From contig JAJECI010000011.1 of assembly GCA_022822065.1 (NCBI GenBank), positions 186,001 to 250,000 on the forward strand: a DNA stretch of 64,000 nucleotides, given 5' to 3'. The notes under the pieces were generated by a model. That model was not told where the DNA came from and searched no databases. It saw only the letters and a program-made list of their open reading frames with translations. Shown one piece after another: positions 1 through 64,000 of the stretch. The DNA is from Candidatus Dadabacteria bacterium. GTDB taxonomy: Bacteria; Desulfobacterota_D; UBA1144; Nemesobacterales; Nemesobacteraceae. Each line of letters begins with the position of its first letter. Position 1 is the first letter of the stretch. Both the position numbers and the translations under genes were made by a program.

Positions 1-114
1 TTTCATGGTCTCGTTTTTGAGCTTTAGAAGAAGTACTTTTATTTCCTGGTCCGTCACCTCTTTTATGTATGAGCTGAGACCGGCCATCGCTTCATCTTCA
101 GAAAAGTGCGTCAT
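1..114 (-). CDS. Unknown protein, N-terminal fragment cut by the window edge
   Basis: An open frame on the minus strand begins with ATG at 112-114 and stays open to base 1, giving the first 38 residues, starting MTHFSEDEAM and rich in Lys, Leu and Glu. No family can be recognised from so short a piece. It is divergent from mrcA, with about 90 bp between the two starts. No clear ribosome binding site lies in front of the ATG, so the start and even the reality of the gene are uncertain. Confidence 0.4.
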   Translation of the reverse strand, partial: MTHFSEDEAMAGLSSYIKEVTDQEIKVLLLKLKNETMK

Positions 115-141
115 TGGCTTAATTCTCGATTAAGATAACCC

Positions 142-168
142 AAAAAGGTTTTTTAAGGTAACCTTTTT
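142..168. promoter_or_regulatory. Inverted repeat between divergent genes
   Basis: A 9-bp perfect inverted repeat (arms 142-150 and 160-168, 9-nt spacer) sits between the divergent partial gene and mrcA. The arms are A/T-rich with a GG/CC core. It could be an operator or a weak hairpin. Its position upstream of both starts argues against a terminator for either gene. Confidence 0.3.
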
Positions 169-207
169 TCAAATTGATTTCCATGGGAATTATAACCCTC
201 AACGCAG

Positions 208-2808
208 ATGAATCTTAATAGAGGAATCAATCTGGCGGGCAAAGACCCCAGCAAGTTTCTCCGTTTCCATTTCCTGGTGCCCGTGACGTTTCTGTTCGCG
301 TGCCTCGGAATTCTTGCCGTCTACCTGTACTTCTCAAAGGACCTCCCCGACCTGCGTGATCTCACAAGATACCAGCCTCCTATTCTAAACGAGTTCTATT
401 CGTCCGAAGGGGAGCTGATAGCGCAGTCCGGGCTTGAGAGAAGAGCGCTTGTAAATCTCGAGGGGATACCCCCTTACGTGGTAAACGCTTTCATAGCGGT
501 AGAGGACAGGAGGTTCTACCAGCACAGGGGCGTGGACGCGAAAAGCGTTGTGAGAGCCCTTTATCAGAACCTGGTCATGGGAAGAATCGTTTCCGGCGGA
601 AGCACCATTACGCAGCAGATAACCAAGAACCTCATTCTGGGTCCCGAAAAGGCCTACAGCAGAAAAATAAAGGAAGCCATTCTCTCTTACAGGATAGAAA
701 AGAATCTCTCCAAGGACGAAATACTCTACCTCTACCTCAACCACATATATCTTGCCGACGGCATCTACGGGGTTGAGATGGCCAGCCGGAATTACTTCGG
801 AAAGTCGGCAAAAGACATAAACATAGCCGAAGCGTGCCTGCTGGCGGGGATTCCGCGAAGGCCGGAACTGTATTCGCCCAGAGTCAATCCCTCAAACTCG
901 CTCAAAAGGCAGAAGACCGTGATAAACATAATGCACGATCAGGAATTCATAACCGACCGCGAGCGGCTGGAAGCCCTCGCGTATGAGATAAAAATCGTTC
1001 CGAAACGGGAGCCGAGAGGAGAGTACGTAGCCCCTTATTTTATTGAATACGTGAGGGACTATCTCGAGAGGAAAGTTGGCAGGAAGGCCTATGAAAAGGG
1101 CGGTTACAAGGTTTACACGACCCTCGACATGGATCTTAACCTCGTGGCCTACAGGGCCCTTCGCAGGGGAATACGCAACACTGAGAAAAGACAGGGCAGG
1201 ACCAGGTTCACCATCGCCAGGCTCAGAACCACCGAGAAGATCGAGGAATTCAAAAAACAGCAGCGCCACCTTACCCTTCAGGACGGAAGAACCTACAGGG
1301 GGGTCGTAACCGTGATAGGAGACATAGATGAGAGGACTTCTTTTGCGACCGTCGAAGTCGGCGGCGAGAAGCGAAGACTAAGCTACATAGTTGATCCGGA
1401 GCGGTATATTCCGCCCCCGCAGGGCAAGTATCTTCTTCCCGAGAAGTTGCTGATAGGGGACGTTATAAAGGTCAGGGTCTCCGTAAGCGACGATAAGGTA
1501 ACCGACATGGTTCCCCTGTTTTGGCCGCAGACCCAGGGAGCTTTGCTCTCCCTCGACACCAGGGGCAACGTTATCTCAATGGTAGGCGGATATGATTTCG
1601 GACTCTCGAAATTCAACCGGGCGATTCAGGCTAAAAGGCAGCCGGGCTCCGCGTTCAAGCCTTTTCTCTACTCGGCGGCCATAGACAAGGGATATACGCA
1701 GACGAGCAAACTTCTTGACGTGCCGATTATCGTGGATGACTGGGTTCCGGAGAATTACGACGAGGAATACATGGGGTCTATTTTCTTCAGGGAGTCCCTC
1801 GTTAACTCGAGGAACCTTTCTTCGATCAGGCTTATCATGGATGTAGACCCGGAGTATGTCGCGCGTTATTCCAGATACTTCGGCTTTAAATCCAGAATCG
1901 GTCCTTATCCGTCGCTTGCCTTGGGAAGCTCGGAGGTGACTCTGCTGGAGCTGACCAACGCGTATTCCATTTTTGCGAATCTGGGAATATACAGAAAGCC
2001 GAATTTCATACTCAGGATTTATGACAGGAACGGAAGTCTCATCGAGGACAACACGGGAGAGATGTACCTTCGGTACGAGAAGAAACTGAAGCGAAAAGAG
2101 GGTAAAGAGGGAGCCGATGGGTCGGAGCGATGGGATTACCGGGAGCGGGCTCTGACTCAGTCACAGGACGGCGGGTCGCAGTTTCTCGGCCTTTTCGCCG
2201 AAGAGCAGAGGGATTTTCTTACCTCCGCGGAATTTAGGTTTCTCATCAAAAAAGTCCCCATTCACTACTTCGGTGAAACGGGAGGCTTTGACAGGGTTAT
2301 AAGTCCCGAGACGGCCTATATAATGACTGACATAATGAGGGCCGTTATCGCGGAGGGAACGGGAGTGCTTGCCAACCCGCTTAACTCCAAGGCGAGAATC
2401 GCGGGCAAGACCGGAACCACAAATGATTATACCGACGCGTGGTTCATAGGATACAGCCCGATGGTCATAACCGGGGTGTGGGTTGGAAAGGACGATAATA
2501 CCTCGCTTGGAGACAAGGAGTCGGGGTCCTCGGCCGCCGTTCCCGTATGGAAGGAGTTCATGAGCAAGGCGCTTGACAAATACAATGATCGCACGGAATT
2601 CGAGATTCCACCCGGCATAAGGATCGTGAACACTCCATTGGGGGAAGTTTCTTACAAGGTCAAACCGAGCATGTCCAAGGGCGAGGTGCTCTCAGGGTTG
2701 AGGGTGATGGTGGGATCTTCGGAAAAGAAAGCGGATGAATTAGAGGATTACGATTACAAGATAGATTCTCTTTTCAGGGGGAATGAGGAAGATGATGATG
2801 AATGGTGA
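208..2808 (+). CDS. mrcA: Penicillin-binding protein 1A (transglycosylase/transpeptidase)
   Basis: Class A PBP that polymerises lipid II into glycan strands and cross-links the peptides at the periplasmic face of the inner membrane. An N-terminal membrane anchor lies at about residues 20-42. The GT51 transglycosylase follows, with catalytic Glu99 in EDRRFYQHRG and the SGGSTITQQ motif. The transpeptidase has SAFK (Ser481), SRN (Ser534) and KTG (Lys734). At 866 residues it has normal length, and the region between the domains matches the extra OB-like insert of PBP1A. It is convergent with purU. The start is the first ATG of the frame; the ribosome site is weak. Confidence 0.96.
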   Translation: MNLNRGINLAGKDPSKFLRFHFLVPVTFLFACLGILAVYLYFSKDLPDLRDLTRYQPPILNEFYSSEGELIAQSGLERRALVNLEGIPPYVVNAFIAVEDRRFYQHRGVDAKSVVRALYQNLVMGRIVSGGSTITQQITKNLILGPEKAYSRKIKEAILSYRIEKNLSKDEILYLYLNHIYLADGIYGVEMASRNYFGKSAKDINIAEACLLAGIPRRPELYSPRVNPSNSLKRQKTVINIMHDQEFITDRERLEALAYEIKIVPKREPRGEYVAPYFIEYVRDYLERKVGRKAYEKGGYKVYTTLDMDLNLVAYRALRRGIRNTEKRQGRTRFTIARLRTTEKIEEFKKQQRHLTLQDGRTYRGVVTVIGDIDERTSFATVEVGGEKRRLSYIVDPERYIPPPQGKYLLPEKLLIGDVIKVRVSVSDDKVTDMVPLFWPQTQGALLSLDTRGNVISMVGGYDFGLSKFNRAIQAKRQPGSAFKPFLYSAAIDKGYTQTSKLLDVPIIVDDWVPENYDEEYMGSIFFRESLVNSRNLSSIRLIMDVDPEYVARYSRYFGFKSRIGPYPSLALGSSEVTLLELTNAYSIFANLGIYRKPNFILRIYDRNGSLIEDNTGEMYLRYEKKLKRKEGKEGADGSERWDYRERALTQSQDGGSQFLGLFAEEQRDFLTSAEFRFLIKKVPIHYFGETGGFDRVISPETAYIMTDIMRAVIAEGTGVLANPLNSKARIAGKTGTTNDYTDAWFIGYSPMVITGVWVGKDDNTSLGDKESGSSAAVPVWKEFMSKALDKYNDRTEFEIPPGIRIVNTPLGEVSYKVKPSMSKGEVLSGLRVMVGSSEKKADELEDYDYKIDSLFRGNEEDDDEW

Positions 2809-2860
2809 GCGGAACTCGGGAAACAGAGAAACGGTTGAAAGTTCGAGAGGGCTTCACGAG

Positions 2861-3730
2861 TCATTTATTGAACACTACCGTTCTGTTTTTATATATCAGA
2901 ATTTCTCTGTTGATGTGGGACCAGATCGCTTTTGAAAGAACCTGTTTCTCTAGGTCTTCTCCCTTTCTCAGCAAGTCTTCCACGGAATCGTTGTAGTTTA
3001 CCCGTATTACGTCCTGCTCTATTATGGGTCCCGAATCCAACTCCTCGGTTACGTAATGACTCGTCGCCCCGACGATCTTGACACCTCTTTTGTAGGCGTT
3101 GTGGTAGGGACGTGCTCCGGGAAAGGCGGGGAGGAAGGAATGGTGAATGTTAATTATCTTGTTTTTGTAGTGTGAGACAAAATTCTCGCTAAGTATCTGC
3201 ATGTACCTGGCAAGCACTATGAAATCCACGTTATAGTCAGCGAGAAGATTAAGCTGACTGGCTTCCACTTCCTCTTTGTTATCTTCTACATTGTTGAACA
3301 CATAAAAATCCATGCCGTAGCGGTCAGCAACGGGCTTGAGGTTAAGATGATTGCTCATAATGAGGGGAACTTCCACATTCCACTCCTTGACCCTTAACCT
3401 GTATATGATATCGGAGAGACAATGCGGGAGTTTTGAGACGAAAACCGCCATGCGCAGCACTTTCCCGGTGAAGAATACGTCGAATTTTAGATCGAATTCT
3501 GAAGCTACTTCCTCTTGGAACCGTTCGGAGAATTCCTCTTTGGGAATGGAAAATTTCTCCATTTCCCACTTTACACGGACAAAGGTGACCATGTCGTCCG
3601 TGTCCATGCAGTGCTGCATTTCATATATGTTACCGCCATTCTTGGATATGAAGTCGATTATTGCGCGGAGAAGACCCGGGCGGTCAGGAGAATGTGTAAG
3701 CAGTACTGCTTGTTCAGAACTTTGTGGCAT
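2861..3730 (-). CDS. purU: Formyltetrahydrofolate deformylase
   Basis: Hydrolyses 10-formyl-THF to THF and formate, supplying formate for PurT and balancing the one-carbon pool. An N-terminal ACT domain (about residues 1-80, beginning QAVLLTHSPDRPG) is followed by a formyltransferase fold. The catalytic Asn-His-Asp set is visible in NIHHSFLP and ELDSGPII. An in-frame TTG at 3742 would add four residues, but AGAAAGG touches that TTG directly, while the ATG at 3730 lies about 12 nt downstream of it, so the ATG is preferred. It is the last gene of an fmdB-like/SDR/purU run on the minus strand. Confidence 0.93.
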   Translation of the reverse strand: MPQSSEQAVLLTHSPDRPGLLRAIIDFISKNGGNIYEMQHCMDTDDMVTFVRVKWEMEKFSIPKEEFSERFQEEVASEFDLKFDVFFTGKVLRMAVFVSKLPHCLSDIIYRLRVKEWNVEVPLIMSNHLNLKPVADRYGMDFYVFNNVEDNKEEVEASQLNLLADYNVDFIVLARYMQILSENFVSHYKNKIINIHHSFLPAFPGARPYHNAYKRGVKIVGATSHYVTEELDSGPIIEQDVIRVNYNDSVEDLLRKGEDLEKQVLSKAIWSHINREILIYKNRTVVFNK

Positions 3731-3798
3731 GATCAGGACCAACCTTTCTGTGGTTAAGCAGTCATTCTACCTTAAACAAACCCCTAAAGTCCAATAAG

Positions 3799-4590
3799 CT
3801 AGAGCAGACCGCGCAACAACCCCCCGTCAACCTGGATAGTTGTTCCGGTCATATAGCTTGCTTTTTCAGAAGCGAGAAAGCAGGCTAGGGCGGCCAGTTC
3901 TTCAGGAGTTCCTATTCTTCGCAGGGGAATGTCTCTTTCCATCTCTTCTATGGCTTTTTCGTATTCAATGCCCGACTGAGCGGCCCGTTTTTCCGCAAGT
4001 GCCTTTATTCTGTCCGTGTAGATCCTTCCGGGACAGATGTTGTTCACCAAGATGTTGTATTCTGCCAGTTCGTTTGAGAGAGTCTTCGAGAAACCTATAA
4101 GCCCGGCACGGGAAGTGTTTGAGAGTATCAGTCCATCTATCGGTTGCTTAACGGCTATTGAGGTTATGTTGACTATTCTTCCCCAGTTCTGCTTCTTCAT
4201 CAGGGGAACTACTTTTTTTGCCATATGAATACCGCTTAGGAGGTTAAGCTCCAGGGCGTTCTGCCAGTCAGGTGATTCGAAGTTGTCAAAAAAGCCGAAA
4301 GGGGGACCTCCGGCGTTGTTTATCAAAATATCAATTCCACCGAACGTCTGCACCGTGGTTTCTATTACTTGGTCAACTTGTTCTTTGTTTGTTACGTCGG
4401 CCGCGGAAGCAAGGACATCCACTGTGAAATTAGTTCTTATTTCTGAAGCGGTGCGTTCTATTTCGTCTTTTGAGCGGGAAAATATGGAGAGATTTACGCC
4501 TTCATCCGCAAGAGCGGTGGCTATTGCCTTTCCGATTCCCTTGCTGGATGCCGCTACCAGGGCGACTTTTCCCTTTATGCCGAGGTCCAT
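3799..4590 (-). CDS. SDR-family oxidoreductase lacking the YxxxK pair
   Basis: Rossmann-fold short-chain dehydrogenase-like protein of 263 residues. It has an N-terminal nucleotide motif (AASSKGIG), an NNAG motif near residue 91, Ser144 and a typical C-terminal VDGG. At the position of the catalytic Tyr (13 residues after Ser144) it has Ser157, and at the Lys position it has Arg161, within SNTSRAG. This SNxxR variant occurs in an FabG-like SDR subgroup, so the protein may bind NAD(P) but use other chemistry. The substrate is unknown. It starts 3 bp after the fmdB-like gene, so the two are co-transcribed. Confidence 0.85.
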   Translation of the reverse strand: MDLGIKGKVALVAASSKGIGKAIATALADEGVNLSIFSRSKDEIERTASEIRTNFTVDVLASAADVTNKEQVDQVIETTVQTFGGIDILINNAGGPPFGFFDNFESPDWQNALELNLLSGIHMAKKVVPLMKKQNWGRIVNITSIAVKQPIDGLILSNTSRAGLIGFSKTLSNELAEYNILVNNICPGRIYTDRIKALAEKRAAQSGIEYEKAIEEMERDIPLRRIGTPEELAALACFLASEKASYMTGTTIQVDGGLLRGLL

Positions 4591-4593
4591 AAG

Positions 4594-4950
4594 TTATTTT
4601 TTCTTCTGCTTTGACTTTGCCTTTTTCGTATCGGACTTTATCGAGTCATATGTCTGGCTGGAGCCCGAAACAGCGGCCTGTTCCGTTGGAAGGGCGGGTC
4701 CCCCGGAAGAGGCGGCGGGGGTGCCTTCTGGTATATCGTGATCTTTTAGCTGCTTGGGTTCGGTTACTTTTTTCTTTCCGTAGTCGGTTTCATACCAACC
4801 CGAACCTTTCAGATGAAAAGCGGAGACAGAGATGAGTCTTTTGAGTCTTCCTCCGCATTCCTCGCACTTTCTTACAGGTTTGTCATTAAAGTCCTGCAGG
4901 ATCTCAAAGACGCTTTCACACTTTTTACATTCATATTCGTAAATAGGCAT
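4594..4950 (-). CDS. FmdB-family zinc-ribbon protein
   Basis: Small protein (118 residues) with an N-terminal zinc ribbon: MPIYEYECKKC followed by a second Cys pair in KCEECGG, then the conserved F(H)LKGSGWYETDY segment of the FmdB family. The C-terminal third is low-complexity (Pro/Ala/Ser) and ends in a Lys-rich tail. FmdB proteins are proposed to be regulatory, but no firm function is known. It is the first gene of the run leading into the SDR and purU, preceded by 250 bp without a gene. Confidence 0.88.
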   Translation of the reverse strand: MPIYEYECKKCESVFEILQDFNDKPVRKCEECGGRLKRLISVSAFHLKGSGWYETDYGKKKVTEPKQLKDHDIPEGTPAASSGGPALPTEQAAVSGSSQTYDSIKSDTKKAKSKQKKK

Positions 4951-5203
4951 GGCTTATAAAATCTCCCATGTTTCCAGAAAATCATCCGGACATATGAGAA
5001 AAAATCAAGCGTACCGGCAAAATAGGGCGCTTATCGGCTGATCCCCGCTAATTCTCTCGGATTTGTCCATGGATTTATATAAGTTTACATAATATACATT
5101 ATCGGACGTTGGATATTTCTGCTGAGAAAGTCGGAATAGAGGATCATTTAGGGTGTATTTACAAGTAATCAAAGGGATTTAGAAACAAAAGCTTATAGAT
5201 TCT

Positions 5204-5827
5204 CTAGACAATGATAACTATTGCTCTTCCTGGGCCATGAACTCCCAGCGTAAGGTTAAGTTCTATGTCGGCCGTCCTGCTCGGCCCGGTTATAAAAGAA
5301 ATACACGAGCACAGTTTATCATAATTTTCATGAGACTCTCCTAGCTTTGCAAACAGAGCGTGAATGTTAGGAACTATAGTTTCCTTTTCAAGTATCGCGA
5401 TATGTACGGGAGGTAGAAGCGAAGTAAGTCTCGGCTGCTCCGGACCGGACAGCAAGACTAAAGTTCCCGTGTCAGCAATAGCGAAATCAGCCCCCGTTAT
5501 TCCTATATCCGCGCTTGCGAGATCGGTTTCAGAGGTAAATTCAAGTGATTTCAGGGAGTTCATGTTCCAGAAAGAAACCGACTGGGCACCAAGCTCCCGG
5601 ATAAGCTCGTTTATTTTCCCAGTTAGGCTCTCTTTTTCTCCGAGAAGATGAACTTCACCAGATACCATTTCAAAATTTGCGATAAAATCGTCCTGCAACT
5701 TACTTTGATCAATGGACAATTGAGGATCTAGAAACACTCTTTCAGTACTTCTACTCATTTTCTTGTCCTCTCTTATAGCAGAACTTAAGTTTTGTAGTAT
5801 AAGTGCCTTTGATTCTTTAGAATTCAT
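5204..5827 (-). CDS. lutC: L-lactate utilisation protein LutC
   Basis: LUD-domain protein, third subunit of the LutABC iron-sulfur L-lactate oxidation complex. The core motifs GITGADFAIADTGTLVL and ITGPSRTADIE are visible. The ATG at 5825-5827 overlaps the LutB stop as ATGA, so the longer frame reaching 5920 is rejected; the chosen product has 207 residues. Translation is probably coupled to lutB. It ends the lutABC operon, with a 250-bp gap before the next gene on the same strand. Confidence 0.93.
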   Translation of the reverse strand: MNSKESKALILQNLSSAIREDKKMSRSTERVFLDPQLSIDQSKLQDDFIANFEMVSGEVHLLGEKESLTGKINELIRELGAQSVSFWNMNSLKSLEFTSETDLASADIGITGADFAIADTGTLVLLSGPEQPRLTSLLPPVHIAILEKETIVPNIHALFAKLGESHENYDKLCSCISFITGPSRTADIELNLTLGVHGPGRAIVIIV

Positions 5828-7266
5828 TTTGTTATTCCGCTTTTGCCGTGGTATTTCTCCTTCCACCTCTTTCTGAAGGGTTTTCTCGAGAAGGCGGGAA
5901 AGTTCTTTTCTTTCGTCCACTTTGAAAAAGGATATGGAAGCCCTCTTAATTCATTATCTTTTTGGTAGAAATACTGCAGGAAGACCATCGTTTTTCCTAC
6001 AAAGCCGTAGTAAAATGGCCTACTGAAGACGAAACTCCAGAGCTGAAAGGCAATTTTCTCCATAAATCCCGGCAGATCCGCCTTTTCCTTGGTTTTCTCC
6101 ACTACTTTCTGCCTCAGAGAGAGAAGAACATGGGGAAAATCGATCTTTACAGGGCACACATCCCTGCAGGCTCCGCAAAGAGAAGACGCAAACGGCAGAT
6201 CCGCGGTTTTTTCCGGATCGTTTAGCTGCGGAGTTATTATCGCCCCTATCGGTCCCGAATAAACCCATCCGTAACTGTGCCCCCCAACCTGCCTGTAAAC
6301 CGGGCATATGTTTATGCAGGCTCCGCATCTTATGCAGTAAAGCGATTCCCTGGTTTCCTCTGATTTCGCGATATCGCTTCTTCCGTTATCAACAAAAACC
6401 AGGTGGAACTGCCGGGGGCCGTCGCTCTCCCCTTCCCTCCTGGGGCCCGTTATGAGAGAAACATAGGTGGAGGATTTCTGACCCGTAGCGCTTCTCGCCA
6501 GCAGGCTGAGAAAGATTGAGAGCTGCTCGAACCTGGGGACGATCTTCTCTATTCCCATGATGGCCACGTGTATATCCGGGAACGTGGTCGCGAGTCTGGC
6601 GTTACCCTCGTTTTCGACTATTGCTATGGTCCCTGTCTCAGCCACGGCGAAGTTCACCCCGGAAATACCCATGTCGGCCGAGAGAAACTTCTCTCTCAGC
6701 TCTTTTCTCGCTATGTTTGTGAGTTTCTGCGGTTCTTCATACTCCGGCACGCCGAATTTCTCGGAGAAAAGCTTTGATATGTCTTCCTTGGTCTTGTGGA
6801 TCGCGGGGGTGATTATGTGGAAAGGATGATCGTCACAGAGCTGTACTATGTACTCTCCGAGGTCCGTTTCCACCGTGTTTATCCCGTTTGATATAAGGTG
6901 TTTGTTAAGTTCTATTTCCTCTGTGGCCATCGATTTGCTTTTCACCACGTTTCTGACGTTGTTTTTCCTGGCTATATCGACCACTATCGCGGAGGCTTCT
7001 TCGGCGTCTTTTGCCCAGTGCACCTTGCCCCCTACCCTGGTAACGCTTTTTTCAAGTTCCAGAAGATAGCTGTCCAGGTTCTCGATTACTTCTTCTTTTA
7101 TCCCCCTGGCTTCAGACCTGAGCTCTTCCCACTCGGAAACCTCGCTTACCGCTTTTTTCCTAGAGCTTCTTGATCTGTCGGTGAAATTCACAAGAGCTTT
7201 TTTCAGTTTGGGGTCCCCGAGGGCTTCCACGGAGTTTTTCTTGAAATCTATGCGTTCGGTAATCAT
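5824..7266 (-). CDS. lutB: L-lactate oxidation iron-sulfur protein LutB
   Basis: 480-residue fusion of an N-terminal LUD domain (GISGVNFAVAETGTIAI, ITGPRREGESDGPR) and a C-terminal double [4Fe-4S] ferredoxin region. The cluster motifs are CIRCGACINICP near residue 309 and CGACRDVCP near residue 362. With LutA and LutC it oxidises L-lactate to pyruvate in the cytoplasm, passing electrons onward. Its ATG overlaps the lutA stop by 4 bp and its stop overlaps the lutC start, giving a tight operon. Confidence 0.95.
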   Translation of the reverse strand: MITERIDFKKNSVEALGDPKLKKALVNFTDRSRSSRKKAVSEVSEWEELRSEARGIKEEVIENLDSYLLELEKSVTRVGGKVHWAKDAEEASAIVVDIARKNNVRNVVKSKSMATEEIELNKHLISNGINTVETDLGEYIVQLCDDHPFHIITPAIHKTKEDISKLFSEKFGVPEYEEPQKLTNIARKELREKFLSADMGISGVNFAVAETGTIAIVENEGNARLATTFPDIHVAIMGIEKIVPRFEQLSIFLSLLARSATGQKSSTYVSLITGPRREGESDGPRQFHLVFVDNGRSDIAKSEETRESLYCIRCGACINICPVYRQVGGHSYGWVYSGPIGAIITPQLNDPEKTADLPFASSLCGACRDVCPVKIDFPHVLLSLRQKVVEKTKEKADLPGFMEKIAFQLWSFVFSRPFYYGFVGKTMVFLQYFYQKDNELRGLPYPFSKWTKEKNFPAFSRKPFRKRWKEKYHGKSGITK

Positions 7267-8015
7267 TTAGAATCCTCAAAAGCAATGAGCTCGGCCAGAT
7301 GAAGCACCTTTACGGGCAGTTTCTTTCTGGATACAAGCCCCTTTATGTTCATAAGGCACCCCATATCTGTTGAAACCACGGCATCTGCGCCTGAATTTAA
7401 GATTGAATCCGTTTTTTCCTGGAGCATGGACTTCGATACTTCCGGATACTTGATGGAAAAAGTTCCTCCAAAACCGCAGCAGGCATCCGCCATCTCCATT
7501 TCAATCAGGTCAACTCCGTTTAGGGATTTGATAAGTTCCCGGGGCTGAGAGCTTATCCCGAGTTCTCGAAGCGCGTGGCAGGAATCGTGAAACGTGACCC
7601 TGCCCCTGTATGCGGAGTTAAGACTGAGAGCCTCTTTTCTCTGGAAAACAAATTCGGAGAACTCATAGATGTTGGATGAGATCTTCTCCACGCGGGACAG
7701 AGCTTCAGGGTCATTACGGAAAAGCTCCGTGTAGTAGTTTTTTACCATGGACACGCATGAACCCGAGGGACACACAATCGCTTCATCCGAGTCACCAAAG
7801 ACATCGAGGAAGTGACAGGCGACTTTCTCGGCTTCTTCTCTGTGACCGGAGTTAAATGCGGGCTGTCCGCAGCATGTCTGGTTTTGCGGAAATTCAATTT
7901 CAAGCCCCATGCCGGAGAGAACTCTCAGCATCGCTTCTCCTACTTCGGGAAAAAAGTTGTCTACGAGGCAACTTATGAAAAGACGGACCCTCTTTTCTTT
8001 TTTGGGCGAGTTCAT
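7263..8015 (-). CDS. lutA: L-lactate oxidation iron-sulfur protein LutA
   Basis: CCG-domain protein with two copies of the cysteine-rich motif: CCGQPAFNSG near residue 48 and CCGFGGTF near residue 181. This is the heterodisulfide-reductase-type domain of LutA/GlcF proteins. First gene of lutABC. An in-frame TTG at 8036 exists, but GGAG lies about 15 nt before the ATG at 8015 and the family N-terminus (RVRLFISCLVDNFFPEVG) begins shortly after it, so the ATG is chosen. It is divergent from the HIT gene. Confidence 0.92.
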   Translation of the reverse strand: MNSPKKEKRVRLFISCLVDNFFPEVGEAMLRVLSGMGLEIEFPQNQTCCGQPAFNSGHREEAEKVACHFLDVFGDSDEAIVCPSGSCVSMVKNYYTELFRNDPEALSRVEKISSNIYEFSEFVFQRKEALSLNSAYRGRVTFHDSCHALRELGISSQPRELIKSLNGVDLIEMEMADACCGFGGTFSIKYPEVSKSMLQEKTDSILNSGADAVVSTDMGCLMNIKGLVSRKKLPVKVLHLAELIAFEDSK

Positions 8016-8124
8016 GTCTATATAAGATAACTCCAACCTGTCGGATTTCTACAAACCGTCGACTATCAAAAAGTCTGGTAAGGGATTTTTGACATCACAA
8101 CGGAGTTAATGGAGAATCACAGGC

Positions 8125-8466
8125 ATGAGCACGATTTTCACACAGATAATAAACCGAGAAATTCCGGCCGATATAGTATATGAAGACGAATTCTGTCTAG
8201 CCTTCAGGGATATAAATCCCCAAGCTCCTGTTCATGTCCTTCTCATACCGAAAAAGGAAATAGTTTCGATGGCGACCGTTGAGACCGAAGATCAGACGGT
8301 TCTGGGACATCTTATGGTTAAGGCTTCGGAAATAGCCTCAATGCTCGGCCTTAGTGAGAGCGGATACAGGCTTGTAGTAAACACGAACGAGGATGCGGGA
8401 CAAAGCGTTTTTCACCTGCACATGCATATTCTCGGCGGAAGGAAACTCACCTGGCCTCCGGGGTAA
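8125..8466 (+). CDS. HIT-family purine phosphoramidase (HinT-like)
   Basis: 113-residue histidine-triad protein. It begins STIFTQIINREIPADIVYED, as in HinT/YcfF proteins, and carries the catalytic HLHMHILGG motif near the C-terminus. Such enzymes hydrolyse adenosine 5'-phosphoramidates and lysyl-AMP released from aminoacyl-tRNA synthetases. It faces away from lutA and converges on ileS, whose stop lies 28 bp downstream. Confidence 0.93.
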   Translation: MSTIFTQIINREIPADIVYEDEFCLAFRDINPQAPVHVLLIPKKEIVSMATVETEDQTVLGHLMVKASEIASMLGLSESGYRLVVNTNEDAGQSVFHLHMHILGGRKLTWPPG

Positions 8467-8493
8467 TTTCATACGCTCCGAGCCGTTAACGGA

Positions 8494-11313
8494 CTAAAGC
8501 CCGAGCGCTGACGCGTCCCTCTCGCTTAGAAATCTTCCGTTTGACCTTTTCTTTACGGTTCTTCCCCTCTTCCAGGACCGCTCGCATCTAGGCTCCTGAG
8601 AAAGGTCCGTAAGCTCCACATGTATTTCTTCTCCCGCTGAGAACTCGAATCTGCTTACCCCGCAGAGATCCTCAAGCTCCGGTTCGAACTTCTTTATATC
8701 GTCAAAGAGGTCTTTGTTAACCGTCACCGAAAGAGCAGCGTCAAGGGGATTGTTTATGCCACCCTCCCCCCGCGCATCCTCAAGGGCTTTGAGACACAGT
8801 TTCCTTATATCCATAACATCGTTCCAGGTTTTGTCGGCCTCAACCTTCTCAACACGTGGGAATGTCTCAAGGTGTACGTTCACATCGTCATCTTTCTTCA
8901 GGGATTTATAGGCTTCAAATGAAGTATGGACCAGCACGGGAGCGAGAAACTTTATGATTCCGTCGGCTACCTGGTACATGACCGTCTGGGCGCGTCTTCT
9001 CTTCCTGCTGTCCGTTTTTTCGCAGTAAAGCCTGTCTTTTATGCACGCGAGGTAAACGGCGCTCATCTCGTCGCAGCAAAAAGAGAAAATAAGATCGCTT
9101 GCCTGCTTGTAGCTAAAGCCTGAATAGGCATTCAGAGTTTCGTTCGCGAACCTCGTAAACTCGCAGTATGCCCAGTAGTCAATCGAGTGCCTGTCCTGCT
9201 CTTCGAATTCAATACTGTCCTGCGCCGGATCGAAATCGCTTAAGTTCCCAAGCAGGAACCGTATCGTATTCCTTATTTTTCTGTATTCGTCCGCGGCGAT
9301 GTCGAAAAACTCCCAGTCGACTTTTATGTCGTTCGAGTAACTGAGCGAACTTACCCACCATCTGCATATGTCTGCCCCGTATTTACTCAGGATATCTTCA
9401 ACCTCGATCGCGTTGCCGCCGGATTTGCTCATTTTCCTGCCCCGGGCGTCCACCATGAATCCATGGGTAAAAAGCGCACGGAAAGGAGGTTCTCCGGTAG
9501 CTCCCAGAGCTACAAGGAGCGAGGACTGGAACCATCCCCTGTGCTGGTCAGAACCTTCAAGGTACATATCCGCCGGGTACCCGAGATCCCTTGCGTTGAG
9601 GACCGAGTTCCAGGATGAGCCCGACTCAAACCACACGTCAAAGACATCACCGCCTTTTAACAGATTTCCTATGTCCTCTTTTGACTTAACCCAGTCCGGG
9701 GCTTCGGGGTCGTCTTGTGGATCATAGTTATCAAGAAGCTGATGCGGCTCGGAGAAAAACCAGACGTCAGAACCTTTCTCCCTTATTTTTTCGGTAACGG
9801 CGGCAACCATTCTCACCGTCATGACCGCCCTTCCCTTTCCGTCCGTAAAGTACGGAAGCGGAAGCCCCCATGATCTTTGTCTCGATATGCACCAGTCTGG
9901 TCTTGACTCAAGCATTCCGCCGAGACGGCTTCTGCCCCAATCGGGATAGAAATCAATGTTTTTCCCGACTGCGTCAATGGCGATTTCTCTCAGGGTCTTT
10001 CCGGTCTCGCCAAATGGTTTGTCCATATGGATGAACCACTGATCCGTCGCTCTGAATATGGTAGGAGTCTTGCTTCGCCAGTCATGCGGATAACTGTGAA
10101 CATAGGGTTCCGAATGAAAAAGGTTCCCAGCCTCCGCAAGTCTCTGCGTTATTAATTCATTGCTTTCCCAGACTCCCTTCCCTCTCAGCCATTCCGGCAC
10201 CGTGTCATCAAAAGTACCGTCCTCTCTAACCGGACAGTAAATATCAAGCCCTTCCTGAAGACCGGTTCTGTAGTCCTCATCGCCGTGACCAGGGGCCGTA
10301 TGGACACACCCGGTGCCGGTTGAGAAAGTCACGTAATCGGCCGTTACTACGACTGATTTTCTCTCGATAAACGGGTGGTTGCATGATACGCCCCGTTCCG
10401 ACAACTCCTCTCCCAGGCAGGAACCGACTTTTTCGTAATCTTTTCTTCCCGATTTTTCGAAAACTTCTTCGCAGAGCGCCTCGCCGATAATCAGATTCTC
10501 ACCTTCCGGGGACCTGTAAAGACCGTATTTCCCCTTCGGCGCCACGGCAACGGCTAGGTTTGCCGGAAGGGTCCAGGGCGTTGTGGTCCATATCATAAGG
10601 CATGCCCTCTCGACCTGTTCCGCGTTAAGGGACGGGGGCAGCGCCGCCGGGTCGTCAATTTCAAAGAGCACGTAGACGCTTTTATCCTCTCTTTCGTGGT
10701 ATTCGAGTTCCGCCTCGGCAAGAGCGGTACGGTTTTCGATTGACCAGTGGACAGGTTTTAGATCCCTGTAAACAAGTCCTTTTTCAAGCAGCTTTGAGAA
10801 TGCCTCTAAAACCCCGGCTTCATAGTCAGGGGTCATCGTCAGGTAGGGGTTTTTGTAGTCGGCCAGAGTACCGAGACGGATCATCTGCTTTGACTGCATC
10901 TTTACGTATTTCGCCGCGTATTTGCCGCAGCTGCGTCTGATCGAGAGCGCCGGCATGGCGGTCGCGTCTTCCCCCAGTTCCTTTAAGACCTTGTGCTCTA
11001 TCGGAAGACCGTGGCAATCCCAGCCGGGGACGAAATTCACGTTAAACCCTTCCAGTATCTTTGACCGTACAACCAGGTCCTTTAGAACCTTGTTAAGCAG
11101 ATGCCCCAAGTGAATAGGGCCATTTGCGTAAGGGGGTCCGTCATGGAAAAGAAACTTTTCGCGGTCGCGGCTTTTTTCGCGGATTTCTCCGAACAGGTTT
11201 TCCTTTTCCCAGGATTTCTGGATGAGAGGTTCTTTTTGCTGCAGGCTGGCCTTCATCGGGAAATTCGTTCTCGGAAGGTTAAGGGTATCTTTGTAATTTA
11301 TTTTCTGCTGCAT
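8494..11313 (-). CDS. ileS: Isoleucyl-tRNA synthetase with degenerate C-terminal zinc site
   Basis: 939-residue class I synthetase charging tRNA-Ile. The HIGH motif (GPIHLGH, near residue 65), the CP1 editing domain, and KMSKSGG (near residue 628) are present. The bacterial IleS C-terminus usually binds zinc through CxRCW...LCxRC. Here the matching segments read CERSW and LSERD, so three of four cysteines are gone while the surrounding residues still align. The small unknown gene at 11387-11722 is 73 bp upstream on the same strand and may be co-transcribed. Confidence 0.96.
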   Translation of the reverse strand: MQQKINYKDTLNLPRTNFPMKASLQQKEPLIQKSWEKENLFGEIREKSRDREKFLFHDGPPYANGPIHLGHLLNKVLKDLVVRSKILEGFNVNFVPGWDCHGLPIEHKVLKELGEDATAMPALSIRRSCGKYAAKYVKMQSKQMIRLGTLADYKNPYLTMTPDYEAGVLEAFSKLLEKGLVYRDLKPVHWSIENRTALAEAELEYHEREDKSVYVLFEIDDPAALPPSLNAEQVERACLMIWTTTPWTLPANLAVAVAPKGKYGLYRSPEGENLIIGEALCEEVFEKSGRKDYEKVGSCLGEELSERGVSCNHPFIERKSVVVTADYVTFSTGTGCVHTAPGHGDEDYRTGLQEGLDIYCPVREDGTFDDTVPEWLRGKGVWESNELITQRLAEAGNLFHSEPYVHSYPHDWRSKTPTIFRATDQWFIHMDKPFGETGKTLREIAIDAVGKNIDFYPDWGRSRLGGMLESRPDWCISRQRSWGLPLPYFTDGKGRAVMTVRMVAAVTEKIREKGSDVWFFSEPHQLLDNYDPQDDPEAPDWVKSKEDIGNLLKGGDVFDVWFESGSSWNSVLNARDLGYPADMYLEGSDQHRGWFQSSLLVALGATGEPPFRALFTHGFMVDARGRKMSKSGGNAIEVEDILSKYGADICRWWVSSLSYSNDIKVDWEFFDIAADEYRKIRNTIRFLLGNLSDFDPAQDSIEFEEQDRHSIDYWAYCEFTRFANETLNAYSGFSYKQASDLIFSFCCDEMSAVYLACIKDRLYCEKTDSRKRRRAQTVMYQVADGIIKFLAPVLVHTSFEAYKSLKKDDDVNVHLETFPRVEKVEADKTWNDVMDIRKLCLKALEDARGEGGINNPLDAALSVTVNKDLFDDIKKFEPELEDLCGVSRFEFSAGEEIHVELTDLSQEPRCERSWKRGRTVKKRSNGRFLSERDASALGL

Positions 11314-11386
11314 TTTATTTGGTAGAAGTATTTGCGGTGAGGTCTGGGAATCAGGGGTTTCCGGGCAGTTCGCCTATAACGGATTA

Positions 11387-11722
11387 TCAGACATTATCGA
11401 AAAAAGATTCAAATTCTTCAAGCAGGGCATTTGAAAATTCCACCCATTCTTCCCATTCGTCCATGTAGTTTCTTGATTCATCGACTTTTTTCTTGACGAT
11501 TATTCCGTTGTTGAATTTTTCCACAAGAAAATACCCGACTTTCTGGAGTTTTTTCTCAAGTATTGAAGAGTATTTGTGAAGGATTAGTATTTTTTCTTCT
11601 TCGGCCTCCCTGTATTCCGCGATGAAATAGCCGTTATTTTGGGGTGAAGGCATATCCATTGTTACATGCTTGAACATGGTCGGATTTATGTTCTCAGCCT
11701 TCATTGATATGTAGAGTTCCAT
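11387..11722 (-). CDS. Unknown small protein
   Basis: 111 residues, charged and Glu/Lys-rich, with alternating hydrophobic strands and an acidic, aromatic C-terminus (MDEWEEWVEF, FESFFDNV). No signal peptide, membrane segment or known motif is seen. A perfect GGAGGT five bases before the ATG at 11722 sets the start and rejects an in-frame TTG at 11737. It lies just upstream of ileS on the same strand. Function not recognised. Confidence 0.7.
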   Translation of the reverse strand: MELYISMKAENINPTMFKHVTMDMPSPQNNGYFIAEYREAEEEKILILHKYSSILEKKLQKVGYFLVEKFNNGIIVKKKVDESRNYMDEWEEWVEFSNALLEEFESFFDNV

Positions 11723-11925
11723 TCTTACCTCCGCCAAAAAAGAATTCTACAATATTTTTCGAATAATTTCTTGGAGTAAGATTCATGGCTTTTTGATGAC
11801 GGACTCAAATTCATGAACTAGGTCCGAACAAACCTGAAATTCACTTGCCCTATTTTTGTGTCTTTGGCTTAATCTATGTTCTGGTGCAGATCTTCCTCGC
11901 ATTCCTTGTCGCGAGACTTGGCGAC

Positions 11926-13248
11926 TCAGAGTTTGCCTTTGGGATTTAATCTCCGGTACCGCAACACGTCATAGCACAACGCCAGTAGAATCAGGGCGAA
12001 TTCCAGTGACCGTGCCCATATTGGCTGCTGGTACGGCCCCATGGTGTATTCATTCAAGTTAAGCCCGGTTACGTAACTGATCAGGACCGCAAGTGAGGCT
12101 GTCCATGCCCAGATGCTGGGAAAGATAGCTGCAAACGGCAGGAGCCAGAGCAGGTACCACGGATTAATGACCGGTGACACCACGAGCAGTGCTCCGTAAA
12201 GCCAGTCGCCCCGTGGTATGGAGTCCGTGTCTTTACGGTAACGCGCGCTGTAAGATATCCAGAAGACAGCAAATAATAGACCTAATACCAGTTTGGTTTC
12301 GAAAGCTCCTAGGACGTTTGCGAGAAGGCCGAACAGTGCCGAATTGAATTCCCATTCCTGTGCGAAGACCCGGAGCGACTGCATATCCGTACCGCCACTC
12401 AGTACAAACGGTGCGTACAACGCCAGAACCGTAGCTCCACACAAGATCCAGTACCTGATTCGGGTACGAAGCAACACCAGCGGTACCAGCACCAGTGCAA
12501 ACACCTTGGCTCCGGCGGCCATTCCCAAGCAGATGGCGGCGCTTTGCCATCGACGGTTCCTGCCAAGCACGATTGCCGCTAACAGCAGGCAGATGCCGAT
12601 TCCGTCCGGGTGTGCGGTAAAGGCTATTTCTTTTACTACAAGTGGACACCACGCGTACAGCATAACGTTGCCGACGGATGTAAGACGAAAAAGCAGAGCT
12701 ATGGTTACAAGATCAAATGCTATGAGAATCGCCTGCAACGCGGTTACGCTGCCCGGGTAAAGGATGTAGCCGAGCAGGAAGACGAACTGAGTGACGGGGG
12801 CGTAAATGGTCGGCAGATCCGGATTGTTTATCTGATCGAGAATTCCCCGAAACAGTTCCGGAACCGTGGAGTCAACAAAGAAAGCCTCGGGGGCGACGCC
12901 GTAAGGCGTGCCGGTCGTCGCGAAGCGGTAGCCGTCCCAGAGATATCTGTAGAAGTCATCCTCGAGGAAAGGTCCGCCGAACAGGCCGCAGATCCTGAAT
13001 ACGACTGCCCAGAGAAGCACGCGACCGAGCGGGAATTGCTCGCCGCGACGGGAAATATAGAAATAGAGAAAGAATACGGGCAGTCCTGCGCACGCTGCCA
13101 GAAGAAAAAACAGGGACAGAGCGGGTTCTCCTGGCTGCCGGGCGAAAAAAGCCAGGGCGAAATAGCTCGCGGCGCACCAGAATCCGACTATGTCGGTCAA
13201 GCGGCGAACCCAGGCTGAAGATTCGCCGCTTCCGTTCAGAGCGGACAC
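11926..13248 (-). CDS. Polytopic GT-C-type glycosyltransferase (DUF2029/GT87-like)
   Basis: 440 residues with about ten or more hydrophobic segments. The first large periplasmic loop holds EDDFYRYLWDGY, an acidic motif typical of polyprenol-phosphate-mannose-type GT-C enzymes, followed by a TGTPYG loop. These proteins transfer a sugar from a lipid-linked donor on the outer face of the inner membrane; donor and acceptor are unknown here. The start is GTG with AGGA about seven bases upstream. Its codons (more CGG/CGT and CTG) look unlike those of the neighbours, and no other cell-envelope sugar gene is adjacent, so transfer is possible. Confidence 0.75.
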   Translation of the reverse strand: MSALNGSGESSAWVRRLTDIVGFWCAASYFALAFFARQPGEPALSLFFLLAACAGLPVFFLYFYISRRGEQFPLGRVLLWAVVFRICGLFGGPFLEDDFYRYLWDGYRFATTGTPYGVAPEAFFVDSTVPELFRGILDQINNPDLPTIYAPVTQFVFLLGYILYPGSVTALQAILIAFDLVTIALLFRLTSVGNVMLYAWCPLVVKEIAFTAHPDGIGICLLLAAIVLGRNRRWQSAAICLGMAAGAKVFALVLVPLVLLRTRIRYWILCGATVLALYAPFVLSGGTDMQSLRVFAQEWEFNSALFGLLANVLGAFETKLVLGLLFAVFWISYSARYRKDTDSIPRGDWLYGALLVVSPVINPWYLLWLLPFAAIFPSIWAWTASLAVLISYVTGLNLNEYTMGPYQQPIWARSLEFALILLALCYDVLRYRRLNPKGKL

Positions 13249-13389
13249 GGGGGTCCTGAGAAAGCAGAAAAATCGCTTTTAACTTTTAAGGACAATGCTA
13301 TCATTGTATCTTAATCTAACACGCAACCCCCTTTTTTCACTGTCTGCGTAGTCGGCAATTTAACCCTGCAAAGGGGAGTAAGACCGCAT

Positions 13390-14262
13390 ATGACAACCCA
13401 TGCCTCTATCAGGTACGCAACGGCCGCTCTTGTGTTTCTGGTGCCCGCCGTCCTGGCCGTTTTGCTTCTGAGCACGTCCCCAGCATCGGGCAAAACCGGG
13501 CCGACTTCGTTCTGGGACACGGCAAATGAGGTAAACGCGGAGGAAATTGATCACAGCTCTTGGCAGCAGATACTGAACAGGTATCTGCAAGTTCACGTCT
13601 CCGGTGTCAACAGGTTTGACTATGCGGCGCTAAAAGCAAGTTCCCGGGACAGGGCAAAGCTTAAAAGCTATCTTGATTACCTGCAGCGGCTTGACCCGAG
13701 AGACTATTCAAAAGCCGAGCAGAAAGCCTACTGGATAAATCTTTATAACTCTCTTACAGTAAAACTGGTTGTGGACGCCTACCCGGTTAACTCCATACTC
13801 GAGGTATGTGAAAATCGCGCTTCTGGATCAAAGTGCTCAGGCCCCTGGAAGGAAACGCACGCAAAAGTGACCGGCCGAGAACTTACTCTTGACAATATCG
13901 AGAATGATATTCTCCGCCCCGTCTGGAAGGACAACCTTGTTCATTATGGCCTCAGTTGCGCGAGCTATAGCTGCCCCAGCCTTCTTAAAACAGCGTTTAC
14001 GGCGAAAAACACAGAAAGGTTGCTTAGTTCCGCGGCGAGAGAATACGTGAATCATCCTCGCGGGGTGAGCTTCATGGAAAATGATTTAATTGTCATCTCC
14101 AGCATTTATGAATGGTACTCGGAGGATTTTGGTAAAAGCGAGCGGGACATTGTAAGGCATCTTTACATTTATGCGGATGAAAAACTGGCAAAACGACTTC
14201 AGAATTTCAAAGGAACTGTGGATTACGAGTATGACTGGAGTCTTAACTGCCCCCCTGACTGA
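13390..14262 (+). CDS. Secreted or anchored DUF547 protein
   Basis: 290 residues. A hydrophobic N-terminal segment (about residues 8-30, ending near ASGK) looks like a signal peptide or anchor. The DUF547 core is recognised from AYWINLYNSLTVKLV, the VHYGLSCASYSCPSL segment and the late EWYSEDFG. The biochemical role of DUF547 is not established. It is divergent from the glycosyltransferase and convergent with the beta-barrel gene, with a shared hairpin in the 230-bp gap after it. Confidence 0.82.
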   Translation: MTTHASIRYATAALVFLVPAVLAVLLLSTSPASGKTGPTSFWDTANEVNAEEIDHSSWQQILNRYLQVHVSGVNRFDYAALKASSRDRAKLKSYLDYLQRLDPRDYSKAEQKAYWINLYNSLTVKLVVDAYPVNSILEVCENRASGSKCSGPWKETHAKVTGRELTLDNIENDILRPVWKDNLVHYGLSCASYSCPSLLKTAFTAKNTERLLSSAAREYVNHPRGVSFMENDLIVISSIYEWYSEDFGKSERDIVRHLYIYADEKLAKRLQNFKGTVDYEYDWSLNCPPD

Positions 14263-14396
14263 CTTCAGGGCTTGTTCTTTCAAACGTACTCAAGTGTCTC
14301 TAGGATCAATAAGAAACTGTCTGGGACATTACGCATAATTAGAACGGGTTGCCTTCCGGTGCGACAGACTGTCAATCTGCACAACTCCCCAATCAT

Positions 14397-14429
14397 TCCG
14401 GATGGAACCTGATTGGAATTCCATCCGGA
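14397..14429. terminator. Hairpin between convergent genes
   Basis: An 11-bp perfect stem (arms 14397-14407 and 14419-14429, 11-nt loop) with core TCCGGATGG lies between the DUF547 gene and the convergent beta-barrel gene. It lacks a run of T on either side, so it may be a weak bidirectional terminator or an mRNA 3'-end stabiliser. Confidence 0.45.
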
Positions 14430-14492
14430 GTGTCAAGGCGGATTCAAAAGAAACTGCCCTGTTTAGGTTTTTCTCCACTCGTTTAGTGCGCG

Positions 14493-15347
14493 TTAGAACG
14501 AATAACCCAGAGAAACGGCAAAGATGTTGTACTCCCCGGCGTTGCGACCGTCAATAACCCTCGCGTATGAACCGCTTATGCTTGCCCCACCGCCCACAAG
14601 GAAGGTGAGCGTAGATCCAAGGGTATGTGTATCTTCTTCCGTTTCAGGAAAAAGCGAAGGGGTAAACCCCTCCGAACCGATATCAATTCCATCCGTCGAG
14701 TTTTCCATCGTGTAGTTAACGCTTAACCCGAACATGTCCGCGAAAATCAGGCTTCCGGTAACGTTAGCAAAAATGGCATCAGGGATATCTTCGTTCCGCA
14801 TGCGGTAACCTAGTTCACCGGATACGGCAAAGTTGTCAGAGAGAAACTTGCCGATAATTCCGGATACTTCAAATCCATCTCCCCCGTCGCCGATTGAGTT
14901 TATGTAACCCGTGTCATAGCTTCCGGATTTAATTCCACCCACGCGAAAAGCTATGCTCGGCCCTTGGGTTACGGCTTCATCAACAACGCGAACGGTTACG
15001 CCGACGTTTATATCCGTCACGCCTCTTTCATTATCAGACTCCTTTGGTCCCGCTCCAGGTTTTGAAGCTTCTGACCCTCCCACGGCTAAATCGAGGGCCA
15101 CGGAATCCATAAGTCCGTACTTGATCTGGACCGTAGCGGTTTTCTGGGTCAGATCATCTTCCGCAAGGGGCCCTGGCACCTTCTCGCTACCTCTGTAGAA
15201 CTCCTCGGCGTTCTGGTAAATTAGGGAAAGAGAAACGGAACCTCCTCCGGGTGCCGGAAGCCACGCCGAATTACCCGCGTTTGCAAACGGCAGGTAACTG
15301 AAAACCGCCATAACGGCGGAAATCGCAATCAAACTTAATCTTTTCAT
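14493..15347 (-). CDS. Outer-membrane beta-barrel protein, function unknown
   Basis: 284 residues with a clean signal peptide (cleavage near FANAG, residues 20-25). Repeated alternating strands follow (VQIKYGLMDSVALDLAVGG, SVNYTMENSTDG), and the chain ends in Phe (VSLGYSF), the usual Bam recognition signature. It resembles a small porin or Meta-pathway-like barrel, with substrate unknown. It follows the small secreted Cys-x-x-Cys gene by 37 bp and is probably co-transcribed with it. Confidence 0.78.
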   Translation of the reverse strand: MKRLSLIAISAVMAVFSYLPFANAGNSAWLPAPGGGSVSLSLIYQNAEEFYRGSEKVPGPLAEDDLTQKTATVQIKYGLMDSVALDLAVGGSEASKPGAGPKESDNERGVTDINVGVTVRVVDEAVTQGPSIAFRVGGIKSGSYDTGYINSIGDGGDGFEVSGIIGKFLSDNFAVSGELGYRMRNEDIPDAIFANVTGSLIFADMFGLSVNYTMENSTDGIDIGSEGFTPSLFPETEEDTHTLGSTLTFLVGGGASISGSYARVIDGRNAGEYNIFAVSLGYSF

Positions 15348-15384
15348 GCCTAAACCTCTCCTTTTGTTTTTGTGTTATACGCAA

Positions 15385-15681
15385 TCAGAGCTTGTAACGG
15401 CGGGTGAGATACTCGCTTACAAGTTCTTTCTCTTCACTGCTCAGATCCTGCATTTCGCCGAGACTATCTTTAAGACTCATGGCACTTTCTCTGTTCAGAT
15501 CAGCCTTTTTCATTGAACAGGTATCGCAGACGAGCTTGCTGAAAGTTATGGCTTTTCCCTTCGAGTAATCGCTTCTAGGGCTCACTCCGTCACCCGCGGA
15601 AGCGGAGCCGGAAGCAAAGGCGGGAACATGAACAAACAGCATAGCAGCCGCAATCAGAACTAAAACGGCAAGGTATTTCAT
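15385..15681 (-). CDS. Small secreted Cys-x-x-Cys protein
   Basis: 98 residues. A signal peptide of about 21 residues (ending VPAFASG) precedes a short Ser-rich linker, then LVCDTCSMKKADL and a helical tail ending LTRRYKL. The CxxC lacks the following His, so it is not a haem c site; it could bind metal or act in thiol exchange. AAGGAGGAGC eight bases upstream fixes the ATG at 15681 over an upstream in-frame start at 15729. It is the first gene of a pair with the beta-barrel gene. Family not recognised. Confidence 0.72.
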   Translation of the reverse strand: MKYLAVLVLIAAAMLFVHVPAFASGSASAGDGVSPRSDYSKGKAITFSKLVCDTCSMKKADLNRESAMSLKDSLGEMQDLSSEEKELVSEYLTRRYKL

Positions 15682-15833
15682 CAAGTTGCTCCTCCTTGTA
15701 AAAAGTGGAGGGTAATTATAAGGAAACATTTTAAAAATGTCTATTTCTGTTATTTTTTTCCCGAGGCAGTATTGTGTTCCAGTAACGTAAGCAGAAAAAA
15801 AGCGGAATTTCCGCGAGAGGAGAGGAAAGGAAA

Positions 15834-16478
15834 GTGAAATTTTTTATAGATTCAGCAAACATGGAAGAGATAAGGGCCGCCGCGGCTTTCGGAATAGTGG
15901 ACGGCGTAACAACAAACCCTTCACTTGTATCCAAGGAGGGAAGCCAGGAAAGCTTCGAGGACCTGGTCAAGGAGATATGCGACGTGGTAAAGGGTCCGGT
16001 GAGTGCGGAAGTGCTAAGCACCGAGTATTCCGAGATGATTTCGGAAGGCAGGAGACTGGCGGGTATAGATGAAAATATAGTCGTCAAGCTTCCGATGACC
16101 GAAGACGGAGTAAAGGCGACCAAGACCCTCTCCGACGAGGGTATAAATGTTAACGTCACCCTTGTTTTTTCCCCTTCTCAGGCACTTTTGGCCGCAAAAG
16201 CGGGAGCTGCCTACGTAAGCCCTTTTGTTGGGAGGCTCGACGACGTTTCGTCTAGCGGAATGGATCTTGTGCTTGATATCTGCGAAATCTACGCGCATTA
16301 CGCCTACGAGACGGAGATACTGGTTGCAAGTGTAAGGCATCCGATGCACATAGTGGAAGCGGCAAAGATGGGAGCCGATGTTGCCACTTTTCCCTACAGG
16401 GTATTTACCCAGCTGTTCAAGCATCCTCTCACCGACATAGGGCTTGAGAGGTTTCTTAAGGACTGGGGGAAGAAGTAG
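15834..16478 (+). CDS. tal: Transaldolase (short, FSA-like type)
   Basis: 214-residue TIM-barrel enzyme of the short TalC/FSA-like transaldolase group, acting in the non-oxidative pentose phosphate pathway. It begins [13 protein letters not shown], with DGVTTNPSL near residue 23 and the Schiff-base Lys85 in VVKLPMT. The start is GTG preceded by a purine-rich AGGAAAGGAAA. Its 3' end overlaps the 3' end of tlyA on the other strand by 23 bp. It appears monocistronic. Confidence 0.95.
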
Positions 16479-17223
16479 GCACAGTCCATGAGGCGCAGAC
16501 TAAGAACTCTCTATTACCTCCGGAGCCTTTTATAGGAGATTCAATTAAGCCTTTAACTTTGAATCCTAACTCACTAAGATAAAGCATTATTTTATTGTTA
16601 ACTTCTTTGAGTTTGTCCTCGTTTCTCACTATCCCCTTCGCTCCAACGTCTTTTCTGCCTACCTCGAACTGGGGTTTTATTAGGGCGATCAGCGTCGCGT
16701 TATCGGCAAGCACCGAAACGGCGGGCTCTATTATCATCGTGAGAGAAATAAAAGAAACGTCGACCGTGACTATGTCGACTTTTTCTTCGACGTCTTCTGC
16801 CCGCAGGTACCTGCAGTTTATCTTCTCCCTTACTATGACCCGTTTGTCATTTCTGAGTTTCCAGTCAATCTGCCCGTGGCCCACATCAAACGCATAGACT
16901 CTGGATGCTCCGAAGTGCAGAAGACAGTCCGTAAACCCGCCGGTTGAAGCTCCTATATCAAGAGCGATTTTTTCCCTTATGTCTATATCGAACTCCGTTA
17001 TTGCCTTCTCAAGCTTAAGCCCTCCCCTGCTTACGAATCTTCTAGGGTCATGCTCCACAGTGACTTCGGAATCTCTTCTTACCGCCGTTCCGGGTTTTTC
17101 TACTTTTTTCCCGTTCACGGTAACCCGACCCGACATTATCAGCGCTCGGGCTTGGTTTCCGCTTAGGGCCAGGTTCTTTTCGACAAGGAGGCTGTCAAGT
17201 CTCGTTTTATTCTTCTCTTTCAC
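16456..17223 (-). CDS. tlyA: TlyA-family rRNA 2'-O-methyltransferase
   Basis: 255 residues. An N-terminal S4 RNA-binding domain ([22 protein letters not shown]) is followed by an FtsJ-like SAM methyltransferase domain with [14 protein letters not shown] and catalytic Lys/Asp positions in [11 protein letters not shown] and VTVDVSF. TlyA methylates C1920 of 23S rRNA and in some species C1409 of 16S rRNA. Its start overlaps the end of the ispA-like gene by 17 bp, so it is translationally coupled in the xseB-ispA-tlyA order seen in many bacteria. Confidence 0.94.
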
Positions 17224-18100
17224 TTAACCAGATAGCTATTTCTCTCAAAGGATTTGGAGTTTTATGAAAACCCTCAAGCTCTCCTATGGCTTGGTTTGTA
17301 AGCTCGGAGACCTTGGCTTTTGATGCCTGGACTCCCATAATCGATACGTAGGTGTGTTTTTTCTCTCCGTTTTTACCCTTTGACTCCTGTGTTGCGTCGT
17401 GGTTTCCCGTAACATCCAGGATGTCGTCTTTTATCTGAAAGGCGACACCTATTTTCTCCGAGTAGGATTTAAGTCTTGAAAGTTCCCCCTCTCCCGCTCC
17501 CGCCAGCATTGCTCCGCTAAGAACGGACGCTTCGATCATTTTTGCCGTTTTCATTAGGTAAGTATTCGAGATCTCGTTAACTAAGAGATGTTCACCCTCA
17601 TCCATTTCAAGGTCAAATGCCTGCCCGAGAACCATTCCCCTTGATCCCGCGGCCTCGGAAATAATGGAAATAACCCGCAGTATAAGCTCTGACGACATAC
17701 CCTCCTCAAGGAGTTTTTCCGTTATCAGACTGAAGGCATCGGTTAAAAGGGCGTCTCCCGCCAGCGTGGCCACGGCTTCTCCGAAGACCCTGTGGTTTGA
17801 CGACTTCCCTCTTCTGATATCGTCATCATCCATTGAAGGGAGGTCATCATGAATGATGGAATAGGTGTGGATCATCTCAATCGCGCACGCCGCAGGCAAA
17901 ACGTTTTTATGGCTTCCGCATATAAGCTCTGCGGCGGCGAGACACAGGATGGGTCTTAGTCTTTTTCCCCCAGGATGGATGCTGTAGACAATTGACTGAT
18001 GGAGCTTCGTTTCGGCCTTATGGGGAGGTAAGTATTCGCGTAGACTACGGTCAACGATCTCTTTTCTTCTGTCGAGGTAATCTTTTGTGTCAAAACTCAT
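17207..18100 (-). CDS. ispA: Polyprenyl (farnesyl/geranylgeranyl) diphosphate synthase
   Basis: 297-residue trans-prenyltransferase that condenses IPP with allylic diphosphates for quinone and undecaprenol precursors. The first Asp-rich motif (HDDLPSMDDDDIRRG, residues 84-97) and the second (IKDDILDVTG, near residue 228) are intact, as is the GGKRLRP substrate motif. Chain length (FPP or GGPP) cannot be fixed from sequence. It begins immediately after the xseB stop, in the usual xseB-ispA pairing; ispG elsewhere in the window supplies the MEP route. Confidence 0.94.
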   Translation of the reverse strand: MSFDTKDYLDRRKEIVDRSLREYLPPHKAETKLHQSIVYSIHPGGKRLRPILCLAAAELICGSHKNVLPAACAIEMIHTYSIIHDDLPSMDDDDIRRGKSSNHRVFGEAVATLAGDALLTDAFSLITEKLLEEGMSSELILRVISIISEAAGSRGMVLGQAFDLEMDEGEHLLVNEISNTYLMKTAKMIEASVLSGAMLAGAGEGELSRLKSYSEKIGVAFQIKDDILDVTGNHDATQESKGKNGEKKHTYVSIMGVQASKAKVSELTNQAIGELEGFHKTPNPLREIAIWLSEREE

Positions 18101-18337
18101 CTACTGTTCTTCATCGCCAAAATCTTCAAGATCAAAAGTACCGTCGTTTTTTTCCACTATAAGACTTATTTTCTTTTTTACGCTCTCAAGATTCAAATAA
18201 CATTCCTTTATGAGGCTTGCCCCTCTCTCGAAATTCTCAATTGACTCGTCAAGAGGCAGTTTTCCAGCTTCAAGCGTATCGACGATCTTCTTTATTTCAT
18301 CAAGCAGGTCTTCGAAGGATTTCATCTCGGAACTCAT
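18101..18337 (-). CDS. xseB: Exodeoxyribonuclease VII small subunit
   Basis: 78-residue coiled-coil subunit. It is recognised by SFEDLLDEIKKIVDTLEAGKLPLDESIENFERG, the XseB signature, and a short acidic tail. It pairs with XseA, whose gene is not in this window. It lies 13 bp downstream of the antiporter gene and directly abuts ispA. Confidence 0.92.
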   Translation of the reverse strand: MSSEMKSFEDLLDEIKKIVDTLEAGKLPLDESIENFERGASLIKECYLNLESVKKKISLIVEKNDGTFDLEDFGDEEQ

Positions 18338-18350
18338 CTTCTCTTCACCT

Positions 18351-20222
18351 CTACACTTCGATTAGCTCTTTTTTAACTTCCCTGAGAATATCGGGGCTCG
18401 AGAAAAGCGGATCCATATCCAGAATAGATATGATATCGCCCGCTTCGAGGTTAAAGCCTTCATGACAAACAAAAACTTCGTCAGTTCTTTCCCTCTCCAC
18501 GATAAGTGGAATCAGGCGTTCGGTAAGCGATTTATCAAAATCCATTTTATCGATTATTTCTTTCTCGAGCCGGGACCTGAAAACGACATATTTCTGCTCA
18601 GTAATTCTGGAATATAAGTCCATTACGTCAATTTTTTTTCCGAAAGCAAGGGGAACCCTGAACCTCTCCATTTCCTCAATATCAGAAGGACTTGCCATTC
18701 TGTTTATAAGTGCGCACACGCTGTTGACCTTGAAATCTATTCTCACCAGGCGACATGCAAGAACATTCACATGATCGCTCGTTGTAAGGGATATGAGGGT
18801 ATCCGGGGAAGAAATCTCCGTTTTCTCAAGTCCGTCCACGGTCAGACTGTTTCCTTCAACCGCGTTTAGTCCCTCTGACTTGGAAATCTCGACAAGCCTT
18901 CTGTTTGTGTCTATCAAGCAGACTTCCTTGCCGGCTCTTTCAAGAAGTTTTGCCAGAAGTCTTGAAAAGTTGTTTGCCCCTACCAGCACCACCTTGTTTC
19001 TTTTATCGTTGACCTCGAGCACTCTCGATACAAAGCCTCCCGCGCCCCCCTGGAGCAGAACTGAGATTGCTATTGTAAGAAACACGAGTCCCTGGACGAC
19101 ATTGCCACCCTCAACATCATGCTGGTGCAGTTCCAGAGCGATAATAGAAGCTATTGACGCGGCGATTATTCCTCTTGGGGAAACGAACGAGAGGAAGAGC
19201 TTCTCTCTGATCGAAAGACCGGAACGCACGCAGAGAAGAAATATCTCCACCGGACGTACAACAAAAAGCAGACCGAATACGACCAAAAGGCCATAGATGC
19301 CCAGATCCTTTATGTAGTCAAGTTCCAGGCTTGCAGCGAGAAAGATGAAGAGCAGGGAAATGACGAGAATCGTAAGCTTACCCTTGAATTTCTTCATTTC
19401 CTCTTCCTCTGGAATATTCAGGTTTCCGATTATAGCTCCGGAGACGATGGCCGCTACAAGTCCGGCCTCCGGAGCCAACATCTCGGCAAACCCGTAGACG
19501 GCAAGTGCGGAGGCAAGCATGAAAAGATCTACGAAATCCTCCATGTAGATATAGAACCTCTTGACGGCGAAAGTCGCCGCGTAGCCTCCGAGGAAACCTA
19601 AAACCCCTCCTACTACAAACTTGTAGGCGACAAGAAGCACTATCTGACCTATCTCCATCATGTGGCCTCCGAATCCGAGGGCCAAGCCGGCCGCAGCGTG
19701 GCTGCTTTCGATGAGCACCACCTCAACTACAAAAATAGCTATCAATGCCCCAATAGGGTCAATCAGGACTCCTTCGTATTCGAGTATGTGCTTGAGGTTG
19801 GGCTTGACCTTGAATCTTCTCAGCAGGGGCTGAACGACGGTCGGACCGGTTACTATGACCAGAGAACCGTAAACAAAGGCCATTTCCCAGGAAAGATTGG
19901 CCACAAAGCGGGCGAAGACCGCTCCGCCTATCATCGTAATTATTCCGCCCACGGTTATCAGCAGGAGTATTAAGTTTCCGTGGCTAAGCGCTTCTTCTTT
20001 GTTCAGGTTAAGCCCCGCTTCGAAAAGAACGATGGCTACGCAGAGCTTTATTATTACTTCAAGTCCTTCTCCAAACTCCGAGGGATGGACCAGAGATAAG
20101 AATTCAGGTCCTACAAGAACCCCGAAAATGAGGAAAAACACGATACTTGGAAACCCCGTCCTGATGGAGAGCATCTGACCGATTACTCCCAGCACCAAGG
20201 CGAGGGACACCATAACAAGCAA
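18351..20222 (-). CDS. Cation/proton antiporter with C-terminal TrkA/RCK domains
   Basis: 623 residues. About 12-13 membrane segments of the CPA (Na+/K+:H+ exchanger) fold occupy residues 1-395. A cytoplasmic RCK_N Rossmann domain follows (KVVLVGANNFSRLLAKLLERAG, then LIDTNRR) and an RCK_C-like end (VFVCHEGFNLEAGDIISIL). RCK domains usually gate transport by NAD(H) or nucleotides. K+ or Na+ specificity is not decidable. The start is uncertain: TTG at 20222 or ATG at 20213, neither with a strong ribosome site. It heads the operon into xseB-ispA-tlyA. Confidence 0.9.
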   Translation of the reverse strand: MLVMVSLALVLGVIGQMLSIRTGFPSIVFFLIFGVLVGPEFLSLVHPSEFGEGLEVIIKLCVAIVLFEAGLNLNKEEALSHGNLILLLITVGGIITMIGGAVFARFVANLSWEMAFVYGSLVIVTGPTVVQPLLRRFKVKPNLKHILEYEGVLIDPIGALIAIFVVEVVLIESSHAAAGLALGFGGHMMEIGQIVLLVAYKFVVGGVLGFLGGYAATFAVKRFYIYMEDFVDLFMLASALAVYGFAEMLAPEAGLVAAIVSGAIIGNLNIPEEEEMKKFKGKLTILVISLLFIFLAASLELDYIKDLGIYGLLVVFGLLFVVRPVEIFLLCVRSGLSIREKLFLSFVSPRGIIAASIASIIALELHQHDVEGGNVVQGLVFLTIAISVLLQGGAGGFVSRVLEVNDKRNKVVLVGANNFSRLLAKLLERAGKEVCLIDTNRRLVEISKSEGLNAVEGNSLTVDGLEKTEISSPDTLISLTTSDHVNVLACRLVRIDFKVNSVCALINRMASPSDIEEMERFRVPLAFGKKIDVMDLYSRITEQKYVVFRSRLEKEIIDKMDFDKSLTERLIPLIVERERTDEVFVCHEGFNLEAGDIISILDMDPLFSSPDILREVKKELIEV

Positions 20223-20281
20223 TAGAGATACCCGCCCTTTTTTACGGAAGTGAGGTTTCTAAAAAGAACCCTTAAGGGCAA

Positions 20282-20287
20282 ATTATA
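20282..20287 (-). promoter_or_regulatory. Candidate -10 box for the antiporter operon
   Basis: A perfect TATAAT on the minus strand lies about 60 bp before the antiporter start. The matching -35 region (around TTCATT) is poor, so this is a weak call. Confidence 0.3.
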
Positions 20288-20401
20288 ACCCGTGCATGCT
20301 TAAAAATGAAACAGAAATTACCCATGCAGCGTAGTGAATTGATGGATTAGAGCAGTCCTGCGAGGTGATTACAGTTCTCAAAAAAGGCTATAGTCGTAGA
20401 T

Positions 20402-20478
<77 letters not shown>

Positions 20479-20498
20479 ACAGAAACTGTGAAGTAGAA

Positions 20499-20526
20499 AA
20501 TCTAATTAAGACACCGATTATGTCAA
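20499..20526 (-). promoter_or_regulatory. Sigma-70-type promoter of the initiator tRNA
   Basis: Minus strand: -35 TTGACA (20526-20521), 16-bp spacer, -10 TAGATT (20504-20499). The predicted start is about 14 nt before the tRNA 5' end. Confidence 0.65.
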
Positions 20527-20573
20527 GCAAAATACCTTACCGGGTTCCGGCACACACTAAGGAAATTTTGTCG

Positions 20574-21470
20574 CTAAAGCCCTGCCTGTTTCATAAGGTC
20601 CTTGGCCATAAGAGATCCCTCTGCGGATGCTTTTTCCGCATCGCACTTCCAGGCGCTCCTGAAAATCGCCTTTTTCTCCATATCTACAAAAACAGAATCT
20701 GCCGATATTCTTCCAAGATGCACTTGCGCGCAGCATCCAAGCGGAATTTGACAGTCTCCGCCAAAAGTTTCCAGGAAAGAGCGTTCGAACGTTGCTGCGG
20801 TTTCTGTGTCCGGATGCGTGATTGCGGATATGAGGTTTCTCGTTTCCTTATCATCTTTTCTGCATTCTATGGCGATTATCCCCTGGCATGGGGCCGGAAC
20901 CATATGATCCTGCGAGAGATGCTGGGTAATACGTTCCGAAAGCCCGAGCCGGTTGAGCCCCGCTGCGGCCAGGACGATTCCGTCAAGATCTTCTGAGAAA
21001 ATTTTCCTTAGTCTTGTATCAACATTTCCCCTTATGGGAACAACTTCCAGTTCGGGGAACCAGAAAAGCAGTTGAGCTTTTCTTCTTATGCTTCCGGTCC
21101 CCACCCTTCCCTCTCCTTGGAGCTGTTCAAGGGTGCGGCCGTCTGCTGAGACAAAAACATCTCTCGGGTCTTCTCTTTTGAGTACGGAACCTATGACGAG
21201 CCCGTCTGGAAGAACCGAAGGCATGTCCTTCATGCTGTGAACGGCAATATCTATCTCGTCCGAGAGAAGGCTCTGCTCTATTTCTTTTACGAAAACTCCC
21301 TTGCCACCCATCCGGGAGATGTCTTCTTTGGGGTTTATATCACCCAAAGTTTTTATTTCCTTTATTTCCGTTTTAAGTGAAGGGAATGCAGTGCGAAGTT
21401 CCGTTTCGACTAGGCGGGCCTGGAACAGGGCGAGTCTGCTACCTCTGGTCCCAATTCTCAGCTTCGTCAT
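20574..21470 (-). CDS. hemC: Porphobilinogen deaminase (hydroxymethylbilane synthase)
   Basis: 298 residues. Polymerises four porphobilinogens into hydroxymethylbilane in haem and B12 synthesis. Visible motifs are IGTRGSRLALFQ at the N-terminus, VHSMKDMPS, and the dipyrromethane-cofactor cysteine Cys240 in GGDCQIPLG. Its ATG lies 32 bp inside the hemA 3' end, so translation is coupled. It is the last gene of the nuoM-to-hemC operon. Confidence 0.96.
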   Translation of the reverse strand: MTKLRIGTRGSRLALFQARLVETELRTAFPSLKTEIKEIKTLGDINPKEDISRMGGKGVFVKEIEQSLLSDEIDIAVHSMKDMPSVLPDGLVIGSVLKREDPRDVFVSADGRTLEQLQGEGRVGTGSIRRKAQLLFWFPELEVVPIRGNVDTRLRKIFSEDLDGIVLAAAGLNRLGLSERITQHLSQDHMVPAPCQGIIAIECRKDDKETRNLISAITHPDTETAATFERSFLETFGGDCQIPLGCCAQVHLGRISADSVFVDMEKKAIFRSAWKCDAEKASAEGSLMAKDLMKQAGL

Positions 21471-22767
21471 AAATATCTTTTACGTCCTGCGAGGCATCCG
21501 CTGGGTCAAGCTCAAAAAGCCTTCTCGTTACCTCAGAGTAGAGAGCCGCTTCGTAGCCGGACGTTCTTTTCTTTAGGTTAGTAACAGGGTCGTGAAATAT
21601 TTTTCCGATTATGGAATTCGCCAGATTCTCTATAATCTCTTTTTGCGTTCCAGTGCCACCCTCGAGTCTTCGGAGCGCCTTCTCGACCTCGGTCTTTTTT
21701 ATCTTCTCGAATTTTTGCTTGATATCAATTATGACAGGGAAGACTTTAAGGCTTTCCATCCAGTCGTTAAAACCTTTTTCTACGGTCAGGACTATTTCTT
21801 CGGCTTTTTTGAGATTTTCCTTTCTGGAATTTAGGTTTTCGCCCTGAACCACTCTCAGGTCGTCTATGTCGTAGAGATAAACTCCGGGAATTCTGTTTAT
21901 TTTCGGGTCTATATCGCGTGGGACAGCTATATCGATCATGAAAATCGGATCGTTCTTCCTGAGCTTAAGAGATTGTTTTACATGTTCGCTTCTTATTATG
22001 TAGTCAGAAGACCCGGTTGCGGTCACAAGAATGTCGATGTCTTTCAGATGGTAGAGCATTTCCTCGAACCTGATGGGTTTACCCTTCAGGGATTGGGAAA
22101 GTTTTTCCGCGTTACTGAAATCCCTGCTCGTTACGTAGAGTTCCTTTATGTTGTTCGAGACCAGGTGCTTGGCGAAAAGCTCCCCCATTTCCCCGGTTCC
22201 AACCAGCATTACGGTCCGATTTGCGAGGTTCTCGAAGATCCTTTTGGCAAGCTCCACTCCGAGATAGCTTATCGATACCGCCTGAGAGGAGATTCCCGTT
22301 TCTGCTCTCACCTTCTTTCCGGCGAAAAAAGCCCTGTTAAAAAGCCTGTTGAGTATGAGCCCGACAGTGTTCTCGGAACGCGCCAGGCTATAGGAATTTT
22401 TGAGCTGGTTCAGAATCTGGGTTTCTCCGATTACCATGGAATCGATGCTTGAGGCTACTCTGAAAAGATGCCTTACAGCGTCGGGTCCCACGCGGGTGTG
22501 CATATAGGAATGAAGATTTCCGCCGGGAAGCTTATGAAAATCCAGAAGAAAGGATTTGATTTCCTCTTCGCATTTTCCACGATGCTCAGTTGCCGCGTAT
22601 ATCTCAACCCGGTTACATGTGGACACGATACAGCATTCAAGTACGTTTTCCCTCAAGCGAAGTATTCCAAGCGCTTTTCGAAGGTCCGTATCGGAAAAAG
22701 AAAACCGCTCCCGCACTTCCACCGGGGCCGTCTTGTAGCTGATTCCAACTGAAACTATTTCTATCAT
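21439..22767 (-). CDS. hemA: Glutamyl-tRNA reductase
   Basis: 442 residues, first step of the C5 route to 5-aminolevulinate. It has catalytic Cys51 in STCNRVEIYA, the GETQILNQLK motif and an NADPH-binding VGTGEMGELFAKHL. The C-terminal dimerisation helices are complete. It is followed by hemC, overlapping, and preceded by the SDR gene with a 29-bp gap. hemB and hemL are not in the window. Confidence 0.96.
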   Translation of the reverse strand: MIEIVSVGISYKTAPVEVRERFSFSDTDLRKALGILRLRENVLECCIVSTCNRVEIYAATEHRGKCEEEIKSFLLDFHKLPGGNLHSYMHTRVGPDAVRHLFRVASSIDSMVIGETQILNQLKNSYSLARSENTVGLILNRLFNRAFFAGKKVRAETGISSQAVSISYLGVELAKRIFENLANRTVMLVGTGEMGELFAKHLVSNNIKELYVTSRDFSNAEKLSQSLKGKPIRFEEMLYHLKDIDILVTATGSSDYIIRSEHVKQSLKLRKNDPIFMIDIAVPRDIDPKINRIPGVYLYDIDDLRVVQGENLNSRKENLKKAEEIVLTVEKGFNDWMESLKVFPVIIDIKQKFEKIKKTEVEKALRRLEGGTGTQKEIIENLANSIIGKIFHDPVTNLKKRTSGYEAALYSEVTRRLFELDPADASQDVKDIYDEAENWDQR

Positions 22768-22796
22768 CTGCTTCTTTGAAAACCGGTCTTGCGCAA

Positions 22797-23501
22797 TTAT
22801 AAACTACCCGTGGATGGAACTATATCAATTTCATCTATGTTCGCTCCCGGGGGCTGATTTATGACCGACAGGACCGTCTTCGCCGTAACTTCAGGAGACA
22901 TCATCTTTGTCCTGTCCCATTTTCCGCCGAGAGAATCCCAGACATCCGTTTTGGTCGGACCCGGCAGGACAGCGGATACTTTTATTCCCCTGTCTCTTAA
23001 CTCTTCTCTAAGCGAGTTGGTAAAACCCAGAACGGCGAACTTCGAAGCGCAGTAGGCCGCCCACCCGGGAAAGCCCTTTTTTGAAGCATTTGAGCCGATG
23101 TTTACTATATGGCCTCCTCCGGGCATAAGCGGAAGCGAATGCTTTACCATGAGAAAAGCCCCTCTCGCGTTTACGGCCATCATTTCATCCCACTGCTCGG
23201 TGTCGGTTTTTTCTACCGGACCCGTGTAAACGACGCCCGCGTTATTGATCAGCACGTCAATCCTTCCCTTTTTTTCCGCAACGCTCGAGATGAATCTTTC
23301 GATTTCCTCCTCAATCGATATGTCAACGGAAGAGATCATAAAGTTTCCGGCAAACGACGACATTTCAGCCTCAAGGGAAGCTGCGCTCTCCTGGCTTTTT
23401 GAACAAAGTGCCGTAAAAAACCCCGCCCCAAGCAATTCAACTGCGGTCGCTCTTCCTATGCCTCTTGCCGCACCGGTCACTATCGCGATTTTCTCAGCCA
23501 T
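22797..23501 (-). CDS. SDR-family reductase, candidate pterin reductase
   Basis: 234 residues. A classical SDR with TGAARGIG, NNAG, catalytic Ser and YCASK, so it should be an active NAD(P)H-dependent oxidoreductase. The ATG at 23501 has GAGGAA upstream and overlaps the PTPS-like gene by 8 bp; a TTG at 23525 is rejected. Coupling to two PTPS paralogues suggests it may reduce pyruvoyl-tetrahydropterin, as sepiapterin reductase does. That role is inference; the sequence alone only says SDR. Confidence 0.85.
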   Translation of the reverse strand: MAEKIAIVTGAARGIGRATAVELLGAGFFTALCSKSQESAASLEAEMSSFAGNFMISSVDISIEEEIERFISSVAEKKGRIDVLINNAGVVYTGPVEKTDTEQWDEMMAVNARGAFLMVKHSLPLMPGGGHIVNIGSNASKKGFPGWAAYCASKFAVLGFTNSLREELRDRGIKVSAVLPGPTKTDVWDSLGGKWDRTKMMSPEVTAKTVLSVINQPPGANIDEIDIVPSTGSL

Positions 23502-23925
23502 CCTGTTTTTCCTCGAAATACTCAAAATAACTTTTCGGGTTTTCCCAAATCTTTATACGATCAAGCTTGCCGGAGGTGATCTCCGTGAATTTCTGCCACA
23601 GGTATTTCCCTATATTTTCAACAGTCGATACGTTTTCCTGAAAGAAATGAATATCCCTGTCTATCCATTTATAGTTAAGTCCTTCGATTATGGGGACGGC
23701 CCGTTTCTCGAAATCGATACGGTTTATCACCATACCCGTTTCATCGTCTATCTCCCCTCTTATTGCCACTTCCACCGTGTAGTCGTGTCCGTGCCCCGCG
23801 GGATTTGCGCATTTGTCGAATATGGCGAAGTTCTCTTCGTCAGATAATCCTTCCATAAAAAGCCTGTGGCTTGCGGAAAACCTGAATACTCTAGTAAGAA
23901 GTACCTGCTCTTTTCTCTCTAGCAT
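23494..23925 (-). CDS. PTPS/QueD-like protein A: catalytic Cys kept, Asp-His lost
   Basis: 143-residue 6-pyruvoyl-tetrahydropterin-synthase fold. Zinc ligands are His20 (FSASHR), His45 and His47 (GHGH). Cys39 in KCANPAGHGH matches the catalytic Cys of animal PTPS (KCNNPNGHGH). At the position of the catalytic Asp-His (LDHKNL in the family) it has Asn84-Tyr85 (LNYKW). The substrate Glu near the C-terminus (WEN) remains. Its ATG overlaps the stop of its neighbour paralogue by 7 bp. Alone it should be crippled; see the findings. Confidence 0.9.
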   Translation of the reverse strand: MLERKEQVLLTRVFRFSASHRLFMEGLSDEENFAIFDKCANPAGHGHDYTVEVAIRGEIDDETGMVINRIDFEKRAVPIIEGLNYKWIDRDIHFFQENVSTVENIGKYLWQKFTEITSGKLDRIKIWENPKSYFEYFEEKQDG

Positions 23926-24341
23926 TTGCTGTAGTCGACGAAAAGATCGTCTGTTTCATACACCCTTATCTTGTAAAGGCGACAATCATCCCTTTCAATG
24001 ATTTTTTCTTCGATTACTTCCCACAGGACCTTGGCTATGTTCTCCGTCGTCGGTATAAGATCCTCGAAACGGGGGTTGTCCTCGTTTAGGTTCTTGTGGT
24101 CGAAATCAGCCAGAACCGATGAAACGATCTGCTTCAGGTCAAAGAGATTGATTATCATGCCCGTCTCCGGGTTTATTTCTCCTTCCACGGTAACTTCAAG
24201 CATGAAGTTGTGCCCGTGTCCGCCGGGCAGACTCGATTTACCGTAGAATTCGAGGTTTTTCTCCTCACTCCAGTCTTTGTTCCAGTACCTGTGAGAAGCG
24301 GAGAACTCGACTTTCTTCGTTATGAGCTTTTTAAAAGACAT
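23919..24341 (-). CDS. PTPS/QueD-like protein B: Asp-His kept, catalytic Cys replaced by Ser
   Basis: 140 residues, same fold as the downstream paralogue. Zinc ligands His17, His42 and His44 are present, and the catalytic Asp81-His82 (FDHKNLN) and the substrate-binding Glu in VYETDD are intact. The catalytic cysteine position holds Ser36 (KSSLPGGHGH). It is closer overall to animal-type PTPS than to E. coli QueD, having five residues between the Cys/Ser site and HGH rather than three. It follows nuoM by 49 bp and overlaps the A paralogue. Confidence 0.9.
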   Translation of the reverse strand: MSFKKLITKKVEFSASHRYWNKDWSEEKNLEFYGKSSLPGGHGHNFMLEVTVEGEINPETGMIINLFDLKQIVSSVLADFDHKNLNEDNPRFEDLIPTTENIAKVLWEVIEEKIIERDDCRLYKIRVYETDDLFVDYSKC

Positions 24342-24390
24342 CGATTTTGATCAAGCTGACACCAGTTTCACCTGAGGATCGACCATGATT

Positions 24391-25950
24391 CTAAGGCCTG
24401 TTTTTCTGAATCTCCGGAACTGTAGAGTCCGCGCGGAAAGCTTCTTGCTGCGCTTCGTCTACCATTCTTGTTATCGTGGGCTCCATTTTTGAGAGAAAGG
24501 GTTGCGGGTAGATTCCCATAAGAAATATCATAATGGCAAGAGGGATCATAAGGGCTATCTCTCTGGGATTAAGATCCTTAAGCCCCGTGTTTATTTTCTT
24601 TACCACAGGTCCGAACATCACCCTCTGGTATGCCCAGAGCATGTAGACGGCTCCGAGTACGAGCCCTGTGGCTCCAAGTGCCGCATACAGGTAACTCTCA
24701 GCGAACACTCCAAGGAGAATCAGAAATTCCCCTATGAAACCGTTTAAAAGAGGAAGGCCTATCGAAGAGAGCATGGCAATCATGAAAAACAGAGCGTAAA
24801 TCGGCATTATCTTAGCGAGTCCACCAAATTCCGAAATCATTTTGGTGTGACGTCTTTCGTATATCATCCCCACGAGAATAAACAGGGCCCCGGTTGAGAG
24901 ACCGTGACCTATCATCTGGTAGACCCCGCCCTGTACGCCGTGGAGATTGAAGATGAAAACGCCCAGCATTATAAGCCCCATGTGACTTACGCTCGAGTAG
25001 GCGACCAGTTTCTTGAGATCCGTCTGCATGAATGCCACCATCGCTCCATAGATTATCCCGATGATGGAAAGAGCTATGAGAACCCCTGTGTATGCCTCTA
25101 TCGCCTCCGGGAAAAACGGAATAAGAAATCTTATCACCGCGTAGGTTCCCATCTTAAGCAGTACGCCGGCAAGTATTACGCTCCCGGGCGTGGGAGCTTC
25201 AACGTGCGCGTCGGGAAGCCAGGTATGGAACGGAAACATCGGAACTTTGATTGCGAAAGCCAGGAAAAACGCCAGAAACACAAGTCCTTGGGGACTCAGT
25301 ATCCCGTCAAAAGCAAGACTGGTTTTTTGGAGGTCAAAAAGGTTCATTGACGCGAAGCCGAACTGGTCTATGTGGGCGTAGTACATATAGATGATCGCGA
25401 CCAGCATAAGCCCGCTTCCAAGTGCCGTGTAGATAAAGAACTTTATTGCCGCGTAGATTCTTCTTGCGGATCCCCAGATTCCTATGATGAAATACATGGG
25501 AATCAGTACCGCTTCCCAGAATATAAAGAAAAGAATCATGTCCAGCGCGGCGAAGGTCCCAATGAGCGCCGATTCAAGAAAAAGAGTAAGGCAAAGAAAC
25601 GCTCTCCATCCGCCTCTTATCGCGTTCCAGGAGCAAAGAACCGTAATCGGAAAAAGAAAAGTGGTGAGAAGCACAAGCAAAAGGCTAAGACCGTCGACCC
25701 CCAGATGATAAGAAACCCCAAGGTCCGTAAGCCAGGGAATCTTCTCTTCAAACTGCATTGTGGAAAGCGAGCCGTTGAAGCGGAAAAAAAGCGGAAGGGA
25801 TATCAGGAATTCCACCAAGGTTATTACGAATGCAACCGCTTTTAACTGATAATCGGAAACCTTCTCGAAATACGGCAGAACCGCGAGCACCACGGCTCCC
25901 AGAAGAGGAAAAAATATGAGCAGGGACAGAATGTTATTATCGAGACTCAC
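24391..25950 (-). CDS. nuoM: NADH-quinone oxidoreductase subunit M (proton-pumping)
   Basis: 519 residues with about 14 membrane segments. The antiporter-like key residues are Glu146 (FFIFWEAVLIP) and Lys235 (AIKVPMFPFHTWLPDAH), matching Glu144 and Lys234 of E. coli NuoM. It begins with GTG. No nuoL, nuoN or other complex I gene is adjacent: pterin and haem genes follow it and a 205-bp gap with its own promoter precedes it. It could be a separated complex I subunit or a second copy. Confidence 0.93.
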   Translation of the reverse strand: MSLDNNILSLLIFFPLLGAVVLAVLPYFEKVSDYQLKAVAFVITLVEFLISLPLFFRFNGSLSTMQFEEKIPWLTDLGVSYHLGVDGLSLLLVLLTTFLFPITVLCSWNAIRGGWRAFLCLTLFLESALIGTFAALDMILFFIFWEAVLIPMYFIIGIWGSARRIYAAIKFFIYTALGSGLMLVAIIYMYYAHIDQFGFASMNLFDLQKTSLAFDGILSPQGLVFLAFFLAFAIKVPMFPFHTWLPDAHVEAPTPGSVILAGVLLKMGTYAVIRFLIPFFPEAIEAYTGVLIALSIIGIIYGAMVAFMQTDLKKLVAYSSVSHMGLIMLGVFIFNLHGVQGGVYQMIGHGLSTGALFILVGMIYERRHTKMISEFGGLAKIMPIYALFFMIAMLSSIGLPLLNGFIGEFLILLGVFAESYLYAALGATGLVLGAVYMLWAYQRVMFGPVVKKINTGLKDLNPREIALMIPLAIMIFLMGIYPQPFLSKMEPTITRMVDEAQQEAFRADSTVPEIQKNRP

Positions 25951-25989
25951 GTTCAGGCGGACCGAAGCAAAGAGAATAAAATCGCCGTA

Positions 25990-26018
25990 ATTATACTTTT
26001 ATAAAATTCTGTTCTCAA
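25990..26018 (-). promoter_or_regulatory. Strong sigma-70-type promoter for the nuoM-pterin-haem operon
   Basis: Minus strand: -35 TTGAGA (26018-26013), 17-bp spacer, -10 TATAAT (25995-25990). The predicted transcript start is about 33 nt before the nuoM GTG. Confidence 0.65.
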
Positions 26019-26104
26019 CCGCGCAGGTGAAAAAGTTCAAATTTCCGCAGCAGGTCCTGAGAAAACGATTGATTACTGAGGGAAATACAGGTGACGGAAA
26101 AGCA

Positions 26105-26139
26105 AAAGAGCGGAAAATATCGGCTATTCTCCGCTCTTT
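26105..26139 (-). terminator. Intrinsic-type terminator after the LLM oxidoreductase
   Basis: 10-bp stem with arms 26105-26114 and 26130-26139 (AAAGAGCGGA and its complement), 15-nt loop. It begins 16 bp downstream of the LLM gene stop on the minus strand. The T-rich side is short and part of the stem. Confidence 0.6.
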
Positions 26140-26155
26140 ATAGTCTGCGAAAAAC

Positions 26156-27088
26156 TTAAGAATAAGCTTTAGCTGTTATCTCCATTACCTCTATATTACT
26201 CTGCTTTCCTACCGGTCCGGGAACCAGTATGGCAAGATCGATCCCAGCTGCGAAATGCTCCTCAAGCTTCCCCTTGCAGTGATCGGGCGTGCCGGCAAGC
26301 GCCACCGAATCTATGAGCTCATCGGTGAAAGCTTCGGCCGGATTCGCTCCGTCCTGCACCTGGTCGATTATATCCCCGAAACCTATGTTCCTTATGAGCC
26401 TCTGGTAGAAAGGAAACCTGGCGTATGGACCGAGCCCTCTTTTGGCTGCGGCGACGGCCGCGGCTCCATCATCCGAGACAAAGGACGGAATGCCGTTTGT
26501 AATCGATATGGTTGAGGGATCCCTTCCCGCTTTCGCGGCGCCCGCGGCAACATGCTCCTTTAAGGTAGCTATGTAGGCGGGAGGGGACAGATACGGCATT
26601 ATGCCGTCGGCAACCTCTCCGGCAAGCTCCGCCGCGGCCTTGGTAAGTCCCGCTATATAGACCGGGAGATCGGCTGGTCTTTTAAGGGAAAGCCTTGGAG
26701 ACGTTCCGTCGGCAAAGGCCCTCACTTCCCCTACGTAGCTTCTCATAGCCTCGATCGGGTTTCCCATGTCTATATCGTATCTGCCGTTAACGGGCTGGTG
26801 GCTGACTCCGAGTCCGAGAATCATCCTTCCCCCCGTTATTTCCTGTATCGTCAGCGCCGTTGCGGTAGCAACTACGGGCTGGCGCATGTATATATTGGCT
26901 ATCCACGTTCCGACGTTTATCCTCTCGGTGCACTCCGCAAACACCTGAGCGTTGGTTATGGCGCTGTAAGGCGGCACCTCCGGAGAGAAGATACCGTCAA
27001 AGCCTGCCTCTTCCGTAATTCCTGCAAGCGCTCTAAGATCGCTCACGCTGCAGCCCCAAACCGGTGAACTTGTAGCAATTTTTCCCAT
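26156..27088 (-). CDS. LLM-class flavin-dependent oxidoreductase
   Basis: 310-residue luciferase-like (F420 or FMN) monooxygenase/dehydrogenase. It starts with IATSSPVWGCSVSDLRAL, then DGIFSPEV, a strand-helix barrel and GLGVSHQP near residue 95, as in F420-dependent enzymes such as methylene-H4MPT reductase-like proteins. Cofactor and substrate cannot be told. An AAGGAGG site precedes the ATG. It is preceded on the same strand by a radical SAM gene 23 bp away. Confidence 0.9.
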   Translation of the reverse strand: MGKIATSSPVWGCSVSDLRALAGITEEAGFDGIFSPEVPPYSAITNAQVFAECTERINVGTWIANIYMRQPVVATATALTIQEITGGRMILGLGVSHQPVNGRYDIDMGNPIEAMRSYVGEVRAFADGTSPRLSLKRPADLPVYIAGLTKAAAELAGEVADGIMPYLSPPAYIATLKEHVAAGAAKAGRDPSTISITNGIPSFVSDDGAAAVAAAKRGLGPYARFPFYQRLIRNIGFGDIIDQVQDGANPAEAFTDELIDSVALAGTPDHCKGKLEEHFAAGIDLAILVPGPVGKQSNIEVMEITAKAYS

Positions 27089-27111
27089 TTCAGCCTCCTT
27101 GAGTTTTTTTT

Positions 27112-28008
27112 TCAGTACTGGTTTACCACGTCTCTGTAATAATCCGGACGAAGGAAAGCTTCGTCTCTTGTCTTCAACACTTCTCTTATCTCTTCAAGAA
27201 CTTTGTTTTTTTCCTCGGGGAATTTTGCCCTTACGGGAAGATAGTTCGATATGTGATTCGAATAGAAATAACCGTCGGAGAGCTCCGTATTCTCCACTAT
27301 GGTCTCAAGTTCCTCTATCATCTGAAACTTGTCCGGAAGTTCAAAGAGGCCTTCCTGCCACTGCTTGTAAATCGGCGCCCCGGGACGAAGCTGAAGGGAA
27401 AGAGCTCCGACATATTCCGGGTCACACTCGGTAAGAAGCTTCCCGGTAGCCAAGGCGTGTTCCCTGCTCCTGTTCTTCCCGCCGATGCCGAGAAGCACCA
27501 TAACAGAGTTCATTATCCCTGAAGCCTTCAGTTTTCTTGAGGCTTCAACGGTTTCGGCAAAATCCGCCCCCTTCTCTATTCTCTCAAGAACCACATCGTC
27601 TCCGCTCTCAAAACCTATGTAGACCATGCTGAGGCCGTTTTCCCGGAGACGCGTGAGGTCTTCAATCGATTTTCTGAGTATGTCCCCTATGTTCGCGTAC
27701 ATGGTGATCCTCTCAAGACCCGGGGCTTTTTCATGGAGATAATCCATTATTTCCATCAGCTTGGCGGTGGAGAGTACAAGCGCGTTGCCGTCTGCAATGA
27801 AAACCCTCCGTTCAAGTAATCCATTGCGCTCGGCGGCATCAATAATCTCTTTTATCTCGCCCATAGGCCTTACCCTGAACTTCTGGGTTTCCTTTCTGTA
27901 CATGGCGCAATAGGTGCACTTGTTATGGGAACAGCCGATGGTGGCCTGCAGAATGAAACTCTTGTGTTCGCTTGGAGGGCGGAAAAAAGGCGTTACATAT
28001 TCAATCAT
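27112..28008 (-). CDS. Radical SAM protein (COG1032/Elp3-like core)
   Basis: 298 residues. The cluster motif is CSHNKCTYC (Cx4Cx2C rather than the usual Cx3Cx2C), within IGCSHNKCTYCAMYRKE, followed by a radical SAM half-barrel (IADGNALVL, YIGFESGDDVVL). This spacing is typical of a family of uncharacterised radical SAM proteins. No B12 or methylthio domain is present, and the substrate is unknown. It is upstream of the LLM gene and probably in its operon. Confidence 0.9.
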   Translation of the reverse strand: MIEYVTPFFRPPSEHKSFILQATIGCSHNKCTYCAMYRKETQKFRVRPMGEIKEIIDAAERNGLLERRVFIADGNALVLSTAKLMEIMDYLHEKAPGLERITMYANIGDILRKSIEDLTRLRENGLSMVYIGFESGDDVVLERIEKGADFAETVEASRKLKASGIMNSVMVLLGIGGKNRSREHALATGKLLTECDPEYVGALSLQLRPGAPIYKQWQEGLFELPDKFQMIEELETIVENTELSDGYFYSNHISNYLPVRAKFPEEKNKVLEEIREVLKTRDEAFLRPDYYRDVVNQY

Positions 28009-28091
28009 TACCGTAAGAATCTAACAAAGTTTCAGAATCTCTTCAATAAAACTTTGCAATGACAGGGTGCATAGGTTATTCTTGCGCCGTA

Positions 28092-28208
28092 ATGTTTGAT
28101 CTCGAACCGCACGAAAAAGAAGGGTTTCACTACATCCTTGGCGTACCGCTGCTTATAGGACTAATAATCTTCATCGCCTTTCTGACGCACATCGTCCTTA
28201 ATCCCTAG
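28092..28208 (+). CDS. Possible 38-residue single-span membrane protein
   Basis: A short plus-strand frame starts MFDLEPHEKEGFHY and continues into one strong hydrophobic segment (about residues 15-34) ending HIVLNP. An in-frame ATG at 28059 would add 11 residues. It fills the space between a divergent radical SAM gene and a convergent unknown gene, whose stop it overlaps by 4 bp. There is no clear ribosome site, so it may be chance, but the amphipathic start plus clean membrane helix is suggestive. Confidence 0.35.
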   Translation: MFDLEPHEKEGFHYILGVPLLIGLIIFIAFLTHIVLNP

Positions 28209-28678
28209 CCCGTACCCCAACGGATTATCCGCAGGACAAGTTCACGGATCTCGATCTCTACTCCAGTACTGTCCCGGAAAAGATATTCCCCGTTTTTCTC
28301 CTCTTCCCAGATGACCCCCAGGAGTTTCAGGTTCTTTTTTGGTTTTTGAGGGTCAGGGTTGATTTTCCTTCCGACGAAAGTAACCGTGTTGTCGTCCCTG
28401 CAGAGAACCATAACCAGCCTGGAAGTTCCGAAAAGGAGCAAAAAACCCTGGGTTTCCGCCTCGGTATCAAAGACCGCATGCATAAACCCCGGCGGCACAG
28501 AAACCACGCTGATTGCATCCTGGCCGTATTCCTTGTTTAAGGATTCGGCATAGGCCTCGAAGCTGCGGCAGAGAAAACCCGAGACTTTCTTCGGTTCCCC
28601 GCATATTTCATCCGAGTCGGCCGAGGTTCTTTCTTTCTCGTAAAATTCAGCAATCCATGGCTGTTTTTCCGTTTCCAC
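28205..28678 (-). CDS. Unknown conserved-looking cytoplasmic protein
   Basis: 157 residues beginning at GTG with GGGGGT eight bases upstream. The chain alternates strands and short helices (FLLLFGTSRLVMVLCRDDNTVTFVG) and ends in a charged strand with RELVLRIIRWG. No motif or membrane segment is recognised. It is divergent from hflX, sharing a 170-bp spacer. Confidence 0.65.
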   Translation of the reverse strand: METEKQPWIAEFYEKERTSADSDEICGEPKKVSGFLCRSFEAYAESLNKEYGQDAISVVSVPPGFMHAVFDTEAETQGFLLLFGTSRLVMVLCRDDNTVTFVGRKINPDPQKPKKNLKLLGVIWEEEKNGEYLFRDSTGVEIEIRELVLRIIRWGTG

Positions 28679-28851
28679 GATGTATTACCCCCTGCTCTGC
28701 AGCTTTCAATCCGGAGTCCGGAAGCAAGAAAGCTTTGCCGTTTTTAGATCTGAAAAACCCGTAAATCGGCAAGTTTTTTCTCGTTTTCCACTGAAAACGC
28801 TTCAAATTTTCCGCGCAATATAATAATATATGGATCAAGGGGAAACAAAAG

Positions 28852-30573
28852 ATAGATAAACTCTACGGAAACACCTCAGGTCTCACCAGAAGCGACCAGA
28901 AGAACATACTCAGAATATACAAGAGAAAAATTCCCCGGGACCGTCTAGTAACCCTTGAATTTACCCGCACTCTTTTAGCCCTCTCGGGCGAGCTTCAAAA
29001 AACCATAACGGCGCTTATCGACCGCAAGGGAAAGGTGAGGTTTGTTTTCGTCGGGGAACCCTGCGATTTTCCTTTTGAAAAGCTGCTCGGCAGGAGGCGG
29101 AGAGCGAAATACAGACTCAGGGGATTTCGTGCCGTAAGAACAAACCTCAAGGGGTCCGGTCTTACCGGTTCCGATCTTGCGACTCTGGTAAACGAAAGAC
29201 TCGATCTGGTGGCCTCTGTGTCTGTCGGTCAAAACGGTTCGGCGGGGCGCTTTGAGTACGCGAACCTTGTTCCACCCAATGGAGAGAGTCAGGTCAAATG
29301 GGAAATTTCGAAGTTTTCGGACCTGGGTCGCCTGAATGTCAACCTGGAGCAGGAAATAAATGACATAGAACAGTCTCTAAGACGAGCTTTTCTAAAGAAC
29401 GGGGGCAAGGAAAACAGAGAGGGAGTGATACTTGTGGGATTCAGTACCAAGTTCCGTTACCTGGCCGAGAAATCTCTTGACGAACTTAACTCCCTGGCTC
29501 TTTCCGCGGAAAAGGTGGTGCTCGACAAGATGGTTCAGATAAGAAAAAACATCGATCCCCGCTATCTTGTCGGCAGAGGGAAACTCAGGGAGATCGTCCT
29601 TCACGCCAAACACCTCGGAGCGGACACCATAATTTTTGACACCGAGCTCACGCCCGCCCAGGCAAACGCCATCGGAGGAGAATCCGGCCTTGATATAATG
29701 GACCGCAGTCAGCTGATAATACAGATATTCGCGAAACACGCCAAGACAAACGAAGGAAAGATCCAGGCGAGACTTGCCGAGTATCAGTACAACCTGCCGA
29801 GACTTAAGGGCAAGGGAACGACTTTTTCCCAGTTGGGAGGCGGAATAGGCACAAGAGGTCCCGGAGAAAAGAAGCTCGAGCAGGAAAGAAGAAACATAAG
29901 AAAACAGATTGAGCAGCTAGAAAAACAGATTGACGGTCTCTGCAGGAGAAGGGAGCACACAAGAAAGAACAGGAAAACCTCGAAGATTCCGACTCTCTCT
30001 TTTATCGGGTACACGAACGTCGGCAAATCCACGCTCTTTAACCGCCTGACCAAGTCATCCATTGTCACCCAGGATAAGCTTTTCTCAACCCTTAACCCGA
30101 CGACAAGAAGAGTCATGCTTCCGGGAGGAAAACATGTACTCATGACAGACACTGTGGGCTTCATAAGCAAGCTTCCAAAGGAACTCATAAACGCGTTCAG
30201 GGCAACGCTTGAAGAGATAGGCGAAGCTGACCTGCTGCTTCACGTCGCGGACGCAAGCGATCCCGAAGTCAGGGAAAAAATAGATTCCGTCATGAAGATA
30301 GTGGAGTCCATGGAATTTGAATACATCCCAAGCATTCTCGTATTTAACAAGCTTGATCAGGCTGATGCGGAAACAGAGGCAGCGCTTAGGGAAGCATTTC
30401 CTAAAGTGCCGCTTGTCTCAGCAAAAAACGGGAAAGGTTTCAGCAAGTTGCTTTCCTATATAGAAAAAGTTGTTGCTGAAGAGATCGGGGATGATGCGAA
30501 AGCTGGAGATTTTAACCCGGAAGGAAGATTGGAAGATACCGTTCCGTCTCCGTTACTGCATAGCCCCTTTTAG
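28852..30573 (+). CDS. hflX: GTPase HflX, apparently starting at AUA
   Basis: Ribosome-splitting/rescue GTPase of 574 residues. HflX N-domain, coiled coil near residues 260-300, then GTPase motifs GYTNVGKST (G1), DTVGF (G3) and NKLD (G4). The family N-terminus (LYGNTSGLTRSDQ, then LIDRKGKVRFVFVGEP) is encoded in frame upstream of the first standard start, GTG 29035. Between the TGA at 28792-28794 and that GTG there is no ATG, GTG or TTG. ATA at 28852 has AAGGGG nine bases upstream and begins just where homology begins, so I place the start there. Starting at GTG would lose 61 residues. Confidence 0.85.
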   Translation: MDKLYGNTSGLTRSDQKNILRIYKRKIPRDRLVTLEFTRTLLALSGELQKTITALIDRKGKVRFVFVGEPCDFPFEKLLGRRRRAKYRLRGFRAVRTNLKGSGLTGSDLATLVNERLDLVASVSVGQNGSAGRFEYANLVPPNGESQVKWEISKFSDLGRLNVNLEQEINDIEQSLRRAFLKNGGKENREGVILVGFSTKFRYLAEKSLDELNSLALSAEKVVLDKMVQIRKNIDPRYLVGRGKLREIVLHAKHLGADTIIFDTELTPAQANAIGGESGLDIMDRSQLIIQIFAKHAKTNEGKIQARLAEYQYNLPRLKGKGTTFSQLGGGIGTRGPGEKKLEQERRNIRKQIEQLEKQIDGLCRRREHTRKNRKTSKIPTLSFIGYTNVGKSTLFNRLTKSSIVTQDKLFSTLNPTTRRVMLPGGKHVLMTDTVGFISKLPKELINAFRATLEEIGEADLLLHVADASDPEVREKIDSVMKIVESMEFEYIPSILVFNKLDQADAETEAALREAFPKVPLVSAKNGKGFSKLLSYIEKVVAEEIGDDAKAGDFNPEGRLEDTVPSPLLHSPF

Positions 30574-30610
30574 ATTTTTCCAAGGGTTTCGTCTTGATCT
30601 GTACGTAAAA

Positions 30611-30646
30611 AAAAGGGGATGACCGTTTGCACGAACATCCCCTTTT
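30611..30646. terminator. Bidirectional intrinsic terminator
   Basis: 11-bp perfect stem (30611-30621 with 30636-30646; core GGGGATG) flanked by A and T runs on both sides. It lies between hflX and the convergent small membrane-protein gene and should serve both. Confidence 0.85.
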
Positions 30647-30665
30647 GCTTTTTACTTCCGTGACC

Positions 30666-30857
30666 CTACCAAGGCTTAGACTTGTCGTCCACTCCATCTA
30701 GATTCTGAAGCCACTTTGTATGGTCATAAAACGCAGCGCCAAAAGTAAGAGCCAGAGTAGCGATTATAATACCAATATCACTATTTTTGGTCTGCTCGGC
30801 CCTTCTCTTTATTCTGTCATGAATCGGATCTGGAATATTGAGCGTTATCTCTGCCAT
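30666..30857 (-). CDS. Small protein with RHH-like N-terminus and one membrane segment
   Basis: 63 residues. The N-terminus AEITLNIPDPIHDRIKRRAEQ resembles a ribbon-helix-helix strand and helix. It is followed by IGIIIATLALTFGAAFY, a likely membrane span, and a charged end with KSKPW. AAGGAGG eight bases upstream fixes the ATG at 30857; an upstream TTG is rejected. It lies 33 bp after the nitroreductase gene on the same strand, with the terminator just downstream. Function unknown. Confidence 0.68.
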   Translation of the reverse strand: MAEITLNIPDPIHDRIKRRAEQTKNSDIGIIIATLALTFGAAFYDHTKWLQNLDGVDDKSKPW

Positions 30858-30890
30858 TACCAAAACCTCCTTGTTTATTTTTGATTAGAA

Positions 30891-31907
30891 CTAGTCGGCA
30901 TCTCCTATGCCTTTTTCTTCCCTGTACTTCTGGATTTCCTCCCGCTTTACCGTCGGTTTGAGAGTAAAGCCTGAGGGGTCAGCGGATGCACCCGCGACCG
31001 TAGCCTGAACTTCCTCGGCACTGAGGGGGGCAGGCTTCTGGTCTCCCGCAAGGTCTCCAAGCTGGGACTCTTCAAGCTGCCAGTCCGTAAGCCACTCGTC
31101 TCCGAGACCGAAACGCCTGGTGAGCTTGTTGATCTCCTCAAGTCTTCCGGGAAGGGGTCCTGCCGGCTGAAGCAAGTTCAGGTCCTGTAGAAGCTTTACT
31201 ACCTCGGGATCTCTCGGGAAAGCATTTCCGACCTGTTTCTCAAAGAACATGGTTTCAAACGGGGGACGGCTTCTTGCTCCGCCGCCGTCCATGCTCTCCG
31301 CGGGATAGCCGACGGTCATAAGCCAGCTGAACACGTAAGTGTCTGGAAGATTGAACTTTGCTTTCGTGTTCCTTCTTGCTCCGCCGCTGGCACCGTTAAG
31401 ACAGGTCCCAAGACCCAAGGACGTCGCAACAAGACAGGCGTTCTGTATTGCGTTTCCAAGATCGATTGCGGCAAGCCTGTGCAGCACCGCATCGGGAAGC
31501 ATTGCAGGAAGCGGGAACAGCCTGGATACCCTGTCATATTCCCAGCCATGCGCCTTATCGAGTGCTCCGGTTCTTAGAAGGTCGTGGATAGACTGACCCA
31601 TTGTGTCATAGTTGCCCATGTCATAGCACCAGAAGATAAGCACGGGAGCCATCTGCGTTGTGATCTGACTCCAGTCGGATATAAACTCCCATATTTCGGG
31701 ATCTTCATCCCTGTATACAACTATTGCTCTTTGTCCATTGAAGTTGCCTGCCGTAGGAGAAAGCCTGGCAGCTTCCAGCATGGCCTGAACCTTCCATTTC
31801 TCGACGGACTTATGCGGCTCGTACCACCTGATGGACCTTCTTAGTCCTATGGAACTGAAGGTGTCCATGATATTACCAACTTCGCTGGCACTTGGTACAT
31901 CACTCAT
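30891..31907 (-). CDS. Nitroreductase-family flavoprotein with C-terminal extension
   Basis: 338 residues. The N-terminal flavin domain has the family RRSIRWYEP start, SPTAGNFNGQ and the late GLGTCLNGASGG. It should bind FMN and use NAD(P)H. Beyond about residue 230 it carries an unusual extension rich in Leu/Pro/Glu that does not look like the fold. AGGAGG precedes the ATG. It is divergent from a thiolase gene across 184 bp. Substrate not predictable. Confidence 0.88.
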   Translation of the reverse strand: MSDVPSASEVGNIMDTFSSIGLRRSIRWYEPHKSVEKWKVQAMLEAARLSPTAGNFNGQRAIVVYRDEDPEIWEFISDWSQITTQMAPVLIFWCYDMGNYDTMGQSIHDLLRTGALDKAHGWEYDRVSRLFPLPAMLPDAVLHRLAAIDLGNAIQNACLVATSLGLGTCLNGASGGARRNTKAKFNLPDTYVFSWLMTVGYPAESMDGGGARSRPPFETMFFEKQVGNAFPRDPEVVKLLQDLNLLQPAGPLPGRLEEINKLTRRFGLGDEWLTDWQLEESQLGDLAGDQKPAPLSAEEVQATVAGASADPSGFTLKPTVKREEIQKYREEKGIGDAD

Positions 31908-32091
31908 ATTAATAACCTCCTATCTGGGTATTTTTTTATTCAGAGTTGAACTCCATAACCTCTCCAGACATCATACCATTAAATTACAGAAATTTCATCA
32001 TTGAAAATCAAAATCCCTCAAATTTTACAACACAAACGATTTGGTATACATTTTATTGCCGAATTTAAAGCGCAAGCAGGAGGAATTATCA

Positions 32092-33246
32092 ATGAGAGAC
32101 GTATACATCATAGGAGTGGGAAACACCGCCTGCGGAAGATTTCCCGACAAACCAGCTCACATTCTCGCAAGGGAAGCCGCATGGTCCGCGATACAGGACT
32201 CGGGAATTCACGCGCGAAAAATAGAAATCGCCTTTTGCGGCCATGTCTACCAGGGCATGGGAGTTGGGCAGAGAGCGCTTAAGGATATAGGACTCGTCGG
32301 ACAGCCGACCATAAACGTGGAGGGAGCCTGCGGAAGCGGAACGCTTTCCCTCTGGGAAGCCTGGAGAACAATAGCCTACGGTCAGTACGACATAGCGCTC
32401 GCTCTCGGCGTTGAGAACCTGAGCAGAATTCTCTCCGGAGGTCCCCTGCCCCTCGAGGAAGATGACCTTGAGGTGTCAATCGGCATGGGAATGCCCGGAC
32501 TCTACGCCATAAGAGCTTCAAAATACATGGAAGAATACGGAGTCACCTTGGAGCAGCTGGCAGAAGTCGTCGTAAAAAGCCGCCACCATGCTTCGCTCAA
32601 TCCTCTTGCCCAGTACAGGAAGCCTACAACCGTGGAGGAAGTACTGAACGCGCCGGTTATCGCCGACCCGCTTACGCGCAACATGTGCTGTCCCGTTGGA
32701 GACGCCGCCGCGGCCGCGGTTCTGTGTTCCGAGGAACAGGTCGGAGAGCTCGCTAAAAAGATGCCGGTAAAGATACTGGGCTGCGTTGCGCAGTCGGGTA
32801 AATACAGCAGCCCCACAGGTCTTACCTGCGACCCTTCCGAGAATGTCTGGAGAACTTCCCAGATGGCTTACGAAATGGCGGGACTGGGGCCCGAGGATAT
32901 GGACGTGGCCGAAATTCACGATGCTTTCTCAATAGCGGAAATGATGGTTGTTGAATCTCTAGGCTTCTGCGAGAAGGGAGATGGAGCGACTCTCATAGAC
33001 GAAAAAAGCACATGGGTCGGAGGCGATAAAGTCGCCGTCAATCCTAGCGGGGGTCTGCTTTCGCGTGGACATCCGGTCGGAGCTACCGGGCTTCTTCAAA
33101 CTGCTGAGATCGTAAGGCAGCTAAGAGGAGAAGTCGAGCCCGAGCGCCAGGTAAAAGACGCGAAAGTCGGAATCATCGAGACCATGGGAGGCGCCCAGCC
33201 AGCCATGGACGGAATTACCTGCGTCGTTAGCATCCTCGGGAAATAA
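32092..33246 (+). CDS. Thiolase-like acetyl-CoA acetyltransferase (SCP-x type)
   Basis: 384 residues. Begins MRDVYIIGVGNTACGRFPDK. The nucleophilic Cys lies in VEGACGSG, a His in EIHDAFS and the C-terminal GGLLSRGHPVGATG is intact. The ATG at 32092 is preceded by AGGAGGAA; the frame extends upstream to 32041 but without a ribosome site. SCP-x-like thiolases are often encoded beside a DUF35 OB-fold partner and act in sterol, bile-acid or fatty-acid side-chain breakdown. No such partner is seen here. Confidence 0.92.
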   Translation: MRDVYIIGVGNTACGRFPDKPAHILAREAAWSAIQDSGIHARKIEIAFCGHVYQGMGVGQRALKDIGLVGQPTINVEGACGSGTLSLWEAWRTIAYGQYDIALALGVENLSRILSGGPLPLEEDDLEVSIGMGMPGLYAIRASKYMEEYGVTLEQLAEVVVKSRHHASLNPLAQYRKPTTVEEVLNAPVIADPLTRNMCCPVGDAAAAAVLCSEEQVGELAKKMPVKILGCVAQSGKYSSPTGLTCDPSENVWRTSQMAYEMAGLGPEDMDVAEIHDAFSIAEMMVVESLGFCEKGDGATLIDEKSTWVGGDKVAVNPSGGLLSRGHPVGATGLLQTAEIVRQLRGEVEPERQVKDAKVGIIETMGGAQPAMDGITCVVSILGK

Positions 33247-33305
33247 CGCAGACACGCTTTAATCAGTTTTTTAATCTTCCGGTTTTTTCCGTGCAGTCAG
33301 GTTGC

Positions 33306-33325
33306 GCGCGGTGTTTTAACCGCGC
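33306..33325. other. GC-rich hairpin between thiolase and clpB
   Basis: 7-bp perfect stem GCGCGGT/ACCGCGC with a 6-nt loop, no strong T run. It sits 60 bp after the thiolase stop and 94 bp before clpB; it may be a weak terminator. Confidence 0.35.
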
Positions 33326-33418
33326 TTGGAACCTGTTGCGCGATCTTTTCTTATCTCCTTCCCCACCGGTTTTCAATTTCGGGCAATTTCTTGATTCCGC
33401 GCAAAGAAGAATTATTTT

Positions 33419-36013
33419 GTGTCTGAGATGATTTCGCCCGAAAAATTCACTTTGAAAGCGCAAGAAGCTATCGTGGAAGCCCAGAGTGCGGCGAGCGACA
33501 GCGGAAATCAGGTAATTGACCTGCCCCATCTGTTCGCGGCCCTTGTAAGTCAGCCCGGGATGCCAACCAACATTCTGGAGCGACTGGGCTCCGACCCCCG
33601 GGCGCTTGCGCGGACGGCAACTGAAGAGATATCAAAGCTTCCCAAGGTAAAAGGGGCATCCGACCAGATATACATGAGCAGAGAACTTGGCTCTGCCGTA
33701 CGGTCGGCCGAGAAGGAAGCGCAGCATCTTGAAGACACATACGTAAGCACAGAACATCTTCTGATTGGAGTGGTTTCTCGCGCCTCCGGGGCGTTGAAAA
33801 ACGGATTTTCAGAATCGGGCGTGACCAAAGAAGGGATTTTAAAGGCACTTAAAGAACTGAGAGGTAGCCAGACAGTGAACACGCAGAACCCTGAAGACAC
33901 CATGGAACCGCTTCGCCAGTACGGAAAGGATTTCACCGAACTTGCCCGGAGCGGAAAGATAGATCCTGTTATAGGAAGGGATGACGAGATAAGGAACGTG
34001 ATCCGGGTACTCCTTCGAAGAACGAAGAACAACCCGGTACTCATAGGGGAGCCCGGAGTGGGGAAAACGGCCATAGTCGAGGGGCTCGCCCAGCGCATAG
34101 TCGACTCTGACGTTCCCGAAGGACTTAAAGACAAAAAGCTGATTTCCCTTGACCTGGGGTCCCTGCTCGCAGGAGCAAAGTACAGGGGACAGTTCGAGGA
34201 GAGGCTCAAGGCCGTACTGAAGGAAGTCACGGAATCCCAGGGAGAGATAATTCTTTTCATAGACGAGATGCACACCGTAGTTGGAGCCGGAGCGGCCGAT
34301 GGAGCCATGGACGCGTCAAACATGCTGAAGCCGGCCCTGGCACGGGGAGAACTTCACTGCATAGGTGCGACCACTCTTGATGAATACAGAAATCACATAG
34401 AAAAAGACGCCGCCCTTGAACGCAGGTTTCAGCAGGTCTACGTTGAAGAACCTTCCGTGGAGGAAACCGTGTCGATCCTAAGAGGTCTTAAGGAAAAATA
34501 CGAAGTTCATCACGGCGTGAAGATAAAGGACGAGGCTCTTGTTGCCGCTTCCCAGCTTTCAAACAGGTATATCTCCGGGCGGTTTCTGCCCGATAAGGCC
34601 GTTGACCTCATGGATGAGGCCTCGGCGCGGCTCAAGATGGAGATTGACTCCGTGCCGACGGAGATAGACGAAATAAAAAGAAAGATAATGCGCCTTGAGA
34701 TAGAAAGGGAGGGATTCAGAAAAGAGCAGGACCCTGAACTTCTGGGAAAGCTCGAAGAGATTGAAAAAGACCTCTCGGAACTAAAAGAGGAAGCGGAGAT
34801 GCTTGAAGCGCACTGGCAGAAAGAAAAAGACTGCATATCGAGGATAAGAAAGACCAAAGAGGAAATAGAAAACGGAAGAATGGATGCGGAGAGGGCACAG
34901 AGAGAAGGAGACCTCTCCCGCGCATCCGAATTTCTTTACGGCAGAATCCCGGAGCTTGAAAGGAATATGGAGAGCCTGGGTGCGGAGCTTTCCGAAGTAC
35001 AGAGTCAAAGGAAGATGCTTCGCGAGGAAGTAGGTGCCGAGGATATAGCCGTGGTTGTATCGAAGTGGACGGGAATACCGGTATCAAGCCTGATTGAGGA
35101 AGAGGTGGAGAAACTCGTTCACATGGAAGAAAGGCTCTCGAAGCGGGTGGTGGGACAGCCTGAGCCGATAAGACTGGTCTCAAATGCGCTTCGCAGGTCA
35201 AGGGCCGGGCTCTCTGACCCGAAAAGGCCGATAAGCTCGTTTATGTTCCTCGGACCTACCGGAGTCGGGAAGACTGAACTCGCCAGATCGCTTGCCGAGT
35301 TCATGTTTGATGACGAAGACGCGATCGTACGGATTGACATGAGCGAGTACATGGAGAAGCACTCGGTATCGAGACTGATCGGAGCTCCTCCCGGGTATGT
35401 CGGGTACGAGGAAGGGGGACAGCTCTCAGAAACCGTGAGGAGACGACCCTATTCCGTGGTGCTTTTTGACGAGATAGAAAAAGCGCATTCCGATGTGTTT
35501 AACCTGCTTCTTCAGATTCTTGACGACGGAAGGCTCACCGATGGACAGGGGAGAACCGTTGATTTCCGGAACACGGTAATAATAATGACCTCAAACCTCG
35601 GAAGCCAGCACATACAGGAATCGTCAGGAAACGGCGAGGAAACGGAAAATAAGATAAACGAGATGCTCAGAAACTATTTTCGTCCCGAGTTTCTAAACAG
35701 AATTGACGAAGTTGTCATATTCAGCAGTCTGGAAAGAACGGACCTCGCGAAAATAGCCGAGATCCAGATCGGACATCTGCAAGAGAGGCTCGCGGAGAAA
35801 AATCTCGCCATAGAGCTCTCAGAGAAAGCCGTTACAAGGCTGGTCGATGTTGGTTACGATCCTGTTTTCGGGGCAAGACCGCTTAAACGCGCCATACAGA
35901 AATACGTACAGGACCCGCTTGCAAACGAGATACTGAAAGGAAATTTCAAGGGCTCGACCAGGGTAAAAGTGGATCTGGACAAAGAAGGAAACTTTACTTT
36001 CGGAGAAAAATAA
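33419..36013 (+). CDS. clpB: ATP-dependent disaggregase ClpB
   Basis: 864 residues. An N-domain ([15 protein letters not shown]) is followed by AAA-1 with Walker A GEPGVGKT, a coiled-coil middle domain near residues 405-530, AAA-2 with GPTGVGKTE and Walker [11 protein letters not shown], then a C-terminal D2-small domain. This middle domain distinguishes ClpB from ClpA/ClpC. It works with DnaK to dissolve aggregates. The start may be GTG 33419 or ATG 33428; no clear heat-shock promoter was found. It converges on the TonB receptor with a 7-bp gap. Confidence 0.96.
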
Positions 36014-36020
36014 CTACGTA

Positions 36021-38564
36021 TCAAAGTTCAAACTTGGTAGTAAGAAACAGTGTTCGTCCCAGTATGGAGTCAAGGTACAACACCTGGTCTTCATTCTGAT
36101 CAGGGCGGGATTGACCCTCGTTGCCGATGTTCAGTATGCCTCCCGTAAGCTCAAACCAGCTAAAACCGAACGCACTCTCCCAGTTAAACACGACATCATG
36201 TCCAACCCAGTGCCGGTAGCGTTTGCTCCTGTCGTCGTTCCAGTAGTCCGAGACCGCCTGCAGGCTCCATCGCACGCTAACATTGTCCCGACCTGCGCCG
36301 AGCAAAAGGTGCAGACGGTCGCGCGGGATGTCTTCGGGTTGCACTTGTCCGGCTATTCGTCTTTCGTAGTTCGTTACCCTGAGCCAGTTGGCGTTGAGCA
36401 TGAAATTCGCCCAGTCGATTTCCCAGTCGGTTTTAATTCCGATGTCAACTCCGTCAATGTCCGATCCTCCGCTATTGGTAAAGAGGCTCTCAATTCCGGT
36501 TAATCGACCGTCACGGCGTATCACCCTAATTGAAGGGTAGTCCCCAAGCTCTCCTTTTCTTTCCAGGGTTACTATAAACTGCGGGTCCAGCATGCTTGGT
36601 ATGTCAGAAGTCCGCAGGCGAAACCAGTCGGCGCTTGCGTAAAATGGGCCCCCGCCCACCGAAACTCCGGTTGCAAAGCTCTCGGTCTTGTCCGGTTCCA
36701 AATTCGGGTTGGCATTCTGACTGAGTTCCACCTGTTCCATGGGGCAATCCGCGGTTACCGTGTCAGCATCGCATACAGAAGGGTAAGTGGTGGGTTCTCC
36801 TTCGTACAGCCCGGACACTCCCGGAATTCGTGATCCCCGGCTCCAGGAGGCGCGAAGAGCCAGATTCGGCGTTATCCGATAAAGGCCTGCTATGCGATGC
36901 AGAAATATTTCCGGCAAGTGTTCCCAGTTCTCATATCGGCCTGACAGGGAAAAATCCAGCATATCACCAAGCGGTATCCATATGTCGCCGAAGAAAGCCA
37001 GAATCCGACGATTAACCGTTACGGAATCCGGAATTTCTCCGAGCGTATCGACAGGATCAACCAAATGGTCGTAACGATCAGAATATTCGTAGGTATTGCT
37101 TTGTTTATTATATGAGAGCTGATAGCCTGCCAGCCAACTGATCTTGTTGCCCGAGATCTCAAATAACGGGCCATCCAGTATAAGTATTGACTCAATGTGA
37201 TGAAACTGTTTATTCACATACCTTTGCAAACTGCTGTCACCGATTGCTGTCTTATGCCTTGCGGCTTCTGAAAGAGGATCCTGGATATCGTAAATTCCGT
37301 TTTCAATTGCGGCTTTAATTGTCGGTATGTGAACATAAGTGCCGCCTGTATCGGTATACTCGTAGCGATTGTAGTGAATATCTGCGTGGTAATCTATACT
37401 GCCTTTGATTTCTCCTTCCAAACCCGCCGAGATATCGTAATCCGTTACATTCGTGTTCCATTGGAGGTTTCCATGCCCCAAGAAGCTATGCTCAACGCTG
37501 ACTTCCCTCGGGAAATTTCCTTCGTCAAGACCTTCAATGTTGTTGATCATGTTCTGCTTGAGTATCCCGGTCGGTGCGAATGAGAAACCGCCTGATTCCG
37601 GCGCCTGAAGCAGTTTCGTTCTTGATCTCGCGACCCGGGCTTTAATTTCAATAACGGTCGCATCCCCGACGGGGTAATGGAAATCCATAAATACGTTATC
37701 GTTTTCCCTGCGCCGCAGGTGCCATGAGATGTCGGCATGGGCGAAACCGCAGACACTCCCAGGCGTATTGTCCCCGGAGGAGGTTGTTAATATTCCCGTG
37801 TATGCGCTTTCATCACAGTCGCCAAGCGGTGCCGTTATCTCCTTGCCGTCAGCTGTTGTAAGAAACAGGGTGTTGCCGCCTCTGGACACCCCCTGGGCAT
37901 TCGCCAAGGAGCCTCCCGGGGTATATACCGCACGGCTGTAGTCACGGTCCGCATCACGAACCTCATTGCGCCTGAATATTTCTGCGCCGAAGCTTATATG
38001 GCCTTCTCCCAGAGCGCTGCCCCAAATAGTGCTCAGGTATTCCGAATCTCCGCCCTCAGCGCGCGGACGTGCGACGCCCGAGCGGACTTCAAGACCTTCA
38101 TAATCGTTTCTGAAGACTATATTTATTAAGGCACTGGTAGCTTTTCCGACATAAGGGGCGCTTGCGCTGTCCTTGAAAATCTCAACGCGTTCAATCGCCG
38201 AAACCGGGATTAGGTCAAGGTCGATGTCAAAACTTGTGGCGTGCTTTCCGTTTACCAGGACTGTATAACGACCCGGTCCGAGGATAAATGGTCTATGTGA
38301 ACCGAAATCATTAAAGTTCGATCTCTGCGACAAAAGATCGCTTAATTTGGTTATACCGGAGAGTTCAATGTCACGCCGGGTGATCACCGCCATGGGGTGC
38401 AGTCTCTTTGACATGACTTCTGAATGCGGCCGGCCACCTACAAGAACGTCATTCTCTTCCCCTTCCTCCCCGGCCATCGTATGCTCAGCTGTCAGGGTAA
38501 GAACTGTCAGGAACAAGATCAGAACCGCAACCAGACTGCCCGTTTTACGAAGCTTGCACATCAT
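36021..38564 (-). CDS. TonB-dependent outer-membrane receptor
   Basis: About 848 residues. A signal peptide (LVAVLILFLTVLTL, cleavage near TMAGEE) is followed by a plug domain with IPVSAIERVEIFKD and SALINIVFR, then a 22-strand-type barrel ending in FLTTKFEL (terminal aromatic replaced by Leu after Phe-Glu). Substrate (siderophore, B12, sugar) cannot be told. The ATG at 38564 has GAGAAAG upstream; a GTG at 38591 adds nine residues. Codons look less biased than the neighbours, so transfer is possible. Confidence 0.9.
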   Translation of the reverse strand: MMCKLRKTGSLVAVLILFLTVLTLTAEHTMAGEEGEENDVLVGGRPHSEVMSKRLHPMAVITRRDIELSGITKLSDLLSQRSNFNDFGSHRPFILGPGRYTVLVNGKHATSFDIDLDLIPVSAIERVEIFKDSASAPYVGKATSALINIVFRNDYEGLEVRSGVARPRAEGGDSEYLSTIWGSALGEGHISFGAEIFRRNEVRDADRDYSRAVYTPGGSLANAQGVSRGGNTLFLTTADGKEITAPLGDCDESAYTGILTTSSGDNTPGSVCGFAHADISWHLRRRENDNVFMDFHYPVGDATVIEIKARVARSRTKLLQAPESGGFSFAPTGILKQNMINNIEGLDEGNFPREVSVEHSFLGHGNLQWNTNVTDYDISAGLEGEIKGSIDYHADIHYNRYEYTDTGGTYVHIPTIKAAIENGIYDIQDPLSEAARHKTAIGDSSLQRYVNKQFHHIESILILDGPLFEISGNKISWLAGYQLSYNKQSNTYEYSDRYDHLVDPVDTLGEIPDSVTVNRRILAFFGDIWIPLGDMLDFSLSGRYENWEHLPEIFLHRIAGLYRITPNLALRASWSRGSRIPGVSGLYEGEPTTYPSVCDADTVTADCPMEQVELSQNANPNLEPDKTESFATGVSVGGGPFYASADWFRLRTSDIPSMLDPQFIVTLERKGELGDYPSIRVIRRDGRLTGIESLFTNSGGSDIDGVDIGIKTDWEIDWANFMLNANWLRVTNYERRIAGQVQPEDIPRDRLHLLLGAGRDNVSVRWSLQAVSDYWNDDRSKRYRHWVGHDVVFNWESAFGFSWFELTGGILNIGNEGQSRPDQNEDQVLYLDSILGRTLFLTTKFEL

Positions 38565-38717
38565 ATCTTTAACTTTCTCATTTTTGATCACGTGCCCACG
38601 AAGTACACTTCTCTCCTGCGTTTAGTTGAAGAGTTGGCACCGAAAGGTACTAGAAAAGATTTTAACAAGCGCCCTTACGACTTTCCAGCGGCAGAGAAAT
38701 CCTGCTTCAGATCCTGA

Positions 38718-40451
38718 TTATCTATCTTCAGCCAAGAGAGCGGCAATTTCTCCCGGAACTTTTTCTACGGTAACGTTTGTTCTCTCGCCGGAGTTTCTGT
38801 TCTTTATCTCCACATTGCCCTCTTTCAGGCTTCTTTGCCCGACGATAACCTGAATCGGGATTCCGAGCAGATCCGAGTCCTTGAATTTCACGCCGGGGGT
38901 CTCCGCCCTGTCATCAATAAGAACATCCACTCCGTCGCGGAGAAGCGCTGAGTATATTTTCTCCGCCGCATCCTTTACGTCCTGCTGCTTTGTGTTTATC
39001 GGAAGCACGCAAACTTCAAACGGGGCTATGGGAACGGGAAATTTTATTCCGTACTCATCGTTGTTCTGTTCTATCGCCGCCGCTACCGTCCTTCCTATCC
39101 CTATCCCGTAACAACCCATAACAAGCGGTTTTTCCGCTCCGTTCTCATCAACGTAGGTAGCTCCCATGGCTTCGCTGTACTTGGTTCCCAGCTTGAAAAC
39201 GTGTCCGACTTCAATGCCCCTTGACGCCTTCAGAACGCCGTTTTCAGAAACCGGGCACGGATCCCCTTCCCTCGCCACCCTTATGTCCGCATAGGAGTCG
39301 GCCTCAAAATCCCGCCCGGGGTTAACGCCGGTTATATGGTAGTCGCCTTTGTTGGCTCCCGTTACGGCGTTTTTAATGTTGCGAACGGATTTGTCCGCAA
39401 CCACCCTCACGTTCTCTCTCTTAAGTCCTACGGGTCCGCTGAATCCGAGCGGTCCCCCCGAAACCTCAAGAATTGTCTGCGGGTCGGCCAGTTCCGCTAC
39501 ATCGCATCCGAGAAAATTCCGAAGCTTGGTTAGACTGAGCTCCGCATCCCCCCTTACAAGCGCGACTACCGGTTCCGCTTCGGTACTTACTATAAGGGTC
39601 TTTATCAGTTTTTCCGGCCCGACCTTAAAAAGCCGCGCCACATCCTCAACCGTTTTAAGTCCCGGCGTATGGACCTCGGAGACTTCCTCAAGCCCGGAGG
39701 TTGGTCTTAACCCTTCTCTCTCGTCTTCTGAAATGCCGATTTTTGCGAGTTCGAGGTTGGCGGCGTAATCGGCCTCCGTGGAACTCATTATTATGTCTTC
39801 CCCGGTGTCGGCGGTCACCATGAATTCATGCGAGAAACTTCCGCCGATGTTTCCCGAGTCGGCGGCGACCACGCTGAATGCGAGCCCGCATCTTTCAAAT
39901 ATACGTACATAAGCGTCGTACATCGCCTGGTAGGAGCGATCCGCCCCCTCATCCGAAACGTCGAAGCTGTAGGCATCTTTCATTATGAACTCACGCGCCC
40001 TCATAACTCCGAAACGGGGACGGATCTCGTCTCTGAATTTCGTCTGTATCTGGTAAAAATTAACGGGGAGCTGTTTGTAGGAGCGAACCTCCCTCCTGAC
40101 TATGTCCGTTATTATTTCCTCGTGCGTGGGTCCCAGACAGAAATCCCGTTCGGCTCGGTCCTTGAAGCGAAGCAGTTCCTTTCCGTAGTAATCCCACCTG
40201 GCGCTCTCGATCCAGGGTTCGGCCGGCAGCACCGCGGGCATGAGAAGCTCTATGGCTCCTGCCCTGTTCATTTCTTCCCGCACTATGTTCTCGACTTTTC
40301 TTATGGACCTGAGTCCCAAAGGAAGGTAGTTGTAGATCCCGGCCGCGAGCTTTCTTATCATGCCGGCTCTTACCATAAGCTTGTGGCTTATGATCTCGGC
40401 ATCCGAAGGGTCTTCTTTGACCGTGGGTATGAAATAGGAAGAAAACCTCAT
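38718..40451 (-). CDS. proS: Prolyl-tRNA synthetase (bacterial type with INS editing domain)
   Basis: 577 residues, class II synthetase. Motif 2 appears in RFGVMRAREFIMKDAYSFD, the YbaK-like editing insert spans about residues 230-390, and the anticodon domain follows (APFEVCVLPIN). Lacks the archaeal C-terminal zinc domain. It lies 62 bp after ispG on the same strand, an order found in many genomes. Confidence 0.97.
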   Translation of the reverse strand: MRFSSYFIPTVKEDPSDAEIISHKLMVRAGMIRKLAAGIYNYLPLGLRSIRKVENIVREEMNRAGAIELLMPAVLPAEPWIESARWDYYGKELLRFKDRAERDFCLGPTHEEIITDIVRREVRSYKQLPVNFYQIQTKFRDEIRPRFGVMRAREFIMKDAYSFDVSDEGADRSYQAMYDAYVRIFERCGLAFSVVAADSGNIGGSFSHEFMVTADTGEDIIMSSTEADYAANLELAKIGISEDEREGLRPTSGLEEVSEVHTPGLKTVEDVARLFKVGPEKLIKTLIVSTEAEPVVALVRGDAELSLTKLRNFLGCDVAELADPQTILEVSGGPLGFSGPVGLKRENVRVVADKSVRNIKNAVTGANKGDYHITGVNPGRDFEADSYADIRVAREGDPCPVSENGVLKASRGIEVGHVFKLGTKYSEAMGATYVDENGAEKPLVMGCYGIGIGRTVAAAIEQNNDEYGIKFPVPIAPFEVCVLPINTKQQDVKDAAEKIYSALLRDGVDVLIDDRAETPGVKFKDSDLLGIPIQVIVGQRSLKEGNVEIKNRNSGERTNVTVEKVPGEIAALLAEDR

Positions 40452-40513
40452 CCGTTTTTCTCCTTTAAAGTGATTTGAACTCAGGTGGAAAGCAATTTCG
40501 CGGGGTTTTCAGT

Positions 40514-41572
40514 TCAATTGACGTAGTTTCTTTCTATTTCCTTGACAAGTTCCCCGACCAAATCGGCTTCTCTGAAGGATTTTATCAGCTTTCCGTCCCG
40601 ATAAAGCATTCCCTTGCCCCTTCCCCCCGCTATTCCTATATCGGCTTCCGCAGCCTCGCCCGGCCCGTTAACAACGCAACCCAGTATGGCGACTTTAACA
40701 GGTCTTGGAAGGTTAAAACCGGAAACACCCTGTTCAACTTCAGAAACCAGCTTCTCAAGATCTATTTCAAGCCGCCCGCAGCCCGGACATGAGATAAGTT
40801 CAATTCCGTTGTTCCTAATTCCAAGAGACCTCAGTATGTTCATTCCGACAACTATCTCTTCCACCGGATCACCCGTTAAGGACACCCTTATCGTGTCGCC
40901 TATTCCTTCAGCCAGAAGCGCTCCGATCCCTATGGCGGATTTCACCGTTCCCATCCCCGGGGTCCCTGCCTCGGTGACTCCGAGATGGAGAGGGTATTCG
41001 GTCTTGTCCGCGAGCATTCTGTATGCGGTGATCATCTTCCTCACGTCTGTGGACTTAACCGAAATCTTTATGTCGAGAAAATCAAGGTCTTCGAGTATGC
41101 GCACATGCCTCATCGCGCTTTCAACCAGGGCCTCGGCGGTCGGGTGTTTGTGCTCTTTGAGTATGTCTTTTTCAAGGGATCCCGAATTCACGCCTATTCT
41201 TATGGGAATTCTCCTTTCCCTGCAGGCGTCGACCACGGCCTTTATTCTGTACCTGGCGCCGATATTCCCGGGATTTATTCTCATCCCGTCGACTCCCTGT
41301 CTTATTGATTCAAGGGCCAGCCTGTAATCAAAGTGTATGTCCGAGACAAGGGGGATTCTTATCTCTTTTCTTATCGCCCCCAGAGCCTTTGCGGCATCCA
41401 TGTCGGGAACGGCGACCCTGACGATGTCACAACCCGCTTCCTCAAGCCTTTTTATCTGGGAAACCGTTGACGCAACGTCTCTCGTGTCGGTAATGGTCAT
41501 TGACTGAACCGAAACGGGAGCTCCCCCGCCTATTTTTACGTCACCGATTGATATCTGCCGGGATTGCCTCAT
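40514..41572 (-). CDS. ispG: (E)-4-hydroxy-3-methylbut-2-enyl-diphosphate synthase
   Basis: 352 residues, iron-sulfur enzyme of the MEP isoprenoid pathway. The N-terminal barrel starts SRQISIGDVKIGGGAPVSVQSM; the [4Fe-4S] cysteines lie in SCPGCGR and GCVVNGPGEA. This is the short bacterial form without the insertion. It is followed by proS. It has no recognisable ribosome site; its promoter (41585-41613) is so close that the mRNA may be nearly leaderless. Confidence 0.96.
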   Translation of the reverse strand: MRQSRQISIGDVKIGGGAPVSVQSMTITDTRDVASTVSQIKRLEEAGCDIVRVAVPDMDAAKALGAIRKEIRIPLVSDIHFDYRLALESIRQGVDGMRINPGNIGARYRIKAVVDACRERRIPIRIGVNSGSLEKDILKEHKHPTAEALVESAMRHVRILEDLDFLDIKISVKSTDVRKMITAYRMLADKTEYPLHLGVTEAGTPGMGTVKSAIGIGALLAEGIGDTIRVSLTGDPVEEIVVGMNILRSLGIRNNGIELISCPGCGRLEIDLEKLVSEVEQGVSGFNLPRPVKVAILGCVVNGPGEAAEADIGIAGGRGKGMLYRDGKLIKSFREADLVGELVKEIERNYVN

Positions 41573-41584
41573 AACTTGCGGAAA

Positions 41585-41613
41585 ATGCTATTGAATAGTT
41601 ATTATAGTGTCAA
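41585..41613 (-). promoter_or_regulatory. Sigma-70-type promoter of ispG-proS
   Basis: Minus strand: -35 TTGACA (41613-41608), 17-bp spacer, -10 TAGCAT (41590-41585). Only 12 bases separate the -10 box from the ispG ATG. Confidence 0.55.
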
Positions 41614-41792
41614 GAAAGCGTAAGGCTGAATGCCTGTTTCAAAGATTTTTTAACTCGGCTAATACCCCGAGGTCTTTATTTCTTTTGAAGAGTTCGGCAA
41701 AGTATAGGAAACAACCTGAAATGGCATAAGGAAAAGCCGGCTCAATAAGTTTCTTGTAGTTATCAATAAAGAGAAAATCAGGAGGCAAAATT

Positions 41793-42197
41793 ATGGGGAT
41801 GAAAAAGATAATCCAGATAGACAGGGGCGATTCCTCCAAGGATAAAAGCTCCGTCTCTTTTACCAAGTTCGAAAAGAAGAAAAAACCCGAAGACAGCTCC
41901 GAAATAACGGAAGAGACGGTCTACGGTGCCCTTAAGGATGTTTACGACCCTGAACTTCCCGTGAGCATAGTGGATCTCGGACTTATTTACGACACCAAGA
42001 TTTCAGGGAAAAACGTTCAGATCAAGATGACCCTTACCACCCCGGGGTGCGCCATGGGAGCACAGATAGCGGGCCAGGCTGAAATGGCCCTTAAGAACGC
42101 GGGAGCCGATAACGTTCTTATAGAGGTGATATGGGATCCTCCCTGGAACCCCGACATGATATCCGAGGAAGGAAAAAAGAAACTGGGTATCACTTAG
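41793..42197 (+). CDS. MIP18/DUF59 (SufT-like) iron-sulfur assembly factor
   Basis: 134 residues. After a basic, low-complexity N-terminus (about residues 1-35) comes the MIP18 domain: VYGALKDVYDPELPVSIVDLGLIYD and TLTTPGCAMGAQI with its conserved Cys. Such proteins help load Fe-S clusters. A GGAGG site lies eight bases before the ATG. The stop is 14 bp before the Mrp gene start, so it is an operon with mrp. Confidence 0.9.
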   Translation: MGMKKIIQIDRGDSSKDKSSVSFTKFEKKKKPEDSSEITEETVYGALKDVYDPELPVSIVDLGLIYDTKISGKNVQIKMTLTTPGCAMGAQIAGQAEMALKNAGADNVLIEVIWDPPWNPDMISEEGKKKLGIT

Positions 42198-42211
42198 GGG
42201 GAACTTTCTGC

Positions 42212-43258
42212 GTGGAACTAACCAGAGAACGAATAATAAAAGTTCTTAAGGGTGTTAACTATCCGGGGTTTAACCGGGACATAATATCCTTCGGTCTCGT
42301 AAAAGACATTGTTGTGGAAGATTCGAAGGTAACCCTCACCATAGTACTTCCCAAACCCGACCAGAAACTTCAGTCCGCAATCGAGGAAGAGGTCCGAAAA
42401 GCCGTCTTCGGCATACCCGGAGTCGAGGACCTCTCGATGAAGATCGGCTCACGGCCGCAGAAGCAGATAACCGCCGACGCGGGCAGTGAAGAAAGCAAGC
42501 TTCCCGACATAAAGTACTACATAGCCGTCGCAAGCGGCAAGGGCGGAGTCGGCAAGTCGACAATAGCGACCAATCTCTCCCTGGCAATCTCAAAAAAAAG
42601 ACAGAAAGTCGGGCTTATGGATGCTGATATTTGGGGGCCGAGCGCTCCTTTAATGATGGGAATAAACGAAAAACCCCGCGCGACCGCCGACGACAAGATC
42701 GTTCCCATAGAAAAATTCGGCCTCAAGGTGATGTCCATCGGCTTTTTGGTGAACGAGGAGGACGCTGTGATATGGAGAGGTCCGATGGTACACGGAGCGA
42801 TAAAGCAGTTTATTGAAGACGTTGAGTGGAGCGGAACGGATTACCTGGTAATTGACCTTCCTCCAGGTACCGGGGATGCCCAGCTCTCTCTGGCGCAGAC
42901 GGCCCCGATAAGCGGGGGTCTTATAGTAACCACTCCTCAGGATGTGGCTCTAGTGGACGTAAGAAGGGGAATACTGATGTTTAACAAGCTGAATATTCCC
43001 ATTCTTGGCATAGTGGAGAACATGAGCTATCTCGATATGCCCGATGTGGACGGCAAGATAGACATATTCGGCAGGGGCGGAGGAAGACGCATGGCGGAGA
43101 GGTTTGAAGTTCCGTTTCTCGGGGAAATCCCGATCGATCCGCGGATAAGAATCGGCGGCGACAACGGAACCCCCATCGTGGAATCCGATCCGCAAAGCGC
43201 CGCTGGAAAGGCTTTTTTTGAGATTGCGGACAGAGTACTTGAATCCATAGAGAACTGA
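42212..43258 (+). CDS. mrp: Mrp/ApbC P-loop ATPase without the CxxC motif
   Basis: 348 residues. An N-terminal DUF59 domain (about 1-80) precedes a MinD-type ATPase with GKGGVGKST, VIDLPPGTGD and ENMSY. In ApbC/Nbp35 proteins ENMSYF is followed by CPxC, which bridges a [4Fe-4S] cluster across the dimer. Here it reads YLDMPDVDG, with Met276 and Val279 at the cysteine positions. The start is GTG at 42212 with GGGGGAA upstream; a longer frame from 42131 is rejected because it overlaps the previous gene. Confidence 0.94.
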   Translation: MELTRERIIKVLKGVNYPGFNRDIISFGLVKDIVVEDSKVTLTIVLPKPDQKLQSAIEEEVRKAVFGIPGVEDLSMKIGSRPQKQITADAGSEESKLPDIKYYIAVASGKGGVGKSTIATNLSLAISKKRQKVGLMDADIWGPSAPLMMGINEKPRATADDKIVPIEKFGLKVMSIGFLVNEEDAVIWRGPMVHGAIKQFIEDVEWSGTDYLVIDLPPGTGDAQLSLAQTAPISGGLIVTTPQDVALVDVRRGILMFNKLNIPILGIVENMSYLDMPDVDGKIDIFGRGGGRRMAERFEVPFLGEIPIDPRIRIGGDNGTPIVESDPQSAAGKAFFEIADRVLESIEN

Positions 43259-43315
43259 TCGACAAATTTAAGCATCCTCGCCAGTTTTCAAGAAGTTACC
43301 AAGGGATGAAGGCAA

Positions 43316-44275
43316 TTAACTGCCCGCCAGCACCGAGCTCATCAGCGCTTCCCGGGAAGTGTGTTTTGGACGGAACCCGGTTTCTCGTGTCAGCTTCTCG
43401 TTGCTGGCTACCCACGGCCATTTTGCGTACTCGATCCCGCACGCGGGAGAATCGCTTTGCAGTCGCAGCATCCATGTTACCCAAGTGATGGCCCTGAGAA
43501 GCGGAGCCGGGAGGGTAATTGCGCGCCTACCCGCAATGCTCGCAATCTCGCTATAAGCAACGCTCCCCTCTCCCGTGATGTTGAACACCCCGGAGACAGG
43601 CTTCATCAGGCACAGTTCAAAGGCGTCGAGCAGGTCGTCGAGATGGATGAACTGCATCTGCGGGTCCGCACCGAGAACGCGGACGCTCGCCAGTCTGAAA
43701 AAAACCTCAGTGACGAAATTGTTGCACTGGGGCGCCATTACCGTGCACCCCCGCAGTATGGTGACGCGGGAGTTGGGATTGTTCATTGCGAATGTTCTAA
43801 GCTTGAGCTCCGCTGCGGCCTTGTTCTCGGCGTACCGAAAGCCTCGGACGGGCCTGACGGGTGATTCCTCCGTATATGGCTGCTCAGTCCCGGAACGGGC
43901 GCCGTACACGGTGGTGCTGCTGAGGTAGACGAGGTGTTTTATGCCGACAGCCAAGCAGTCATGTATCACCTGGGCCGTGCCGCTGACATTCACCCTGTGC
44001 GCTGCCTTGCGGTCATGTCCGGGCCGCAAGAGAAAGGCCAAGTGGACAACCGCATCGACCTGGTACTTTCGCAGAATGTCCGCAGCGGACTCCCGGATGT
44101 CCTTCTGGAATGCCGTGACTTTCGGATAGGATATGTCTAGCGGGAGACAGTCAAGCGCTATAACTCTGTTCACATGGTCTGATTGTGCCAGTCTCTCCAC
44201 CAGTCTTGAGCCGATGAACCCGGCCGCGCCCGTCACGGCGACAGTTTTCTTAATGTAATCTGGCACAACAGTCAA
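43316..44275 (-). CDS. NAD-dependent epimerase/dehydratase family protein
   Basis: 319 residues. Extended-SDR sugar-nucleotide-epimerase-like fold: TGAAGFIGSRLVE, LSSTTVYG and catalytic YAENK. The substrate is unknown. The frame reaches an ATG at 44296, but AGGAGGTACC lies within that stretch, seven bases before TTG at 44275, so the TTG is chosen. Codons are less AGA/ATA-rich than neighbouring genes, and the gene stands alone between mrp (convergent) and dnaJ-like (divergent), hinting at acquisition. Confidence 0.85.
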   Translation of the reverse strand: MTVVPDYIKKTVAVTGAAGFIGSRLVERLAQSDHVNRVIALDCLPLDISYPKVTAFQKDIRESAADILRKYQVDAVVHLAFLLRPGHDRKAAHRVNVSGTAQVIHDCLAVGIKHLVYLSSTTVYGARSGTEQPYTEESPVRPVRGFRYAENKAAAELKLRTFAMNNPNSRVTILRGCTVMAPQCNNFVTEVFFRLASVRVLGADPQMQFIHLDDLLDAFELCLMKPVSGVFNITGEGSVAYSEIASIAGRRAITLPAPLLRAITWVTWMLRLQSDSPACGIEYAKWPWVASNEKLTRETGFRPKHTSREALMSSVLAGS

Positions 44276-44343
44276 AAAGGTACCTCCTGCGGGCATTCAA
44301 GTATATAAATTCCTAATCAATTTCCTTCAATCTCAAGTAGTAT

Positions 44344-44349
44344 TATAAT
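44344..44349 (+). promoter_or_regulatory. Candidate -10 box of the DnaJ-like gene
   Basis: Perfect TATAAT 29 bp before the ATG at 44379. The -35 region (TTTCCT at 17-bp spacing) is poor. Confidence 0.35.
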
Positions 44350-44378
44350 GAGATGAAAAAATCGGAGTTTTTATCTTC

Positions 44379-45326
44379 ATGAACGCGGAAAAAGATCTTT
44401 ACGCGGTGCTAGGCGTGCCGCGAAACGCGACGCAGGACCAGATAAAGAAAGCGTACAGAGACCTCGCGAGAAAACACCACCCCGACATGAATCAGGGGGA
44501 CAAAAAATCCGAGGAGAAGTTCAAGGAAATTCAGCACGCTTACGAAACCCTCTCGGACCCCGAGAAGAAAAAAACCTACGACATGTTCGGGACAAGCAGT
44601 TTTGGCGGACAGAGAACAGGTGGAGGAAGCTACAGGCAGTATTCACGGGGGTTTCCGGACATAGACGAAATCTTCAAAGATATCTTTTCGCAGGGAGGCG
44701 GGGCTTACGGTATGGGTGGAGCTGGGGGAAGTTTCGGAGATGTCTTTGATTTTAGTAACGTGCGACAGCAGCCGAGAAGACCGAAAAACATCCAGCATAC
44801 TGTAACCCTTGATTTTGAAACGGCGGTAAAAGGCGGAGAGAAAGAACTTCTGCTTAAGTCCCCCGAGGGCGGAACCAGGAAAATAACGGTCAAGATTCCG
44901 GCCGGAGTGAAAACCGGGTCCAAGGTAAGATTGCCGGGCAAAGGCGAACAAATAAATTCCATGGCCGGAGACCTTATTCTCGAAATAAAGGTCTTGTCCC
45001 ATCAGGTTTTCAAAAGAGAAAACGACGATATATATATCGATCTTCCGCTAACGGTCTATGAGGCGGTCCTGGGAACGCTGATCGACGTGCCGACTATAGA
45101 GAGCCCTGTAAAACTTACTATACCGCCCGGCGTGGGAAGCGGAACGAAAATGAGGCTCAAAGAAAAAGGAGTAAAAAATCCCAAGACCGGCAAACGAGGA
45201 GACCAGTTCGTAGTCGTTCAGATAGCAATGCCGAAGGAATCCGGCGAGGACATGAAGAGACTCATGGACGAGATTAAGGAGAAATATCCCTACGACCCTA
45301 GAAAAAAACTCCTCCAGTATCTATAA
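44379..45326 (+). CDS. Class B J-domain protein (DnaJ/CbpA-like, no zinc finger)
   Basis: 315 residues. J-domain with the HPD motif (KHHPDMNQGD), a Gly/Phe-rich stretch near residues 70-120, then the two C-terminal beta domains (PKNIQHTVTLDFETAVKGG, KLTIPPGVGSGTKMRLKEKG). The cysteine-rich zinc region of DnaJ is absent. It stimulates DnaK ATPase and delivers substrates. It is followed by a DUF1844 gene 48 bp downstream. Confidence 0.92.
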   Translation: MNAEKDLYAVLGVPRNATQDQIKKAYRDLARKHHPDMNQGDKKSEEKFKEIQHAYETLSDPEKKKTYDMFGTSSFGGQRTGGGSYRQYSRGFPDIDEIFKDIFSQGGGAYGMGGAGGSFGDVFDFSNVRQQPRRPKNIQHTVTLDFETAVKGGEKELLLKSPEGGTRKITVKIPAGVKTGSKVRLPGKGEQINSMAGDLILEIKVLSHQVFKRENDDIYIDLPLTVYEAVLGTLIDVPTIESPVKLTIPPGVGSGTKMRLKEKGVKNPKTGKRGDQFVVVQIAMPKESGEDMKRLMDEIKEKYPYDPRKKLLQYL

Positions 45327-45374
45327 TTTGGTTCAACGGCGTCAAGAACTTACCTGTAAGGAGAGTGATTTATC

Positions 45375-45638
45375 GTGAGCGGTGAAAAAGAAGAATTAAA
45401 AATGGACTTTTCGGGCTTTATTCTCTCATTAAACGCCTCGGCCCTCATTCATTTGGGTGAAATTCCCGATCCCCACTCAAAAAAAAGAGAGGTTAACATT
45501 CCCGCCGCCAAGCACACCATAAGCATACTGGAAATACTGGCGGAAAAAACCGAAGGGAATCTAACTGAAGAGGAAAAGCAGCTTCTTGACGATATGATTT
45601 ACAATATCCGCATGAAATACGTAAAGTCCCTGAGCTGA
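45375..45638 (+). CDS. DUF1844 protein
   Basis: 87 residues, GTG start. The DUF1844 pattern is clear: MDFSGFILSLNASALIHLGEI and AAKHTISILEILAEKTEGNLTEEE. Function of the family is unknown. It is probably co-transcribed with the DnaJ-like gene and converges on the PfkB-type kinase gene with a 9-bp gap. Confidence 0.85.
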   Translation: MSGEKEELKMDFSGFILSLNASALIHLGEIPDPHSKKREVNIPAAKHTISILEILAEKTEGNLTEEEKQLLDDMIYNIRMKYVKSLS

Positions 45639-45647
45639 TTCTCTCTT

Positions 45648-46550
45648 CTACATGGTCGAGAGCTTCAGAAACTCTGCGTATCTTTGCTCTATTTCCTCTT
45701 TCTGTAGCGAGCCCAGACGTCTTACGCTGAAATCCTCAACCGTAAAGGAAGCCAGCACACTTCCGTAGGCAACCCCTTTTTTAAAACCGGCAAAGTCAAG
45801 GTCCTTATCCATAGACGAAACGTAGCCCATAAATCCTCCGGCGAAAGTGTCCCCCGCTCCCGTCGGGTCAAGCACCTGCTCAAGCATGTAACTTGGGGCG
45901 AAAAACAGATCTTCCTGGGAAAAAAGCAAAGCCCCGTACTCCCCTCTTTTCACAATCAGAAACTCCGGTCCCATGTCCATTATCTTTCTCGCCGCTCTGG
46001 CCATCAATGGTTCCCCGGACAGCTGTCTTGCTTCAGAGTCGTTTATTATGAGAATGTTGACTCTGCCGAGGAGCGTTTTCAGTTCCTCCAGTTTGTTGTC
46101 TATCCAGAAATTCATGGTGTCGCAGGCCACAACTCGGGGCGAGCTTACCTGCTCAAGAACCTTCATCTGGATTTCAGGGTCCGTGTTGGCTAAGAAAAGA
46201 TAGTCAGCATCTCTGGATTTCTCGGGAACCACAGGGTCAAACGATCCCAGAACGCCAAGGGTGACGGAGACAGTTTCCGGATCCTTCATATCATAGTCGT
46301 ATCTGCCTTCCCATCTGAAGGTTTCTCCGGCGCTGATCGCTATTCCCTCCGTATCAATGCCCCTTGAGCGAAGCAGTTCGGAATAGTCCGGGGGAAAATC
46401 TTCCCCAACGGAGGAGACCATATGAACATCCGTAAAATTACGGGCCGCCAGAGAGAAATAACAGGCGGACCCTCCGAGAACATTCTCTTCTCTTCCAAAA
46501 GGTGTTTCTATTGTGTCAATTCCCACTGACCCTACAACGACGATACTCAT
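45648..46550 (-). CDS. PfkB-family sugar/nucleoside kinase
   Basis: 300 residues. N-terminal VVVGSVGIDTIETPFG and LGGSACYFSLAA, C-terminal catalytic DPTGAGDTFAGGF with Asp base. The substrate is unknown; the position right behind mtnP, in one operon, suggests a nucleoside or methylthioribose-related role, but this is inference. It is the last gene of the MFS-trmI-rsmG-mtnP-kinase run. Confidence 0.88.
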   Translation of the reverse strand: MSIVVVGSVGIDTIETPFGREENVLGGSACYFSLAARNFTDVHMVSSVGEDFPPDYSELLRSRGIDTEGIAISAGETFRWEGRYDYDMKDPETVSVTLGVLGSFDPVVPEKSRDADYLFLANTDPEIQMKVLEQVSSPRVVACDTMNFWIDNKLEELKTLLGRVNILIINDSEARQLSGEPLMARAARKIMDMGPEFLIVKRGEYGALLFSQEDLFFAPSYMLEQVLDPTGAGDTFAGGFMGYVSSMDKDLDFAGFKKGVAYGSVLASFTVEDFSVRRLGSLQKEEIEQRYAEFLKLSTM

Positions 46551-46558
46551 TGGGACCT

Positions 46559-47413
46559 CTACATGTATTTTTTGACGAAAAGTTCAAATCTGTTCCTGGT
46601 CTCTTCGGTTACGCAGTCCGAGGACGTTATTATGGAGTGGCTCAGGGCGCCCTCGCAAGGACATTCCCTTTCTTCAGGGATAGTATCAACTGTAGCAGCC
46701 ACTATTTCTTTTGCCGCTTCAACGTTTTTATTCATGACTTCGATTATGTCCGAAACCGTGACGTCGTCATGATCTTCGTTCCAGCAGTCATAATCGGTGC
46801 AAAGAGCTATTACGGAATAGCAGATCTCAGCTTCCCTGGCAAGTTTCGCTTCAGGCATCGCGGTCATTCCTATTATCTCCGCTTCCCATTTTCTGTAGAG
46901 ATGGCTCTCCGCCCTGGTAGAGAACTGAGGCCCTTCGATACAGACGTAGGTTCCTCCCGAGTGAACCGTCCCGCCGCAACGAAGCGACGCTTCCCGCAGA
47001 CAACCTGACAGCACGGAGCACACTGGTTCGGCCATTGAAACGTGGGCTACTATACCACCTTCAAAGAACGTAGAAGGCCTCCGTTTAGTGTTGTCAATGA
47101 ACTGATCGGGTATCACTATGTGCCCAGGCTCTATTTCCTCTTTCAAGCTTCCCACGGCGCTTACGGATATAATCAGCTCGACTCCCATAGCCTTCATCGC
47201 GTATATGTTCGCCCGGAAATTTATCTCAGACGGGGATACCGTGTGTCCTGTCCCGTGTCTTGGAAGAAAAACCATTCGCACATTGCCGAGGGTTCCCGTG
47301 AGCAGACTTGAGGAGGGCTTGCCCCATGGGGTCTCCATAGAAACGGTTTTAACGTCCAAAAGGCCTTCCATTTCATAAAGACCGCTTCCGCCTATTACTC
47401 CTACGGTTTTCAA
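46559..47413 (-). CDS. mtnP: S-methyl-5'-thioadenosine phosphorylase
   Basis: 284 residues. Phosphorolyses methylthioadenosine to adenine and methylthioribose-1-phosphate. Motifs: IGGSGLYEMEG, PRHGTGH, VSAVGSL, IGMTAMPEAKLAREAEICY and the MTAP-type DYDCW. Overlaps the rsmG stop by 4 bp. Confidence 0.93.
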   Translation of the reverse strand: MKTVGVIGGSGLYEMEGLLDVKTVSMETPWGKPSSSLLTGTLGNVRMVFLPRHGTGHTVSPSEINFRANIYAMKAMGVELIISVSAVGSLKEEIEPGHIVIPDQFIDNTKRRPSTFFEGGIVAHVSMAEPVCSVLSGCLREASLRCGGTVHSGGTYVCIEGPQFSTRAESHLYRKWEAEIIGMTAMPEAKLAREAEICYSVIALCTDYDCWNEDHDDVTVSDIIEVMNKNVEAAKEIVAATVDTIPEERECPCEGALSHSIITSSDCVTEETRNRFELFVKKYM

Positions 47414-48072
47414 ACTTTCGTCTCCATCTGCCGAGATATCGGCTTTGCGACAATAATCGTCCTTTTATCACCTGAAAAAGGCAGCTCAAGTTCTTTTGTC
47501 AAAAGAAGTTCCATATTTCCCGGATACCGGTTCGCGTAATCTTCCCATTCCTTCTTTCCCCGGGGCCCCTTCATTATAACCATCTCCCCTCCTATATCCA
47601 GATAGGGAGCGCCGAGGGCCACGACGGTACCGACACTCCCAAGAGCCCGGAACGTCACCCGGTCAAACCCCCCTCTCATTGCTCTGTCTACTTCCTCCGC
47701 TCTCCCATGGTGGATATCGATGCCGTCAAGTCCGAGAGATCTTTTCGCGTCCTTTAAAAAAGCGACTTTCTTCCCCACCGACTCAAGGAGCGTAACGCTA
47801 AGGGACGGGTCGTAGATAGAAAGCGGAATTCCGGGAAAACCGGCCCCAGTGCCTATGTCGATCACCCTTGAACCGGGAGACATGAATTCAGCCACCGTGA
47901 GGGAATCAATCAGATGCTTGATTATGATTTCCCGGTCAGTGAGAACCGAACTTAGATTTATGCGCCTGCCCCATTTGCACAGCAGATCAACATAAGAGAG
48001 GAAAAGATCTGTCCTGACGTTCTCGATGCCTATTTGTTCCGCGCCTTCTCTGAGAAGTCGTTCATTAGTCAT
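47410..48072 (-). CDS. rsmG: 16S rRNA m7G527 methyltransferase RsmG
   Basis: 220 residues. SAM fold with VIDIGTGAGFPGIPLSI and the late RALGSVGTVVALGAPYL; the usual LLCKWGRRINLSSV N-terminal segment is present. Overlaps both trmI and mtnP by 4 bp. It is outside the usual gidAB context. Confidence 0.93.
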   Translation of the reverse strand: MTNERLLREGAEQIGIENVRTDLFLSYVDLLCKWGRRINLSSVLTDREIIIKHLIDSLTVAEFMSPGSRVIDIGTGAGFPGIPLSIYDPSLSVTLLESVGKKVAFLKDAKRSLGLDGIDIHHGRAEEVDRAMRGGFDRVTFRALGSVGTVVALGAPYLDIGGEMVIMKGPRGKKEWEDYANRYPGNMELLLTKELELPFSGDKRTIIVAKPISRQMETKV

Positions 48073-48860
48073 TTTGATTCGTGAGCGTCAGCATCACCTG
48101 TTCCCTTGAAAGCGAAGGTAAGAAATCCTGTGTGTGCCACGGTCCTGTTATCCGGGCGGGTTTTCCCCTTTTTCACCTGATAGTTCCTCATTATAAGCTC
48201 CACCGTTTCGATTCTCACAAAACCCGTTTCCTCAAGCGATTCCGCGGTTCTTTCCACCTGGTTGTATGTTGGGGAGATGCTTGCGATTCTCCCTCCGGAA
48301 GCAAGGGCCTCGTAAGCCGCCGGAATTCCATACCATGGAGAAGGAAGATCAAGTATAGCGACGTCAACTTCCCTTTCCCTAAAACCTTCTCTGGCGTCGC
48401 CGCAGTTAAATTCCACGTATTCAGAAAGTCCCGCCCGTCGTACGTTATCTTTGGCGTTATTCATGAACTGCTCTCTTTTCTCGTACGTGTAGACTTTTCC
48501 GGAGGGGGCCACCGAATTCGCAAGCGCAATGGTAAGAGCTCCAGAACCGGTAGCGGCTTCGACAACCCTGGTTCCCGCCCTCACGTCCGTTTTAAAGAGA
48601 ATCAGGGCCGCGTCCTTGGGATAAACGATCTGGGTAGCCCTTCTCACCTTCATGATCTTTTGTTCCACGGTAGGGTTAAGAAGCACAAAATCGTTTCCAA
48701 GGCTTGAAACTATCGTTTCTCCCCATTTTTTCCCCAGAGCGGAGGAGAGGTCGAGTATTCCCATGTGAGAACTGAACGACTTGCCCTCTTCTACCACCAC
48801 CATAAAGCTTTTGTTGTCAGGTGAAACGAGGAGAACGGTATCACCGGGTTTTATTTTCAT
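48069..48860 (-). CDS. trmI: tRNA (adenine-N1-)-methyltransferase TrmI-like
   Basis: 263 residues. N-terminal beta region then SAM domain VVEAATGSGALTIALANSV, VDVAILDLPSPW and SPTYNQVERT. Family members methylate A58 (and sometimes A57) in the T-loop. Overlaps the upstream MFS gene by 4 bp. Confidence 0.9.
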   Translation of the reverse strand: MKIKPGDTVLLVSPDNKSFMVVVEEGKSFSSHMGILDLSSALGKKWGETIVSSLGNDFVLLNPTVEQKIMKVRRATQIVYPKDAALILFKTDVRAGTRVVEAATGSGALTIALANSVAPSGKVYTYEKREQFMNNAKDNVRRAGLSEYVEFNCGDAREGFREREVDVAILDLPSPWYGIPAAYEALASGGRIASISPTYNQVERTAESLEETGFVRIETVELIMRNYQVKKGKTRPDNRTVAHTGFLTFAFKGTGDADAHESK

Positions 48861-50023
48861 GAAAGACGGTTCACCCTCCCTGCGCTTATAAAATATTTAT
48901 AGGTAAAGATAATGCACCCCGCAAACATGAATATTCCCGTTGCCGAATACATGTTCGAAAAACCGTAATCGCGCGCTATGATTCCAAGAGCGAAAGCGAA
49001 AAAATTTATCCCGATGCTAAATGACATGTTAAACGCGCCCATCGCCGTTCCCCTCTCATCATCTAGCGCCCTGTCGATAATCATCGCGCTTATGGTGGGG
49101 TAGAGAATTCCGTAACCCAGGCTGAAGACGAAAGAAACCAGAACAGCGCTCAAAGTGGAGTTTATGGAAAAAATCATGAGCAGCGAAAATATCATGATAA
49201 GCATTGAAGGCAGGGCTATCTTTCTTCTCTCAACAATATCCGGAAGCTTCCCGCCCAGGACCCTGATCAATATGACGGTTACGGAATATGTAAGAAAAAA
49301 GCTCCACGCATGAATTCCGTTTCCCTCGAGAAAAACGGAGAAGAAATTAAGCATGCTTCCAAGCCCCACTGCAATTATAAGATTGGTCAGCAGAAGCACG
49401 CGGAACCTCGGAGAGAAGACAACGTCGAAAAAGCCGCTGAAAATGGATTTTTCGGATACCCTGAAGCTTCCCTCCCGCGAGAGAAAACAGAGAATAAAGG
49501 CAAGCAGGCTGAAAAAAGAGGTATAAAGAAAGAAGACCGAATAACTGAATCTTTCTATCATAAATTCTCCAATGGTAGGTCCAATCGAGTAGGAAGCTAT
49601 GGTGAAGGCACCGAAAATGCCGAGTCCGTAAGCCCTTATTTCACTGGGAACATAGTCTGAAACCGCCGTGGCGGCCGAGGTGAAGAAAAAAGCGAAAGCT
49701 ATTCCCTGCATGAGTCTCAGGAGGAATATTTTCACGTCAATATCCGATATAAAAATATAGAGAAGGGAAACCAAAAACATCAGAGAAGAACCCGCAAGCA
49801 TGAATCTTCTTCGCCCGTAGTGGTCTATCAGAAAAGCTACGAAGGGGATGGCTCCTATTGAAGTTATACCGAAGGTTCCCATTACATACCCTATGCGAGC
49901 CTCGTCACCCCCGATATCCCTTACGAAAAGAGGAAGCAGGAAAAAAGAGGAAAAATTGCAGAAGAAGAAAAAGTTTCCCAGGGTGACCAGGGAAAAATCT
50001 CTGTACTTTTGTGCAAAAGGCAT
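48857..50023 (-). CDS. Major facilitator superfamily transporter, copy 1
   Basis: 388 residues with 12 membrane segments. Motif A-type loop after TM2 (FLIDHYGRRRF) and a matching half-motif near KLPDIVERRK. Substrate unknown. It closely matches the MFS gene at 50397-51572 (shared GYVMGxFG, FFTSAATAVS, RRKIALP, ERGTA), so they are paralogues. First gene of the MFS-trmI-rsmG-mtnP-kinase run. Confidence 0.9.
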   Translation of the reverse strand: MPFAQKYRDFSLVTLGNFFFFCNFSSFFLLPLFVRDIGGDEARIGYVMGTFGITSIGAIPFVAFLIDHYGRRRFMLAGSSLMFLVSLLYIFISDIDVKIFLLRLMQGIAFAFFFTSAATAVSDYVPSEIRAYGLGIFGAFTIASYSIGPTIGEFMIERFSYSVFFLYTSFFSLLAFILCFLSREGSFRVSEKSIFSGFFDVVFSPRFRVLLLTNLIIAVGLGSMLNFFSVFLEGNGIHAWSFFLTYSVTVILIRVLGGKLPDIVERRKIALPSMLIMIFSLLMIFSINSTLSAVLVSFVFSLGYGILYPTISAMIIDRALDDERGTAMGAFNMSFSIGINFFAFALGIIARDYGFSNMYSATGIFMFAGCIIFTYKYFISAGRVNRLS

Positions 50024-50103
50024 ACTAAATGGTGACCTGAAAAAGAAAGTGAAAAAGGGAGTTTACATGATTTTATGCTTTCTATCAGGACAACTATGGC
50101 TTT

Positions 50104-50131
50104 TTGACATGAAAGAGGCCCGTGATATAAT
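50104..50131 (+). promoter_or_regulatory. Consensus sigma-70-type promoter of tRNA-Lys/tRNA-Glu
   Basis: -35 TTGACA (50104-50109), 16-bp spacer, -10 TATAAT (50126-50131), both perfect. The tRNA-Lys 5' end is 12 bp beyond the -10 box. Confidence 0.9.
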
Positions 50132-50143
50132 ACGGCATCTTCT

Positions 50144-50216
50144 GAGCCGTTAGCTCAGCTGGTAGAGCAACTGCCTTTTAAGCAGTGGGTCACAGGTTCG
50201 AATCCTGTACGGCTCA
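50144..50216 (+). tRNA. tRNA-Lys (TTT)
   Basis: 73-nt cloverleaf; acceptor GAGCCGT/ACGGCTC, anticodon loop CTTTTAA giving TTT. The CCA end is not encoded. Confidence 0.95.
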
Positions 50217-50225
50217 ATTCTTGCC

Positions 50226-50303
50226 GTCCCCGTCGTCTAGTCAGGCCTAGGACATCGGCCTTTCACGCCGGTAACAGGGGTTCAAATCCCCTCGGGGACG
50301 CCA
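50226..50303 (+). tRNA. tRNA-Glu (TTC)
   Basis: 78 nt with encoded CCA; acceptor GTCCCCG/CGGGGAC, anticodon loop CTTTCAC giving TTC. It lies 9 bp after tRNA-Lys and is probably co-transcribed. Confidence 0.95.
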
Positions 50304-50396
50304 TAGAGCAATTCCCGGCTTCAATCTTGGAAATCACAATAAAAATTAGGAAGTTAGGGCTGGTTATTCAAGCACTTTCTAAATTGCATATTCCAC

Positions 50397-51572
50397 TTAT
50401 TCTAATGCTGGTTGCTCACCCATGATTGCAGTTATATAGTATTTATAAGCAAAAATAACGCACCCGGCGACCAAGAACAGCGCGGTTGACAGATACATGC
50501 TGAAAAAGCCGTAATCGCGCACTATCAGCCCAAGAACGATAGCCGAAGAGTTTATCCCCGTTCCGTAGGACATATTAAATATGCCCACGGCGGTCCCTCT
50601 CTCGCCGGCGCGCGCCCTGTCAATAACCATGGTATTTATCGTGGGGTAAGCAAATCCGTAGCCTATGCTGAAAACTAAAGAAAACAGTACCAGTTGTGAA
50701 TAGGAACTCACGAAAAAAGCTAGCGGCATTGAGAGAACCAGGAGAAAAAGTGCAGGCAAGGCTATTTTTCTTCTTTCTATAACATCTGACACCTTCCCCG
50801 AAGAAAGCCTGATTAATACCGCCACAACGGCAAAAATAACAAAGAAAGTCCCGATGTGAAAACCATGTCTCTCCAGATGAACATGGAAGAAATGAACCAG
50901 AGCCCCTAAACTAACGGCAATCATCAGATTCATCAGGAAAAGCACTCTGAACCTTTCAGAAAAAAGAATGGTGAAGAATCCTTGGAAAATAGGGCCTGTG
51001 GATTCGCCTCGATTTGTCTCTTTCGAGAAAAAGCAAAGCAGAAATGCAATTACCTGATAGCTTGAAGCGTAGATAAAAAAGGCGTGGTAGCCGAGCTCTT
51101 CAATTAGAATTTCTCCGAAAAAAGGTCCAATGGCGAAGCACGCTATGGTGGTAATACCGAAAGTGGTTAGGCAGGAATGCCTTATCTCTCTAGGAACAGT
51201 GTAGGAAACCGCCGTAGCCGCGGAAGTAAAGAAAAGACCGAAAGCGACACCCTGCAGGAGCCTCAAGATATATATTCCCAGGCCAATATCTACTATAAAC
51301 AGGTGCAGAATAGAGGATAAAAACATCAGGAGTGAACCAAGAAGCATGAAGATCCTCTGCCCGTAGCGGTCTATAAGAAAACCAGAAATCAGAGCGGTGC
51401 CGACTGAGGCGACTCCAAAAATCCCCATGACGTAGCCTATATCGGCTGCATCGCCTCCAAAATCATTTATAAGAAGAGGTAGGAGGAAAAACGAGGTAAA
51501 GCCACACTGAAAGAGAAAATTTCCCAGAGTGATCAAAGAAAAATCTTTGTATTTTCTTATGAACTCCAGCAT
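50397..51572 (-). CDS. Major facilitator superfamily transporter, copy 2
   Basis: 391 residues with 12 membrane segments, clearly paralogous to the copy at 48857-50023 along its whole length. Motif A-type loops FLIDRYGQRIF and KVSDVIERRK. Substrate unknown. It stands alone between the tRNA pair and pckA; 200 bp of spacer upstream shows no other gene. Confidence 0.9.
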   Translation of the reverse strand: MLEFIRKYKDFSLITLGNFLFQCGFTSFFLLPLLINDFGGDAADIGYVMGIFGVASVGTALISGFLIDRYGQRIFMLLGSLLMFLSSILHLFIVDIGLGIYILRLLQGVAFGLFFTSAATAVSYTVPREIRHSCLTTFGITTIACFAIGPFFGEILIEELGYHAFFIYASSYQVIAFLLCFFSKETNRGESTGPIFQGFFTILFSERFRVLFLMNLMIAVSLGALVHFFHVHLERHGFHIGTFFVIFAVVAVLIRLSSGKVSDVIERRKIALPALFLLVLSMPLAFFVSSYSQLVLFSLVFSIGYGFAYPTINTMVIDRARAGERGTAVGIFNMSYGTGINSSAIVLGLIVRDYGFFSMYLSTALFLVAGCVIFAYKYYITAIMGEQPALE

Positions 51573-51780
51573 CTTGAACGCCGTCTCGAAAAAAGAAATC
51601 CGAAAAATAAATACTACACGATTTTATACTCTTGTTGACCGTTCCAGCGATACGGGCCGTTTGTGTAGATGAGATGCTATTTTGATAAATGGCAACAACC
51701 GACCCACATGTCCGTCTGCCAAGTGGCTAATGCCATGGATCAAGTCTTAACAAAACGATGACTTGAAACCGGCTTAAGCT

Positions 51781-53340
51781 CTAGAGGTATTTTTCGTATT
51801 CTTCTTCGAAAAGGTCCGACAGGGCACGAGCCTTGCGGTCATATTCATCCGGATCATCCCATGAAAGTCGAGGCTGCAGAAGGGTCGAATCAACTCCAGG
51901 ACAATCAACCGGCACGGACAGGTCAAGTATAGGGATTTTGACAAACTCCCTGTCGTCAAGCAAACCGCTTACCGCTGCCGTAACAAGAGCTCTTGTGGAC
52001 GGAAGAGGCATTCTTTTACCGACACCGAAAGGTCCGCCGGAAATCCCGGTGTTTAGAAGCCATACGTTTGCCTTATGCTTTTCCATTCTTTCTTTCAGCA
52101 TCGCTCCGTAGAACTTCGGGGGTCTTGGAAGAAAAGGAGACCCGAAACATGAGCTGAAAGTTGCCTGAGGTTTGCTCACTCCTCTCTCGGTACCGGCAAC
52201 TTTCGCCGTGTAACCCAGAAGGAAATAACGCATGGCTTGGTCAGGATCAAGCTTCGATATAGGGGGCAGAACTCCGAAAGCATCATAGGTCAGCATGAAA
52301 ATACTTTTGGGAATACCGCCTATTCCTTCCGGAACAATATTTTCGAGCATATCAATCTGGTATGCCCCGCGGGTGTTCTCCGTATACCTGTCGCTGTCAA
52401 AATCTATTTTTCCTGTTTCTAAATCAAGTTCGACGTTCTCAAGAACCGAGCCGAAATTAAGCGCTGCCTGATAAATTTCGGGCTCTGTAGTCGGGCTGAG
52501 CTTTATGGTCTTCGCATAACAGCCACCCTCGAAATTAAAAACTCCTTCATCAAACCAGCCATGTTCGTCATCTCCGATAAGCGCCCTTTCGGGATCAGCG
52601 GAAAGCGTGGTTTTCCCGGTTCCCGACAGTCCGAAGAAAAGTGCCACTTCCCCGTCTTTTCCGACGTTTGCCGAACAATGCATCGGAAAAACGTTTTTTT
52701 CCGGCAGGAGAAAATTCATGGCGGCAAAAACGGATTTTTTCATCTCTCCCGCGTAGCGCGTACCGCCGATAAGAGCAATTCTTCGGCTTAGGTTAAGAAA
52801 TATGAAGGTTTCGCTGTTAAGGCCGTATTTTTCCGGGTTGTCTGCCTTAAAACCCGGAGCGGAAATAACCGTAAAACCCACTTCCTTGTGTGGAAGTTCA
52901 GAAGCGTCAGGTCTTATGAAGAGATTATTTACGAAAAGATTGTGCCAGGCGAATTCATTAATCACCCGTACGTTTGTTCTGTGGTCCGGATGGGCACAGA
53001 CCTGAAGGTCTCTCACGAAAACGTCCTTCCCTTTGAAGTAACCCATCACCTTTTCATAAAAGTGATCAAATACTTCTGGTGATACCGGCTTGTTTACTGC
53101 CCCCCAGTCTATATTTTTTTCCGTGGAAGGCTCCTTTACCACAAATCTGTCCTTAGGGGACCTTCCAGTATGAGGAGAGGTGAAGCCCACAAAAGTTCCG
53201 CTTTCACCAACGTGTCCTTCGTTTCTCTTTATAGCTTCTTCGTAAAGCCTGGGAACGGAAAGGTTGTAATATACTCCCGAAGGTTTCTCAAGCTGGTGTT
53301 TTTCCGAAAGCTCCTTTTCGATTGAAAAATTCTCGGACAT
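51781..53340 (-). CDS. pckA: ATP-dependent phosphoenolpyruvate carboxykinase
   Basis: 519 residues, gluconeogenic step oxaloacetate + ATP to PEP. The P-loop GLSGTGKTTLS, the metal/substrate region IALIGGTRYAGEMKK and the late LNTGISGGPFGVGKRM are present, the latter typical of the ATP form. GGAGG eight bases before ATG 53340 fixes the start; an in-frame TTG at 53355 is rejected. It complements lutABC in growth on lactate. Confidence 0.96.
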   Translation of the reverse strand: MSENFSIEKELSEKHQLEKPSGVYYNLSVPRLYEEAIKRNEGHVGESGTFVGFTSPHTGRSPKDRFVVKEPSTEKNIDWGAVNKPVSPEVFDHFYEKVMGYFKGKDVFVRDLQVCAHPDHRTNVRVINEFAWHNLFVNNLFIRPDASELPHKEVGFTVISAPGFKADNPEKYGLNSETFIFLNLSRRIALIGGTRYAGEMKKSVFAAMNFLLPEKNVFPMHCSANVGKDGEVALFFGLSGTGKTTLSADPERALIGDDEHGWFDEGVFNFEGGCYAKTIKLSPTTEPEIYQAALNFGSVLENVELDLETGKIDFDSDRYTENTRGAYQIDMLENIVPEGIGGIPKSIFMLTYDAFGVLPPISKLDPDQAMRYFLLGYTAKVAGTERGVSKPQATFSSCFGSPFLPRPPKFYGAMLKERMEKHKANVWLLNTGISGGPFGVGKRMPLPSTRALVTAAVSGLLDDREFVKIPILDLSVPVDCPGVDSTLLQPRLSWDDPDEYDRKARALSDLFEEEYEKYL

Positions 53341-53531
53341 GGTCGTAGCCTCCAAATTCCCTGTTGCCTACAGATCTATGGGTAAAGATCTAGGGAAAAG
53401 TCAACTGTCTTATTAAAGGAGTTGTAAGATATATAAAGTTTCCCTTTTTGCAAGAACAAAAAACAAACTTGGTACCATATCTCCATTCCGTTCCCGGAAT
53501 CCCGAGACCCTGATGGAGAATTCATCCGATT

Positions 53532-54461
53532 TTATATCTTTGCGTTAACTTCCGATATCCACTTCGTTATGGCATCTATCGAGGCTTTGGGATTCTCCAC
53601 GCAGTCGTGTTTCGCTCCCGGTATATAGCGCAGCGTGACATCTTCGTTGCCCGACTGATTCATTATCTTCTTAAGTTCCTTGGGTTCCCACACATCGACG
53701 ATGTCGTCGTTTTCTCCGTGGATAAAGAGAACGGGAACCTTCACATCTTCTATAATTTCACAGGTTTTCGCATAGTAGGCCTGGGGTCCTCTCATATACC
53801 ACCAAGTCCTGTAAGTAAACATCTCCCCGTCAACCGGGTTAAAAGAATCCCCCCAAGCCCTGTAGACGATAAATATCCGGTCGTTTTTCTTTTTCTCCGG
53901 ATTCGGACCCAGAACTTCTCTGGCTTTCAGGTAAATATCCTCATAGGATGGAATACTCCTGTTTTTCTCAAGTCTTCTCTGCTGCGAATATGGCAGGGAA
54001 TAGGAACACCCTTCCAGTATAAGCCCTTTTATCCCGAAAGAATTGGTCTGGGACGCATAGTAGACGGCCATGTTAGCCCCTAGACTGTAGCCCAGCATGA
54101 AGATGTTGCGAAACCCCTCTTTTTGAAGAACATTCACCGATTCCTTCATTTCATGAATCGTATCGGGAAAAATCCCCTCGCCCATTATCTGACCCATAAA
54201 CGCCATACGGGTATTTACAGAGAGCGTGCTTATATTTTTTTCCTTAAGAAGAGGCGGAAGTCTAACGGGGGTTCCCCTTGTGAGGAAGTGTCCCAATACC
54301 CCGTAGAGGTTTATGATTATGGGAGATTCGTAAAGATCTTCTTCCGACGCAAAATCCGGGGTTACGAGAAGAGAATTTACTTCGAATCCATCTTCAGTCT
54401 TGTAAGTAAGGAGATTCTTCTGTTCGTTTATCATCGCAGAATCAGATGAATCTTCTGTCAA
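53532..54461 (-). CDS. Alpha/beta-hydrolase, copy 1
   Basis: 309 residues. Nucleophile elbow GYSLGAN, an acid in HGENDDIVD and the His in GAKHDC. No signal peptide. Paralogous to the gene directly upstream (shared TRMA, PSYDE/SYEDIY, TWW and RGPQA/AGPEA segments). Its start overlaps the upstream paralogue by 20 bp, so they are one operon. Substrate unknown. Confidence 0.85.
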   Translation of the reverse strand: MTEDSSDSAMINEQKNLLTYKTEDGFEVNSLLVTPDFASEEDLYESPIIINLYGVLGHFLTRGTPVRLPPLLKEKNISTLSVNTRMAFMGQIMGEGIFPDTIHEMKESVNVLQKEGFRNIFMLGYSLGANMAVYYASQTNSFGIKGLILEGCSYSLPYSQQRRLEKNRSIPSYEDIYLKAREVLGPNPEKKKNDRIFIVYRAWGDSFNPVDGEMFTYRTWWYMRGPQAYYAKTCEIIEDVKVPVLFIHGENDDIVDVWEPKELKKIMNQSGNEDVTLRYIPGAKHDCVENPKASIDAITKWISEVNAKI

Positions 54462-55344
54462 GCCATCTTATTATAATATCGCCCATTTCCTCTTCTTTTC
54501 CGTCGAGAGTATGACCGGTATTGAGATAATACGCGGAAACGTCGTCATTTCCGTTATCTATGGCTATTTGCGCAAGATTGTGGGTCTCATCGGGCTTTAC
54601 AAACTCATCGTCCCATCCCTGCATGAGAAGAATCGGCAGTTTTATGTTCTTTATCTGCTCATAGCTCTTTACGGCCTGTGCCTCCGGACCGGCGAGAAAC
54701 CACCACGTCTTGTATGTATATATCTCGGTGTGCTCCGGCCGGTAGGAGTTCCCCCTGGCCCTGGAAATAAGGATCGTTCTATCCTGCTTTGAATCATGGG
54801 GATTATCGCCGAGTATCGTCTTCGCCTCCTCGTACACTTCATCGTAGGAAGGCTGGCTTTCCCACTTGTTCCATCTTCTTTTTATCGAGTCCGGGATAGA
54901 ATAAGGAGTAGCGAGGGCGATCACACCCTTTAGCAGTTCCGACTCATCGGAATCCGGTTGGCGGCTTTTTACGGAAAGGTATCTGAGGATCACTCCTCCA
55001 CCCAGGCTGTAACCGGAAACAATGATTTTCTCGTAACCGATTTCTCCCAAATACTTCACTACGCCGTCTATCTGCGGGATAGTGTCGTCCACTATTCCAA
55101 AGCCGAAGAAAAGCCCGAAATTGGCCATCCTGGTATTTATCGCGATAGACGAGTAGCCCGCCTTGGCAAGGATCGGCGGTAAGAATCTCTGGCTTCCGTC
55201 AAGAAAGTTCCCCAAAAACCCGTGAACATGGATAATTATGGTCTTTCTTTTTTCGGAGTCGTTATTAAGCGCTCTGTAGTAGAGGGCGTTAACCTTTCCT
55301 TTCCCGACTGGTACGGAAATCAGTTCCTGCTCTACGTATTTCAT
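54442..55344 (-). CDS. Alpha/beta-hydrolase, copy 2
   Basis: 300 residues. Oxyanion-type HVHGFLGNF, nucleophile elbow GYSLGGG, acid in QGWDDEFV and His in NTGHTLDG. Tandem paralogue of the downstream gene. Upstream gap of 141 bp has no gene. Likely cytoplasmic carboxylesterase or acyl hydrolase; substrate unknown. Confidence 0.85.
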   Translation of the reverse strand: MKYVEQELISVPVGKGKVNALYYRALNNDSEKRKTIIIHVHGFLGNFLDGSQRFLPPILAKAGYSSIAINTRMANFGLFFGFGIVDDTIPQIDGVVKYLGEIGYEKIIVSGYSLGGGVILRYLSVKSRQPDSDESELLKGVIALATPYSIPDSIKRRWNKWESQPSYDEVYEEAKTILGDNPHDSKQDRTILISRARGNSYRPEHTEIYTYKTWWFLAGPEAQAVKSYEQIKNIKLPILLMQGWDDEFVKPDETHNLAQIAIDNGNDDVSAYYLNTGHTLDGKEEEMGDIIIRWLDRRFI

Positions 55345-55486
55345 TGTTAGATACGGTTTTTTTAAGAAGTACTGATATTATAAAAGTCCCTCGGGCAAGT
55401 CAATAGCGGCAACAATAAACTCTGACGGTTGATAAGGGCATTAGAATTCAGAGATGCCTCGAATTGTTTGTCTAAAAGCGGCAAAC

Positions 55487-55723
55487 TCAACTATCCGCAG
55501 TTTCTACTGTGACCGAATCAGGATTCTGCATTAGAAAATCAGCCTTTTTCTTCGCCTCCATCCAGTCCGGCGCCTCTCCAATCTTTATGAGCGTGTTTTT
55601 TGCGGTGGCCTTGAGAAAAAGATGCCCCGTCTTCTTATCCCAGAAAATCTGCCAGTTATCCCCCCGGAAGTCCCTTAGCCATCCGAAGGGAAAAAATCCA
55701 GAATAGTCAGTGCCGGACTTCAT
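55487..55723 (-). CDS. Unknown small protein
   Basis: 78 residues. Begins MKSGTDYSGFFPFGWLRDFRG; aromatic-rich first half, then a helical end. AAGGAGAAAAAGC fixes the ATG at 55723 over an earlier start at 55792. No motif recognised. It lies 109 bp after the nth stop on the same strand. Confidence 0.65.
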   Translation of the reverse strand: MKSGTDYSGFFPFGWLRDFRGDNWQIFWDKKTGHLFLKATAKNTLIKIGEAPDWMEAKKKADFLMQNPDSVTVETADS

Positions 55724-55832
55724 CTGCTTTTTCTCCTTCTGCGTTCCGTAGTTACTTTGAGAGCCGGGTGAAAATACCCGGCGGTTTTGCACTCAAAGCG
55801 TTTTCCAAGAATCTCTTTAACACTAACAGTTC

Positions 55833-56483
55833 TCACGATGCGTAAAGCTCCTCGAAATACAGGCATACGTGCGATATTCCGCACTTCGAACACACGGGCT
55901 TTCTCGCCTTGCAGACATTTCTTCCGTGATCACCCAGGGAATTTGAAAAAAACGTCCAGTCTTTTTCCGGAACGCACTCTCTAAGATCAAATTCAATCTT
56001 AACGGGGTCGGAATTCGAGGTAAGACCAAGTCGGCGGCTTAACCTCATTATATGTGTGTCAACTATTATTCCGGGTTTTCTGAAATAGTTGCCGATTATA
56101 ACATTTGCCGTTTTCCTCCCGATTCCCGGGAGCTTGACCAGCTCTTCCATTTCGGAAGGTACTTTCCCCTTGTGTTTTCGTATTATCTCCCTTGAACAGT
56201 TTATTATCGCTTTTGCCTTATTTCTGTAAAAACCTGTTGATCTTACATCGTTTTGGAGTTCTTCTTCTGATGCACGAGAAAATGCCTTTAGGTCCGGGTA
56301 CTTCTCGAAAAGCCCCGGGGTTATCATATTTACCCGTTTATCAGTGCACTGGGCGGAGAGAATAGATCCGACCAGAAGCTCTGATGCACTGTTAAAAACA
56401 AGATGGCATTTTGCGTCGGGATAAGCTTTCTTCAGAAATTGAAGAACCTTCCGCGCTTTCTTTTTTATATCCTGGGTATTCAT
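55833..56483 (-). CDS. nth: Endonuclease III (DNA glycosylase/AP lyase)
   Basis: 216 residues. Helix-hairpin-helix LPGIGRKTANV with catalytic Lys124, Asp142 in VDTH, and the C-terminal [4Fe-4S] loop as Cx6Cx2Cx5C. Removes oxidised pyrimidines. Start at ATG 56483 rather than TTG 56495; neither has a strong ribosome site. Confidence 0.95.
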   Translation of the reverse strand: MNTQDIKKKARKVLQFLKKAYPDAKCHLVFNSASELLVGSILSAQCTDKRVNMITPGLFEKYPDLKAFSRASEEELQNDVRSTGFYRNKAKAIINCSREIIRKHKGKVPSEMEELVKLPGIGRKTANVIIGNYFRKPGIIVDTHIMRLSRRLGLTSNSDPVKIEFDLRECVPEKDWTFFSNSLGDHGRNVCKARKPVCSKCGISHVCLYFEELYAS

Positions 56484-56615
56484 CTTGAACAGCAAAATAT
56501 ATACGTGAAACTTCTTAAGCTACAAGCTGATACAGCCTGAAGCGCGAGGGAAACTCTTTTGAGCTCTTTCCACGCCGCCATCTTATCCGCATAGAAATAT
56601 TTTCTCGAAGACATA

Positions 56616-56654
56616 AAAAAAGGGGGAAATGAAACTTTCAAATCCCCCTTTTTT
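56616..56654. terminator. Strong bidirectional intrinsic terminator
   Basis: 12-bp stem, arms 56616-56627 and 56643-56654, GGGGGA core with A/T runs on both flanks and an extra small stem in the loop. It ends the ferredoxin transcript on the minus strand. Confidence 0.88.
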
Positions 56655-56681
56655 CTCTTTAAAGTCAGTTGTTAGTGAGGT

Positions 56682-56948
56682 TTAGTCATTTCTGGCCGGT
56701 TCAAGGCCTTCTTTGCCCTCGAAGAAATCTTTGTTTATGTCAATGAACTTCTGCCATTTCTCGGGCAATTCATCTTCGTGAAATATGGCTTCCACTGGGC
56801 AGGGGTCTACGCACGCTCCGCAGTCTATGCATTCATCGGGATGTATGATCAACTGATCATCTCCCTCATATATGCAATCAACCGGGCACGCTTCAACACA
56901 AGCCTTGTCCTTCACTCCGATGCATGGTTCGGCAATTATGTATGCCAT
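56682..56948 (-). CDS. Ferredoxin, 7Fe/8Fe type
   Basis: 88 residues. First cluster [17 protein letters not shown], second [16 protein letters not shown]; the family is FdxA-like, commonly holding a [3Fe-4S] and a [4Fe-4S] cluster. Electron carrier; partner unknown. It stands alone with a terminator 28 bp downstream. Confidence 0.93.
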
Positions 56949-57047
56949 CTTTTAGAACCTCCGAATTGGCACGCTACCACTTATCATCTCTATACTAACC
57001 AAAGCACTTTCAAATAAAAGGCATCAGGACAACCGACCCCTCTATAT

Positions 57048-57398
57048 TCATTCCCCTTCCTGAGAAGGCTCCAAGGGTTCTCCCAAAGATTCTTCGACAG
57101 GCGGAGAGGTTTCTTCAAACATTTCAATCGGCGATTTCTCCACCACCGACCCTGATATCGATTTTACGGATGTGTAACCGAGAAAAAGCGAGGTAATTAC
57201 GAAGATGAGCCCAAAAAGCCTGGTCATCTTAACGAGAAAAGGCATTGCACCGCTTGAACCAAAAAGCGACTCCGAACTCCCGCCTCCAAACATTGAACCT
57301 ATGTCCGCGGACTTGCTCGGCTGAAGCAGTATGATCAGCACAAGAAGGATGCTGACGATGATATGAATAATTTTCACCGACGGTATTAAGAACTCCAA
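57048..57398 (-). CDS. secG: Preprotein translocase subunit SecG
   Basis: 116 residues with two membrane spans (IIHIIVSILLVLIILLQ and LFGLIFVITSLFLGY) and the GSMFGGGSSESLFG loop of SecG. A Pro/Glu-rich C-terminal tail extends it. The start is TTG, with GGAGG eight bases upstream, four bp after the tpiA stop. Confidence 0.93.
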   Translation of the reverse strand: MEFLIPSVKIIHIIVSILLVLIILLQPSKSADIGSMFGGGSSESLFGSSGAMPFLVKMTRLFGLIFVITSLFLGYTSVKSISGSVVEKSPIEMFEETSPPVEESLGEPLEPSQEGE

Positions 57399-57401
57399 TT
57401 T

Positions 57402-58196
57402 CTAACCCTCCACGGATTTTATTATTCTAAAAAAAGAGTCGGCTGAAAGACTTTCTCCTCCAACCAGAACCCCGTCAACTTCATCAACAGACATTATCTC
57501 TCCTATATTACCCGTTTTGACGCTCCCGCCATATAAAATTTTCACACTACTACCTAACCGGGGAAACATCTCGGTTAAAAGCTCTCGTATGTATCCGTGA
57601 ATCTCGGCTATTTCCGAAGAAGTGGCATTTTTCCCCGTCCCTATGGCCCAGACCGGCTCGTACGCTATGACGACATCTAAAATCCGCTCTTCATCCAGAT
57701 CGCGCAGCGCATTTTCTACCTGGATCTTTATCGGCGAGAAGAGCAGCTCTTTTCTCTTCGAAATGTCTTCACTTCCGCGGATTGCTTCTTCTCTCTGGAC
57801 TTCGGTTTCCCCCACGCAGAGAATTATTTTCAACCCGCAGGAGATTGATAGCAGAAGTTTTTCACGGACCTGCTCATCATTCTCCCCAAGTATGTGCCTT
57901 CTCTCCGAATGGCCAACAATAGCCCAATTGCATCCGGCGTCCAAAAGCATCGGCGCGGAAATCTCGCCAGTGAACGCCCCACTTATTCTGCCGGAAACGT
58001 TTTGGGCCCCAAGATCTACGGTCGAACCCGAGATGCGTCTTCCTACCACGTCAAGAACCGTATAGGGAGGCGCGAGCACTACCTGACATGCGGAGTAGTC
58101 TTCTCCAAGCAGGCTGACTATTGCGCCGGACAACTCCAGTGCCTCCTCCCGAAGCAAGTTCATTTTCCAGTTTCCAACGACAAGTTTTTTATCCAT
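57402..58196 (-). CDS. tpiA: Triosephosphate isomerase
   Basis: 264 residues, TIM barrel. Catalytic Lys in VGNWKMN, His in VGHSERR, Glu in YEPVWAIGTG, and the phosphate loop in ILYGGSVK. Slightly long because of an insertion near residue 145 (AIRGSEDISKRKELLFS). Operon tpiA-secG is typical. Confidence 0.96.
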   Translation of the reverse strand: MDKKLVVGNWKMNLLREEALELSGAIVSLLGEDYSACQVVLAPPYTVLDVVGRRISGSTVDLGAQNVSGRISGAFTGEISAPMLLDAGCNWAIVGHSERRHILGENDEQVREKLLLSISCGLKIILCVGETEVQREEAIRGSEDISKRKELLFSPIKIQVENALRDLDEERILDVVIAYEPVWAIGTGKNATSSEIAEIHGYIRELLTEMFPRLGSSVKILYGGSVKTGNIGEIMSVDEVDGVLVGGESLSADSFFRIIKSVEG

Positions 58197-58293
58197 TTAA
58201 CGCCCCGTGACGAAAATTCGTCTTATCCGGAAAAAGCGAGAAAGCTACTCCCCGATCACAACTAATGCAAACTTTTTTCTCTCCAAAAAACAC

Positions 58294-59433
58294 TTAACCC
58301 AGAAATTCACCCAGCCTTTTTACTCCCTCCCGTATGGAGTCAACCGACGTCGTATAGGAAAACCTGAGATAATCTCTTCCCCTGTCGCTGAAATCTATTC
58401 CGGGAGTTACCCCCACGTGGCAGTTCTCAAGAATATCAAATGCGAGGCTCCAGGAGTCTCGGCTCCATCGGGAGGAATTCACAAAAACGTAGAACGCCCC
58501 CTTGGGTTCAACCGAAATATCAAATCCAACCGAGGAAAGGCCTTTTATCATCTCTTTTCTTCTTCTGTCAAACTCAGCCACCATCGCCTCGCTTCCGCCG
58601 CCTTTTTTCACTTCCTCAATAGCGGCAACTCCCGCTTTCTGAACAAAAGAGCCGGCGGAAATAAAGAGGTTCTGCTGAAGTTTTTGCACGTACCTTACGA
58701 GGTCTTCTGGAACTATCATGTAACCGAGACGCCAACCTGTCATGGAATAGAATTTGGCGAAGCCGTTTATCGCTATGGCATTGTCAGTGAATTCCAGAAT
58801 GGAGTTAACGCGCGCGCCATAGACAAGACCGTGGTAGATTTCATCCGAAATCACGAAAAGACCCATCTCGGACAGTTCCCGGAGAACTTCTCTGTCCATA
58901 ACGGCCCCGGTGGGATTCGCGGGAGAATTTACCAGAACAGCCTTTGTTTTTCTGCCGATATTCTTTCTGATTTCCGCGGGGTCAACCTGATAACCGTCAC
59001 TTTCGTAAACGGGTATTTTCTTCGCGACCCCTCTCGCAACGCTTATTATCTGCGGATAACATGCGTAATGCGGGTCCGTTATCAATATCTCATCGCCGGG
59101 GTTAAGAACGGTCAGCATCGCCAGCAGGAGCGCCGGGGAACTGCCTAGAGTTATTATTACCCTTTCATACCCCACTTCTATTCCGTAAGTACGGCTGTAG
59201 TCCTCCGCGACGCTTTGGCGGAGCTCATCAATTCCAAGACTGCTTGTGTACTTCGTGTAGCCTTTCTCTATCCACTTCGCGGCAGCAGAGCATATTTCAT
59301 CGGGAGTATTGAAATCAGGCTCTCCAACCTCGAAATGTATGATGTCTTGACCTTCATCCTCAAGGCGCTTTGCCCTCTCGAGGATGTCCATTACGTAGAA
59401 AGGTTCTATGTTCTTAACCAGATCTGAAATCAT
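58294..59433 (-). CDS. Class I/II pyridoxal-phosphate aminotransferase
   Basis: 379 residues. Starts MISDLVKNIEPFYVMDILERA with VGEPDFNTPDEI; PLP Lys in NGFAKFYSMTGWRLGY; NPANPTG in the form NSPANPTGAV. Belongs to the aspartate-aminotransferase-like group; substrate not settled. Between def and tpiA, in the same direction. Confidence 0.9.
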   Translation of the reverse strand: MISDLVKNIEPFYVMDILERAKRLEDEGQDIIHFEVGEPDFNTPDEICSAAAKWIEKGYTKYTSSLGIDELRQSVAEDYSRTYGIEVGYERVIITLGSSPALLLAMLTVLNPGDEILITDPHYACYPQIISVARGVAKKIPVYESDGYQVDPAEIRKNIGRKTKAVLVNSPANPTGAVMDREVLRELSEMGLFVISDEIYHGLVYGARVNSILEFTDNAIAINGFAKFYSMTGWRLGYMIVPEDLVRYVQKLQQNLFISAGSFVQKAGVAAIEEVKKGGGSEAMVAEFDRRRKEMIKGLSSVGFDISVEPKGAFYVFVNSSRWSRDSWSLAFDILENCHVGVTPGIDFSDRGRDYLRFSYTTSVDSIREGVKRLGEFLG

Positions 59434-59471
59434 GTCGTGAAATCGCCCTCGGAATCAAGCAAAACAAAGAA

Positions 59472-59987
59472 TTAATCCTGCGCGGAGACGAACCGCTCGT
59501 TGATTTGTTTTACAAGAAGATCTCTTTTAAGTTGTCTTAGCCTGTCAAAAAACAATATACCATCAAGATGATCAATTTCATGCTGAAGCACCCTTGACAA
59601 CATTCCGTCCGCATCAATAGTGAACCGCTTTCCTTTTCTGTCGAGGGCAGATACACGAACTTGGTCTTTTCTTCTTATATTCGCAAAAAATCCAGGCACG
59701 CTAAGACAACCTTCCTCTCCCATCTGGAACCCTCGAGAGGAAACAATCTCGGGATTTACAAGCTCGTAGAACTCCCTTTCTTCACTCTCGGGTAAAGGCA
59801 CATCAACTACCAGGACCCGGACATTCCTGCCGACCTGTGGAGCCGCAAGTCCGACGCCATCTGCATCGCGGAGCGTCTCCGTCATATCATCCAGAAGACG
59901 TTCAAGGTCCTCATCTGGTTTCTCCACGGGCCGGGATTTTCTCTTTAACTCGGGGGCGGGATAAAAAAGGATATCAAGCAAGGGCAT
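59472..59987 (-). CDS. def: Peptide deformylase
   Basis: 171 residues. The three motifs GVGLAAPQVG, EEGCLSVPG (metal Cys) and QHEIDHLDG (metal His pair and catalytic Glu) are intact. Removes the formyl group from nascent proteins. No fmt gene is adjacent, which is unusual. Confidence 0.96.
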   Translation of the reverse strand: MPLLDILFYPAPELKRKSRPVEKPDEDLERLLDDMTETLRDADGVGLAAPQVGRNVRVLVVDVPLPESEEREFYELVNPEIVSSRGFQMGEEGCLSVPGFFANIRRKDQVRVSALDRKGKRFTIDADGMLSRVLQHEIDHLDGILFFDRLRQLKRDLLVKQINERFVSAQD

Positions 59988-60037
59988 CTGCGACGCTTAT
60001 AAAAGAAGGGTTGTTAGCAGACCTAAGCCGCGGTCTG

Positions 60038-60328
60038 TCATTTGTCACTGTTTTTTTCCGTAAGTTTCGGAGCAAGCCAGCTGCTTACCCTAAACAGTGG
60101 AAGGGTTTTTTCGCCAATGTATATTTTTTCGCCTGTTCTGGGATTCCTTCCTTCATAAGGCTCGTAATTTTTCGTAAAGAAACTTCCGAAATGTCTTATC
60201 TCTATTCTTTCCCCATCACGAAGCATCTCGGTCATGGCGTTAATTATGGCGTCGAGAACCTTTCTGGATTCTACGGAATTAAGTTCAAATCTCCGTGAAA
60301 GCTCCTTTTCAATATCCGATTTTTTCAT
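60038..60328 (-). CDS. HU/IHF-family DNA-bending protein
   Basis: 96 residues. IHF/HU fold with KVLDAIINAMTEMLRDGERIEIRHFGSF and the arm GRNPRTGEKI carrying the intercalating Pro. Closest to IHF subunits. Own promoter upstream. First gene of the operon into def. Confidence 0.92.
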   Translation of the reverse strand: MKKSDIEKELSRRFELNSVESRKVLDAIINAMTEMLRDGERIEIRHFGSFFTKNYEPYEGRNPRTGEKIYIGEKTLPLFRVSSWLAPKLTEKNSDK

Positions 60329-60336
60329 GACGTTTT

Positions 60337-60366
60337 AAAAATCAGTAAGGTTAGGACCTGATTTTT
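60337..60366 (-). terminator. Hairpin between metH and the IHF-like gene
   Basis: 9-bp perfect stem (60337-60345 with 60358-60366) with T5 at the end on the minus strand. It lies after metH and also at the very 5' end of the IHF-like transcript. Confidence 0.55.
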
Positions 60367-60367
60367 C

Positions 60368-60396
60368 ACTCTAGATATTTTAAAGCCGTTTGTCAA
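60368..60396 (-). promoter_or_regulatory. Sigma-70-type promoter of the IHF-like operon
   Basis: Minus strand: -35 TTGACA (60396-60391), 17-bp spacer, -10 TAGAGT (60373-60368). Confidence 0.65.
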
Positions 60397-60425
60397 GTAA
60401 GCCCTCGATTTTGCGAAGAAAATTC

Positions 60426-63400
60426 TCAGTACCCGAGATTCGGCCGGAGCCATTTTTCCGCCTCTTCAAGATCGATTGTTTTTCTCCTCGCGTAATCCAG
60501 GACCTGGTCTTTTAGTATTTTCCCAAGAAAGAAATATCTTGATTCGGGGTGGGCCATGTAGAACCCTGAAACCGAACTCGGCGGAGTCATGGCGAAGCTC
60601 TCAGTAAGCGACACACCCGTGTGTTTTTCCGCCTCGAGAAGATCCCAGAGAATCTCTTTTTCAGTGTGGTCCGGACATGAAGGGTAGCCGGGAGCAGGTC
60701 TTATGCCCCTGTATTTTTCGTTTATCAGGTCTTCGGAACTGAGCTTTTCTTCTTTTCCGTACCCCCAGAGGTCCCTTACTTTTTTATGAATCATCTCTGC
60801 AAGAGCTTCGGCTATCCTATCCCCCAGAACACTTGCCATAATCGAATTGTAGTCATCCCCTTTTTGCTTAAAATCTTCGGAGAATTTCTCAACTCCTTCA
60901 CCGGCAGTCACCACAAAGCCCCCAATGTAATCTTCTTTGCCCGAGACTTTCGGCGCTACAAAATCTGAAAGACAGTAATAGTGACCCTCTTTAGAACGCA
61001 TCTCCTGCTGTCTTAGAAAATGAAACGTTGCCAGAACCTGTCTTTCTTCTCCATGGACTTCACAAGCGCTATGGCAGTCGCACTTCTTACCGGTTGCCGG
61101 AGCCTGCATCTTTTCTCCATAAACTTCAACATCGTCTCCGACGCTGTTTGCGCGAAAGAGTCCGACAACAGCGCGGGGGGTGAAAACTTTTTCCAGGATT
61201 ATCCGCTTAAGGAGTGCCTGACCGTCCCGGTAAAGTTTTTTTGCCTGATCTCCTCTTTCGGGGTGCTCAAGTATTTTCGGAAAAACTCCTTTAAGCTCCC
61301 ACGCCCAGAAAAAAGGAGACCAGTCGATGTAACCGGCGACTTCCTCAAGAGAGATGCTGTCGAAGACAAAGACTCCAAGACGCCCGGGACACTCTATCGC
61401 AATATTATCCCAGTCGGTCGTAAACGCTTTTTCCCTGGCCTTTTCTATGGAAGCGTATTCCGTCTGGCCGCGGGCTTTTTCAAAACGTTCCTTCTGTTCC
61501 AGGTTGCTTTTTTCCAGTTTCTCCATGTAAAGCCGGGCTTTTTCCGGGTCCAGCATCTCGTTGCAGGCACCTACCACGAGCGAAGCATCGGCTACGTGAT
61601 CAACTATGCCGCTGTATCCGGGAGCTATTTTTATCGCAGTATGAGCCCTGCTCGTGGTCGCCCCGCCAATAAGAAGGGGTATGGAAAACCCCTCCCGTTC
61701 CATCTCTTTAGCGTTATACACCATTTCGTCAAGAGAAGGTGTAATCAGTCCGCTCAATCCTATGAAATCCGCGCGATGCTCTTTTGCAACGTTGAGTATT
61801 CTCTCGCAGGGAACCATTACCCCGAGGTCTATCACTTCGTAGTTGTTGCAGCCAAGAACCACAGACACTATGTTTTTTCCTATATCGTGGACATCTCCCT
61901 TCACGGTGGCTATAACGAATTTCCCCTTGACTCCCCCGCTTCCTTCTTTTTCCTCTTCCATAAAAGGCTGAAGATGCGCAACGGCTCTTTTCATGACTCT
62001 GGCGCTTTTCACCACCTGGGGAAGAAACATCTTGCCGTCGCCGAACAGATCCCCGACCACTTTCATGCCATCCATAAGAGGACCCTCGATGACCTCAAGC
62101 GGGGCTCCGTACTTAATCCTCGCCTCTTCCGTGTCATCCTCGATGAAGTCAGCTATGCCGTTTACAAGGGAGTGCTCAAGACGTTTCTCAACCTCAAGCT
62201 CTCTCCATTGCCTGGTTTCCTTTTCCGCGCTCCCGGACTTTACCCCTTCAAAATGTTTCGCATATTCAACAAGACGCTCCGTGGCGTCGGGGCGACGGTT
62301 AAGAAGCACGTCTTCCACTTTTTCAAGAAGTTCGGGTTCGATGTCGTCGTAAACGGTTAGCATCCCGGCGTTTACTATTCCCATGTCAAACCCGGCTTTT
62401 ATGGCGTGGTAGAGAAACGCGCTGTGCATAGCTTCGCGCACTACGTTGTTTCCCCTGAAGGAAAAAGATATGTTGCTTACTCCGCCGCTTGTGAGCGCCC
62501 CGGGGCAGGATTTTTTTATCTCCCTTACGGCCTCGATGAAATTCACGGCGTAGGAATTGTGTTCCTCGATCCCGGTTCCGACAGTAAGTATGTTCGGGTC
62601 AAAGATTATGTCGCAGGGATCCATGCCCACTTCTTCAGTTAATATGCGGTAGGCCCTTTTGCAGATTTCCACCTTGTCCTCTTTGGAGGTCGCCTGGCCT
62701 TTTTCGTCAAAAGCCATTACCACGACTGAAGCGCCGTAGCGCATTGCCTCTTTTGCCTGTTCGCGGAACACTTCCTCGCCTTCCTTAAGACTTATGGAAT
62801 TTACAATGCACTTGCCCTGAATGCATTTAAGTCCCTGCTCAATAACGGACCACTTGGAACTGTCTATCATCACCGGAACCTTGGTCACCTCGGGTTCCGA
62901 CGCGATAAGATTGAGGAAACGCTTCATGCAGGCTTCAGAGTCAAGAAGCCCCTCATCGAAATTAACGTCTATTATGTTTGCTCCGTTCTCCACCTGCTGA
63001 AGAGCTATCGAAACAGCTCCTTCATAATCTTCTTCCTTTACAAGTCTCGCGAACTTTGGAGAACCCGTAACGTTGGCCCTCTCCCCGACCATTATGAAAG
63101 GTCTCTCGCCATCAGAGGTTATGGTAAGGGGTTCAAGACCGCTTAACCTGGTTGCGTCTTTGCGAACTGGGATTTCTCTTGGCGGAACATCGCTTAGTTT
63201 TTCAACCACCATTTCTATGTGCTCGGGAGTGGTGCCGCAGCATCCGCCTACCATGTTGACAAAACCGCTTTCCGCGAAATCCAGAAGAAGAGTAGAGGTG
63301 ATCTCCGGCGTTTCGTCGTATCCCGTCTCGCTCAACGGGTTGGGAAGTCCGGCGTTGGGGTAGCAGCTTATGCGGCAGTCGGCTATTCGCGAGAGTTCCT

Positions 63401-64000
63401 CTATGTAAGGACGCATCTCTTCTGCCCCCAGCGCGCAGTTTATACCGACGCTGAAGGGCTTTGCGTGGCGAACGGAGTTCCAGAAAGCCTCCACGGTCTG
63501 TCCCGAAAGAGTGCGCCCGGATCGATCCGTTATGGTAACGGAGATCATAACCGGAATCCTTTCCCCTCCACGCGCATCGAAAAAGCCCTCAATGGCGTAT
63601 ATGGCCGCCTTTAGGTTAAGCGTGTCAAAAGTGGTTTCGGGCAGAAGTATATCTACCCCTCCTTCAACAAGAGCCTCCGTCTGCTCGCGGTATGCCTCTA
63701 CGAGCTGGTCAAAGGAAACCGCCCTGTAAGACGGATCGTTTACGTCAGGGGACATTGATGCCGTCTTATTGGTCGGACCCAGCGCTCCGGCGACAAAGCA
63801 AACCCTTCCGGGATTTTTCTCCATAAAATCAGAAGCCGCCTTCTTTGCTAGTTTCGCCGACTCGACATTAAGGGTTCTCACCCAGCTCTCAAGGCCGTAA
63901 TCGGCCTGAGCTATGGAGGTGGAACTAAAGGTATTGGTCTCAACTATGTCGCAGCCGGCCTCGAAGAACTTTCTGTGGATTTCATGTATGATGTCGGGCC
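60426..64000 (-). CDS. metH: B12-dependent methionine synthase, N-terminus cut by window edge
   Basis: Transfers methyl from methyl-THF to homocysteine via cobalamin. The frame is open through base 64000, so only the first part of the homocysteine domain is missing. In order: homocysteine/zinc domain ([16 protein letters not shown]), pterin domain ([12 protein letters not shown]), B12 cap and Rossmann domain with the cobalt His in DVHDIGKN, and the SAM-activation domain ([12 protein letters not shown]). A full multi-domain form, so SAM-dependent reactivation is encoded in the same chain. It is followed by a hairpin, then the IHF-like gene. Confidence 0.96.

Follow-up and report, generated by a model that had tools for sequence, protein, structure and literature searches.

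The window (the whole stretch of DNA that was analysed, 64,000 nucleotides from a Dadabacteria genome) carries on its minus strand two overlapping genes for paralogous proteins of the PTPS family, here called B and A, which are followed by a gene for an SDR oxidoreductase. Listed in the direction of transcription, the features of the locus are:

24391..25950, minus strand: gene resembling that for NADH dehydrogenase subunit M, lying upstream of B; a synteny marker shared with the genomes of family f6 that are missing B, A and the SDR gene
23919..24341, minus strand: B, a PTPS-II paralogue with no catalytic Cys (Ser36 instead), with Asp81-His82, zinc ligands His 17/42/44 and the pterin-anchor Glu129
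23919..23925, minus strand: overlap of the B stop and the A start, 7 nt, as expected for translational coupling
23494..23925, minus strand: A, a PTPS-II paralogue with Cys39 (in CxxxxxHGH), zinc ligands His 20/45/47 and Glu128, in which Asn84-Tyr85 replaces Asp-His
22797..23501, minus strand: SDR oxidoreductase, overlapping the 3' end of A by 8 nt; a candidate pterin reductase
21439..22767, minus strand: hemA (glutamyl-tRNA reductase), the downstream synteny marker

The ATG of A sits within the ..TGC TAG of B. The first-pass annotation of this DNA had reported the two open reading frames, their positions and their active-site residues, and alignment to rat PTPS shows these readings to be correct; the strand, which it left unstated, is the minus one. 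Two further pairs of neighbouring paralogues are present in the window, one of MFS transporters (48857-51572) and one of alpha/beta hydrolases (53532-55344).

In the alignment of A to rat PTPS, Cys39 corresponds to C42, Asn84-Tyr85 to D88-H89, Glu128 to E133 and His 20/45/47 to H23/H48/H50. In B, Ser36 falls at position 42, Asp81-His82 corresponds to D88-H89, Glu129 to E133 and His 17/42/44 again to H23/H48/H50. Neither polypeptide contains the full Cys-Asp-His triad and all three residues are present only in the pair taken together, the two paralogues carrying complementary essential residues, each without those of the other. The PTPS-II signature CxxxxxHGH is found in A (C39-x5-HGH) and is absent in B owing to Ser36, and no replacement Cys or Glu (the PTPS-III-type ExxHGH) occurs near the HGH motif of B.

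Of the proteins with solved structures, human and rat PTPS come closest to the two (9e-36 for B and 1e-31 for A). The AF2 model of A (pLDDT 90, pTM 0.84) has the PTPS fold, with a TM score of about 0.85-0.90 against the human and rat enzymes. The PTPS fold and the three zinc histidines, which had been claimed for both proteins, are borne out by the rat PTPS alignment, the matches to solved structures and the model of A. Both proteins are PTPS-II homologues, with the PF01242/PTPS fold and with solved PTPS as nearest relatives. With the QueD model TIGR03367 they score 44 (A) and 69.5 bits (B) against a cut-off of 89.25, which places neither in QueD. A genome-wide search of the source genome found no PF01242 protein other than A and B.

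Conservation of the pair and loss of catalytic residues

Of 58 Dadabacteria genomes, 49 carry B and A in tandem, and the others are mostly incomplete or fragmented, with the exception of two f6 genomes and of two f8 genomes that show a solo copy only. The combination of Ser and Asp-His in B with Cys and Asn-Tyr in A is identical in 13 genomes of the same genus, those with a scored pair, which rules out a sequencing or assembly error or chance. In families f1 and f7, B contains Ser or Asn and A contains Cys with Asn-Tyr or Asp-Tyr; in f3, B contains Ser or Ala and A contains Cys with Asp-His, Asp-Tyr or Glu-Tyr; in f2, f4, f5 and f8 both Cys and Asp-His are present in both copies. Every readable Dadabacteria pair keeps Asp-His in B and Cys with the three zinc histidines in A (the Cys position of one A has an undetermined base and is not readable), and across f1/f7 there is hardly any variation in the remaining catalytic-site residues that were examined. 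Genus g10 of f3 has lost Cys in B while A retains Asp-His, so that dependence between A and B is not forced there.

The same pairing of Cys without Asp-His and Asp-His without Cys was sought in relatives, a check that the first-pass annotation had proposed, and it was found in the genus itself and in further lineages. The complementary half sites are thus real at this locus, but they do not define the pair: since several families have both triads intact, the complementary state is derived and arose within the class, starting from two complete enzymes. Five f8 genomes (L018, L022, L031, L056, L057) contain an extra solo PTPS-II with the motif CNNxNYHGH and an intact triad, which in L056 and L057 adjoins a glyoxalase-like gene.

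Named genomes from other phyla were scanned with the B alignment, which located the tandem pair in Acidobacteriota, Calditrichota and SAR202 Chloroflexota. As one fused ORF the pair is present in Herpetosiphon, Chloroflexus, Chloroflexales, Nitrospira (including N. defluvii) and a Binatia bacterium. The A-half alignment, run against 387 genomes with retrieval of 40 loci, added fused and tandem cases in further lineages. The linkers in the fused chains are often only 1-8 residues long, and the model of the fused Chloroflexus chain (pLDDT 93, pTM 0.89) has animal PTPS as its best structural matches. A tree of the halves places most A-halves in a single clade (SH-aLRT 88) and the B-halves in a second (82), and neither clade includes the single-copy PTPS-II proteins or rat PTPS; the exception is one fused pair (L213, L231), the A-half of which is placed elsewhere. 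The separation into two clades, moderately supported in the tree, suggests a single old duplication, after which each copy would have spread across phyla together with its partner.

Catalytic residues were scored in 121 non-redundant pairs. Both halves are intact in 63 of them, Asp-His of A alone is altered in 21, and 20 are complementary, with B lacking Cys but having Asp-His and A having Cys but an altered Asp-His. Cys of B alone is lost in five pairs and Asp-His of B alone is altered in two; B is dead and A complete in five, A is dead and B complete in four (the Nitrospira type), and one pair is ambiguous. The reverse complementary split does not occur among the 121, nor does a pair devoid of Cys or of Asp-His altogether. 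Parsimony on a pair tree built without the trait columns gives minima of 7 changes for the Cys of B, 20 for Asp-His of A, 3 for Asp-His of B and 1-2 for the Cys of A (one of these being the ambiguous base). This amounts to 27 lesions in the site made of B-Cys and A-Asp-His versus 4-5 in that made of A-Cys and B-Asp-His (binomial p about 1e-4, the parsimony steps being only roughly independent). For comparison, single-copy PTPS-II is intact in 28 of 28 examined, versus 77 of 242 pair halves with a lesion.

Complementary splits are found in about five or six lineages and always in the one direction, fused chains included: in Dadabacteria f1/f7 and part of f3, in Chloroflexus (fused, Tyr/DH with Cys/HL), in L197/L229 (fused, Ala/DH with Cys/DY or DF), in L212 (fused) and in L199 (tandem). 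An independent-pairs test linking the two losses, which had only 5-7 contrasts, was not significant. If A were a dying pseudoenzyme, it should lose Cys and the zinc ligands along with Asp-His, and the A proteins of Dadabacteria, Acidobacteria and Chloroflexus do not.

Two kinds of fused chain break any universal rule by which A gives Cys and B gives Asp-His. In Nitrospira-type fusions (L137, L109, L115, L126, L089) the second half is without zinc ligands, Cys and Asp-His and the first half is complete; the opposite outcome, a dead first half with a complete second half, is seen in L193, L203, L209, L217 and L220. Some members of the family must therefore use like-with-like sites.

Replacement of His89 by Tyr or Phe has occurred repeatedly, in A of f1/f7, f3, L197 and L212, in the A-halves of L104 and L229 and in the B-halves of L213 and L231. 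Such convergence is not obviously explained by simple relaxed decay, and the acid/base could be modified in these proteins instead of absent.

Pathway and genomic context

The usual operon of Dadabacteria is B-A-folE-SDR; outside the genus studied here the order is mostly B-A-folE, with the SDR gene next in many genomes. The order B-A-folE-SDR is found also in Calditrichota and several Chloroflexota, and B-A-folE in Acidobacteria, the SDR gene coming after the pair or after folE in many Dadabacteria, Calditrichota and Chloroflexota. In the genus of the source genome the operon folE (GTP cyclohydrolase I) is lost, and FolE2, encoded elsewhere in the genome (L239:4498-5334), is apparently its replacement. 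Upstream supply would come from FolE, or from FolE2 in this genus.

QueE and QueC are encoded next to each other in the source genome (L238:3563-4920), which has no QueD besides A/B, and QueC is present in nearly all Dadabacteria. That A and B are the sole PTPS homologues in a genome with QueC and QueE bears on their function and not on membership in QueD. Two f6 genomes of one genus (L242, L243) have the block nuoM-folE-hemA-hemC without B, A and the SDR gene, and are also without QueC and any PTPS. This joint loss counts as one event, but it links B, A and SDR to the deazaguanine route. The product is probably 6-pyruvoyl-tetrahydropterin, with the SDR enzyme acting next, and/or 6-carboxy-tetrahydropterin for QueE/QueC.

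Two other roles were considered and rejected. A folate role (PTPS-III, replacing FolB) is at odds with the missing Glu of the ExxHGH motif, and both FolB and FolK are present in the genome, so that the folate route needs no PTPS. Synthesis of BH4 for an aromatic amino acid hydroxylase would have no known consumer, as the genome encodes no PF00351 protein. FolB adjoins a second FolK and a FolM-like SDR (L240:3264-5088), possibly a separate pterin reductase cluster.

The proposed hetero-oligomer and known systems

The 1994 structure of rat PTPS reportedly has Cys42 and Glu133 on the same monomer and His89 on a monomer that belongs to the opposite trimer. PTPS trimers associate head to head, and the sites are built by three neighbouring monomers (PMC7546909). 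The title of Buergisser et al. 1995, a paper cited in both PMC7546909 and PMC2229834, names an “intersubunit catalytic triad motif”.

A and B are probably paralogous subunits, translated together, of a single hetero-oligomeric enzyme of the PTPS type, to which A would give Cys and B Asp-His and whose substrate would be dihydroneopterin triphosphate. In the simplest arrangement, one A3 and one B3 trimer would be stacked. Productive sites would be made of zinc, Cys39 and Glu128 from A with Asp81-His82 from B, while the reciprocal sites, with zinc and Ser36 of B and Asn84-Tyr85 of A, would be catalytically dead; an A3:B3 assembly would have three sites of each kind. The old duplication would at first have been redundant, with both site types intact, as they still are in other Dadabacteria and many Acidobacteria, and the later decay of one site type would have made each subunit dependent on the other.

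Physical association of A and B is supported by gene fusion, translational overlap and joint loss, which speak for a contact between the chains without proving it. The lesion pattern is consistent with a hetero-oligomer in which the surviving site combines zinc and Cys of A with Asp-His of B; against it, B in Dadabacteria retains all zinc ligands even though its site is predicted to be dead. The first-pass annotation had envisaged an obligate heteromer whose two subunits make good each other's missing half. The heteromer itself gains from the results, as the pair is kept in related genomes, occurs as a fusion in several phyla and is lost jointly, with lesions strongly in one direction; the symmetry does not, for one productive site type (A-Cys with B-Asp-His) and one dead type are predicted instead of two repaired ones. 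Obligate association is likewise putative, and some fusions, such as those of Nitrospira, have instead kept one self-sufficient half.

It is unlikely that A alone is the enzyme, a homohexamer in which Asn/Asp-Tyr does the work of Asp-His alongside Cys39, and that B is its dead structural or regulatory partner. The Cys, zinc ligands and Glu kept in A would suit such an enzyme, as would the convergent change of His89 to Tyr (f1/f7, f3, L197, L212). However, Asp-His is present in every Dadabacteria B and is kept in B in 114 of the 121 non-redundant pairs, a constancy not required of a dead partner, and position 89 of A is elsewhere Phe, Leu, Gln, Ala, Cys, Glu or Arg, the genus studied here having lost the Asp too.

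The probability is also low that A and B are two separate homo-oligomeric enzymes with shifted catalytic residues, for example one with a PTP-like product and one making 6-carboxy-tetrahydropterin for QueE/QueC. If QueE and QueC are functional, the QueD step has to fall to these two proteins, the genome having no other PTPS homologue, and COG0720 subfamilies are known to vary in product and catalytic motif (PMC5041015). Against this stand the lack of a full triad in either chain here and of a replacement Cys or Glu near HGH in B, together with the fusion and joint loss of the genes, which indicate one unit. A degenerating pair, both copies of which have lost catalysis in this genus and are kept for another function or for none, would explain why part of the triad is missing from each copy, but is very improbable in view of the near-invariance of the remaining examined catalytic-site residues across f1/f7, the recurrence of similar states in several lineages, the retention of FolE2, QueC and QueE and the clean deletion of the pair in f6, where two half-intact genes might have been left.

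The preferred reading, that of a hetero-oligomer, can be extended in a speculative and rather doubtful way. A/B may represent a PTPS subfamily that has gone unrecognised, extends across phyla as tandem or fused genes, and has active sites of two kinds. Both would be live in some lineages and perhaps catalyse different steps (e.g. formation of 6-pyruvoyl- and 6-carboxy-tetrahydropterin, feeding the SDR route and QueE/QueC), and one would have decayed in others to leave an irreversible split-site enzyme.

A hetero-oligomer of A and B would be the first heteromeric PTPS known to us; a search of the open-access literature found no description of a heteromeric or fused PTPS. It would also be a naturally replicated example of the passage from a homo-oligomeric enzyme to an obligate heteromer, for which living lineages show intact pairs, one-sided decay, the full complementary split, fusion and dead-half end states. 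The general question of how paralogous subunits become mutually dependent would be testable in one small enzyme. In annotation, A and B may be misread as two QueD or PTPS enzymes, and in most Dadabacteria no other candidate for the QueD step is visible.

Of the known systems, animal PTPS (PTPS-II; rat 1gtq/1b66, human 3i2b) is similar in the zinc histidines, the Glu anchor, CxxxxxHGH in A and about 40-48% identity, and in fold (TM 0.85-0.90 for the model of A, about 0.95 for the fused halves), and the operon of relatives with folE and SDR resembles the BH4 route. In known PTPS, every chain of the homohexamer has the whole triad, which in A/B is split over two paralogues. The subfamily account in the COG0720 review distinguishes PTPS-I to VI by motif, gives CxxxxxHGH as the PTPS-II signature, describes subfamilies that differ in product and catalytic motif, and contains no heteromeric or fused form (PMC5041015). 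QueD (PTPS-I, 6-carboxy-tetrahydropterin synthase; E. coli 4ntk, 3qn0) belongs to the same superfamily, and A/B are the only candidate for its step in the genome, but its motif CxxxHGH is absent in A/B and it is normally one gene and one homohexamer. Urate oxidase and other tandem T-fold proteins share with fused A/B two T-fold domains per chain, the full-length match being weak (TM about 0.44), and differ in their reaction, lack of zinc and low sequence identity.

The yeast heterotrimeric phosphopantothenoylcysteine decarboxylase (PPCDC), unrelated in fold and reaction, is the closest working analogue and not a relative. In yeast PPCDC the site lies at the subunit contact, its His coming from Hal3/Vhs3 and its Cys from Cab3 (PMC4626798). 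As proposed for A and B, the ancestral homo-oligomer of PPCDC had its sites at subunit contacts, the paralogues keep one essential residue each, and only the mixed oligomer works, the other sites being dead (PMC4626798).
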